Shown piece by piece: positions 1 through 42,630 of a stretch of DNA of 42,630 nucleotides. Source of the stretch: Chloroflexota bacterium (GTDB lineage: Bacteria > Chloroflexota > Dehalococcoidia > Dehalococcoidales > JAFGLR01); the NCBI GenBank assembly GCA_016210585.1, contig JACQTX010000204.1, forward strand, positions 1 to 42,630. The letters are read 5' to 3'. The stretch's first letter is position 1, and every line of letters begins with the position of its first letter. The notes under the pieces were generated by a model, which saw nothing but the letters and a program-made list of their open reading frames with translations, ran no database searches and was not told the DNA's origin. Position numbers and translations under genes: made by a program.

Positions 1-9
1 GGGCGCAGG

Positions 10-552
10 GTGTGGAGTATAGACCTGGAGACGGTCTGGCTACCCTTTTTCCTGGCCACAAACACGATGGGCGAAACGCGCGTCCCCTCTGAAGCTATCG
101 GCGCACCGCTACGCCTGGCTTATAACCCCGATGGCACGGTGAAGTTTTCCAAGTCAGGCAGGCCAATCACCAAAGTGGCTAAAGAGCTGGGCGATAGCAT
201 CCGCCTGGTGCGGGAGAACTTCACCGCTTCCCTCAGAAGCTACGCTAACGGCGTCATCGCCGAAAACACCGAAGGCTACAGGGCACAGGTAGAAGCGGCC
301 AGACAGGCGGGCGCACCAATCATGGCACGGGACAAGGCCAGCCTGGACAAAGCCTTAGCGGATATGATTGCCGAATCTATGCGCGAGGCTGAGGGGAAGG
401 TTGAGACTGTCGTCAAGGCTGAGGGGGAAGCGGGGCAACCAGCCGTCACCAATGCCGAAGCGGAAGCGAAGGCCGAAGCGGTAAGGGAAGCGGAAGCCAT
501 AGCGAAAGGCAAGTCCCGCGCCAAAAGGGAAAAGGTCGCCGTCCCCGCGTAA
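10..552 (+). CDS. hypothetical protein, possibly incomplete at the window edge
   Basis: 180 aa ORF with an Ala/Glu/Lys-rich C-terminus; the reading frame may extend upstream of the window. Confidence 0.5.
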   Translation: MWSIDLETVWLPFFLATNTMGETRVPSEAIGAPLRLAYNPDGTVKFSKSGRPITKVAKELGDSIRLVRENFTASLRSYANGVIAENTEGYRAQVEAARQAGAPIMARDKASLDKALADMIAESMREAEGKVETVVKAEGEAGQPAVTNAEAEAKAEAVREAEAIAKGKSRAKREKVAVPA

Positions 553-608
553 GACAGGGTATGGCGTATGGGCATACTCACACCTACCTAAGATAGAAAG
601 GGGGAAAG

Positions 609-1133
609 ATGGCTAAGCCAAAGTGGGTAACGCCTGAACGCCAGTCTCACCTGGTAAAGCTCTTTACCCGCAGCAAAGGCTTCTGTGTCTTTGGTCACAA
701 GCCATGCCCTTTCCCAGAGCACCACTACGAGGTCTTTATTGAAGGTCTCATTGGTGACTGGGTAGCTGATGATAAGGCACAGCAACAAGCGGCATGGCAA
801 GAGGCACGAAGGCAGATGCACCGCCTTGCGGATAGACGCTATCCGCTACACGGTCAATTCAGCGCCGTCACCAAAGACATCTTCTATGAGGCACAACCGC
901 AATACTACCTGGAAGGCTTGGGCATAAGCGGGCTGACCTTCCAAGCCTTTGTCAAAGTCCGTGTTGCCTCTAGCTTTGTCCACCTTCATGTGAACTTGGG
1001 CGACACCTTAAAGACGGTAAGCAAGGCCAAGAGACGCAAGGCCATACGCTACGGGAAAGAATTACCCGAAGAGACACAAAGGCAAATAGACAGGCTGTGT
1101 AGCCTAGCGGTGAAACATTACTTAGAGCACTAA
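609..1133 (+). CDS. hypothetical protein with Cys/His-rich N-terminal segment (CVFGHKPCPFPEHH)
   Basis: 174 aa ORF preceded by a GGGGGAAAG-type RBS and followed by a strong hairpin terminator. Confidence 0.6.
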   Translation: MAKPKWVTPERQSHLVKLFTRSKGFCVFGHKPCPFPEHHYEVFIEGLIGDWVADDKAQQQAAWQEARRQMHRLADRRYPLHGQFSAVTKDIFYEAQPQYYLEGLGISGLTFQAFVKVRVASSFVHLHVNLGDTLKTVSKAKRRKAIRYGKELPEETQRQIDRLCSLAVKHYLEH

Positions 1134-1141
1134 CGGCGAAA

Positions 1142-1184
1142 AAAGAAAGGGACGCCTCTGTTGAGGGGGCGTCTCTTTCTTTTT
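1142..1184 (+). terminator. intrinsic terminator, possibly bidirectional
   Basis: AAAGAAAGGGACGCC ... GGCGTCTCTTTCTTTTT: 15-bp stem with one G-U pair, then a T-run, just after the stop at 1133. Confidence 0.75.
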
Positions 1185-1245
1185 GACCTGTCTGGTTAGG
1201 CTCACCTGCCACGGGTGACCCTTTCTATCTAATACGGGAAACTCT

Positions 1246-1300
1246 GGGGGGCACGCTATTACCCTTCCCTTCTCAAAGGGAAAGGGACGGCGTGCCCCCC
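1246..1300. repeat. nested inverted repeat
   Basis: Outer perfect 11-bp arms GGGGGGCACGC (1246-1256) and GCGTGCCCCCC (1290-1300), inner CCCTTCCCTT/AAGGGAAAGGG hairpin, followed by TTTGTTT. Confidence 0.7.
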
Positions 1301-1307
1301 TTTGTTT

Positions 1308-1670
1308 ATGGAAAGAAGGCTAGCTGTGAGGCAGTCAACACGGCGCCGATACTACGGTAGAAGCAACATAGCCAGCTCGTTACGGAGTGCCCTCAATGAG
1401 CTTCAAGAGGCCATAAAGCTCAGCCAGAAGCCTCTGGAGACGCCTCTGTCGGTGTCTCTGGGTAAAGTCATGGCCGACCTACAACGCGCCGAAGAGGCGT
1501 ATCTCATCTTCAACGTGGGTCGAAAGCGAATCGCCCGCAAGATTGAGCGGGAAAAGAAGCATATTGCCGAACTACTGGCAGAGGTTACCAGTATCCCTGT
1601 GACCAAAGAAGAAAAACTGATAGCAAAAACCGGCAGAAAGAAGCCACACAAGGAAAGGGTGAGGAGATAG
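1308..1670 (+). CDS. hypothetical basic protein
   Basis: ORF of ~120 aa, Lys/Arg-rich; start just after the nested inverted repeat. Confidence 0.45.
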   Translation: MERRLAVRQSTRRRYYGRSNIASSLRSALNELQEAIKLSQKPLETPLSVSLGKVMADLQRAEEAYLIFNVGRKRIARKIEREKKHIAELLAEVTSIPVTKEEKLIAKTGRKKPHKERVRR

Positions 1671-1680
1671 GGTACCCTGT

Positions 1681-1959
1681 GTGAAAGTGAAAGGGGATAG
1701 TAGCGTGGACTTATATTGCACCAGATGTGGTGAGCCATGGGATATGGACTACGTGCAGCAGGAAATGGCGCCGGACGAGTGCCATCGCTTCCAGCATGGT
1801 AAGGGTTGTCCCGCCTGCTACGGCAAGACCGTGGAGAGAAGGCCGCTGCGAGCGGAGCTGGCGGCAGCCCTGGGCGACATGCTGGGTGATGACCTGGACG
1901 GGCTGGCCGCCGAGATGGAGGACGCCGAGTCCATGCTGGGCCAGGAATTCTGGTCATAG
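1681..1959 (+). CDS. small Cys-rich hypothetical protein (possible zinc-binding)
   Basis: 92 aa ORF with CTRCGEPW and CPACYGK CxxC motifs; GTG start. Confidence 0.5.
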   Translation: MKVKGDSSVDLYCTRCGEPWDMDYVQQEMAPDECHRFQHGKGCPACYGKTVERRPLRAELAAALGDMLGDDLDGLAAEMEDAESMLGQEFWS

Positions 1960-1992
1960 CCCGAAGAATGGGCTAGAGACAAGGGGGGTAAT

Positions 1993-2166
1993 ATGCCAAT
2001 GAAGGACTTATCTGGCAAGACCGTCTACGACCTTGAGCCGGAGGATTTTGAAAAGCTCTTCTGCCGGCAGTGCCGTTACCAGGACTGCGAACGAAGCTTC
2101 AAAGATATGAATGCTTGCCAGCTCCTAGTGGATACCGGCGTCTGGGACAAACTCTACCGCAAGTAA
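1993..2166 (+). CDS. small Cys-containing hypothetical protein
   Basis: 57 aa ORF MPMKDLSGKTVYDLEPEDFEKLFCRQCRYQDCERSFKDMNACQLL... with upstream AAGGGGGG RBS; not in the supplied ORF list, read manually. Confidence 0.45.
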   Translation: MPMKDLSGKTVYDLEPEDFEKLFCRQCRYQDCERSFKDMNACQLLVDTGVWDKLYRK

Positions 2167-2224
2167 CATCGCCCCTGGGCTGATAGGAACGTCCCGCGGC
2201 TTGCGTGTGGAAGGAGCAAGCAGA

Positions 2225-2716
2225 ATGACCAGCACTGACGACAAATGGATTGATGACATAGTTGGTGTATTCTTTGACCCCATCATCGTAATGCCCGGCG
2301 GCTGGGGGGACTCCTTACCTGAGTGGATAAAGGGGGAAATCACCCTTGAGCGCCTCATTGAGAATATGAAGGCGCTGAAGGGCGGGAAGCCTGCAGCCAC
2401 AGATGCCGAGGTTGTCGCTTACCTCTACACCGCTTCGCTCACCGCGCCGATGCCTGACCCGTGGCCGCAAATCTACCTTTTCACCATGACACAGCTGATG
2501 CGCCGGTCAAAGAAGGTTGAATTGCCGTCCGATATCGCTGTGGAGTCGCTCACCGAATATCAGAAAGCCAAGCTGCACTACCTTCGCGACTGGCTGTATG
2601 AGGCGCGCACACGGGCAAGAAAGAAGACTGGACACAGCCAGAAGCCAGACGAGGGCAAGCGAATGAAACAGCAACTCGTGCAGATGTCGATGTTTGATTC
2701 AATTGACGGGGCATGA
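2225..2716 (+). CDS. hypothetical protein
   Basis: ORF (listed from 2201) with ATG at 2225 preceded by GGAAGGAG. Confidence 0.5.
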   Translation: MTSTDDKWIDDIVGVFFDPIIVMPGGWGDSLPEWIKGEITLERLIENMKALKGGKPAATDAEVVAYLYTASLTAPMPDPWPQIYLFTMTQLMRRSKKVELPSDIAVESLTEYQKAKLHYLRDWLYEARTRARKKTGHSQKPDEGKRMKQQLVQMSMFDSIDGA

Positions 2717-2783
2717 CTCGATTAAGAGCTGCAGAAAACGAAAGACACATGACTTGTGATGGCTAAGAGAAAGGAGGAACTAC

Positions 2784-2972
2784 ATGGCCAGGGTATTTGT
2801 CTATGACGGACGGGAGTTTCCCGACCCGGACCCCACCTTGAGCGCGGAAGAGGTAAGGCGGATGATGACCGATTTCTTCCCCGAGCTCGCCAACGCCGAG
2901 GTGCGGGAACACCAGAGGGGCGAAGACACCCTCTACGAGCTGGTCAGACGAGTGGGTACAAAGGGGAGCTAG
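2784..2972 (+). CDS. PRTRC system protein C (prokaryotic ubiquitin-like family)
   Basis: 62 aa MARVFVYDGREFPDPDPTLSAEEVRRMMTDFFPELANAEV...; FxYDGR.FPDPDP and FFPEL.NAEV match the PRTRC-C pattern; AAAGGAGG RBS. Confidence 0.85.
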   Translation: MARVFVYDGREFPDPDPTLSAEEVRRMMTDFFPELANAEVREHQRGEDTLYELVRRVGTKGS

Positions 2973-2995
2973 CCCCTGGTTGAGGGGGTGGACAG

Positions 2996-3265
2996 GTGAA
3001 GATAACCGACATTATCCGTGAAGTCTTGGAAGTTGACTTCTCCGATGAGACGTTAGACCGGACAGGCACTAGGTGTGCCGAGTTCCTGGCATCCCGAGAC
3101 GAAGCGAAGCTGACTCGTCTCTGGCAGAACTGGCTCACGCTCAACGAGCTAATCAGCGGCAGCGCTAGTGTTCCGGAGCTGATCCTGCTCGGCTACTACC
3201 TCGGCACCCTCAAGACCGAGTATGACACTGAGGTCAGGGACTTAGCCAGGCTTCTCGAGAGGTAA
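2996..3265 (+). CDS. hypothetical protein
   Basis: 89 aa ORF inside the co-directional PRTRC cluster. Confidence 0.45.
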   Translation: MKITDIIREVLEVDFSDETLDRTGTRCAEFLASRDEAKLTRLWQNWLTLNELISGSASVPELILLGYYLGTLKTEYDTEVRDLARLLER

Positions 3266-3291
3266 AGACAGCTAAAGGCAGGAGTCGGAAA

Positions 3292-3513
3292 TTGGATACA
3301 GATTCCGTCCTCAGGGCGCTGAGACAGGTGCCTGAGATGCGGCTTCGCCTCATCGAAATGGCCTGGGGGATAACCGGAGAGGACGGCTCTCTCGACCTTC
3401 AGCGGGTCGCATTCTATCGCCTTGAGATGGCAGAGGCTATTGGCGAAGCACAGGCCTATGTGCAGGCCACCAGGGAGGCGGTGCACTGTCTGAGAGAGAT
3501 AATCCACTCCTGA
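3292..3513 (+). CDS. hypothetical protein
   Basis: 73 aa ORF (TTG start) in the co-directional cluster. Confidence 0.4.
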   Translation: MDTDSVLRALRQVPEMRLRLIEMAWGITGEDGSLDLQRVAFYRLEMAEAIGEAQAYVQATREAVHCLREIIHS

Positions 3514-3531
3514 GGCTCGCCCAAGATTTGT

Positions 3532-3750
3532 ATGGAAAGGGAAGCGGAAATGAATATGGACAAACAAATCCTGACTGAGACTGTGACAGTCCTTACTGAC
3601 GCCGTCATGGTGACCCTTGATGGCAAGCAATACAGCATCTCCTGGCGGCACACGCACACCGGCAAAAAAGGCATCATGGTGCTGAGTCCGCAGGGAGAGG
3701 TGAATGTCGTAGACAGGAGTGACACGGGACACTGGCTAATCATCAGGTAG
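3532..3750 (+). CDS. hypothetical protein
   Basis: 72 aa ORF in the co-directional cluster. Confidence 0.4.
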   Translation: MEREAEMNMDKQILTETVTVLTDAVMVTLDGKQYSISWRHTHTGKKGIMVLSPQGEVNVVDRSDTGHWLIIR

Positions 3751-3764
3751 CGGAGGACAGTGCC

Positions 3765-4544
3765 GTGTCTGAAAGGGACGGGCCGCTCCTTGTTCTCGCA
3801 CGCAGGCTGCTCTCGCTCGGCCCACCTTCTTTGAGCACCCTGATAGCACGCGTGGCCGAAGCGGAGGAGTATGAAGACTTCGTGAGCCTGGTGAGGGAGT
3901 TCCTGCCGGAGCGAGAGCCAGATATCCTCCGGGAGGCTACCCCGGCCCGTCAGATAGCTGCCTTCGCCAGCCACTTTCGCGACCGCTACTTTCCCCTGCA
4001 GGACTACCTGGAAATGGGCGATGCAGAAAGCTATGGCGACCTCACCCGGGACATACCGGTCATTCCCCTGGGTCTCTCTGACCAGGATTATCATGCTATC
4101 GTCTCGGACTGGCGGAGTGGCTTTCAGCTTATGACCTATCTTGTCGAGAGTCCCTGTGCCGGGGAGGCACGCCTCCCCCTGGCTGAGGCCTGCCAGGAGT
4201 ACATTCCGGTAAGCCTTATGGAACAAGTTCCCGAGCATGGTTTCAGCCCGGGCGAACTTCGCTATCTGCTGGGCAATACAGAACACAGGGCACTGGCCCA
4301 CTGGGCTGACATTGTTTGGCACGACACAGGCAATTTCTTCCTCGACACTGACGATGCGAACCTGTGGAGCGACGAGCTTCCGAACTGGGACGACGGAACA
4401 GTGGCCAACCTCACCAGAGAGTGGCAGCAAGCGGAAGCTATGCAGGAGGAAATCGACAACCTGGTGGCATGGCTTGAAGAAGACCCACCGGCACATTTTC
4501 GCGAGCTTCTGGAGTTCACACATGGCAGGCAAGAAAATGAATGA
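3765..4544 (+). CDS. probable PRTRC system protein F
   Basis: 259 aa; position between PRTRC-C and PRTRC-B; C-terminal WHDTGNFFLD...W..AEAMQEEIDNLVAWLEEDP pattern; family call from context and recollection. Confidence 0.55.
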   Translation: MSERDGPLLVLARRLLSLGPPSLSTLIARVAEAEEYEDFVSLVREFLPEREPDILREATPARQIAAFASHFRDRYFPLQDYLEMGDAESYGDLTRDIPVIPLGLSDQDYHAIVSDWRSGFQLMTYLVESPCAGEARLPLAEACQEYIPVSLMEQVPEHGFSPGELRYLLGNTEHRALAHWADIVWHDTGNFFLDTDDANLWSDELPNWDDGTVANLTREWQQAEAMQEEIDNLVAWLEEDPPAHFRELLEFTHGRQENE

Positions 4545-5250
4545 AGCTATCGCTAAGAGTAAGATTGACACACTGACACACGATCCGGCGGGCTACAAGT
4601 GGGCGTTGCCGGAATCCCTGGAGGTGCCCGCCGACGAGCTCAAGGCACGCCTGGACTTCTACCAGGATGCGGTCATGCTCTACCTGGTGGAGGCGGGCGT
4701 TATTGCCACCCGGATGGTGTCGGCACGCGATGTCGCACTGGCTTTGCTGAGGGAAGTGCCACTCAGGTCGGGGCTTTTGCCCGAAAACACGCTCTGGTGG
4801 GGCCAGGGCAGGGAAGGGGTAGAGATCGCCCTGTGGCGGCCGCCGAAGATATGGCCTGTTGCCCTGCAGACGGAGCCTTTCCGGCCTCCGCGGCGGCTCA
4901 AGTTGCCCATGCCCGGCCTCATCTTCCTCTGCTCGCCAGGGAGACCGCCGCGTGTTTATGCCGCTAAGAAGAGGCCAGCCAGACTTGAAGATACCGTCTA
5001 CCACGCTCCCCTGTTCAACGTGTTCAGCGACGGCCGGACCTGTCCTGGCACGCATAAGTATCCCGGTGCCACCGGGGAAATACCGGAGTCCTTCTTTGCC
5101 AGCTTCTTCACCCCTGCCGCCGACTATATGGGTCGGTCGCAGAAATACCCCAATGACCTGCTCAAGCTGTGGGCAGAGCTGGACGGCCATAATAGATACC
5201 CGCTGGGAGACCTGGTGCCCTTCGGCAAGGTAGAGGACATCATGAAATGA
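4522..5250 (+). CDS. PRTRC system protein B (E2-like, Prok-E2_D type)
   Basis: Frame of listed ORF 4237-5250; plausible ATG at 4522 or 4537, overlapping the previous gene; VYHAPLFNVFSDGRTCPGTHKYP...IPESFFASFFTP motif typical of PRTRC-B. Confidence 0.85.
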   Translation: MAGKKMNEAIAKSKIDTLTHDPAGYKWALPESLEVPADELKARLDFYQDAVMLYLVEAGVIATRMVSARDVALALLREVPLRSGLLPENTLWWGQGREGVEIALWRPPKIWPVALQTEPFRPPRRLKLPMPGLIFLCSPGRPPRVYAAKKRPARLEDTVYHAPLFNVFSDGRTCPGTHKYPGATGEIPESFFASFFTPAADYMGRSQKYPNDLLKLWAELDGHNRYPLGDLVPFGKVEDIMK

Positions 5251-5792
5251 GACCGGTCGGTTACCTCTTGAATAGAGGGACAAACCTGGACGGCGAGCCG
5301 GGTCTTTTCTATGACTACATCCTGGCCGGGAACGGGCTTTTTGTCCGGGCCAGGAGCAGTCTTCTGGCAGCCACGGTCAGCATTGCGTGGGCGCAGGTAA
5401 GAGGACTTGCCCTCCTCGCGGAGAAGATGGTGCTTCCCAAAGGCAAGATACCACGTCACCTGTATGACCTCGCCCTCTCTGTCCTATTCGCCGATAGCTG
5501 CCACGAGCGCTACCTGGCCATTACGTGGGAAGGCGAATACCGCCTGAGAATGCCGCCGCAGGAGGGCAGCTCCGGTGGCGTGCAATACGAAGTGATGCCC
5601 AACACCGTGGTGGACATCCACAGCCATGCCGGTATGAGCGCCTTCTTCAGCAGCACCGATAACAGAGACGAGCGGGGACTGCGCCTCTATATGGTGGTAG
5701 GCAGACTGGATACCCTGGTGCCGGAAAGAGAAATGCGAGTGGGCGTCTACGGCTATTTCTCTCCTGTGGAATTTGATGACGTCTTCGCCTAG
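5247..5792 (+). CDS. PRTRC system protein A (JAB/JAMM metalloprotease-like)
   Basis: HSHAGMSAFFSSTD fits HxH-x7-S-x2-D exactly; ATGA overlap with PRTRC-B. Confidence 0.85.
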   Translation: MRPVGYLLNRGTNLDGEPGLFYDYILAGNGLFVRARSSLLAATVSIAWAQVRGLALLAEKMVLPKGKIPRHLYDLALSVLFADSCHERYLAITWEGEYRLRMPPQEGSSGGVQYEVMPNTVVDIHSHAGMSAFFSSTDNRDERGLRLYMVVGRLDTLVPEREMRVGVYGYFSPVEFDDVFA

Positions 5793-5803
5793 TTAAGGGT
5801 GCG

Positions 5804-6595
5804 ATGCACAGATTGGACAACAGCTTCACACAGCGCCACTTCACGGTGACGGTAGTCGGGTGCGGCGGCACGGGCGGCTTTGTGGCCGAGGGCCTCTGTC
5901 GCCTGCTGCCCCGACATGCCGGCCTGGCCCTCATAGACCACGACCGGGTGGAGGAAGAAAACCTCACTCGCCAGAACTTCACCCGAGAAGACCTGGGGCG
6001 GTTCAAGAGTGAGGCTTTGGCCAGGAGACTGGCCCGGAAACACGGACGCACGGTGGCCTACGCGGCTCTCCCTGTTGGCATGGTTGAGCTGGCACTACCG
6101 GGTATAGTTATCGGTGGCGTGGACAACGGCCTGGCCCGCCGGGACATAGCCGCCAGGCTGAAGGGCTTTTCGACTATTGGGCTGATTAATCAGGGCTATG
6201 TTTCCAGGCCGAACTGGTGGGTTGATGCCGGCAACGGGGAAAACTACGGGCAGATACTCATCGGCAATGCCGACAGGGCCATTTTTGAGAAGGATGTTTG
6301 CTACGCCATGCCCTTGCCCACGCTGCAGAGGCCGGAGCTGCTGGCACAGGCACCATCCCAGGAGCCCAGCTGTGTCCAAATCGCTGAGCAAGGGCCGACC
6401 ATGAACCTGGCCATGGCGGCCGTGGTGCTGGAGGTGGTGAGGAGGCTTATTGAGGGCACCTGCCCCTGGATGCAACTATACCTTGACCTGGCCGAAGGAA
6501 CGCTTCATTCCGTCCCGGCCACGCCTGGTGCAGTTACGAGAATACTGGGCATTAAGAAGCAAAAAATAATTCAGAAAGGAGGAGGCACAAGATGA
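5804..6595 (+). CDS. PRTRC system ThiF/E1-like adenylyltransferase
   Basis: VVGCGGTGGFVAEGL nucleotide-binding loop, LIDHDRVEEENLTRQNF, PSC...PTMNLAMA near the expected Cys region. Confidence 0.88.
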   Translation: MHRLDNSFTQRHFTVTVVGCGGTGGFVAEGLCRLLPRHAGLALIDHDRVEEENLTRQNFTREDLGRFKSEALARRLARKHGRTVAYAALPVGMVELALPGIVIGGVDNGLARRDIAARLKGFSTIGLINQGYVSRPNWWVDAGNGENYGQILIGNADRAIFEKDVCYAMPLPTLQRPELLAQAPSQEPSCVQIAEQGPTMNLAMAAVVLEVVRRLIEGTCPWMQLYLDLAEGTLHSVPATPGAVTRILGIKKQKIIQKGGGTR

Positions 6596-6888
6596 GCGAG
6601 GAGACCAAGATTGTCATTGCCCTCAAAGGCAACACAGCATCGGTAGGCGTCCAGACACTCGGCTGTGACCCCGTCTTTGCCCGTGTCGAGGGCGACCTGC
6701 CGGCAGTCCTGCAAAACATTCCCGGCCTAGTAGAGAATGCCCGCCGGCGGTGGGAAGCGAACCAGCGCTACCCGAAATGCGAGACAGTGCTGTCACCGCC
6801 AACACCAGCGCCAGCACCGTCCTCAGGACAGTCGGGGCATTCATCCAGGCGGGAGACGGCGACTTCCAGCCTGCCCAGAATGTTCTGA
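6592..6888 (+). CDS. hypothetical protein
   Basis: 98 aa ORF with ATGA overlap to the ThiF gene; its tail may be frameshifted relative to ORF 6750-6941. Confidence 0.45.
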   Translation: MSEETKIVIALKGNTASVGVQTLGCDPVFARVEGDLPAVLQNIPGLVENARRRWEANQRYPKCETVLSPPTPAPAPSSGQSGHSSRRETATSSLPRMF

Positions 6889-6956
6889 TACAGATAATTG
6901 CCTGCCCTGAGGTCGACAGGGTTTCTATGAAAATACATTGAAAGGAGGTGACAAAG

Positions 6957-8066
6957 ATGCAAATACGAGTAGATAGGCTCAGGGAGGCCCTGGAGCTCCT
7001 TCACCCGGTCGTCCCCAGGAAAACTTCTCTCGATGTGCTGGGCAATGTCCTGTTAAGGAACGGCCGGGCGGCAGCCACCGACCTCGAGGTGGCCGTTGCC
7101 CTGGAGCTTCCCGAAGTCGAATGCGAATGCCTTCTCCCGCAGGAACTGGTGGCCAAACTGCTCAAATACGTGCCGGGCAGTGAGGTGCTCACCATTGAGC
7201 AGAAGGGTAAGAGCCTGGGGTTTTCTTGGGACGGCGGCCAGGCTACCTATGAGGTACCCAAGCCTGCCGATTACCCGCCGCTGCTGGAGGTTAAGACAGG
7301 AGAAGCGCAGGCTGTGGATGGGGAGACACTGGTGCCGGCGCTTTCAGCGATGCTGGCGTACTGTGCCACCGCGAAGGACCGGCTTGTGCTGACCGGGGTG
7401 CACCTTACCCTGGGTGAAACCACAGAGGTAGCTGCCGGAGACGGCTTCAGATTGGCCTTCCAGACCTTGCCTATAGCCGTGTCCCCGGTGGATGGTGTCG
7501 AGGGGGCGGTCATTCCTGCTAGTGCAGTCACTATCCTGGGACACCTGTGGCGAAAGGTCCCGGGGGCACCATTGGATGGTTTCCCGGCCCGGCTGCTCAA
7601 GCGCCGGCTGGAGCTTACCCTCAACAAGACCATGCTCCAGGTACGCTTCGGGCGAGTAACCCTCACCACCAGGCTCATCGAGGGCGCCTCACCCAATTTC
7701 AAGCAGTTTATCCAGCAGGAAGCTGCGCTCAAGGTGCGTATGCTAGCCCCGGACTTCGAGCGGGCGGTGCGCCGTGTCCAGGACATGGCCAGAGAGAACT
7801 CAGGAATTGTCCGCCTTGCCTGGTCCGGCGCCGCCCTGTCCGTCTCCGGCCGGAGCAGTGAGAAGGGTCAGGTTGAAGTCAGCTTCCCGGTGACGAGCGA
7901 AGGTGGCGACGGTAGGGTAGCCCTGAACGTGAGCTACCTGCTGGACTACCTCCGTGGCCGAGAGGGCCTGGTAACCATGTCTGTCATCAGCGAGAAAGCC
8001 CCTGTCCTCTTCCGGCACGGCACATCCCCAGTGGTGGTGATGATGCCTATCTTTGTCCAGTGGTAG
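6957..8066 (+). CDS. dnaN: DNA polymerase III subunit beta (sliding clamp)
   Basis: ~369 aa with DnaN pattern: VLGNVLL...ATDLEVAV, LTGVHL...AADGFRLA, RLIEGASPNFKQFI; AAAGGAGGTG RBS before ATG 6957. Confidence 0.88.
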   Translation: MQIRVDRLREALELLHPVVPRKTSLDVLGNVLLRNGRAAATDLEVAVALELPEVECECLLPQELVAKLLKYVPGSEVLTIEQKGKSLGFSWDGGQATYEVPKPADYPPLLEVKTGEAQAVDGETLVPALSAMLAYCATAKDRLVLTGVHLTLGETTEVAAGDGFRLAFQTLPIAVSPVDGVEGAVIPASAVTILGHLWRKVPGAPLDGFPARLLKRRLELTLNKTMLQVRFGRVTLTTRLIEGASPNFKQFIQQEAALKVRMLAPDFERAVRRVQDMARENSGIVRLAWSGAALSVSGRSSEKGQVEVSFPVTSEGGDGRVALNVSYLLDYLRGREGLVTMSVISEKAPVLFRHGTSPVVVMMPIFVQW

Positions 8067-8069
8067 CCA

Positions 8070-8104
8070 GGTGGGGGCCGGGTGGTTCAGACCCGGCCCC
8101 CACC
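8070..8104. terminator. GC-rich perfect hairpin after dnaN
   Basis: GGTGGGGGCCGGGT-ggttcag-ACCCGGCCCCCACC, 14-bp perfect stem starting 4 nt after the dnaN stop; no U-tract. Confidence 0.6.
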
Positions 8105-8176
8105 GCGCCTGGGGAAGAGACGCCATTGCAGCCAGCATGTTTTTCTCCCAGTATGGGTTTGATAGGAGAAGTAGTA

Positions 8177-8494
8177 ATGGACGCACTATTGGTAATCAAT
8201 GCTGTTTTCCCCACCGGACAGATTGTGGCTACGAGGGGAGTTTACGATCTGGCGTGCCAGAACCCGGACTTTGCCAGGTTCATCCAGAAGTCCCTCAACC
8301 GCCACGTCAAAGGCGACTGGGGAGACGTGGATGACGAGGATAAGCAGACCAACGACCAGGCGCTCAAACAAGGGAATCGGTTGCTATCAGCCTACAACGA
8401 CGACCGCTTTCCAAGAAATGGCAATGCGACCATCTGGATAATCACCGAGGCTGACCGGAGCGCGACAACTATCCTCTTCCCTGACGAATATTGA
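8177..8494 (+). CDS. conserved-looking hypothetical protein
   Basis: ATG 8177 in the frame of ORF 8060-8494; MDALLVINAVFPTGQIVATRGVYDL...NDDRFP...IWIITEADRSATTILFPDEY. Confidence 0.6.
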   Translation: MDALLVINAVFPTGQIVATRGVYDLACQNPDFARFIQKSLNRHVKGDWGDVDDEDKQTNDQALKQGNRLLSAYNDDRFPRNGNATIWIITEADRSATTILFPDEY

Positions 8495-8567
8495 CCCGTT
8501 GAGCCTTGCGACTGTGGTAACTGTTCAAATCTACAGTGCTCACCATGCCCGAGAAAGGAGGTTCAAG

Positions 8568-8813
8568 ATGCCCGAACGAGTTGAGCTTCTTCAGGCAGAT
8601 ATTGAAGTGGAAGGACACCGCTTCACCGTTACGGCCATACCAACGGCAACATCGGGAAGCTGGTACACCGTCCAGGATGCCTGCGAGGTCTGGGGAGCGG
8701 TCGCCATAGGCCTTGATGGCACGGTGGTGGGTTGGCGAAGCCCTCCCGATGAGAAGTATCGCCTGCAGCTGGAAGAAGCCATTAAGAGGGCGTTCGGTCT
8801 GCCGGAAGTGTAG
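8568..8813 (+). CDS. hypothetical protein
   Basis: ATG 8568 after GAAAGGAGGTTCAAG RBS; MPERVELLQADIEVEGHRFTVTAIP... Confidence 0.55.
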   Translation: MPERVELLQADIEVEGHRFTVTAIPTATSGSWYTVQDACEVWGAVAIGLDGTVVGWRSPPDEKYRLQLEEAIKRAFGLPEV

Positions 8814-8861
8814 AGGCCAGGTGGCTCGAATCGAGTTACCCGTACCCGGAAAGGAGATGGG

Positions 8862-9068
8862 ATGGCTTACCAAGACCAACTGGAGTGCCCCCATTGCCAC
8901 AGGATGATTGATATCGAGACCGAAATTGAGGGCGATGACGGCTACATGAACCTGTACCCGATTGTAAAGCCGGCAAAGCTGAAGGCTCCAAAAGAGACGC
9001 GATTGGATGAGGTCGGACCGGGAAAAAGACCGGAAAACCAGGCAGAAGGGGGTGATATGAAGGACTAG
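8862..9068 (+). CDS. small zinc-ribbon-like hypothetical protein
   Basis: 68 aa with CPHCHRM motif; GGAAAGGAG RBS. Confidence 0.5.
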   Translation: MAYQDQLECPHCHRMIDIETEIEGDDGYMNLYPIVKPAKLKAPKETRLDEVGPGKRPENQAEGGDMKD

Positions 9069-9128
9069 CTGCGCGCAAAAAGGGGAGCACGTGCTCCGAA
9101 GATTGAACGGAGAGGAGGTGAAAAATAG

Positions 9129-9902
9129 ATGGCTAGAAGAAGTATCTGGAAAGGAGCTATCGCCTTTGGCATGGTGGCTATCCCTGCCAAGCTCTACTCG
9201 GCAACCGAGGACACGGACATCAGCCTGCACCAGTATCATAAGGACTGCGGCCACCGTATCTCCATGCCCAGGTATTGCGGCACCTGCCAGAAGATGCTGG
9301 CCACTGCCGACATTACCAAAGGCTACGAGGTGGGCGACAGCTATGTGCCTTTGTCTGAATCTGACTTCCAGAGCCTGCCCCTCAAATCGGTGAAGACGAT
9401 CGAGGTGGTGGAGTTTGTGGATGATCGCCAGATAGACCTCAGGTGCTACGACAAGCCCTACTTCCTGGCCTCGGATGAAGGGGGCTACAAAGCCTACCGG
9501 CTCTTTGTCATGGCGATGGCAGAGGCGAAACTGGCGGCAGTCGCCAAGCTCTGCTATCGCGAAAGGGAACGGCTGTCCGTTGTCCGCCCCTACCAGGGGG
9601 TAATGCTGCTGCAGACACTACGCTATGCCGATGAGCTGAAGGAATGCTTCGACCTCAAGCCACCGGAGTATCCCATCAGCAGCAAGGAGCTGGAGCTGGC
9701 CATATCCCTGGTCAAAGCCATGGCCGCCCCCCAGTTTGAGCTGGCCAGGTACCACGATGAATACCGCCAGGCGCTGGAGAAGCTGATTGAGGCCAAGATT
9801 GCCGGTGAAGCCTTGCCAGTTGCTCAGGAAGCCCAGTTCCCGGTATCCGATGTGGCGGATGCCTTACTTGCCAGCTTGAAGCTGGTAGAAGCGAAGCGGT
9901 GA
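9129..9902 (+). CDS. ku: non-homologous end joining protein Ku
   Basis: MARRSIWKGAIAFGMVAIPAKLYSATEDTDISLHQYHKDCGHRI... is the canonical bacterial Ku N-terminus; GGAGAGGAGG RBS. Confidence 0.93.
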   Translation: MARRSIWKGAIAFGMVAIPAKLYSATEDTDISLHQYHKDCGHRISMPRYCGTCQKMLATADITKGYEVGDSYVPLSESDFQSLPLKSVKTIEVVEFVDDRQIDLRCYDKPYFLASDEGGYKAYRLFVMAMAEAKLAAVAKLCYRERERLSVVRPYQGVMLLQTLRYADELKECFDLKPPEYPISSKELELAISLVKAMAAPQFELARYHDEYRQALEKLIEAKIAGEALPVAQEAQFPVSDVADALLASLKLVEAKR

Positions 9903-9991
9903 TAGCCGCTCAATGCGCTGGGCCTGAGAGCGATTTCAGGTTCAGGCATAAGGTGGCTATCCGTGACTGAATTCCAGTCGAATGGAAGGTA

Positions 9992-10891
9992 ATGAAAACG
10001 ATTAAACCAATGCTGGCCCAGACAGCCAGTGAACCGTTTGCCCACAAGGATTGGCTCTTTGAACTGAAGCTGGACGGGGTAAGGTGCGTCGCCTACCTGG
10101 ACAGGAAGACCCGACTGCAGGCGAGAAGTGGGCAGGATATTGCGGCCCAATTCCCCGAATTGCAGGAACTACACCGGCAGGCGGTGCAGCCCTGCATCCT
10201 GGATGGAGAGATTACTTGTGCCACTTTCAACCAAGTTCAGCACCGTATTCACAGGACTAAAGCCCTGGACATCAGGGTGGCCGCAAAGCTCTACCCGGCC
10301 CGCTTCTTTGCCTTTGACATCCTGAATATCGGCGGCAGAAGCACGATGCCCCTTGCTCAGACAGCCCGCAAGGAAACCCTGGCCACGGTGATGAAGGAAA
10401 GCGAGTATGGACTGACCCTGCCCTGGCGGGATGGTGAAGGGGTAGCCTTGTTTCGCGAAGTCCAAAGTCGCCGTCAGGAAGGTATTATGGCGAAGCTGAA
10501 GTCAGCGCCCTACGTAGAAGGAAAGCGGGTGAACTGGTGGCTCAAAATCAAGAACTTCCACGAAGGCACTTTCTATGTCTGCGGGCTGACCGAGGGCGAG
10601 AATGACCGCAAGGCCACCTTTGGCTCACTCATACTGGGAGAACTGAGAGACGGCAAATGGGTCTATGCCGGCAACGTCGGCACTGGCTTTGACCAGCAAC
10701 AACTCAGAGAGCTGTCCGCATACTTCGATGCTCTGAGGGGAGACTGTCCCTTCGAGCACGTGGATGTGGGACGGCCAGTCAAGCTGTGGACCAGGCCGAT
10801 TGTTCAGTGCGAAGTCCGGTTCCTTGAGCGGGGTGGCGACGGCAAGCTGCGCTTCCCCAGCTTCAGACAGCTAATGAGTGAGTTGCGGTAA
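9992..10891 (+). CDS. ligD: ATP-dependent DNA ligase (LigD ligase domain only)
   Basis: MKTIKPMLAQTA...WLFELKLDGVRC (nucleotidylation motif), ILDGEI, EGIMAKL, LKIKN. Confidence 0.88.
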   Translation: MKTIKPMLAQTASEPFAHKDWLFELKLDGVRCVAYLDRKTRLQARSGQDIAAQFPELQELHRQAVQPCILDGEITCATFNQVQHRIHRTKALDIRVAAKLYPARFFAFDILNIGGRSTMPLAQTARKETLATVMKESEYGLTLPWRDGEGVALFREVQSRRQEGIMAKLKSAPYVEGKRVNWWLKIKNFHEGTFYVCGLTEGENDRKATFGSLILGELRDGKWVYAGNVGTGFDQQQLRELSAYFDALRGDCPFEHVDVGRPVKLWTRPIVQCEVRFLERGGDGKLRFPSFRQLMSELR

Positions 10892-10949
10892 CCGAACTGC
10901 TGCACAGCCACTCATCGGAAAAGGCTAACCAGGCGTGATGCTGTCATTA

Positions 10950-11843
10950 TCATTCCAATGCCAGGCGCATTTGGCGGGCGTTTACTACGGCCTTGTCAGC
11001 ATAGCAGTTGTTGAAAAGCACGTGCACTTGTCCGACGCTGACGGCCAGCTTGTGGATTGGGGACACCCACTCCTTCAACTCGTCTTCACTGTAAAGGTAG
11101 TTGAAGCGTTCGGCCGTAGTAATGCCCGCCTTCTCCCAGGCCTCCGTGTTCCGGCCGTGGAAGCGCACTAACGCAATATCAGAGGTTACTTCCACAACGG
11201 GCGGCACACTTGACTTAAACCCCTGCGGCTCATCCACACAGACAAACGGCAGTTTGTTTTCACGGAGAAATGTCATCGTTCGTTCCGCATTCTTCTCATT
11301 CACCCAGGAGCTGTGCCGGAACTCAACGGCAATCCGGTATTGCGGCAGTCTTCGCTGGCATTCGAGAATATAGTCCCTCGGCTCATTCCCCGGGGAAAAC
11401 CAGGGCGGAAACTGGAACAGGACTACGCCTAGCTTGCCGGCGCTGTCCAGCGGCAGCAGGGCCCGCTCGAAGCGGCGCCAGATTTCGTCCAAAAGGCCCG
11501 AAGGGAAATCGCGCTGGTACAGGTTCTTCTTAGCTTTCAAATTGGCTGGTAAGGCTTCCCTGAGGTCTTTGGGCAGCGCCTGCTGAGGCGTGGGGTGCTG
11601 CGTGAGCAGGCGGAAGGCTTTGATGTCGAACATAAAACTGTCTGGAGTCCTGTCTACCCATAACCCGCTGGTCTTCTCGCTGGGCAAAGCATAGTAGGTG
11701 CTGTCCACTTCCACTATCGGAAACTGGCTAGCGTAGTAGCGCAGCCGTTCCTCGGCCGAAGTTGCCGAGGGCGGGTAGAATCGGCCGCTGGCAATCAGCG
11801 TCGGCTCAGTCCATGAGGTTATCCCTACCAGGATTTCACCCAT
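10950..11843 (-). CDS. DUF72 domain-containing protein
   Basis: 297 aa; GITSWTEPTLIASGRFYPP, YASQFPIVEVDSTYYALPS, FRHSSW, FNN..A..NA. Confidence 0.88.
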   Translation of the reverse strand: MGEILVGITSWTEPTLIASGRFYPPSATSAEERLRYYASQFPIVEVDSTYYALPSEKTSGLWVDRTPDSFMFDIKAFRLLTQHPTPQQALPKDLREALPANLKAKKNLYQRDFPSGLLDEIWRRFERALLPLDSAGKLGVVLFQFPPWFSPGNEPRDYILECQRRLPQYRIAVEFRHSSWVNEKNAERTMTFLRENKLPFVCVDEPQGFKSSVPPVVEVTSDIALVRFHGRNTEAWEKAGITTAERFNYLYSEDELKEWVSPIHKLAVSVGQVHVLFNNCYADKAVVNARQMRLALE

Positions 11844-11852
11844 GTTATGTCT

Positions 11853-13892
11853 TCAGCGCCACATCTGGCGGATTCTATCGGCGATTCGGCCGGGAGGCAC
11901 ATTATCTGCTACCTCGTCTGCATTGCGGTGGCCATCTCCGGCTACCACCGCGTCCATTGTCGCTGTCACGTCCGGCGTGAAGAACCGGCAGCACTGGGCG
12001 TAGCTGTGGTTATCCGTGAGTCCCCGTGACTTGTGGTAGTAGCGGAGCGGCCAGAGGACATACAGGAAGTCACGGGCACGCGTCATGGCCACGTAAGTCA
12101 ACCGAAGCTCTTCTTCAACCTGGCCATTGTCGCCGGTGGCCATGTCAGACGGGAGGCACCCATCGGCGGCATGGATGAGATAGACAACGTCCCATTCCAA
12201 TCCTTTGGCCGAATGGATGGTTGACAGCACCAGCCAGTCTTCATCGCGGCTCGGGGGCCCGGCCAGGTCTCCGGTGGAAACCGGCGGGTCGAGAATCAGC
12301 TCGGCCAGAAACTGCCGGCGTGAGTCGTAGCGCCGGGCAAGCTCGCCGAGGTGCTCGATGTCGTTCGCCCGCGGTCCGGGATCCTCGTAATTCCGTTCCA
12401 GCAACGGCAGGTAGAACTCGCCTATCCTTTCGACCTGTGCCGAGGGTCTATCATCTGCCATGCTCTGCAGGTCGCCCATGAGCGAGGCCAGCCCCGCCAT
12501 CTCCTCTTGTGCTGCCGGCGGTGCTTTGAACGTGGCCAGCGATGACTGTGTGCCATGATTGGCCAGGACATGCTGGAATGCCGCCCCCGCTGTTACCGGT
12601 CCCACCCCTCGTAACAGCTGCAGGACGCGAAACCAGGCCATTTCATCCCGGGGGTTTTCGCTAATCCGCAGGAAACTGATAAGGTCTTTCACATGGGCGG
12701 CTTCCAGGAAGCGGAGGCCGCCATACTTGTGAAAGGGGATATTGTGGCGCACCAGGGCCAGCTCCAGAGACTGGGAGTGTGAGGCAGCCCGGAAAAGCAC
12801 GGCCTGTTTGCGCAGTGGTATGCCCTGCTCGTAGTGCTCGAGCACCTGACGGATGACCGTTTCGTCTTGACGGGTCTCATCCGGACAGGTAATGAGATGG
12901 GGCCGTTGGCCGCCGTCGCGCTTCGACCACAGCTCCTTTGAGTAGCGCTCGCGGGCCTGGCCGATGACGCGGTTGGTGGTCTCCAGTATAGGCCGGAGCG
13001 AGCGGTAGTTCTGTTCCAGCGTCACGACCCTCGTGCCGGGAAATTGGATGGGGAAGTCGAGCATGTTGCGTATTGTTGCGGAACGAAAGCTGTAGATACT
13101 CTGGGCATCATCGCCGACCACGGTGATGCTATTGTTGAACCGGCGCATGCCCAGCAGAATCCCCGACTGTATCGGGTTGGTATCCTGGTATTCATCCACG
13201 AGGATATGGTCGAAACGGCTGCCGATACTGCGGGCGAGGGCTTCTTCCTGGAGCAGGTAATACCAGTAGAGGAGGAGGTCGTCGTAGTCCAGGATATTTT
13301 GCTGTTGTTTGCGCTGGACGTATTCCCGGAAAAGCTGGTTGAGTTCGTCCTGCCACATGAGGCACCAGGGGAAGTCACGGCGGAGGATAGCCTCAAGCTC
13401 TTCGTTGCCATTGACGCGGCGGGAGTAGATGTCCAGGCAGGTGCTCTTGCGCGGGAAGCGCTTGTCTTTGGTCGAAAAGGAGAGATTGTTGCGGACGACA
13501 TTGAGGCAGTCCTCAGCGTCGGTGCGGTCAAGGATGGTGAAATCGGGCGAAAGGCCGGCGGATTGGGCGTATATCCGGAGAAGCCGGTTGGCCGTGGCAT
13601 GGAAGGTGCCGCCCCAGACATGCCGGGCCAGGGAATCGTCTGAAGCAGCCGGAGATGTTGCCCGCTTCAGCATCTCTTCGGCAGCACGCCGGGTGAACGT
13701 GATCAGCAGGATACGTTCCGGCGGGACTCCCTGGGCAATGAGGTAGGCGACACGGTAAGCGAGTGTGCGTGTTTTCCCAGTGCCGGCCCCGGCTACAATG
13801 AGTAACGGCCCGTTGCCATAGGTGACCGCTTCCCGCTGTCGGGGGTTCAAGTCGGCAAGTAGCTTCTGTATGTCTTTGCCCATCTTCACCAC
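11853..13892 (-). CDS. UvrD/Rep-family ATP-dependent DNA helicase
   Basis: LNPRQREAV, Walker A GAGTGKT, Walker B ILVDEYQDTN, GDDAQSIYSFRSA, TIHSAKGLEWDVVYL. Confidence 0.93.
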   Translation of the reverse strand: MVKMGKDIQKLLADLNPRQREAVTYGNGPLLIVAGAGTGKTRTLAYRVAYLIAQGVPPERILLITFTRRAAEEMLKRATSPAASDDSLARHVWGGTFHATANRLLRIYAQSAGLSPDFTILDRTDAEDCLNVVRNNLSFSTKDKRFPRKSTCLDIYSRRVNGNEELEAILRRDFPWCLMWQDELNQLFREYVQRKQQQNILDYDDLLLYWYYLLQEEALARSIGSRFDHILVDEYQDTNPIQSGILLGMRRFNNSITVVGDDAQSIYSFRSATIRNMLDFPIQFPGTRVVTLEQNYRSLRPILETTNRVIGQARERYSKELWSKRDGGQRPHLITCPDETRQDETVIRQVLEHYEQGIPLRKQAVLFRAASHSQSLELALVRHNIPFHKYGGLRFLEAAHVKDLISFLRISENPRDEMAWFRVLQLLRGVGPVTAGAAFQHVLANHGTQSSLATFKAPPAAQEEMAGLASLMGDLQSMADDRPSAQVERIGEFYLPLLERNYEDPGPRANDIEHLGELARRYDSRRQFLAELILDPPVSTGDLAGPPSRDEDWLVLSTIHSAKGLEWDVVYLIHAADGCLPSDMATGDNGQVEEELRLTYVAMTRARDFLYVLWPLRYYHKSRGLTDNHSYAQCCRFFTPDVTATMDAVVAGDGHRNADEVADNVPPGRIADRIRQMWR

Positions 13893-13939
13893 CAGTCCGC
13901 CTGTTATACCGCATTGTAGCAGTTTGCGGCGCGGACTGG

Positions 13940-16900
13940 CTAGCAGAAATTCCTGGCCCTCGGTGCGGCAGAGGCGGCGGTGGCGTGCTCTTGCAAGGGT
14001 ATGACCTGTTTGGCTATGATGTTGCTGATACCCTCCTTTTTCTGCAGCACCCCTTCGATAACAAGCAACGGCTCCGTGCGGACGATGTAACGGTATTTTT
14101 GGTAGACATCCGGTCTGAGGACAATGTTAAGCAGACCGGTCTCATCTTCGATGGTGAGGAAGACATGACCTTTGGCCGTCGCCGGGGCCTGGCGGCAGAC
14201 TACGTAGCCCGCTGTCTTAACTCTGGTGCCAGATGATAACGCCATGACTCTGGCGCCGGTCAGGATACCATCTCCGGAGATGGTGCTTCTGATTAGCTGC
14301 ATGGGGTGAAGGCGAGCGGAAAGCCCCTGGACACTATACTCGGCAGCCAGCTTTTCCCAATCGGTCATGCCCGGCAGGGGCACCTGATAGGTGTGGTATT
14401 CCAGGGCCAGGGTATCGCGCCCGGCCTGCTCCAGCTCCCCCAACTCCCAGAGCAACTGGCGGCGGGGGACATTGAAGCTATCCATCGCCCCGGCCAGGAT
14501 AAGGTTTTCTATTTCTGCCCGGCCCAGCCGGGTCCGGCGGTAGAAATCTTCTAAGGAAAGGAAGGAGGCTGCTCCTCTTGCCTGCTCCATGTCGTCTATC
14601 GCCGTCTCACCCATTTCCTTAACATAGCAAAAGCCGAGGCGGAGCTTACTCCTCTCTACCGTGCACCTGCCCTGGCTGTGGTTGATGTCCACAGGCAGCA
14701 CTGGCACGCCGTGACGTTTGGCATCCCCCACGATAACCTCCGGCGTGTAGAAGCCCATCGGCTGGTTGTTCAACAATGCCGCATAGAACTCGGCGGGATA
14801 GTAATACTTCAGCCAGGCCGACTCGTAGGCCAGCAGGGCAAAGCTGGCAGCATGGCTCTTGCAGAAGCCGTACTCGGCAAAGCCTTTGAGGGTATCGAAT
14901 ACCCTGGTCGCCACGTCCTCACCTATATTGTTTCGCTGCGCCCCTTCCAGGAAGCGCTGCCGCATGTCTTCTATAGCCTGCCGGGAGCGCTTGTGGCTCA
15001 TTGCCCGCCTTAAAGAGTCCGCTTCACCGGGACTGAAACCGGCCACGGCGATGGCGGCTTGCAAGACCTGCTCCTGGAACAGAATCACACCCAGCGTTTC
15101 CTCCAGGATGGGCTTCAAGATTCTATGCGGGTAGGTGACCTTTTCCTTGCCCTGCCGTCGGTTAATATAGGGATGTACCATGTTGCCCTGTAGCGGGCCG
15201 GGACGGATGATAGCTACTTCTACGGTCAGGTCCTCTATGGAGCGTGGCCTGGTGCGGGGTAAAGTCTGTATCTGGGCACGGCTTTCCACCTGGAAGACGC
15301 CCAGCGTGTCGCCGCGGCAAATCATGTCATAGACCTGGCCGTCATCAAGCGGAATTCGGGACAGGTCGAAACCGGCATTATGCCCCTGCTTAACCAGGTT
15401 GACCGCCTCGTCAATGAGCGAGAGCATACGGAGGCCGAGGATGTCCACCTTGACCAGCCCGGCCTTTTCTACGCCGTCCTTGTCCCATTGGCAGACTACC
15501 CGTCCCGGCATGCTCGCTCGCTCCAGGGGCACAATATCGCAAAGGGGACAGGAGGCGATTATCATGCCGCCGACATGAATGGAGAGATGACGGGGAAAGT
15601 TAGCTATCTCCTTGCAGAAAGAGAGGAAATATTGCCAGGGTAAGGTGGTGACGTAAGGGCGAAACTTTTCCAGGCTGCCCAGGTCGTCACCTATCTCCCG
15701 GGCGCTGTAAGCCCCGACAGTCTTGGCCATCTGGTCGAGGATGGCGGCCGGCATGCCCAGTACCTTGCCCACTTCCCGTATAGCGTTACGGGCCTGGAAG
15801 GTGATATAGGTGCAGACCATGGCCGTATGCTCTTCACCATATTTTTGATAGACATACTGGATGAGCTTTTCACGGTGGTTGGTGGAAACGTCAATATCTA
15901 TATCCGGGATGGCCGACATCTCCTCGTTGATGAACCGGCCGACAAATAGCTTATTCCGGATAGGGTCAACCCTGGTTATGCCCAGGACGTAGGCAATAAT
16001 GGAGTTTGCCGCCGAGCCTCTACCCTGTGCCGGGATACCGTTCCTGCGGGCATAGTCCATGATGTCCCAGACAATCAGGAAATAGCCGGAGAGGCCGAGC
16101 TTGCGGATGAGGTCAAGCTCATAGCTCACCTGGCTTCTTACCTTTTCGGAGAGGTCGCCATAGCGCTCTTTCGCCTTCTGCCAGCACAGCCCGGCCAGAT
16201 AGCTATCGGCGGTCTCACCAGCGGACAGCGGGAACTCAGGGAAACGGTAGGCGGCAAAGTTGAGGTCAACGTTACACTCACTGGCAATACGCAGGGTGTT
16301 TTCCAGTGCCTGCGGGTGTTCTTTGAATAGAGAAGCCATTTCCGCAGCAGGCTTGAGGTAAAACTCGGCGTTGGGGCGGCGCACATGCCCCGATTTATCG
16401 AGAGTAGTGCGGTTTTTGATGCAGACCAGGATGTCATGCAGGCGGTGCCTGTCTGGGGTAGTGTAGTCCACATTATTGGTGGCAACGTATCTTACGCCCA
16501 TGGTGTCCGCTAAATCTACCAGTTGCCGGCAGAGCGGGGTGTCCCCGGGACACAGGTTGTTCTGCAATTCAATGAAGAAGTTGTCGCCGAAGATGCTCAG
16601 GTATTTTCTGACCGCCATCTGTGCCTGCTCCTTCTTGCTGGCAAAAAGCAGGCTGGGGATTTCCCCTTTCCGGCAGCCAGACAGGCAGATGAGGCCGTCC
16701 GCATGCTTGCCCAGTATTGCCAGGTCGGTGGCCGGGCTGCCTTTGCTGTGGTCTAGCTGTGCCTTTGTTATGATGCGGCACAGGTTGGCATAGCCCTGGT
16801 TGTTTCTCGCCAGCAGGGTGATGTGATGTCCGCCGCTGAGGGTAAGCTCAACTCCAATGACTGGCTTAACCCCCAGTTTGCGGGCTGACTTATGGAAGTC

Positions 16901-17044
16901 AATGGCACCATATAAGCCATTGTGGTCGGTCAGCGCCAGGGCCGGCATATCAAGCTCTTTAGCCCGGGCGACCAGCTCCTCCGGCGGCGAGGCCCCGTCC
17001 AGCAGGGAGAAATGAGAGTGGCAATGCAGCTCGATGTAGTCCAT
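13940..17044 (-). CDS. dnaE2: error-prone DNA polymerase III alpha (DnaE2/ImuC type)
   Basis: N-terminal PHP domain HCHSHFSLLDGAS, catalytic PDIDIDV, FCKSHAASFALLAY, short C-terminus after the OB domain ending ARNFC; adjacent to imuB. Confidence 0.88.
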   Translation of the reverse strand: MDYIELHCHSHFSLLDGASPPEELVARAKELDMPALALTDHNGLYGAIDFHKSARKLGVKPVIGVELTLSGGHHITLLARNNQGYANLCRIITKAQLDHSKGSPATDLAILGKHADGLICLSGCRKGEIPSLLFASKKEQAQMAVRKYLSIFGDNFFIELQNNLCPGDTPLCRQLVDLADTMGVRYVATNNVDYTTPDRHRLHDILVCIKNRTTLDKSGHVRRPNAEFYLKPAAEMASLFKEHPQALENTLRIASECNVDLNFAAYRFPEFPLSAGETADSYLAGLCWQKAKERYGDLSEKVRSQVSYELDLIRKLGLSGYFLIVWDIMDYARRNGIPAQGRGSAANSIIAYVLGITRVDPIRNKLFVGRFINEEMSAIPDIDIDVSTNHREKLIQYVYQKYGEEHTAMVCTYITFQARNAIREVGKVLGMPAAILDQMAKTVGAYSAREIGDDLGSLEKFRPYVTTLPWQYFLSFCKEIANFPRHLSIHVGGMIIASCPLCDIVPLERASMPGRVVCQWDKDGVEKAGLVKVDILGLRMLSLIDEAVNLVKQGHNAGFDLSRIPLDDGQVYDMICRGDTLGVFQVESRAQIQTLPRTRPRSIEDLTVEVAIIRPGPLQGNMVHPYINRRQGKEKVTYPHRILKPILEETLGVILFQEQVLQAAIAVAGFSPGEADSLRRAMSHKRSRQAIEDMRQRFLEGAQRNNIGEDVATRVFDTLKGFAEYGFCKSHAASFALLAYESAWLKYYYPAEFYAALLNNQPMGFYTPEVIVGDAKRHGVPVLPVDINHSQGRCTVERSKLRLGFCYVKEMGETAIDDMEQARGAASFLSLEDFYRRTRLGRAEIENLILAGAMDSFNVPRRQLLWELGELEQAGRDTLALEYHTYQVPLPGMTDWEKLAAEYSVQGLSARLHPMQLIRSTISGDGILTGARVMALSSGTRVKTAGYVVCRQAPATAKGHVFLTIEDETGLLNIVLRPDVYQKYRYIVRTEPLLVIEGVLQKKEGISNIIAKQVIPLQEHATAASAAPRARNFC

Positions 17045-17048
17045 GGGC

Positions 17049-17303
17049 TCAGTCCCGCAGCTTGCTCAGATACCACCTGCCGGCTACCAGGTCATGGTAG
17101 ATGTCATAGACCAGCCCTTGCGCTGTCTCAACTCTGAAATAGTCGCGCCGTATTTCTTCAGCCCACCAGCCATCGGCTATCCGCCAGTGCTCATAGATAC
17201 TGAGCACCCGGTGCATACGGCCATTCCGCTTGAGGTTGAGCGGCTTACCGTCACTATCTGTTTTGACCTCTATTTCTGGCAGACTGCCTGTTTGTCCGGT
17301 CAT
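17049..17303 (-). CDS. DUF6504-like small protein of the imuB-dnaE2 locus
   Basis: 84 aa, W/Y/R-rich (HRVLSIYEHWRIADGWW...YFRVETAQGLVYDIYHD...WYL); ATGA overlap with imuB. Confidence 0.65.
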   Translation of the reverse strand: MTGQTGSLPEIEVKTDSDGKPLNLKRNGRMHRVLSIYEHWRIADGWWAEEIRRDYFRVETAQGLVYDIYHDLVAGRWYLSKLRD

Positions 17304-18505
17304 TCTACCGCCTCCCGCTCACTGGCATCTTTCAGGGCAAAACGGCGCTCCGGGATGAAGGCCGTCGGGTCCTTTATGACTATCTGTTTGAGTGGCTGAT
17401 AGCCAAATCTTAGCTTTAGCTCGCCGGTCAGCCGGTCAAGCTCACGCCTGACTCTTTCGTGAGGCCACAAAGTAGGATGCTTGCCAGGCTCCTTCGTGAG
17501 CCAGAGGGAGATGGTCATACCTGATACTGGTGCCGGAAATTCTCGGCTCTCCAGCCAGGTTTCCAGGCGTCTCACGATGACATCGCTGGCAATAGTAGCC
17601 TCTTTCAAGGGCAGCCTTTGCGCTTCTTGTGTCCCGGACGCAAAGCTCAATCTGACCGTGATTTCACGGCAGAGCTTGCCATGCGCTTTCACGTCAGCAA
17701 GAAGCTTTCCCAGCACGGCGTCACCTGCCCGCAATATATCCAGGTAGCTGTCTATCGGCGGGTCAAACTCGATGGTATCCTCTACAATCTGAGGCTTCTT
17801 CCGGGGAATGAGCGGAGTAGGGTCAATCCCGTGCGACAGGTTGTGAAGGGTCATGCCTTCGCTGCCGAACTGGGTGACGAGCATTTCCCGTGGGAACCGG
17901 GAAAGCTGGCTGATAAAACGGATGCCCAGGAAACGCAGCCGCTCTTTGGCCTCATCGGAGCAAGGCAATAAATCTATCGAGAAAGAAGCGATGAAGTCCC
18001 GCTCTCTTCCCGGTGCCAGGATAACTGAAGCTTCCGGCGTGGCTACCAGGGCTGCCGCATGAGCGAAGAACTTGCCGCCGCTTATGCCGGCAGTGGCATC
18101 CAATCGGGTATCAGCACGTATTCTGGATACCATGTCACGGGTCAGTACCGCTTCATTTTGGACTCCGGCGACATCAAGACAGGCACAGCCGGGCTTCTCG
18201 GCATCTATTATGGGGCTGAAGTTTTCCAGGACGCTGAGCACTTCCTCATAAGCCTGCTCATACCGCTTCCCGTCCGCTGGCAAGAACTTCGCTTCGGGAC
18301 AAAGAGCATAAGCCTGGCGCAGTGACATGACACGGGCAACACCGGAGGCAGCCGCCTCTGGTGAAGCATCAAGGACAGGCTTGTCCTCGAAGGGCAACCC
18401 GCCAATTACAAGTGGCTGCCCTCGCCAGTCCGGGTTATGGCAAAGCTCCACCTGGACAGGCAAGTTATTGATTACCACACAGGCAATTCTCATCATTCTC
18501 TTCAC
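17300..18505 (-). CDS. imuB: ImuB-like Y-family polymerase homologue, predicted catalytically inactive
   Basis: Y-family architecture (LRQAYALCPEA, LSVLENFSPII, LRFLGIRFISQLSRFPREML), but the two acidic motifs read VVINNL and KPGCACLD instead of DMDxF and SIDEAYLD. Confidence 0.85.
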   Translation of the reverse strand: MKRMMRIACVVINNLPVQVELCHNPDWRGQPLVIGGLPFEDKPVLDASPEAAASGVARVMSLRQAYALCPEAKFLPADGKRYEQAYEEVLSVLENFSPIIDAEKPGCACLDVAGVQNEAVLTRDMVSRIRADTRLDATAGISGGKFFAHAAALVATPEASVILAPGRERDFIASFSIDLLPCSDEAKERLRFLGIRFISQLSRFPREMLVTQFGSEGMTLHNLSHGIDPTPLIPRKKPQIVEDTIEFDPPIDSYLDILRAGDAVLGKLLADVKAHGKLCREITVRLSFASGTQEAQRLPLKEATIASDVIVRRLETWLESREFPAPVSGMTISLWLTKEPGKHPTLWPHERVRRELDRLTGELKLRFGYQPLKQIVIKDPTAFIPERRFALKDASEREAVE

Positions 18506-18823
18506 CAGTAATGATACACTTGTTCTAGCAATTATAGATTATATCTCTGCCTTTTCCCTTTCGTCAAGAGAGGGGCATGGCCCCGGAATCAGCGATTGGC
18601 TTTACGGAAGATGATTTCGGGCAAATTCTTAGCTTCCAATCGCTATTTTGGGTGGGGAGGTGTATGTAACGGTAGGCGTCGAGGTGGGCGCCTCAGGAAA
18701 AGTGGGGGGCTAACCGTGGCTTACATAGCGTATTCAATCTTGGCAGATAGGGCGCGAGGAGGAAATGCTTCTCGAATCCAACAAAGTTAACAAGTGTGAC
18801 CTTGTCACTGGCTGGTTACCACG

Positions 18824-18843
18824 GGGCGGGTTAGAACCCGCCC
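18824..18843. terminator. GC-rich hairpin
   Basis: GGGCGGGT-TAGA-ACCCGCCC, 8-bp perfect stem in the intergenic junction region. Confidence 0.4.
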
Positions 18844-18877
18844 GCAATTTGAGCAACTGGAAGATACCTCATCTGCT

Positions 18878-19009
18878 CTATCTCACCAGGGCTTCGTGCA
18901 CCTGTCTTACCAAGTATCTCTCTTTGGCGTGAATTCCGTGTCCCCCACCGTGTAACTGGATGAGGGTGATAAGCTTGTCCTTAGCCTCATAGCCGAATAC
19001 CCCAAACAA
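18878..19009 (-). pseudogene. possible C-terminal gene remnant of unknown family
   Basis: Short open frame LFGVFGYEAKDKLITLIQLHGGGHGIHAKERYLVRQVHEALVR* with no start context, stop immediately upstream. Confidence 0.25.
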
Positions 19010-19223
19010 TCATACCTAAAACTTAGCTTTTTGATAATCTACTGTGATTGCCATTCTTATAAAGATGTGGCTAATCACATAGCGAGAATCCACGGACTAC
19101 GCTTTCGGACAGACGCTTGCTTGACAATGCGGGAAGCGCAGGGTAACATCGTTATTACTTCCAGTATTTGCAGACCTGGCCTTCAAAGCTGATTTCAAAA
19201 CTAAGTTGACAAGGAGTCCTGAG

Positions 19224-20510
19224 ATGCCTAATAGAGTAGTTGTTGTGGGTGGTGGTCTCAGCGGCTGTGCCGCGGCAGTGTCAGCTGCCAGAGCCGGAGC
19301 ACGAGTCACCCTGCTCGAGCGGATGGAGCTTCTCGGAGGCTGTGGGCTACTTGCGGGTAGAGTGGACCAGCGGTACTTCCCGGTCAGGGAAGAGTTACGG
19401 CTGATGGGTGGAGACGACATCTTTCGCTTGCTTGATAGTTGCACCCTCCACGAAAAGGTGGAATTTCCCTGGCCAAAACCCGGGGCAACCAAAACAATAT
19501 ACGACGTCACCAGGCTCGACCCTGTCTTGAAGAAACTTATGGATGAGATTGGTGTCGAGGTGCGATTGCAGTCGCGGGCAAAAGACGTTAGGATGGTCGG
19601 GCAGCGCCTTCAGGCGGTCACATTGGATGATAAGTCCTTGGTGAACGGAGACGTCTTCCTTGATTGTACCGGCGCCGTGGGACCTACCGGAAACTGCAAG
19701 CGGTACGGCAGTGGATGTGTTATGTGCATCATGCGTTGCCCGTCATTTGGTGACAGAGTCAGCATCGTAGCCAAGGCCGGTGTTAAGGAGTTAAAGGGGA
19801 AAAAGCCTGATGGGTCAATTGGTCCCAGGGGAGCTTCTTTTAGTTTGCTGAAGGAAAGTATGAGCCCTGAATTGAGACAGGAAATGGAGCGCGAAGGTTT
19901 GGTAGCGGTGCCACTGCCGCAGGAGATGGTTGATTACAAGCGTACCGACAATATCACCGCCAGCATGAATATTGACAGGGGTTTTGCGGAACATATAGTG
20001 CTGGTTGACACCGGGGCGTATGCCAAGAGCATTGCTACGGGGTACCGGACGCTATCGGAACTGAGGAAACTACCTGGCCTGGAGCGGGCGATATTCGCTA
20101 CTCCTTACGCCGCGACACTGGGCCTTTACGTGTCGTTTATGGCGCTTTCGCCGAGGGGTGCGGCGCTTAATGTCCCAGGCATTGAGAACCTCTTCGTGGC
20201 TAGTGAGAAACTGGGTATTAGCGGCATCGGCGAAGTCATAGCAACGGGCGTGGTGGCCGGGCACAATGCGGCTCGAAGGGCGGCCGGCGTGGCTCCCCTA
20301 ATTCTGCCCAGAACGACGATGTTGGGGGACTTCATTGGCTATGTTAAGGAGAGGTGGAATACTGAGGAGGGACTAAAGTCCAGGTTCCATTTGCTGCCTG
20401 GACCTTACTTCACCAGAGCTGTCGAGTCCGGCTTATACACTGAAGATAAGAGCTCGATACATCTGCGGATGGAGCAGGGCGGTCTGTTGAATATTCTTGG
20501 CCCTTTGTAG
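19224..20510 (+). CDS. FAD-dependent oxidoreductase
   Basis: MPNRVVVVGGGLSGCAAAVSAARAGARVTLLERMELLGG Rossmann GxGxxG; internal CVMCIMRC cluster; AAGGAG RBS. Confidence 0.82.
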   Translation: MPNRVVVVGGGLSGCAAAVSAARAGARVTLLERMELLGGCGLLAGRVDQRYFPVREELRLMGGDDIFRLLDSCTLHEKVEFPWPKPGATKTIYDVTRLDPVLKKLMDEIGVEVRLQSRAKDVRMVGQRLQAVTLDDKSLVNGDVFLDCTGAVGPTGNCKRYGSGCVMCIMRCPSFGDRVSIVAKAGVKELKGKKPDGSIGPRGASFSLLKESMSPELRQEMEREGLVAVPLPQEMVDYKRTDNITASMNIDRGFAEHIVLVDTGAYAKSIATGYRTLSELRKLPGLERAIFATPYAATLGLYVSFMALSPRGAALNVPGIENLFVASEKLGISGIGEVIATGVVAGHNAARRAAGVAPLILPRTTMLGDFIGYVKERWNTEEGLKSRFHLLPGPYFTRAVESGLYTEDKSSIHLRMEQGGLLNILGPL

Positions 20511-20597
20511 GCCAACAGGGTAGGGTGAAACGTCTAACGTATTCTATGAAGACTGCCTCGCCATAGATGTAGCTCGCTCGCCTCGACTGAGGATAGC

Positions 20598-20825
20598 CTA
20601 TCGGATGGCGTCTTCTCTCTCCAACTCTGGAATAATCCAGTCAAGTTCTAGTTCCCCGATCTTTTCTCTTCTTTGCAAGCCAGTGGCCACATCCCACCCT
20701 CTCGCTCCATAATACTCGTCGAGCATGGTCTCCAGTCGCCAAACACCTATCGCATGTTGTGTAAGCTCCATCATAGCAGGAAGTGCCACTACGAAGAATG
20801 CACCGGGAACTGACCCTGTTAGCAT
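20598..20825 (-). pseudogene. C-terminal remnant of an aldehyde:ferredoxin oxidoreductase
   Basis: ETMLDEYYGARGWDVATGLQRREKIGELELDWIIPELE aligns by eye with the C-terminus of the intact AOR at 38645-40567 (PVLDEYYQARGWDVTTGLQTRQTLQELGLADMVPELE). Confidence 0.72.
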
Positions 20826-20828
20826 CTT

Positions 20829-22106
20829 CTATTGCCTGGACTTTTCCTGGTTACACAGTTCGAGAGCAATCATCGCATACAGACTGGCAGCCTTGTGCAA
20901 ATCATCCACGCCAATACGGAAATTGCCGCCGCCACTTGCCGCCGCTGGTCCGTAGGTCAAGGCGGGAATGCCTACCTCGTTGAAAACATTGGTGTCTCGC
21001 CACATGCTACATAGCGGGCCACTGCCTACTCTGGGTTTTTCGTTGAAGAGTCTGAAGTGGGAATGTTCAACAGCTTGGATAAGAGGGCCAATATTCTTGG
21101 CCTCGTAACCGTTCCGCGATACGAAGATATCTACTTGCCCCTCCAATTCCAGGGAATGCAGGAGCTCTTCAAGCTCGGCCTTGAGGGCCAGGACATCCTG
21201 GCCGGGGCTAGTCATAATGCTAACGTATATCGAGCAAAGCTCTGACGTCCTGGGCAGACGGCTCAATGTTCCGCCTCTAATAGCGCCGATAGCGACTCTG
21301 GGAATTACCGTACCGCCGGGACAAATGTAGGTATGCTTCTTTTCGTAGTCCAGAGCCCAATCTTCGAGTCTCTGGATAAGTTTCGTCATGCGCACAATGG
21401 CGTTGGGGTTACGTTCTACAGGATACGGTCTAGCGAGATAAGGGGTATAAATAGACCTCTCGCCGACCACGGTGATTTTGGTGAAGACCTCGCCCGCTTC
21501 AACCCAGGCTAGCTCGAAGTTGCTAGCCTCAGCCACCAGGGCAAAATCAGCTATAATACCGTGGGTGACAAGCCACGGTGCCCCTACTGCCCGGCCATAA
21601 AGATGCTGGGCCTCGGTCCCGTCCGGAACTGGTTCCAACGATATTTCGCCGCTCACCGCGGTAAGTAGCAGGTCACCCTTGAGCCTAGCCTTAGCCTGCT
21701 TAAGTGCTTTCCCGGCAATCAAAAAGCAGGCCAAGGGACCCTTATCATTGACGATGCCTTCCCCGTATAGCGTGTCCCCTTCTTGCCACGCACCACGGTA
21801 AATTGGCTCATTGCTATCACGTCGCGTCCAGACCTCGTCCGGCGACACCGCGACATCCATATGGCTGTTGAACAGGAGACTATACCCACCGCCAGTTCCC
21901 TCGCATACTCCCACCACATTAGGGCGGTCTTCTGTCAGGCCAAGAACCTTGGTGGGGAAACCCTCTCGTCGCAACCAGTTGGCGACAAAATCCGCCACAT
22001 CCTTCTCTCGTCCTGCGGGGCTGTCTATGTTGCCGAGGTCAAGGGCCAGTCTGGTTAGCTCTTCTCGGTCAATTTTGGCCAAGACTTCTGCTGTTTGAGA
22101 ATCCAT
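20829..22106 (-). CDS. M20-family metallopeptidase (ArgE/DapE/acetylornithine deacetylase-like)
   Basis: 425 aa; LLFNSHMDVAVSPDE, GEGIVNDKGPLACFLIAGKALK, LLLTAVSGE. Confidence 0.85.
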   Translation of the reverse strand: MDSQTAEVLAKIDREELTRLALDLGNIDSPAGREKDVADFVANWLRREGFPTKVLGLTEDRPNVVGVCEGTGGGYSLLFNSHMDVAVSPDEVWTRRDSNEPIYRGAWQEGDTLYGEGIVNDKGPLACFLIAGKALKQAKARLKGDLLLTAVSGEISLEPVPDGTEAQHLYGRAVGAPWLVTHGIIADFALVAEASNFELAWVEAGEVFTKITVVGERSIYTPYLARPYPVERNPNAIVRMTKLIQRLEDWALDYEKKHTYICPGGTVIPRVAIGAIRGGTLSRLPRTSELCSIYVSIMTSPGQDVLALKAELEELLHSLELEGQVDIFVSRNGYEAKNIGPLIQAVEHSHFRLFNEKPRVGSGPLCSMWRDTNVFNEVGIPALTYGPAAASGGGNFRIGVDDLHKAASLYAMIALELCNQEKSRQ

Positions 22107-22190
22107 GGGTCAACCCCCTCCGAATAAGATGAGAGAATTTAACACTTTTGGGCATTCCTGTCAACCTAATGGAACGCTGTCCAGTCTCAG

Positions 22191-23627
22191 CTACTTCACC
22201 AAGTTCTCATCCGCCCGCCTAACTATCCTGTCCAGTTCTTTCTGCACTTCCTCGGGTAAATGCTGGGGTTGTAGCTTTTTCTTGAGCTCCTGGTATTCCT
22301 CAATCGCGCGGGCACGCAGGTCTTTTCCACCACTTGACCGCCATATTTCTAGCGGCGGAAGCAGAAACAGGTCTTGTCGTAGAGCATCGTGACAATGTCG
22401 CAAGGTATGTTTGGTATCCATGAAGTGGCCATCAGGAGCGACTTCAAGAATCTCCTGAAAAGCCAGGGTGTCATCATCAACCTTCACTCCGGAGTTGAGT
22501 CGTTTCAAAGCAGCAGTAAGGCTATTATCAATGATTAGTTGCACCGGACTGATGGCTTTAGCCACATTCAACTGCCCGGCGCCGCCCAAGATATCCCCGC
22601 CAGCTGCCGCAATTAGCATTGCCATGCGGGAACTTTCAATCATGCCCTGGCCATCTGGAATGAACGCATCGGCACCAAAACCGTAAGTGTGTACGGGTAT
22701 TCGGAAAACTTCCTTGACGAATTGTGTGCAGGCAGCCGTGCTCAGCAATGATTCAACGGTTGACTGCCCGACCTGGCCGCTGAGCATATCTATGCTGAAT
22801 GATAGTGGCATCCCGATGACTGGCGTGCCAGGCTTTATCATCTGGCTCATTGTAATCATGGCCAATATGACTACGGAAGAGAGTAGCGCCGTGCCGGCGA
22901 TGGTAATCGGCGCAGTTCCCCCAGAACTGGCCAAGCAGCCCGCCAGCAGCGGCACACCATACTGGCATATCAATAGGATTCCCGCCATGTTCCAGTCCTT
23001 AAAGCCTAGCGGCGCCAGTGACCCACCAATTACCTGTATCCTTGGCCTCTTCTTCAACTCGGCTTCGCTGCCGCTCACCGCCAAAGCAAGCTCAAACAGG
23101 TACTCAAGACTCTGCATGCCGTAAGGCTGTACCATGATGTGCTTTGAAGTATTCTCCAGCAAAAGCTTGAAGGCGTGGATATCAGCAGTTTGTGCCGGTA
23201 CATCCCTGGGTGAAGGCAAACCACAAACATTGATTTCAGACAGGATGTCTACGAGTTGAACGCATTCTCGTGTGTAACTCAGAGTCAGGTCATGGTAAGC
23301 ATTAGTCTCCGGGACGATATAAGATACAGCCCCTGTGCTGCTGCGCGTGTAGAATAGACCTTCGGGATGTGGCAAGAGATAAGAGTTCTTGTTTCCATCA
23401 GCCAGCGTCACAGAGTGCGGCACGGTGCGCAACGCATTCTCTATTATCTCTCTGGGGAAACAGACCTGCCGATTGCTGAAATCAACATTTGCCCCCAGTT
23501 TTTTCAAGATGTTCAGCCCTTTTTCGTAATTGACTCTCACACCTTTGTTGGACAGAAGATAAAGGCTCTTCTCGTAGATAGTGCTCATTTCCGCTTCAGA
23601 AAGCAATCTAAGCATTGACGTCTTCAT
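22191..23627 (-). CDS. trimethylamine methyltransferase (MttB) family protein, non-pyrrolysine type, copy 1
   Basis: 478 aa from ATG at 23627 with AGGAGGTG RBS; GLFYTRSSTGAVSYI, LENTSKHIMVQP, GGSLAPLGF; no in-frame TAG. Confidence 0.85.
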   Translation of the reverse strand: MKTSMLRLLSEAEMSTIYEKSLYLLSNKGVRVNYEKGLNILKKLGANVDFSNRQVCFPREIIENALRTVPHSVTLADGNKNSYLLPHPEGLFYTRSSTGAVSYIVPETNAYHDLTLSYTRECVQLVDILSEINVCGLPSPRDVPAQTADIHAFKLLLENTSKHIMVQPYGMQSLEYLFELALAVSGSEAELKKRPRIQVIGGSLAPLGFKDWNMAGILLICQYGVPLLAGCLASSGGTAPITIAGTALLSSVVILAMITMSQMIKPGTPVIGMPLSFSIDMLSGQVGQSTVESLLSTAACTQFVKEVFRIPVHTYGFGADAFIPDGQGMIESSRMAMLIAAAGGDILGGAGQLNVAKAISPVQLIIDNSLTAALKRLNSGVKVDDDTLAFQEILEVAPDGHFMDTKHTLRHCHDALRQDLFLLPPLEIWRSSGGKDLRARAIEEYQELKKKLQPQHLPEEVQKELDRIVRRADENLVK

Positions 23628-23773
23628 TGGCTGAAGCACCTCCTAAAAATAGATAACGGTTTTGAATGCGAAACGATATTGGTCCCGTTGCAGTCTGCTC
23701 GAAAACATGACTGGGAGCATTGCTAAGAAGCACAGAAGTTCGTCCCCTTTGTCGGCGAAATTATATAATCGGC

Positions 23774-23803
23774 ATAATAACCTCTTAATGGTTACTTTGT
23801 CAA
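23774..23803 (-). promoter_or_regulatory. sigma70-like promoter upstream of mttB copy 1
   Basis: On the minus strand TTGACA-N18-TATTAT. Confidence 0.6.
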
Positions 23804-23923
23804 GCCAAACGCTCTTCTGCCGACCGCTCTCCTGGTAGTGCAATATGGGACACTCTTGCTCCGCTACATAGTTGCATATGTGCATGAGCCGCTGGCACGA
23901 GGCTACGTTCGGAATAGGAATGA

Positions 23924-24868
23924 CTAGAGAGCTGTCAATATGAGAATCTCTGCAATGAAGCAAAGGAATGCTGCAGGGATAACAATTAGGGACCGTCTCG
24001 ATAATGGGACCCCTCTTAGACGTTCACCAAACATGCTCAGGGGCACAGCCAGAAGCGGCCAAACAGCCACTATGAGTGCGGCCAGTGAAACTCCGAGTTT
24101 GGCGATACCGCTGAAATAGAAGGTATAACCGATTGCCATACTTAGCACCCCGTGAAGTGCAAAGAAGGCATAACCTCTTTTCTTGGGGGACGCTCCGTTA
24201 ATAACTGTTTTCCCTCTCTTTATCAACAATAATGCGGGCAGGAGCATCAATATCGCAGAAGCCAAACCTGCCAACAGGGCATAATATGTCGCGGTGATAG
24301 GATTTGTATCAGCCGTTCCCAGCTTGATAAAGACCTCGCCGAGTGACCAACTCAAAGGGGCACCCAGTGCAACTAGAAAGGGCATCGCGCCCTGCAGGTG
24401 TCTTACTCCCGAAACATTTTTCGCCTTTTTTTCCTTACTGAGAGCTACCAGAACCAGACCTAACAACAGTAAAGCGGCACCAATCAAGATACGCGGGTGG
24501 ACAATTATCCGTTCACCCAGTATCCAGGTGCCTAATAGAACGGAGAACAAAAGCTTGGAAGACACAAATGGCGCCGCTCTCTTAGCCGCAATCATTCTTA
24601 TGGATATGTAGTAGCAGCCAGTTCCCAGAGGAAAAGTAAGAATACCGGCCAAAATAAGGTAGAGAGAGGATAAGACGGGAGGCACAAGCAGGGGTTTGGT
24701 GACCACAAAAGTCAATAATATGCTCCCTATTGCGAACGCCAGGCAGAGGCCCAACGAGATGTGGCGCCAGCTTGTCCCAACATAGTAAATACCAGACTCT
24801 ATTGCTGGCGCGGAAATCGCCCAAGCGAGGGCCGCGATAGCAACATAGGTAAGACTTACAGGCTCCAA
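23924..24868 (-). CDS. EamA/DMT-family transporter
   Basis: 314 aa, ~10 hydrophobic segments, internally duplicated EamA pattern. Confidence 0.8.
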   Translation of the reverse strand: MEPVSLTYVAIAALAWAISAPAIESGIYYVGTSWRHISLGLCLAFAIGSILLTFVVTKPLLVPPVLSSLYLILAGILTFPLGTGCYYISIRMIAAKRAAPFVSSKLLFSVLLGTWILGERIIVHPRILIGAALLLLGLVLVALSKEKKAKNVSGVRHLQGAMPFLVALGAPLSWSLGEVFIKLGTADTNPITATYYALLAGLASAILMLLPALLLIKRGKTVINGASPKKRGYAFFALHGVLSMAIGYTFYFSGIAKLGVSLAALIVAVWPLLAVPLSMFGERLRGVPLSRRSLIVIPAAFLCFIAEILILTAL

Positions 24869-25148
24869 ATCACATTTCCTTTACAAGTTCTCATTGAAAG
24901 CCTTATCGGTTTTTCGTCCTCGGATAATATAGCACATGTTCTGTAGCATCGCTTCTGAGGTTGGACAGCCACTCATTATCAAGCTAAAGTTCTTTGCCGG
25001 CCTGGTGCATCTGAAGAAGTAGTATTACACAGTTACCACCTCCCCAGCAAGGCGCTGATGAAAACCCACTGGATACCCGCGGCTTGCCGTGATGCTACGT
25101 GGTATTCAAACTTGCCAGGACTTGATGCTTGCAGCCCACATTTTTGAC

Positions 25149-25178
25149 TTGACAAGACATTAGGGGAAACGCTATATT
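25149..25178 (+). promoter_or_regulatory. sigma70-like promoter
   Basis: TTGACA-N18-TATATT, about 460 nt upstream of dctQ. Confidence 0.45.
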
Positions 25179-25637
25179 AGTCTATCTTTTCACTTTGGCG
25201 GTCAAGAAAGCCGTTACCTGCATGTGAGCCGCAACCTGCTGGAGCATATGATATCACGGCAGCCCTGAGCGCACCACTATCGGTGAGACCGGCCAGCGAA
25301 ATCAGCACGGCTGCGTTACAAGATCCGGAGGATGATACTGCCGCCTTCCGTGAGAGCATGGCGAAACCTTGAAGGAGACTTGCTGAATGTGGCGAAGCCC
25401 CGTTCTCCGAAGAATCAGGTCCAGTTGCTCACGGATATCAGCGTTCATCCGAATATGACCGGAGACGATGTGATCCTAACCGACCGGATTGCCGGGGTCA
25501 AGGAACGGACTGCCATTGATATCCCAAACTAAGCAAGTGGAGAGAGAGAATCGTCGCAAGTTCTGTGCAAGTTAATCTGATCGTCCCCCGGATGTGGTAG
25601 TAACTGAAGGTGTTGAAGTGCAGAGGTTAGGAATGGT

Positions 25638-26156
25638 ATGAAAGGACTCAAAATACGCTTTGGCACTATCGAAGATAGCCTAGAAGCCGTGGCCATGGCC
25701 TTCATCCTGTTCATGATGCTTCTAACCACAGCTGATATCATCGGCCGATACGTTTTCAACTCACCGATTGTCGGCGTCACAGAAATCGAAGAGGAGCTAA
25801 TGTCCGTAATAGTCCTTTTATGTCTCGCTTCCATTCAGCGAACAAATATTAACGTAGGTGTAGACCTTTTTGAGCAAGCTGTCAAAAGGAAGGGACACAT
25901 CCTCATTTATCACGGGATTCGTATCTTTAATTGTTTGTTGCCCCTTGTCCTTTACGCTATCGTCAGTTGGAGTAGCTTCGGTAGAGCAATGGATGCTTTC
26001 GCAGAACGTCTCTATTTTAGTGGCTTCCTTCGCCTGCCCAGCGGACCGTTTCTGCTGAGCGTGCCTTTGGGCAGCGTCTTACTTTGCATTCGCCTCGTTA
26101 TCCAAATAGTCAATGAGACTCGAAACAAGGATAGCGCGAGCATAGAAGTAGGGTAG
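25638..26156 (+). CDS. dctQ: TRAP transporter small permease
   Basis: 172 aa, four hydrophobic segments, TADIIGRYVFNSPIVGVTEIEEELM. Confidence 0.88.
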   Translation: MKGLKIRFGTIEDSLEAVAMAFILFMMLLTTADIIGRYVFNSPIVGVTEIEEELMSVIVLLCLASIQRTNINVGVDLFEQAVKRKGHILIYHGIRIFNCLLPLVLYAIVSWSSFGRAMDAFAERLYFSGFLRLPSGPFLLSVPLGSVLLCIRLVIQIVNETRNKDSASIEVG

Positions 26157-26174
26157 AGATACGAAGAGGGCATA

Positions 26175-27482
26175 ATGGAACCACAGATAATCGGCCTATT
26201 GGGCATTGTGTTGCTTCTGATCTTAGTCCTGGCCGGAATGCGTATTGCCTATGCTTCTTTCCTGGTCGCCTTTCTTGGTTTGCTGGTTCTGAAGAACTGG
26301 AACATAGCGTTTGAATTTGTGGGGCGGACCGCTTATACCCAAAATGCCTCCTGGAGCTATGTTGTCATCCCGATGTTTGTCCTGATGGGACTTTTCCTTT
26401 CGAATGCTGGCCTGGCAGACGAGATTTTCGTTGCGGCGCAGAAGTGGTTTGGCCACCTGCCTGGGGGTCTGGCCTTGGCCTGTATCTGGGGCAGCGCGGG
26501 TTTTGCCGCTTGCACCGGGTCAACGGCGGCCGCCGATGCCGTCGCCGGCAAGTTGCTTATCCGTAAGATGATCGGCCTTGGCTACAAACCCAGCATGGCA
26601 ACTGGTGTGGTGGCATCTGCCGGCTGCCTTGCTATCCTCATTCCACCGAGCGCCACAATAGTCATCTACGGCATTATTACGCAGCAGTCTATAGGGGCAC
26701 TCCTTATCGGTGGCGTTTTGCCTGGCCTGCTGTCGGCCACCGTCTACGCCGCTGGTACCTATTTCATAGCTATCCGTAATCCCGCCATCATGCCAGCACT
26801 GCCCCGAGTTAGCTGGCGGGAGAGGTTCGCCTCACTCAAAGGTACTTCAATTGCCTTTATGATACTGGGACTGATGTTGGGCGGACTTTACTTTGGCATA
26901 TTCACACCGTCTGAAGCGGGTGCCGCCGGAGCGGCCGCCATCTTTCTTTTCTGTCTAGTTCGGCGGCGCGTAACTTTCAAGATGGTGAAGGACTCACTCC
27001 GTGAAACCGCCCGTATTAACGCGATGATTTTTGTGCTGATGATTGGTATTCTTGGCCTGATGAACTTCATGTCTATCAGCGGGACTACCGGCGTCATTGT
27101 CAATTACATCGCCGGACTTGTTGTGAACCGATGGCTAATTTTTGCGGCCATAATCGTGCTTTACATCATTTTGGGGATGTTCCTCGGCTCATACGCTATG
27201 ATGTACCTGACACTACCGGTTCTTTTTCCTTTGGTAGTTTCCCTGGAATTTAACCCCGTCTGGTTTGGCATCATTGTTATCATAATGTGCGAATTGGGCA
27301 GCATAACCCCCCCTATTGGCTATTCGGTATTTGTGGTGAACTCCGTCATTCCTGAGGTGCCTGTACAGGAAATATTTAAGGGTTGCTTCCCGTTCATGGT
27401 CATGGACCTGATAATAGTGGGGATTCTGGCAGCTTTCCCGGCCATAGTGACGATTCTACCAACATTGATGAAGATGAGCTGA
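26175..27482 (+). CDS. dctM: TRAP transporter large permease
   Basis: 435 aa; AADAVAGKLLIRKMIGLGYKPSMATGVVASAGCLAILIPPSATIVIYG; PPIGYSVFVVNSV. Confidence 0.93.
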   Translation: MEPQIIGLLGIVLLLILVLAGMRIAYASFLVAFLGLLVLKNWNIAFEFVGRTAYTQNASWSYVVIPMFVLMGLFLSNAGLADEIFVAAQKWFGHLPGGLALACIWGSAGFAACTGSTAAADAVAGKLLIRKMIGLGYKPSMATGVVASAGCLAILIPPSATIVIYGIITQQSIGALLIGGVLPGLLSATVYAAGTYFIAIRNPAIMPALPRVSWRERFASLKGTSIAFMILGLMLGGLYFGIFTPSEAGAAGAAAIFLFCLVRRRVTFKMVKDSLRETARINAMIFVLMIGILGLMNFMSISGTTGVIVNYIAGLVVNRWLIFAAIIVLYIILGMFLGSYAMMYLTLPVLFPLVVSLEFNPVWFGIIVIIMCELGSITPPIGYSVFVVNSVIPEVPVQEIFKGCFPFMVMDLIIVGILAAFPAIVTILPTLMKMS

Positions 27483-27628
27483 TTTCAGTTCATGTTGCCA
27501 GCAAGCGGTGACAAATCCACCGGTGCTACTTGGCTGTCTTTCTTGTGCCGCAACCCGTCCGACTTTCTTGCCCTCATATTCCAGCAAACTCAAGCGGAGC
27601 GCCCGCCCAATACGGCAAGTGGCGAGAT

Positions 27629-27668
27629 AAAAAACAAATGAAGCCGATAGACAAGCTATCGGCTTCAT
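27629..27668 (-). terminator. intrinsic terminator for the dctP transcript
   Basis: Minus strand: ATGAAGCCGATAG-CTTGT-CTATCGGCTTCAT (13-bp perfect stem) then TTGTTTTTT. Confidence 0.88.
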
Positions 27669-27795
27669 CAGAAACCAAGGACTAACGCAAGCCACCCCGT
27701 CATGGTCACGACTATCCACGCGTGTCAAATGACTCACTGACATAATTGCAAGGGGACCTTGCACCCTTCACATCATCGTGATGTGTTCTCTGTTC

Positions 27796-28941
27796 TTATT
27801 TTGTAAGCTCAGCTCGTTTTGCCTGGGCAAACTTTAGAAGGTCTGTCCCGGGGACCCCCCTGCCGTCCCGGTCTGCTTTCCAGTTGTTCCACAGGGCCAA
27901 GCCCGCGTCAATAATCTTGGCAACTTCCTCGGCCGGCAATGTACCAACATTCTTGTAGAGCGTCTTAGATTTCTCTTCGCCCTTGACCTGCATATCCACC
28001 ACCCAGTTAACACTGCCTTCCGTTGCCTTCGGAACTTCTTCTTTGAGTATCTGCTTCAAGTCATCTGGCAGAGCATTAAAGGAATCACGATTTAGCGCGA
28101 CGGCAAGTGCCTGGTTTTGGGTCATGTTTAACCCCAGAGTCAGATAATCTACCACCTGGTAGTATTTGTCCGATTCGACCAGATATTCGTAGGATGGTGC
28201 GAAATCAACCAGATTTGATTGCAGAGCGGAGAAGACTTCAGCGTACGAAACAGTCACCGGCACAGCACCCAGATTTTGGAAAAGTGTCGCCGTAATGGGG
28301 TTAGGTGCTCTTATCTTCACACCTTTAAGATCGGCTATCGCTTTTATTGGCTTTCTGCCCGCTAGGTTCATGTAACTCGACATCACTGGCATCAACAGGC
28401 TTGATTCCATGTTCATTTTGCCAAATTCATCCTTGACCGCCTGATGAGTTAGAATGGCGCTTAAGAAAGGAAACATCTGCGTCTTGATTGCCGGCGCATT
28501 CTGAGCGGGGACAAGCATAGGCAAATCCACAATGGTGAAAAGAGGGAACTTCGCCTCGTTGAGGCCTCCTTGTACGAGCCCTATATCAGCTATGCCAGTT
28601 CTTATGCCCTCAGGAATACTTTTGGCGTCAAGTAATGAACCGCTCCAGTTGTAGTTGAATTTGAAGCGTCCATTCGTGCGCTCCTCCAAGGCTTTGCCCA
28701 GCATGATTGCTACCTGGCTGCTGCCAGCCGTGGGCCCTAGATAAGAAGCGTAGTTCCAGACTACAGATTTGCCAGTCGTAGTCGGTGCCGGTGTAGCCGT
28801 TACTGTTGTAGTTGGTGTCACCGATACGGTTACTGTCGGGGCGGGCGTTGGTTTTGGCGTTGCTGCCTTGGCACAGCCCGCACCCACCAGTCCCGTTAGC
28901 AAGGCGAGACAAAACACCAGACAGGCAACCTTCTTAACCAT
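27796..28941 (-). CDS. dctP: TRAP transporter substrate-binding lipoprotein (DctP)
   Basis: 381 aa; lipobox-like LVGAGC, Pro/Thr-rich linker, DIGLVQGG, LKGVKIRAPNP, SALQSNLVDF. Confidence 0.9.
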   Translation of the reverse strand: MVKKVACLVFCLALLTGLVGAGCAKAATPKPTPAPTVTVSVTPTTTVTATPAPTTTGKSVVWNYASYLGPTAGSSQVAIMLGKALEERTNGRFKFNYNWSGSLLDAKSIPEGIRTGIADIGLVQGGLNEAKFPLFTIVDLPMLVPAQNAPAIKTQMFPFLSAILTHQAVKDEFGKMNMESSLLMPVMSSYMNLAGRKPIKAIADLKGVKIRAPNPITATLFQNLGAVPVTVSYAEVFSALQSNLVDFAPSYEYLVESDKYYQVVDYLTLGLNMTQNQALAVALNRDSFNALPDDLKQILKEEVPKATEGSVNWVVDMQVKGEEKSKTLYKNVGTLPAEEVAKIIDAGLALWNNWKADRDGRGVPGTDLLKFAQAKRAELTK

Positions 28942-28994
28942 ATTTATTCACTCCCTCCTCCTTTTTGTTCCTCCCCCAGGGAAAAGTAGAATAA

Positions 28995-29023
28995 TTTATA
29001 GCACTATTGGGGCACTTTGTCAA
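28995..29023 (-). promoter_or_regulatory. sigma70-like promoter of dctP
   Basis: On the minus strand TTGACA-N17-TATAAA, ~55 nt upstream of the dctP start. Confidence 0.7.
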
Positions 29024-29192
29024 ACTTATCATTTGAGGGTTTTATTTGTATTTAGTTGATTGATGCTTTACCCTCTATCCAATAGCCCGAATGCGGAGTT
29101 CCACGTGGCGAGCACGTGGGTGAATGCGTATTCGCCCGGGCATCAAGCGAAGCTCGCGCCAGTTGAGTGTCACTGGCTATGACAGTGAGTAT

Positions 29193-30113
29193 CTACGAAA
29201 CTAAGGCCAAGAGGCTCCCAATGACGAGGAAGCTGTTGCCCAAAAGCACCCAGCGGCCAAGGCTCTCATGCTCACGAATAAAGGCAAAGGCGAAGAGGAG
29301 TGTCCATAAAGGTGACGTGCGCATCACAAGACTCACCACTATTACTGACCCGTAGGTCAGGGCGAAATTCCTTAGCAACTGCGCTACGCTCGCGGTAAGT
29401 CCCGAAAGAACCGCCAGCCGTAGTGCTACCCCTCGCGTCTTAAGTATTGCCGCCCTGTTTTCTGCAACTAAGAATGAACTGGGACAAATAATTACACAAG
29501 CGGCAAGATAAGCTACCAGAGTACCAAATACGGGTGACCCTCCGTTGTCCAGACTAAACTTTACCAATATGGGGCTACTACCACGGAAGACGGTGACACC
29601 TGCAGCATACAAAATGCCCTTGTACAAAGTTGCGCGGTCCACTTTTTCCCCAGCGCTGCCGAATAATTTGTTGTCACGAGAAGTTGTTGATTCCTTCATA
29701 ATCAGCAGAAAGGGACCCGACAAGGCGAGAAGGATTCCAACGAACGTGAGCGGCTTAACAGCTTCCCCCAATATGACTACGGCTAGGATTATGACGACAA
29801 CGAAGTTCAGACTGGTGACAATATTGGAACGGGTGGCGCCGATCAGTTGGACGGACCTGTAGGCCCACGTGCGCCCTAAGGCAAACTCTGTCGCACCGGA
29901 GAGGGCGAAGAAGATATAGACTTGCCACGGGGACTGTCCAAGCCTGAATAAGTCTCCCGTTACGATGGTCGCCAGCAGAAAAAAGGGAGGGCCCGTAAAG
30001 ATAGATACGTTAGCTACGTATGTTGGGCTAGCCCGGAGCACCCCACCACGGGCAACAATAGAACTGGCTCCATATGCTGCTGCCGTTGCCAGTCCCAGGA
30101 AAGCTCCAATCAC
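29193..30113 (-). CDS. EamA/DMT-family transporter
   Basis: 306 aa, repeated hydrophobic segments, EamA-like VVVIILAVVILGEAVKPLTFVGILLALSG. Confidence 0.82.
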   Translation of the reverse strand: MIGAFLGLATAAAYGASSIVARGGVLRASPTYVANVSIFTGPPFFLLATIVTGDLFRLGQSPWQVYIFFALSGATEFALGRTWAYRSVQLIGATRSNIVTSLNFVVVIILAVVILGEAVKPLTFVGILLALSGPFLLIMKESTTSRDNKLFGSAGEKVDRATLYKGILYAAGVTVFRGSSPILVKFSLDNGGSPVFGTLVAYLAACVIICPSSFLVAENRAAILKTRGVALRLAVLSGLTASVAQLLRNFALTYGSVIVVSLVMRTSPLWTLLFAFAFIREHESLGRWVLLGNSFLVIGSLLALVS

Positions 30114-30323
30114 GACATCATTCTAACGTCTCCACCATAAAGAATGCAAAGCTACCTGTGAGGCCAAAATCCGGCATCTATTGAAAAACTCAGGGGTGCC
30201 AATATCGTTCACCTCTTTGGTGGTAGTTTTTTGCTTTACTCCCGCCATAGCGCAGCTTTGCGCTACGCACCAGCGAGGTTCCTGCTATTACTTTTGCTGG
30301 CGGGTCACAGGTGCTCAGAACCC

Positions 30324-30353
30324 TTGACAGGTGGGGGGGGGGAGTATTATGAT
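30324..30353 (+). promoter_or_regulatory. candidate promoter with homopolymeric G spacer upstream of tctC
   Basis: TTGACA (30324-30329), N18 containing G10, TATGAT (30348-30353); alternatives are TATTAT at N15 and a consensus TATAAT at 30357-30362. Confidence 0.5.
30333..30342 (+). repeat. G10 homopolymer tract
   Basis: Ten consecutive G residues read directly from the sequence. Confidence 0.95.
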
Positions 30354-30382
30354 AACTATAATTTACTTAGGAGGGAATTACA

Positions 30383-31579
30383 GTGTACAAATGGATGGCG
30401 GCTTTGATTGTACTTGTGTTGAGTGTTTCTCTGGCTGCCTGTGCTGCGCCAAAAGCTACGCCGGCACCGACAGTGACCGCAACGGCGACCGTGACGGCGC
30501 CGCCGACCACAGCAACGGCAACCGTAACCGCACCGCCGACTACAGTAACGGCAACACCAGCCCCAGCCCCGACAGTCACACTGACAGTGCCAGCCCCGAC
30601 GCCTACGCCGACCGCGGTCGGCGTAGCTGATTTTTATAAAGATAAGCGTGTCACGATGGGTGTTGCCTATGCGCCCGGGGGCGGCGTCGACTATAGCTCC
30701 AGAGTATTCGCCAGCTTCTGGCCCACATTCACCGGTGGCGCTATGGTGGTAGAGAATAAGCCGGGTGCTGGTGGCTTGGCCATGGCGAACTCCATGGCCT
30801 CTAGCGCAAAGCGTGATGGATCCGAATTGGGTGCAACATCATACCGCTCAGGCCTGGCAGGCCCATGGCTAATGCAAGACCCCGGCGTTCAGTATGATGC
30901 CTTAAAGTTCAGCTACATTGGGTCAGTGGCAAATGAACTCAGCGGCCTTGCTATTGGAGCCGGCAGGCCATACAACACCATCGCAGACCTGCGACAGGCG
31001 AAGGGCCTGAAGTTTGGCTCTTTAGAGAAGTCCGCCGGGTCAACGGTGGCCACTGCCGTACTCATAAAACTTCTCGGCCTGGATGCCCGCCTGGTTATTG
31101 GCTACGCGGGAACTGCAGAGCTGTCTCTGGCTGCTGGTAGAGGGGAAATTGATGGCTATGTGACCGGCGAGACAACCATAAAGGCTGAAGGTGACAAGGG
31201 ATATGTGAAAAAAGCACCCTTGGTCATGATCGAGCGCCAGAGGGGCACACTTTTCAAAGACGTAATAGCGATAACCGAAGTCGTAAAGCCCTCCCCGGAA
31301 GATGAGATATTATTGGATACCTCGTTGCTCCAGAAGGTCAGGGTCATCTTCTTTACTCCTCCCGAGGTATCTCAGGATAAGGTTGCCTTCCTGCGCACGG
31401 CTTTTGACAAAGTCACTGCCGATAGTGCTTTTATGACGATGATGACGCGATACTACGGAATCTATGTACCGCCGGTGACGGGCGCGGAAGAAGCTAAGAT
31501 AATAGCTCGCCTGGGCAGCATACCGAAGGCCCAGTTTGACGCTGTTACCAAGCTAATTGACCAGTATGCGGGCCAATAA
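30383..31579 (+). CDS. tctC: tripartite tricarboxylate transporter substrate-binding lipoprotein
   Basis: 398 aa; lipobox-like SLAAC, Pro/Thr linker, VTMGVAYAPGGGVDYSSRVFA, VVENKPGAGG; AGGAGGG RBS, GTG start. Confidence 0.9.
   Translation: MYKWMAALIVLVLSVSLAACAAPKATPAPTVTATATVTAPPTTATATVTAPPTTVTATPAPAPTVTLTVPAPTPTPTAVGVADFYKDKRVTMGVAYAPGGGVDYSSRVFASFWPTFTGGAMVVENKPGAGGLAMANSMASSAKRDGSELGATSYRSGLAGPWLMQDPGVQYDALKFSYIGSVANELSGLAIGAGRPYNTIADLRQAKGLKFGSLEKSAGSTVATAVLIKLLGLDARLVIGYAGTAELSLAAGRGEIDGYVTGETTIKAEGDKGYVKKAPLVMIERQRGTLFKDVIAITEVVKPSPEDEILLDTSLLQKVRVIFFTPPEVSQDKVAFLRTAFDKVTADSAFMTMMTRYYGIYVPPVTGAEEAKIIARLGSIPKAQFDAVTKLIDQYAGQ
30470..30620 (+). repeat. low-complexity imperfect tandem repeat coding for the lipoprotein linker
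   Basis: Encodes TVTATATVTAPPTTATATVTAPPTTVTATPAPAPTVTLTVPAPTPTPTA; TATVTAPPTT unit repeated. Confidence 0.8.
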
Positions 31580-31698
31580 GAGAGGCGCTTCAAAGAGGTG
31601 CAGTTAGTCATCGCTAGGAAGAATTGAAGATATGAATCTTCTTTAGCCTCGACGAAACCGCCAAAATCCCCCTTGGCCCCCCTTTCCCAAAGATGAAA

Positions 31699-31731
31699 CC
31701 GCTTAGTCCCCTTTTATGGGGGACTAAGCGG
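31699..31731. repeat. palindromic hairpin between tctC and tctA
   Basis: CCGCTTAGTCCCC-ttttatg-GGGGACTAAGCGG, 13-bp perfect stem. Confidence 0.85.
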
Positions 31732-31814
31732 GGTTCCTGTAGTTATCATCAAGTTTCGCGGATGGCTGTTATTCCCGGTGCCGCTCTACGGGTCAGGAAA
31801 GACGAGGGCAGTAA

Positions 31815-33311
31815 ATGGAAGCTTGGCTACAGGCTTTGCAGAACTATACGGATTTGGCCTTCGTGGGTTGGGTGCTCGCCGGTGGTATTGGGGGGCTAAT
31901 ATTCGGTATCATCCCGGGCATAAGCGGCATGACATTAGTGGTCTTGTTCTTGCCGTTCGTTCTGGATATGAAGCCAGAATACGCCCTCGGTTTCATTACG
32001 GCGACTGCTGGCGCCTCCATGACCGGAGGTTCAGTAACTGCCATTCTACTGAACGTACCGGGGACCACCGTCAATGCCGCTACTCTCCTTGATGGCTATC
32101 CTATGACAAAGAAGGGTCAAGCCGGCCGCGCTCTCGGGGCAGCCGTCACCGCCTCCGCGCTGGGTGGCATTCTCGCCGTATTCCTTGCTTTTGCCATGGT
32201 GCCCTTGATATTGCCTATGGTTATGGCGATGCGCTCCGCCGATATGGTTTTCCTTATTCTAATGGGGCTAACGTTTATCGGCGTTCTGGGCACAGGCGCT
32301 ATGATCAAAGGCCTGATCAGCGGAGGAGTGGGGCTGCTTATTAGCTTTATCGGATATCAGTCCATAACGGGTATGCAGCGTTTTACCTTCGGCAGCACCT
32401 ATCTCTATGATGGTCTACCGATAATGCCTGTTATTCTGGGACTATTTGCCTTGCCTGAGGTGATTGACCTTGCCGCGAAGGGTGGTACCATCGCCCAGAC
32501 AAGAGCGGTAATTAAGGGAATGACACAGGTGATAGAAGGGGCAAAGGACGTGTTCCGGCACTGGGGTTTATGGTTCCGAAGTACCGTTATTGGCTACATC
32601 ATTGGAGTCATCCCCGGAATCGGTGCCGCAACGTCTATCTGGGTGGCTTACGGCCAGGCCAAGCAGATTTCGAAACACCCTGAAAAATTCGGCACTGGCA
32701 CTGTCGAGGGCGTTATTGCTCCGGAAAGTTCTAACAATGCCACTCAGGCCGGGGCATTGCTAACCACCGTGGCTTTGGGCATACCAGGGAGTGCTGAGCA
32801 TGCCGTAGTCCTGGGAGCCTTTCTAATACTGGGGGTTACGGCTGGGCCGACACTTATGATGCAGCACCTGGACCTACCTCTCACATTGTTTTTCGCCATT
32901 ATTGCGGGCAATCTGATAGGCGGAATTCTGTGTTTCTGGACGGCGCAACACCTGGCTAAAATAGGCAACGTTCCCAGCCGCATCTTGGTTCCTCTGGTTA
33001 CGGTCATGGTTCTTGCCGGTGCTTTTGTTATGAGGGAGCAGTTCAACGATGTTATCGTCACTCTCATCTTTGGTGCGCTGGGATTCGGGATGAGAAGGCT
33101 AGGTTTCAACGCACCGGCGCTGTTAGTAGGGTATGTTCTGGGGTCTCTATTCGAACAATACTGGTTCATAGCCATTCAAGTTTCTGGCCCGACGTTCTTC
33201 ATGCGACCAATCAGTTTAGGCATCATTGCTGTTACCGTTTTGGTCCTTACCTCTGGACCCATAAGAAGCCTGGTTCAGCAGCTATTCAAAAAGGGGGCCA
33301 AGGGAACGTGA
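31815..33311 (+). CDS. tctA: tripartite tricarboxylate transporter large permease (TctA)
   Basis: 498 aa; GGLIFGIIPGISGMT, GVIPGIGAATSIWVAYGQAK, GVIAPESSNNATQAGALLTTVALGIPGSAEHAVVLGAF. Confidence 0.95.
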   Translation: MEAWLQALQNYTDLAFVGWVLAGGIGGLIFGIIPGISGMTLVVLFLPFVLDMKPEYALGFITATAGASMTGGSVTAILLNVPGTTVNAATLLDGYPMTKKGQAGRALGAAVTASALGGILAVFLAFAMVPLILPMVMAMRSADMVFLILMGLTFIGVLGTGAMIKGLISGGVGLLISFIGYQSITGMQRFTFGSTYLYDGLPIMPVILGLFALPEVIDLAAKGGTIAQTRAVIKGMTQVIEGAKDVFRHWGLWFRSTVIGYIIGVIPGIGAATSIWVAYGQAKQISKHPEKFGTGTVEGVIAPESSNNATQAGALLTTVALGIPGSAEHAVVLGAFLILGVTAGPTLMMQHLDLPLTLFFAIIAGNLIGGILCFWTAQHLAKIGNVPSRILVPLVTVMVLAGAFVMREQFNDVIVTLIFGALGFGMRRLGFNAPALLVGYVLGSLFEQYWFIAIQVSGPTFFMRPISLGIIAVTVLVLTSGPIRSLVQQLFKKGAKGT

Positions 33312-33778
33312 AACTAAAGGCGGATAGCTACTCTTACATAGCAGTGATGGCAATCATGCTGGTAATAATAGCATCGGCACTGTCAATGAAGTATGCACAA
33401 TCCAAGCTGTTGCCACTGACATTCAGCAGCCTTGTTTTCGTCCTGGCGGCAGCTGGGCTGTGGAGAGATTTCTCAACTAAAAGCCCCACATTAACGGCTA
33501 TCGGCGAAGATAAACGTGAAGAGAAGAAGTCTGGCGTGACCTTACGAGGATATTTAACTATCTGGGCCTGGGTAGTGGGCTTTTTCCTGGCTATCTACTT
33601 ATTGGGCTTCGTGGTGGCTATTGCTGCATTTGTTCTTGCTTATATCAAATCACACGGCGTAAGCTGGCGGCTGGCTCTTACATTTTCTGGTCTCACTACG
33701 GCATTTGTTTACGCCGTATTCGAACGATTACTGGATGTTGTCTTGTATCGAGGCTTATTCCTCACCTGGTTAAGCTAG
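33308..33778 (+). CDS. tctB: tripartite tricarboxylate transporter small permease (TctB)
   Basis: 156 aa, hydrophobic, ATGA-like overlap (GTGA) with tctA. Confidence 0.82.
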   Translation: MKLKADSYSYIAVMAIMLVIIASALSMKYAQSKLLPLTFSSLVFVLAAAGLWRDFSTKSPTLTAIGEDKREEKKSGVTLRGYLTIWAWVVGFFLAIYLLGFVVAIAAFVLAYIKSHGVSWRLALTFSGLTTAFVYAVFERLLDVVLYRGLFLTWLS

Positions 33779-34166
33779 GTATGTACCTGGGACTCTACCA
33801 GTTGGGGTCGTCTGAAGATATCTATCAGTTCGTGCTTAACTTAAGGCAACGCATCAGAGAACACTACACGAAATTTCGAATTGGCGTCCGCTGATATCGC
33901 GTCGCTGCGCCCCGATTCCTCATTGTAGAGAGGGCTACGCTTGGCATTGCTTTAATTGAGAAGGACGCACGCTCAGCGATGCCGAGCTGCTGGTAGTTTG
34001 TGATGCCGGTGCGGCACAGTACATGTTCATCAGCACCCCGATATCTGTCCGCCGAGGTGCAGCCGATACAGTCTGGCTCTCTATTGCACGGACTGTTAGG
34101 CACGGCAGACGTTTCATCGGAACTGATACAGATGCTCAATTGCACGGCGCAAAACCAGGATACTAC

Positions 34167-34913
34167 TCAGGTTGATTGGCCCGGACCGGACGTATCATAG
34201 CCTGGTTTTGACCTTCGTCTAAGGTCAACCAGAAACTGATAGATATCGTCACTGGACCGGTACTTGGATTGGTCATATCTGTCGTGATGTGTGATTTCTT
34301 CCAATGGTCTTCGCCAACCACCACGCGCTTTATGTGCCGGGTATCCGATTGGGACTATGGTGTGTATATCCAGTTCCGCCGGGACACCCAAAAGGGTCTT
34401 CAGTGAAGCTTCCCAACTTCGATTGACAGTAACCCATTGGGCACCAAGGCCAAGTGCTGCTGCGGCAAGATGCAAATTATGAGTGGCATTGCCCACATTC
34501 TTAATATAGGTTGCCTGAGGCCCCCCTTCGCAGTTGATGAAACTCGACGTTAATGTTGTAGCCTGCAGCGTTCTCTGGTCTCCACAGACAACTATGCATA
34601 TCGGAGCATCCTCAAAGCCAGGCAGACCCGGCTGGGGTTCGACCTGGTACATTAGATGCCTCACCTCTTTAACCCGTGTCTTTTCTATATTCCACTTGTC
34701 CCTCTGAAGGCTGTGCCCAAGCTCAGCCATCCTTCTTATTGTTTCCCTGTCCTTAACAACGATGAACTCCCACGGCTGACCGTTTGCCCCGGACATTGCC
34801 CAGCGAGCCACCTCAAGTATTTTTTCAATATATTCATCCGGGATGGGGTCCGGTCTAAATCTGCGGCAACTCCTTCTCTTCCTCACCAAGTCAACAAGTT
34901 CGTCAATCTGCAC
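34167..34913 (-). CDS. nitroreductase-family protein
   Basis: VRKRRSCRRFRPDPIPDEYIEKILEVARWAMSGANGQPWEFIVVKD; likely GTG start at 34913 with AAGGAGGAG RBS (ORF listed to 34970). Confidence 0.88.
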   Translation of the reverse strand: MQIDELVDLVRKRRSCRRFRPDPIPDEYIEKILEVARWAMSGANGQPWEFIVVKDRETIRRMAELGHSLQRDKWNIEKTRVKEVRHLMYQVEPQPGLPGFEDAPICIVVCGDQRTLQATTLTSSFINCEGGPQATYIKNVGNATHNLHLAAAALGLGAQWVTVNRSWEASLKTLLGVPAELDIHTIVPIGYPAHKARGGWRRPLEEITHHDRYDQSKYRSSDDIYQFLVDLRRRSKPGYDTSGPGQST

Positions 34914-34947
34914 GTCCAAGCTCCTCCTTCGTCCTTTGGTGTCGAGA

Positions 34948-34977
34948 ATAATAGCACATGAATATAACAACTGTCAA
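34948..34977 (-). promoter_or_regulatory. sigma70-like promoter of the nitroreductase
   Basis: On the minus strand TTGACA-N18-TATTAT. Confidence 0.65.
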
Positions 34978-35020
34978 CGAGGATTACTGCGAGGATTACT
35001 CAAATGGAGAATGAAATGGC

Positions 35021-35049
35021 TTGACAGAGCTGCTATTAAGGTTTATCAT
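35021..35049 (+). promoter_or_regulatory. sigma70-like promoter upstream of mttB copy 2
   Basis: TTGACA-N17-TATCAT. Confidence 0.6.
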
Positions 35050-35187
35050 CGCGACTGTAATCTTACTGATGGAGAAGGGGTGAACGCCATTGATTTTCGT
35101 CGGTGAGCTTACTTAGGGCTTAGGTGAATCTGAAGGGCACCAGACTAGACTCATTCGCAGTATCTATTTCAGGAGGTGTTTTCACTG

Positions 35188-36624
35188 ATGAAGACGTCAA
35201 TGCTCAGGCTGCTCTCTGAAGCCGAAATGAGCTCTATCTACGAGAAAAGCCTTCATCTATTGTCCAATAAGGGTGTAAGAGTGAATTACGAAAAGGGGCT
35301 GAACATCTTGAAAAGATTGGGGGCAGACGTTGACTTCAGCAGTCGCCAGGTCCGTTTCCCTAGAGACCTCATAGAGAACGCCCTGCGCACCGTGCCGCAC
35401 AGTATGGCGCTGGCTGACGGAACCGGAGACTCCTATCTTTTGCCGCACCCAGAAGGTTTGTTTTACACGCGCAGCAGTAGTGGGGCCGTATCTTATATTG
35501 AGCCGGAAACCAATGCCTACCGTGACTTGACTTTAAGTTACGCACGTGAATGCGTTCAACTTGTAGATAACTTGCCCGAAATCAACATGTGTGGCTTGCC
35601 GTCACCCAGGGACGTGCCGACACAGACTGCTGATATCCACGCCCTCAAGCTGGTGCTGGAGAATACTTCAAAGCACATCATGGTCCAGCCATACAGCCTG
35701 GAGAGTCTTGATTACCTGTTTCAGCTTGCTCTGACAGTAAGCGGCGGCGAAGCCGAGTTGAGGAAGAAGCCAAGAATACACGTAATTGGCGGGTCGCTGC
35801 CGCCGCTGGGGTTTAAGGACTGGAACATGGCAGGAATTCTACTGATATGCCAGTATGGCGTGCCCATGATAGCGGGCTGTCTTGCCAGTTCTGGGGGAAC
35901 CGCGCCGATTACCATCGCCGGCACCGTGCTTCTATCCTCTGTGGTGACACTGGCTATGGTTGTAATGAGCCAGATGATTAATCCGGGCACGCCGGTCATC
36001 GGTCTGCCCCTATCATTCGCCATCGACATGCTGACTGGCCGAGTCATGCAATCGACCGTTGAGGACTTGTTGAGCGCAGCTGCCTGTACGCAATTCTTCA
36101 AAGAAGTTTTCCGCATACCAGTGCATACTTACGGTTTTGGCTCCGATGCATACATTCCGGATGGCCAAAGCATGATTGAGAGTTCCCGCATGGCGATGCT
36201 AATCTCGTTAGCGGGCGGCGATATCCTGGGCGGCGCCGGGCAGCTAAATGTGGCCAAAGCCATAAGCCCGGTACAACTAATCGTTGATAATAGCCTGACT
36301 GCCGCCCTGAAACAACTTAGTGCGGGAGTGAAGGTCGATGACGATACCGTGGCCTTTCGCGAGATTCTTGAAGTCGCCCCCGATGGCCATTTTATGGATA
36401 CCCGGCATACCCTACGACATTGTCACGATGCTCTTCGGCAAAGCCTGTTTCTGCTGTCGCCCCTCGAAGTGTGGTGGGCAGAGGGAGGTAAAGACTTCCT
36501 TGCCCGGGCGAACGAGGAATACCGAGACATCAAGAAAAAGATACAGCCCCAGCGCCTCTCTGAAGACGTACAGAAGGAACTGGACTTAATAGTCAGACGA
36601 GCGGATAAGAACTTGGTGAAATAG
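35188..36624 (+). CDS. trimethylamine methyltransferase (MttB) family protein, non-pyrrolysine type, copy 2
   Basis: 478 aa, colinear with and highly similar to copy 1 throughout; AGGAGGTG RBS. Confidence 0.85.
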   Translation: MKTSMLRLLSEAEMSSIYEKSLHLLSNKGVRVNYEKGLNILKRLGADVDFSSRQVRFPRDLIENALRTVPHSMALADGTGDSYLLPHPEGLFYTRSSSGAVSYIEPETNAYRDLTLSYARECVQLVDNLPEINMCGLPSPRDVPTQTADIHALKLVLENTSKHIMVQPYSLESLDYLFQLALTVSGGEAELRKKPRIHVIGGSLPPLGFKDWNMAGILLICQYGVPMIAGCLASSGGTAPITIAGTVLLSSVVTLAMVVMSQMINPGTPVIGLPLSFAIDMLTGRVMQSTVEDLLSAAACTQFFKEVFRIPVHTYGFGSDAYIPDGQSMIESSRMAMLISLAGGDILGGAGQLNVAKAISPVQLIVDNSLTAALKQLSAGVKVDDDTVAFREILEVAPDGHFMDTRHTLRHCHDALRQSLFLLSPLEVWWAEGGKDFLARANEEYRDIKKKIQPQRLSEDVQKELDLIVRRADKNLVK

Positions 36625-37170
36625 CTGGGACTGTGCCTGCGCTTCATCAGGTTGAGGCGATGACCAGAAGTGTGAAGTTCTCTCATCTTGGATTTGCGTA
36701 GCCCCACCCATACTCGGGGGCAATAATGCGACCGTCTGCAAGATTGCCGAGGAGGCGAACTTGCCCTTAGGGGCGAGCATTACAGGACCGGGGTGAAGTT
36801 CGCCAGGAATAGAACCAAGATATGAAAGCTGGGCTTGGGCGATAAGATCTCTCTTTCTGAACTTGAATGTTGTAAGAAAAGACCTGTGCCCAGAGCATCG
36901 CTAATGTAGAATCTGGATATACCGATGCGGTAATTCTTTGCTGGCTTGGTCGGAAATGAAGAATCTCCGGACCACCATGCTCCAGTTTGGTTACCGCAGC
37001 GGCTGGTTGAAAATGCTGGCTTAAGGGCTTGTTTCGCGGACTCAATTTCGACTGATATTGCCAGCGAATGCTGGAGTGCAGTTCACACGAGTTTGACAGG
37101 TGCTTTGCCCATATCCCATAATGGGCTATACAAAGTCCGCAAGATAGCAATTAAGAAAGGAGGACTGCCA

Positions 37171-38604
37171 ATGCCATTCAGGGACTTGAGGGAATTCATC
37201 GCCCGGCTGGAGGGAGAGAAAGAAGCAGTACAGATAAAGGAAGAGGTCGACTGGGATCTGGAGGCAGGGGCGATAGTCCGGCTTGCCCATGAAAAAGGGT
37301 TGCCGGCACCATTCTTCCAGCGAGTCAAAGGCTATCCAGAGGGCTACCGTATGTTTGGTGCGCCTCTGGCTACACACAAGAGGGTAGCGATAGCCATGGA
37401 TATGGATGCTGACGCCTCGCTGCGACAGATGATTCAGGAGTATGGCAGACGTGAACGGCAACCCATTAAGCCTGTATTTGTGAAGAACGGGCCGTGCAAA
37501 GAGAACATCTACGTAGGGGAGGAAGTGGACTTGCTGAAATTCCCAGTACCTTTGCTCCATGAAGGTGATGGCGGCCGATACATAGGTACGTTCCACCTTA
37601 CTATTGTGAAAGACCCGGATAGGGAATGGGTGAATTGGAGTATGCAAAGGCACATGGTGCATACCAGGAATACCATGGGCATACTCGCTGAGCCGCTAAC
37701 TCACCTGGGGGGTCTGCTACGCAAGTACGAAGAGCGAAACAAGCCAATGGAGGTTGCCATCGCCATAGGCACTGAACCTGTATCAGCCTTCTGTTCCGCG
37801 TCTCCCATACCCTATGGTGTATCTGAAGTTGACATTGCCGGTGGTATACGTGGTGAACCAGTGGAACTAGTGCGATGTGAAACGGTGGACCTGGCAGTGC
37901 CTGCTACTTCCGAAATTGTCATCGAGGGTGAGTTCCGACCGCACGAGAGAATGTTGGAAGGCCCATTTGGGGAATACACGGGTTATATGGCCGGTGACCG
38001 GGCACCACGCCCGGTAATCACTGCCAAGGCGATAACCCACCGGAACAACCCGATACTTACTGTAACTTGTGAGGGGATGCCATTGACCGAAGGCCAGCTA
38101 ATAGGTTCGATAGGCAAAACTTCGGAGCTAATCGACGCATTGAAGGCAAGGGGACTGCCTGTGACTGATGTCTGCGTATATGCCGAGACGAGCCCTATGT
38201 TGGCCGTGGTCGCCGTCAAAGTTCCCTTTGCCAACGTAGCCAGTGAAATCGCGCATGTGGTCTGGGGGGTAAGAGCCGGAGCGCACATAGCCTATATCAT
38301 AGTTGTCGAAGATGATGTTGACCCATATAACATGTCCGAGGTGCTCCACGCCCTGGTCACCAAGTGCCATCCTTCGCGAGGCATATTCAAGTGGGAACAG
38401 ACTATCGGGTATAAGCTGTTTCCTTTCTTGAACGAGCATGAGAGAAAATACGCCATGGGGGCAAAGGCCTATTTTGATTGTACCTGGCCTGTGGACTGGG
38501 ACCCGGCAGCGGTGCCCAAGAAATCATCTTTCAAGACGATATACCCTGCTCAAATTCAGGAGAAGGCGTTGGCCAAATGGCGTAAGTACGGTTACGCGGT
38601 TTAG
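37171..38604 (+). CDS. UbiD-family decarboxylase
   Basis: 477 aa from ATG 37171 with AAGGAGG RBS (ORF listed from 36946); MPFRDLREFIARLE, GPFGEYTGYMAGDR, TCEGMPLTEGQLIG. Confidence 0.9.
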   Translation: MPFRDLREFIARLEGEKEAVQIKEEVDWDLEAGAIVRLAHEKGLPAPFFQRVKGYPEGYRMFGAPLATHKRVAIAMDMDADASLRQMIQEYGRRERQPIKPVFVKNGPCKENIYVGEEVDLLKFPVPLLHEGDGGRYIGTFHLTIVKDPDREWVNWSMQRHMVHTRNTMGILAEPLTHLGGLLRKYEERNKPMEVAIAIGTEPVSAFCSASPIPYGVSEVDIAGGIRGEPVELVRCETVDLAVPATSEIVIEGEFRPHERMLEGPFGEYTGYMAGDRAPRPVITAKAITHRNNPILTVTCEGMPLTEGQLIGSIGKTSELIDALKARGLPVTDVCVYAETSPMLAVVAVKVPFANVASEIAHVVWGVRAGAHIAYIIVVEDDVDPYNMSEVLHALVTKCHPSRGIFKWEQTIGYKLFPFLNEHERKYAMGAKAYFDCTWPVDWDPAAVPKKSSFKTIYPAQIQEKALAKWRKYGYAV

Positions 38605-38644
38605 ATGGCAAGACTCTGGATAGAGATTCACCTGGAGAACGAAG

Positions 38645-40567
38645 ATGTCTTTGTGTGGGTGGGCTGGTAGAATTCTTAACGTCGACCTGACGAAAGGGCG
38701 GGTGGAACAGGAGCCAATCTCCGCGGACTTTGCGAAGGAGTATATCGGCGGCATCGGGTTCAATGTGGCCAGGCTTTTCCACCTGGTCAAGCCAAAAATC
38801 GATGCCCTGGGACCAGAGAACATAATCATGTTTGGGGTTGGCCCTCTCTGCGGGACCCTGTATCCGGGTGCCGCCCGGCTTACGATAACGGCGAAGTCGC
38901 CGGAGACCGATATCTTCGGGAGCACTAACATAGGTGGACATTTCGCTGCCGAGCTAAAGTATGCCGGCTACGACCAGGTGTGCGTCGCCGGGCAGTCACC
39001 ACAGCCTGTCTATCTGTGGATAGATGATGACCGAGCCGAGCTCAGAGATGCCGGTCATCTCTGGGGAAAGTCTAGCTGGGAAACTGGCTCAGTAATAAGA
39101 GAGGAACTTGCCGACCTTGAAATACAGGTCTTGTGCATCGGACCGGCGGGAGAGAACCTGGTAAGGTTCGCCAGTGTCATTAACCCGCCAAGAGGCGCCG
39201 CTGGACGAACCGGCATGGGTGCGGTTATGGGCTCGAAGCGGCTCAAGGCCATTGCGGTGCGGGGGACAAAGCCTGTAAAAGTAGCCAGACCAGAGGAGTT
39301 CCTTCGCCTGTGCCAGGCATCAACCATATTCGGTCGCAGCGAGCCAAGGTACAAGGTGCTGCGCAAGGGTGGTTCGGCAAACTGGCTGGACTTCGCTGCA
39401 CCTAAAGGTGGCCTTGGGAGGCGAAACTACCAGAGCACACGATTCCCCAACTGGCGAGCACTATCGGCGGAAAGGTTCGTACCCGGAGGCGAGTTCACCG
39501 TGAGAAAACGGGGTTGTTTTTCCTGTCCGATAGGTTGCGCCGGTTTCTTCAATGTCAGAACGGGTGAATTTGCCCAGACGTTTGGGCGAGTACCGGAATA
39601 TGGCATGACATCAATTGGCGTCAGATGCGATATTGATCAGCTTGAGCCCATCTTAAGAATGCAAAGCCTCTTCGACGAATTCGGCATAGACGCAACCAGT
39701 GGCGGCGGCATGATTGCATGGGCAATGGACTGCTACAATAGAGGTCTGCTGAGCCGGGAAGAGACCGATGGCATCAGCCTGGAGTGGGGTGATTATGCCG
39801 CGGTGCTTGAGCTAGTGCCCCGCATCGCGCGTCGCCAGGGATTCCTGGGTAACCTGCTGGCTGAAGGCGAGAAGAGAGCGCCGCAAATACTGGGCAAGGC
39901 ATCAGATAAATTCCTTTACCATATCAAAGGACTTTATGCGGCCACGTATGACCCGCGGGCGGACAAAGTTTTCGGTTTGTCATGTTTCATAGCACCGCGG
40001 GGAGCTGACCATCTCACCGCCAATATACTATGGATACCCGACCTGCTTAGGGACACCGACCTCGGTAAGGAACTAGCAAAGAAGTTCCGAGAGTGCCTTG
40101 CCCTTCCATCGGAAAGCAGAGACGCAAATCTGAAGGGATTAGGGACGGCATTCAAGCTTTGTGAAGACCGGTCCACACTACTCAATGCGATAGAGGTTTG
40201 CACCAGGACAGGTGGCTCCTTTGAATTGCTCCGCCAGGCGCTAGCAGCGGCCACAGGCGTCGAATTTGGTATGAATGATTTGGTTCGCGCTGGCGAACGC
40301 ATTTTTAATATCGAAAAGGCCTTTAACTCACGAGAGGGTCTGACCAGGGAAGACGATAATATTTCTGTCCCGGAGAAATTTATGGGGGAGGCCCTCAGTG
40401 AAGGTCCGTACAAAGGTGACGTGCTTAACCTGAAACCCGTGCTCGACGAATACTATCAAGCTAGAGGATGGGATGTGACGACAGGTCTGCAGACCAGGCA
40501 AACCCTTCAGGAATTAGGCCTGGCAGATATGGTCCCTGAGCTGGAAAGCCTGGGTGCCTTGCAGTGA
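38645..40567 (+). CDS. aldehyde:ferredoxin oxidoreductase family protein
   Basis: 640 aa; AGRILNVDLTKG, YIGGIGFNVARLF, RTGMGAVMGSKRLKAIAVRG, CFSCPIGC Fe-S motif, LDEYYQARGWD. Confidence 0.93.
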   Translation: MSLCGWAGRILNVDLTKGRVEQEPISADFAKEYIGGIGFNVARLFHLVKPKIDALGPENIIMFGVGPLCGTLYPGAARLTITAKSPETDIFGSTNIGGHFAAELKYAGYDQVCVAGQSPQPVYLWIDDDRAELRDAGHLWGKSSWETGSVIREELADLEIQVLCIGPAGENLVRFASVINPPRGAAGRTGMGAVMGSKRLKAIAVRGTKPVKVARPEEFLRLCQASTIFGRSEPRYKVLRKGGSANWLDFAAPKGGLGRRNYQSTRFPNWRALSAERFVPGGEFTVRKRGCFSCPIGCAGFFNVRTGEFAQTFGRVPEYGMTSIGVRCDIDQLEPILRMQSLFDEFGIDATSGGGMIAWAMDCYNRGLLSREETDGISLEWGDYAAVLELVPRIARRQGFLGNLLAEGEKRAPQILGKASDKFLYHIKGLYAATYDPRADKVFGLSCFIAPRGADHLTANILWIPDLLRDTDLGKELAKKFRECLALPSESRDANLKGLGTAFKLCEDRSTLLNAIEVCTRTGGSFELLRQALAAATGVEFGMNDLVRAGERIFNIEKAFNSREGLTREDDNISVPEKFMGEALSEGPYKGDVLNLKPVLDEYYQARGWDVTTGLQTRQTLQELGLADMVPELESLGALQ

Positions 40568-40936
40568 AACGCGATTACCGCCATAGATTAGAGAGCTGCA
40601 AAGGACTTTTGCTTTGACAAGAGACAATCAGATGAGAAGCGTGGTGTCCCAGACCTGTGAGATTTTATGAATGTAGTAGTCTTATCCGGTCGTAGCTAAC
40701 AACCCGCCTTTGGAACAGTTGAAATCAACTACATGTTTCCCAGACAGAAGACGGCAGTTGCCGCTCAGGTGATTTGGCTATTGCCTTGATGCCGAGAGGC
40801 ACCGTGATTTCGGTCAATCCTCTGGTAACGGCTACTTTTGGGAACTGCTTGCTCTCAGACTGCTGAACAAGTCGTCGAGTTAGCACTTTACTTTCTTGTA
40901 CCAGCGATCAGCCTCTTCAAAGTTCCATACTTGAAT

Positions 40937-41075
40937 CCCCGACCGTAAGGTCGAGGGAGGAAGTTCTCCCTGAATCTTTTTAGTGGAGGTTGCCTATAAG
41001 TCACATCGTAGGAAAAGATTCAGGGCAAGCGAAGTTTGAGATAGGTTAGAACCCCGACCGTAAGGTCGGGGAAGT
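40937..41075 (+). mobile_element. possible IS200/IS605-type end-pair remnant (PATE/MITE-like)
   Basis: Two same-orientation subterminal hairpins sharing CCCCGACCGTAAGGTCG (40937-40953 and 41052-41068), plus an internal perfect 13-bp inverted repeat CCCTGAATCTTTT/AAAAGATTCAGGG (40968-40980/41013-41025); no transposase. Confidence 0.5.
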
Positions 41076-41077
41076 TT

Positions 41078-41623
41078 ATGCACATAGAACGGCAGGGCGA
41101 AACGCCTTACTTCGATGCGTGGTTCCAGTCCCATGGCTACCGTATCCGAAAGCTCGGTGCCGGCTGCATCTTCGAAGGCATGGGGGATGCCTTGCCGATG
41201 GGAGACACCATCATCGCCGGATACCGGCATCGCTCCGAGGTCTGTTCCCACCAGGCTCTTGGCGAGATAACCGGCCGCCGGGTGCTTTCGCTTGAGATGA
41301 GCGACCCACTATTCTACCACCTCGATACCTGCTTCTGTCCCCTGGACAACGAGTCAGCCCTTTTCTTCCCCGACGCCTTCGATACCTATGCGAATGAAGT
41401 ACTCGCTAAGACGGTGCCCCACCTGCTCGCCGTCAGCACCATATCAGCGCACCGCTTCGCCTGCAACGCCGTAGTTGTGGACAAGACCGTTATCACCAAC
41501 ACCGGTTGTGACGACCTGAAGCAACCTCTCGCCGAGCGTGGCTATGAACTTAGGATGGTCGAGCTTTCCGACTTCATGAAATCCGGTGGCAGCGCCAAAT
41601 GTCTCACGCTGAGGCTCGAATGA
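41078..41623 (+). pseudogene. N-terminally truncated amidinotransferase/DDAH-like protein
   Basis: ERQGETPYFDAWFQSHGY, CIFEGMGDAL, FYHLDTCFCPL, catalytic-region SGGSAKCLTLRL present; lacks the usual N-terminal ~100 aa. Confidence 0.65.
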
Positions 41624-41660
41624 ATAATATTCTGTGCAAGACTCGTACTGAAAGGACTGT

Positions 41661-42074
41661 GTGTATAGCCATCTTTTTGAAAAGTTCCTGGCCAGCGATG
41701 ACACGCTGCGGAAATACCAGGGCTTGAAGCTGGTCTTTTCCTCAACCAGAGACGGGCTGTTACCGCTATTGGAATACACCGTGCCGTCCCGTCCTGACAA
41801 ACACAACGCGGTAGTTTTCGACAAGGTGATGGGTAATGCCGCGGCTCTTCTAGCCATAAATGCTGGCTGCAAAGAGGTCTTTAGCCCGTTGGGCAGCCTG
41901 CCTGCCATGCAGACCCTGGCCAAGTATGCTATGGCTTGTCACTTCATCAAAATCGTTCCCTACATCCAGACTCCGGACGGACAAGCTATGTGTCCCATGG
42001 AGAAGCTATCCCTGGACAAGACGCCTGCCGAGTTCTATACCCTTGTGAGACAGATTATCGAGAAGCAGGGCTAA
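41661..42074 (+). CDS. DUF1893-like protein
   Basis: 137 aa; VMGNAAALLAINAGCKEVFSPLGSLPAMQTL...IQTPDGQAMCPMEKL. Confidence 0.65.
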   Translation: MYSHLFEKFLASDDTLRKYQGLKLVFSSTRDGLLPLLEYTVPSRPDKHNAVVFDKVMGNAAALLAINAGCKEVFSPLGSLPAMQTLAKYAMACHFIKIVPYIQTPDGQAMCPMEKLSLDKTPAEFYTLVRQIIEKQG

Positions 42075-42630
42075 GCAAAAATGGCTTGAGATGGCCAGGC
42101 CGCTGCCCCGGGTAACATTGCACAATCCATCTTATTGTTAAATCACAATCGTCATCCATCTTTCGGTCCAGTTCGTGGCGAATCCGCATACAACGCCAGG
42201 CGGCGATACTTGTAGGTTGCTGCTTGTGCTTGTGATACTTGTGAAGATTGTAACACAACAGCACGGCTGTTAGGCTATGCGCACCCCTATGATTTGATTC
42301 TTCCTTCTCAGAGTTGCTAGCTGCCAGGTAATTGCGCAATGACATGGGCAGCGTAGTAGGGACTTTGCTTAATGACGACCCGCATACTGAAGTTGTTTCA
42401 AGAAGGTCTGGAGTTGTCTGAAAGACACCGAGTACGGATTCAATGCGTGGGTAGGCTTTTGGTAACAAGGTTGTAAGGAAATGGTGTTAAGTTAAACTAA
42501 CTCTGAGGCTAAGAAGGGTATCAATTGCTGAGATACTGAACTATATGGAGTGGGCTGGGGTTATCGGGTATATTGACTTGCAGGACCAATTCGGCTATAC
42601 CTCAGGTGGTGCAAGGTGCAAGCTGCACCA

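Follow-up and report, generated by a model that had tools for sequence, protein, structure and literature searches.

What does a ubiquitin-like conjugation cassette do for the mobile element that carries it? The PRTRC families were catalogued some two decades ago, and they represent a known type of bacterial ubiquitin-like cassette that is functionally unexplained; the literature examined contained no functional study of them. The locus considered here lies in a Chloroflexota window (the whole stretch of DNA analysed, 42,630 nucleotides), in which the original prediction had placed a PRTRC-type conjugation cassette at positions 2784-6595. That end point proved too early, as the operon goes on to include genes for an E-like protein (6592-6888) and a sliding clamp (6957-8066). 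This clamp gene and the clamp-binding-type tails, both missed by the prediction, provide the best clue to function.

The conjugation cassette

The features of the locus, all on the forward strand, are as follows, with the basis of each in brackets.

2201..2716, +, second conserved neighbour (g2201 family) with a clamp-binding-type tail (family tails)
2784..2972, +, PRTRC_C, ubiquitin-like modifier, 62 aa (TIGR03738, Prok_Ub)
3292..3513, +, X, small conserved helical protein between C and F (HMM matches, about 30 loci)
3765..4544, +, F-position all-helical protein, 259 aa (homology to cyanobacterial PRTRC F-position proteins)
4522..5250, +, PRTRC_B, E2-like (Prok-E2_D, TIGR03737)
5247..5792, +, PRTRC_A, JAMM protease (TIGR03735, Prok-JAB)
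5804..6595, +, ThiF, E1-like adenylating protein (TIGR03736, ThiF)
6592..6888, +, E-like protein: bbba domain, disordered linker, C-terminal clamp-binding-type tail (AF2, family tails)
6957..8066, +, DnaN-like sliding clamp encoded by the element (PF02768, PF02767)
8060..8494, +, conserved neighbour of the element, overlapping the clamp gene (relative loci, second element copy)

A check of the open reading frames confirmed that C, F, B, A and ThiF are encoded between 2784 and 6595 with intact catalytic motifs, and those of C, ThiF, B and A are kept in relatives. Judged by sequence, the cassette is of the PRTRC operon type, or 'row 6d' of Iyer et al. (2006). It shares with that system (TIGR03734-03742; PMC1779556) a ubiquitin-like protein with C-terminal Gly, a helical protein, an E2 with Cys then His, a JAMM protease and an E1-like ThiF, as well as the gene order and the location on mobile elements. 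It differs in having neither ParB nor D, in carrying its E-like gene after ThiF rather than before C, in possessing an additional conserved gene, X, and a sliding-clamp gene 3' of the cassette, and in the scores of A, B and ThiF, which fall under the TIGR cut-offs. The genes are tightly packed: F and B overlap by 23 nt (4522-4544), the predicted translational coupling of B and A is borne out by an ATGA overlap at 5247-5250, and a second ATGA overlap (6592-6595) joins ThiF to the E-like gene.

The family assignments of C, B, A and ThiF held up in NCBIfam and Pfam searches. C scored over the TIGR03738 cut-off (E 2.7e-14, 53 bits; cut-off 45.95), while B (TIGR03737, E 2.4e-16), A (TIGR03735, E 3.7e-15) and ThiF (TIGR03736, E 1.2e-26) matched their models under cut-off; Prok_Ub, Prok-E2_D (63 bits, GA 25), Prok-JAB and ThiF were all above the Pfam gathering scores. 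In B, Cys174 and His178 are conserved within the motif NVFSDGRTC-PGT-H, and Cys174 is invariant in eight aligned relatives. A contains the full HxHx7SxxD JAMM motif from residue 125 (HSHAGMSAFFSSTD), which nearly all relatives retain. The type 6d protease is further marked by an N-terminal domain in which an Arg and a Trp are conserved; the sequences of close relatives here keep an Arg and show no invariant Trp. Neither B nor A has a sequence relative in the PDB. ThiF carries GCGGTG from residue 19 and a candidate catalytic Cys190, and is similar to the MccB and UBA5 structures. The 'probable PRTRC-F' of the original prediction matched no Pfam or NCBIfam model, including TIGR03742, and a fold search against the PDB returned nothing better than E 1. 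The designation nevertheless stands, given homology to the same-position proteins of cyanobacterial PRTRC operons (E 2.3e-13 and 2.2e-10) and an all-helical AF2 prediction (mean pLDDT 92.6, pTM 0.84); a largely helical F-position protein was described by Iyer et al. (PMC1779556).

The C-terminus of C (...RRVGTKG-S) extends one residue beyond GTKG, a motif present in nearly all relatives, whose tails beyond it vary from 0 to approximately 80 residues. Because variable tails follow the conserved GTKG, C has the look of a precursor from which A would remove the tail, with Gly61 as the predicted mature C-terminus. Three small reading frames between C and F had been put forward as possible lineage-specific accessory components or substrates. 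The one at 3292-3513, X, is not lineage-specific, as nearly every relative checked has it in the same place, between C and F, and its family corresponds to the post-GTKG extension of cyanobacterial C (profile-profile hhalign E 7.9e-6, prob 84). X is in frame with C at four loci (L024, L037, L075 and L076) and fused to C in cyanobacteria. For the other two (2996-3265 and 3532-3750) no relatives were found, and they were dropped as cassette parts.

The reported absence of a recognisable PRTRC-D extends to the whole genome (MAG, 91% complete), where TIGR03739 had no match; as a positive control, the model matched in three proteobacterial PRTRC plasmids. PRTRC_parB had no match in the window and a single 24-bit match elsewhere in the genome. 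The same genome holds a second copy of the element, under purifying selection (omega 0.15-0.23). That second copy also includes the Ku and ligase genes seen at about 9-11 kb, which are thus part of the element; a check of eight relative loci did not turn them up, and they were excluded from the mechanism for that reason.

The E-like protein and clamp-binding-type tails

PRTRC-E had been described as not recognisable in the window, yet a divergent candidate counterpart occupies 6592-6888, in another position. It is predicted to be a small folded domain followed by a disordered tail (AF2) and corresponds to PRTRC_E in position and architecture, but is too divergent for the Pfam and TIGR PRTRC_E models, which did not match it. 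No confident structural match came from a fold search of the PDB, and the E proteins of Chloroflexota and cyanobacteria match only weakly (hhalign prob 9). We do not claim a single universal E family, since profile comparison with proteobacterial PRTRC_E failed to establish homology.

What recurs is the C-terminal tail. QL[S/D]LF, or more generally QxxLF, is a published clamp-binding motif that is often C-terminal (PMC12309361, PMC4549789). E proteins of cyanobacterial plasmids end in QLSLF, QLKLF, QISLF, QLTLF or QLNLF, and PolB of these plasmids likewise ends in QLSLF; Chloroflexota E proteins end in QLSLFG, QTLRLF or QPKFF/QPPMF. A clamp-type pattern was found in 20 of 31 distinct Chloroflexota E tails and in 3 of 1,865 other ORF ends, a comparison that ignores relatedness, sets aside E, g2201 and PolB from the background and uses a pattern written after the tails were seen. 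The window protein itself ends in SLPRMF, a degenerate version lacking the leading Gln; the strict QxxLF-type pattern misses it and was not loosened to fit. An E paralogue on C227 ends in PPRMF (omega 0.21). Proteobacterial PRTRC_E lacks a canonical motif, even in Pseudoalteromonas with its adjacent clamp gene.

The g2201 family, unrelated to E, has tails of the same kind in relatives (QPSFF, QPTFF, QPKMF, RPTLF), and at the same loci the two families match (QPSFF/QPKFF; QPKMF/PRMFE). The window member has LVQMSMF, in which QMSMF is followed by six more residues. On these tails, E probably binds a sliding clamp.

The sliding clamp and its linkage to PRTRC

The gene at 6957-8066 begins with an ATG preceded by a strong Shine-Dalgarno sequence. 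Its product matches PF02768 and PF02767 (domains 2 and 3) over GA, with domain 1 under GA, and resembles phrog_947 (E 3e-43) and DnaN structures (E 1e-16). The partner-pocket landmarks DGFRL and MPIFVQW are retained, and the sequence is that expected of a three-domain beta clamp fold with a partner pocket. Across the clamps compared, these landmarks are conserved and show no clear correlation with tail class.

In the window and in approximately 18 further Chloroflexota-type loci, a clamp gene shares the locus with the cassette (relatedness ignored). Two Pseudoalteromonas plasmids carry the operon clamp-ParB-E-C-F-B-ThiF, Nostocales plasmids have dnaN, dnaX and PolB near PRTRC, and in Leptolyngbya holA lies directly 3' of ThiF. 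The Nostocales operon of pCC7120beta (PCC7120DELTA_RS00275 to RS00300) reads E - C(-X) - F - B - A - ThiF, with a plasmid clamp nearby and a clamp-binding motif at the end of E. It differs from the window in the fusion of X to C, in an E gene upstream of C with canonical QLSLF and in the position of the clamp, which lies approximately 8 kb downstream alongside the clamp loader and PolB. Of 72,556 plasmid records, 56 match PRTRC_B and 406 bear DnaN; 23 of the 56 recur within the 60 top-ranking records of the DnaN set (relatedness ignored). No clamp gene lay within the examined flanks of L036, L040-L042 and L067-L073, which include phage-borne cassettes; those phage-borne cassettes without a clamp carry ParB instead. 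Viral contigs gave no match to a single B sequence and four matches to a B alignment.

A proposed role at the replication clamp

We propose that a mobile element carries here a complete pathway for reversible ubiquitin-like conjugation, acting at the element's replication clamp, a reading to which we assign a probability of roughly 0.6. That the cassette is an active conjugation pathway is very likely, judging by its motifs. C would be made as a precursor and trimmed after Gly61 by A; ThiF would adenylate Gly61, hold it on Cys190 and hand it over to Cys174 of B, as motifs and homology suggest. The tail of E would bind a clamp, either the element's own or that of the host. That E may thereby place the machinery at the replisome is suggested by the motif in its tail, by the recurrence of that motif and by the surrounding genes. 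There, the clamp itself or proteins bound to it could receive C, which A would later remove, with F and X as putative structural or specificity subunits. Replication of the element would probably be controlled in this way, by polymerase or partner exchange on the clamp. A target of this kind is plausible, at somewhat less than even odds. More tentative still is the full version, in which the system is dedicated to the element's clamp and an E-recruited, reversible tag on the clamp or its partners would control polymerase exchange and replication of the element. This would be a bacterial counterpart of eukaryotic PCNA ubiquitination and SUMOylation. The analogy is confined to the proposed logic of a ubiquitin-like tag on a sliding clamp; the window clamp is DnaN-type and the machinery bacterial.

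Of the alternatives, anti-phage defence survives best, though we consider it unlikely: phage proteins would be tagged as in Bil or CBASS Cap2/Cap3, and E would steer the machinery to foreign or phage replisomes via the clamp. A defence role is known for other bacterial E1/E2/JAB operons (PMC10097602), and defence genes stand near some cassettes (Shedu in L054, Hachiman in L081). The Bil operon and type II CBASS have the same E1-E2-JAB logic but an established defence role, other operon content and families, and no clamp link. PADLOC models of their components, E1-E2 and BilD, matched the window weakly and in the E1 domain only, with nothing beyond noise for C, F, B, A, E or X. Moreover, the genes conserved next to PRTRC serve replication and partition (ParB, dnaN, dnaX, holA, PolB, primase) rather than defence, and cassettes also occur in phage or prophage contigs next to terminase, portal and replication genes.

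A second, slightly less probable alternative is a role in segregation, in which ParB-type proteins would receive C and plasmid or phage partition would thereby be controlled, the clamp link being secondary. In the phage-type loci L036 and L042, ParB lies immediately before C or overlaps it, and in proteobacteria it comes ahead of E-C; there PRTRC_D, which we take to be a StbA/ParM-like relative, is present on ParB-type plasmids. Against this, ParB is missing from the window cassette and none was noted in the clamp-bearing Chloroflexota loci, while PRTRC_D, where present, is tens of kb away, and neither pCC7120beta nor this genome has it. Least probable is that the E tail is some other C-terminal signal, such as a protease or degradation tag, and that clamps are linked only since large elements often carry replication genes; the tails are indeed short hydrophobic stretches, that of the window protein is degenerate and a shared plasmid lifestyle alone can produce linkage, but several lineages agree exactly with QL[S/D]LF and with plasmid PolB tails, and two unrelated families carry the matching tail at the same locus.

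What is new here is therefore the suggestion, from gene neighbourhood and a conserved protein tail, that PRTRC is tied through E to the sliding clamp of DNA replication. With a clamp-binding tail on E and plasmid clamp genes accompanying the cassette across three phyla, in Chloroflexota, Cyanobacteria and Pseudoalteromonas, the 'function unknown' PRTRC families gain a direct, testable hypothesis. If their substrates are clamp-bound, they would provide a bacterial case of ubiquitin-like tagging at the replication clamp, and mobile elements may then deploy such a tag at the machinery that replicates them, in a manner resembling PCNA tagging in eukaryotes.

Gene content of the cassette

The original prediction placed a cassette of the PRTRC type, a catalogued bacterial ubiquitin-like conjugation system, at 2784-6595, and all five genes that it named were found as open reading frames (C, F, B, A and ThiF in the list below).

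Genes of the cassette and its flanks, in window coordinates
2201-2716, g2201
2784-2972, C, ubiquitin-like modifier
3292-3513, X
3765-4544, F
4522-5250, B, E2-like
5247-5792, A, JAMM protease
5804-6595, ThiF, E1-like
6592-6888, E-like gene
6957-8066, directly 3' of the E-like gene, DnaN-type sliding clamp

The proposed families of C, B, A and ThiF were confirmed by matches to both PRTRC (TIGR) and Pfam profiles; C exceeds the TIGR cut-off, while B, A and ThiF lie under theirs yet over the Pfam gathering scores. F had no match in the family libraries, and its model found no counterpart in a PDB fold search. Its assignment is borne out by a profile of its relatives, which recovers the same-position proteins in the PRTRC operons of Chroococcidiopsis and Trichormus (E 2.3e-13 and 2.2e-10), and by a high-confidence, all-helical predicted structure. 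An account of operon type 6d in Iyer et al. (PMC1779556) lists exactly this gene set, among them a 'largely alpha-helical' protein without an assigned function. At one relative locus, L071, an insertion of ~2.4 kb appears to interrupt the F gene (5833-9348).

The TIGR definition of PRTRC also lists ParB, D and E. ParB (PRTRC_parB) was looked for in the window cassette and not found, and a search of the genome with the D model, which does respond in three PRTRC plasmids taken as positive control, found none; D had been described as not recognisable in the window. The E partner had likewise been described as not recognisable, a view that is revised here: 6592-6888 encodes an E-like counterpart, whose homology in profile comparisons is weak to cyanobacterial E and was not found to proteobacterial PRTRC_E. 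Since the gene content is that of the 6d/PRTRC group, yet ParB and D were not found, the cassette is classed as a PRTRC-type (6d) variant and not as a complete PRTRC system.

Catalytic motifs, the probable C precursor and X

In ThiF, a GCGGTG motif lies at residue 19, and a conserved Q...N helix start is preceded by Cys190, likewise conserved; similar positions hold in relatives. B has Cys174 and His178, which is the Cys-then-His pattern of Iyer et al. for the type 6d E2-like protein. The motif of A is as follows.

A, from residue 125, complete JAMM sequence motif: HSHAGMSAFFSSTD

In the window, C terminates in RRVGTKG-S. The GTKG is nearly invariant among relatives (GTRG, GVKG, GAKG, GKKG and GPKG occur), and what follows it ranges from nothing to a whole domain. 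This combination of conserved GTKG and variable tail leads us to read C as a precursor to be cut, in the pattern of a ubiquitin precursor needing cleavage, with A as the obvious candidate protease.

Three small ORFs between C and F had been proposed as possible lineage-specific accessory components or substrates. X is a conserved family; for 2996-3265 and 3532-3750 the homology search found no relatives. The X family sits between C and F in essentially all Chloroflexota-type loci with that interval available. At four loci (L024, L037, L075 and L076) there is no stop between C and X, and on plasmids of Nostocales, Chroococcidiopsis, Leptolyngbya and Gloeothece, C extends ~75 residues past GTKG or its equivalent. 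X matches this extension with a profile-profile E of 7.9e-6 over 66 columns, the cyanobacterial side comprising ten sequences, two of them free-standing Pseudanabaena proteins. Because X is kept between C and F, and is in frame with or fused to C elsewhere, these comparisons mark it as a core component that in some lineages would be made within the C precursor.

The E-like protein and the sliding clamp

An ATGA overlap joins ThiF to the E-like gene, whose product is predicted to form a small beta-beta-beta-alpha domain (core pLDDT >90) followed by a low-confidence Pro/Ala/Ser-rich tail. The family lies 3' of ThiF in most loci and just upstream of C in L037, L075 and L076; the latter is the classical place of PRTRC_E, hence the name.

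The bacterial clamp-binding motif is given in PMC12309361 and PMC4549789 as QL[S/D]LF or QxxLF, often C-terminal. E proteins of cyanobacterial plasmids end in QLSLF, QLKLF, QISLF, QLTLF or QLNLF, and the PolB encoded on these plasmids ends in QLSLF; Pseudanabaena E ends in QMTLL or QTLQL and Leptolyngbya E in QRSLF plus four residues. Chloroflexota ends include QLSLFG, QTLRLF/QALKLF, and QPKFF/QPSFF/QPPMF and similar. A clamp-type pattern matched 20 of 31 distinct Chloroflexota E tails versus 18 of 1,880 other ORF ends, a descriptive contrast given that the pattern was composed after the tails had been seen; 15 of those 18 belong to cyanobacterial E, g2201 or PolB. The unrelated g2201 family carries tails that correspond to those of E at the same locus, the pairs (g2201 with E) being QPSFF with QPKFF, QPTFF with QPKFF, RPTLF with RPTLL, and QPKMF with PRMFE. 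Several ends speak less well for the clamp link: the E of the window ends in SLPRMF and its paralogue in PPRMF, both without the leading Gln, and the g2201 of the window has QMSMF then six residues. Proteobacterial E proteins, too, have other ends, even when adjoining a clamp gene. At L023 (1855-3093), F has a C-terminal extension ending in EDQARLL, possibly another clamp-binding tail.

Apart from the window, about 18 distinct loci of the clade carry cassette and clamp gene together. The presence of the clamp requires 9 changes on the tree of B (the 'no clamp' label takes in short contigs), and it has therefore been repeatedly gained or lost. Plasmids of Pseudoalteromonas spongiae and P. donghaensis show the order clamp-ParB-E-C-F-B-ThiF. 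Nostocales plasmids, including pCC7120beta of Anabaena PCC 7120, carry dnaN, dnaX and a family-B polymerase 3' of the cassette (pCC7120beta additionally holA and a delta-prime-like ATPase) and a primase-polymerase 5' of it, and in Leptolyngbya holA comes next after ThiF. Among 72,556 plasmid records, 406 match the Trichormus clamp; 56 match Trichormus B, and 23 of these are among the 60 best of the 406, a count that describes and does not test, many being near-copies. Within the open literature naming PRTRC (subscription papers and preprints apart), titles and abstracts pointed to no clamp or replication link, and the clamp link may be new.

The element in its genome and its proposed role

The window, 42,630 bases, is one entire contig of a 2.79 Mb metagenome-assembled genome (254 contigs, 91% complete), and cassette-bearing relatives are mostly MAGs of Dehalococcoidia and other Chloroflexota. 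Two other DnaN genes occur in this genome. One, on contig C63, is presumably chromosomal; the other, on contig C227 (locus L094, 6,011 bases), belongs to a second, partial element copy, A(part)-ThiF-E-clamp-8060-like-Ku-8499-like-ligase. At the amino-acid level the copies are 82-91% identical in A, ThiF, E, clamp, Ku and ligase, falling to about 62-65% in the 8060-like and 8499-like genes; dN/dS of 0.15-0.23 (six genes compared) indicates purifying selection.

In both copies, Ku and an ATP-dependent ligase (9129-10891 in the window) lie 3' of the clamp, making up an NHEJ-like bacterial pair carried by a mobile element; the pair was not found at the eight relative loci tested. The minus strand at 11853-18505 encodes a UvrD-like helicase, a DnaE-type Pol III alpha and a Y-family (ImuB-like) polymerase, possibly a mutasome-like cluster adjoining the element, and no clamp-binding tail was seen among these products. 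At ~19-42 kb lie metabolic genes (TRAP and TctA transporters, MTTB, aldehyde ferredoxin oxidoreductase), which point to a border between the element and chromosomal DNA near 19 kb.

Most likely, A would mature the C precursor, ThiF and B would activate and transfer C, and E would dock this machinery on a sliding clamp; C would thereby be attached to the clamp or clamp-bound proteins, from which A would remove it again. From gene content, motifs, tails, neighbourhoods and selection we infer the processing, transfer, docking, substrate and outcome. Of the two main rivals, a role in partition is supported somewhat by ParB linkage: ParB touches or adjoins C, directly upstream, in L036 (terminase and portal) and L042 (terminase and replication initiator), phage-type loci in which, a weak point for the clamp reading, neither E nor clamp was found. 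For a role in defence, PADLOC offers no support beyond E1-domain similarity. L040 and L041 belong with these two, as phage or prophage contigs that bear the PRTRC-type core with ParB just ahead of C. Reversible tagging at the clamp being the preferred reading for the window, a consistent view of all these loci is that the conjugation genes C, X, F, B, A and ThiF form a constant core, which may be combined with exchangeable targeting partners, namely ParB, or E with or without the clamp.
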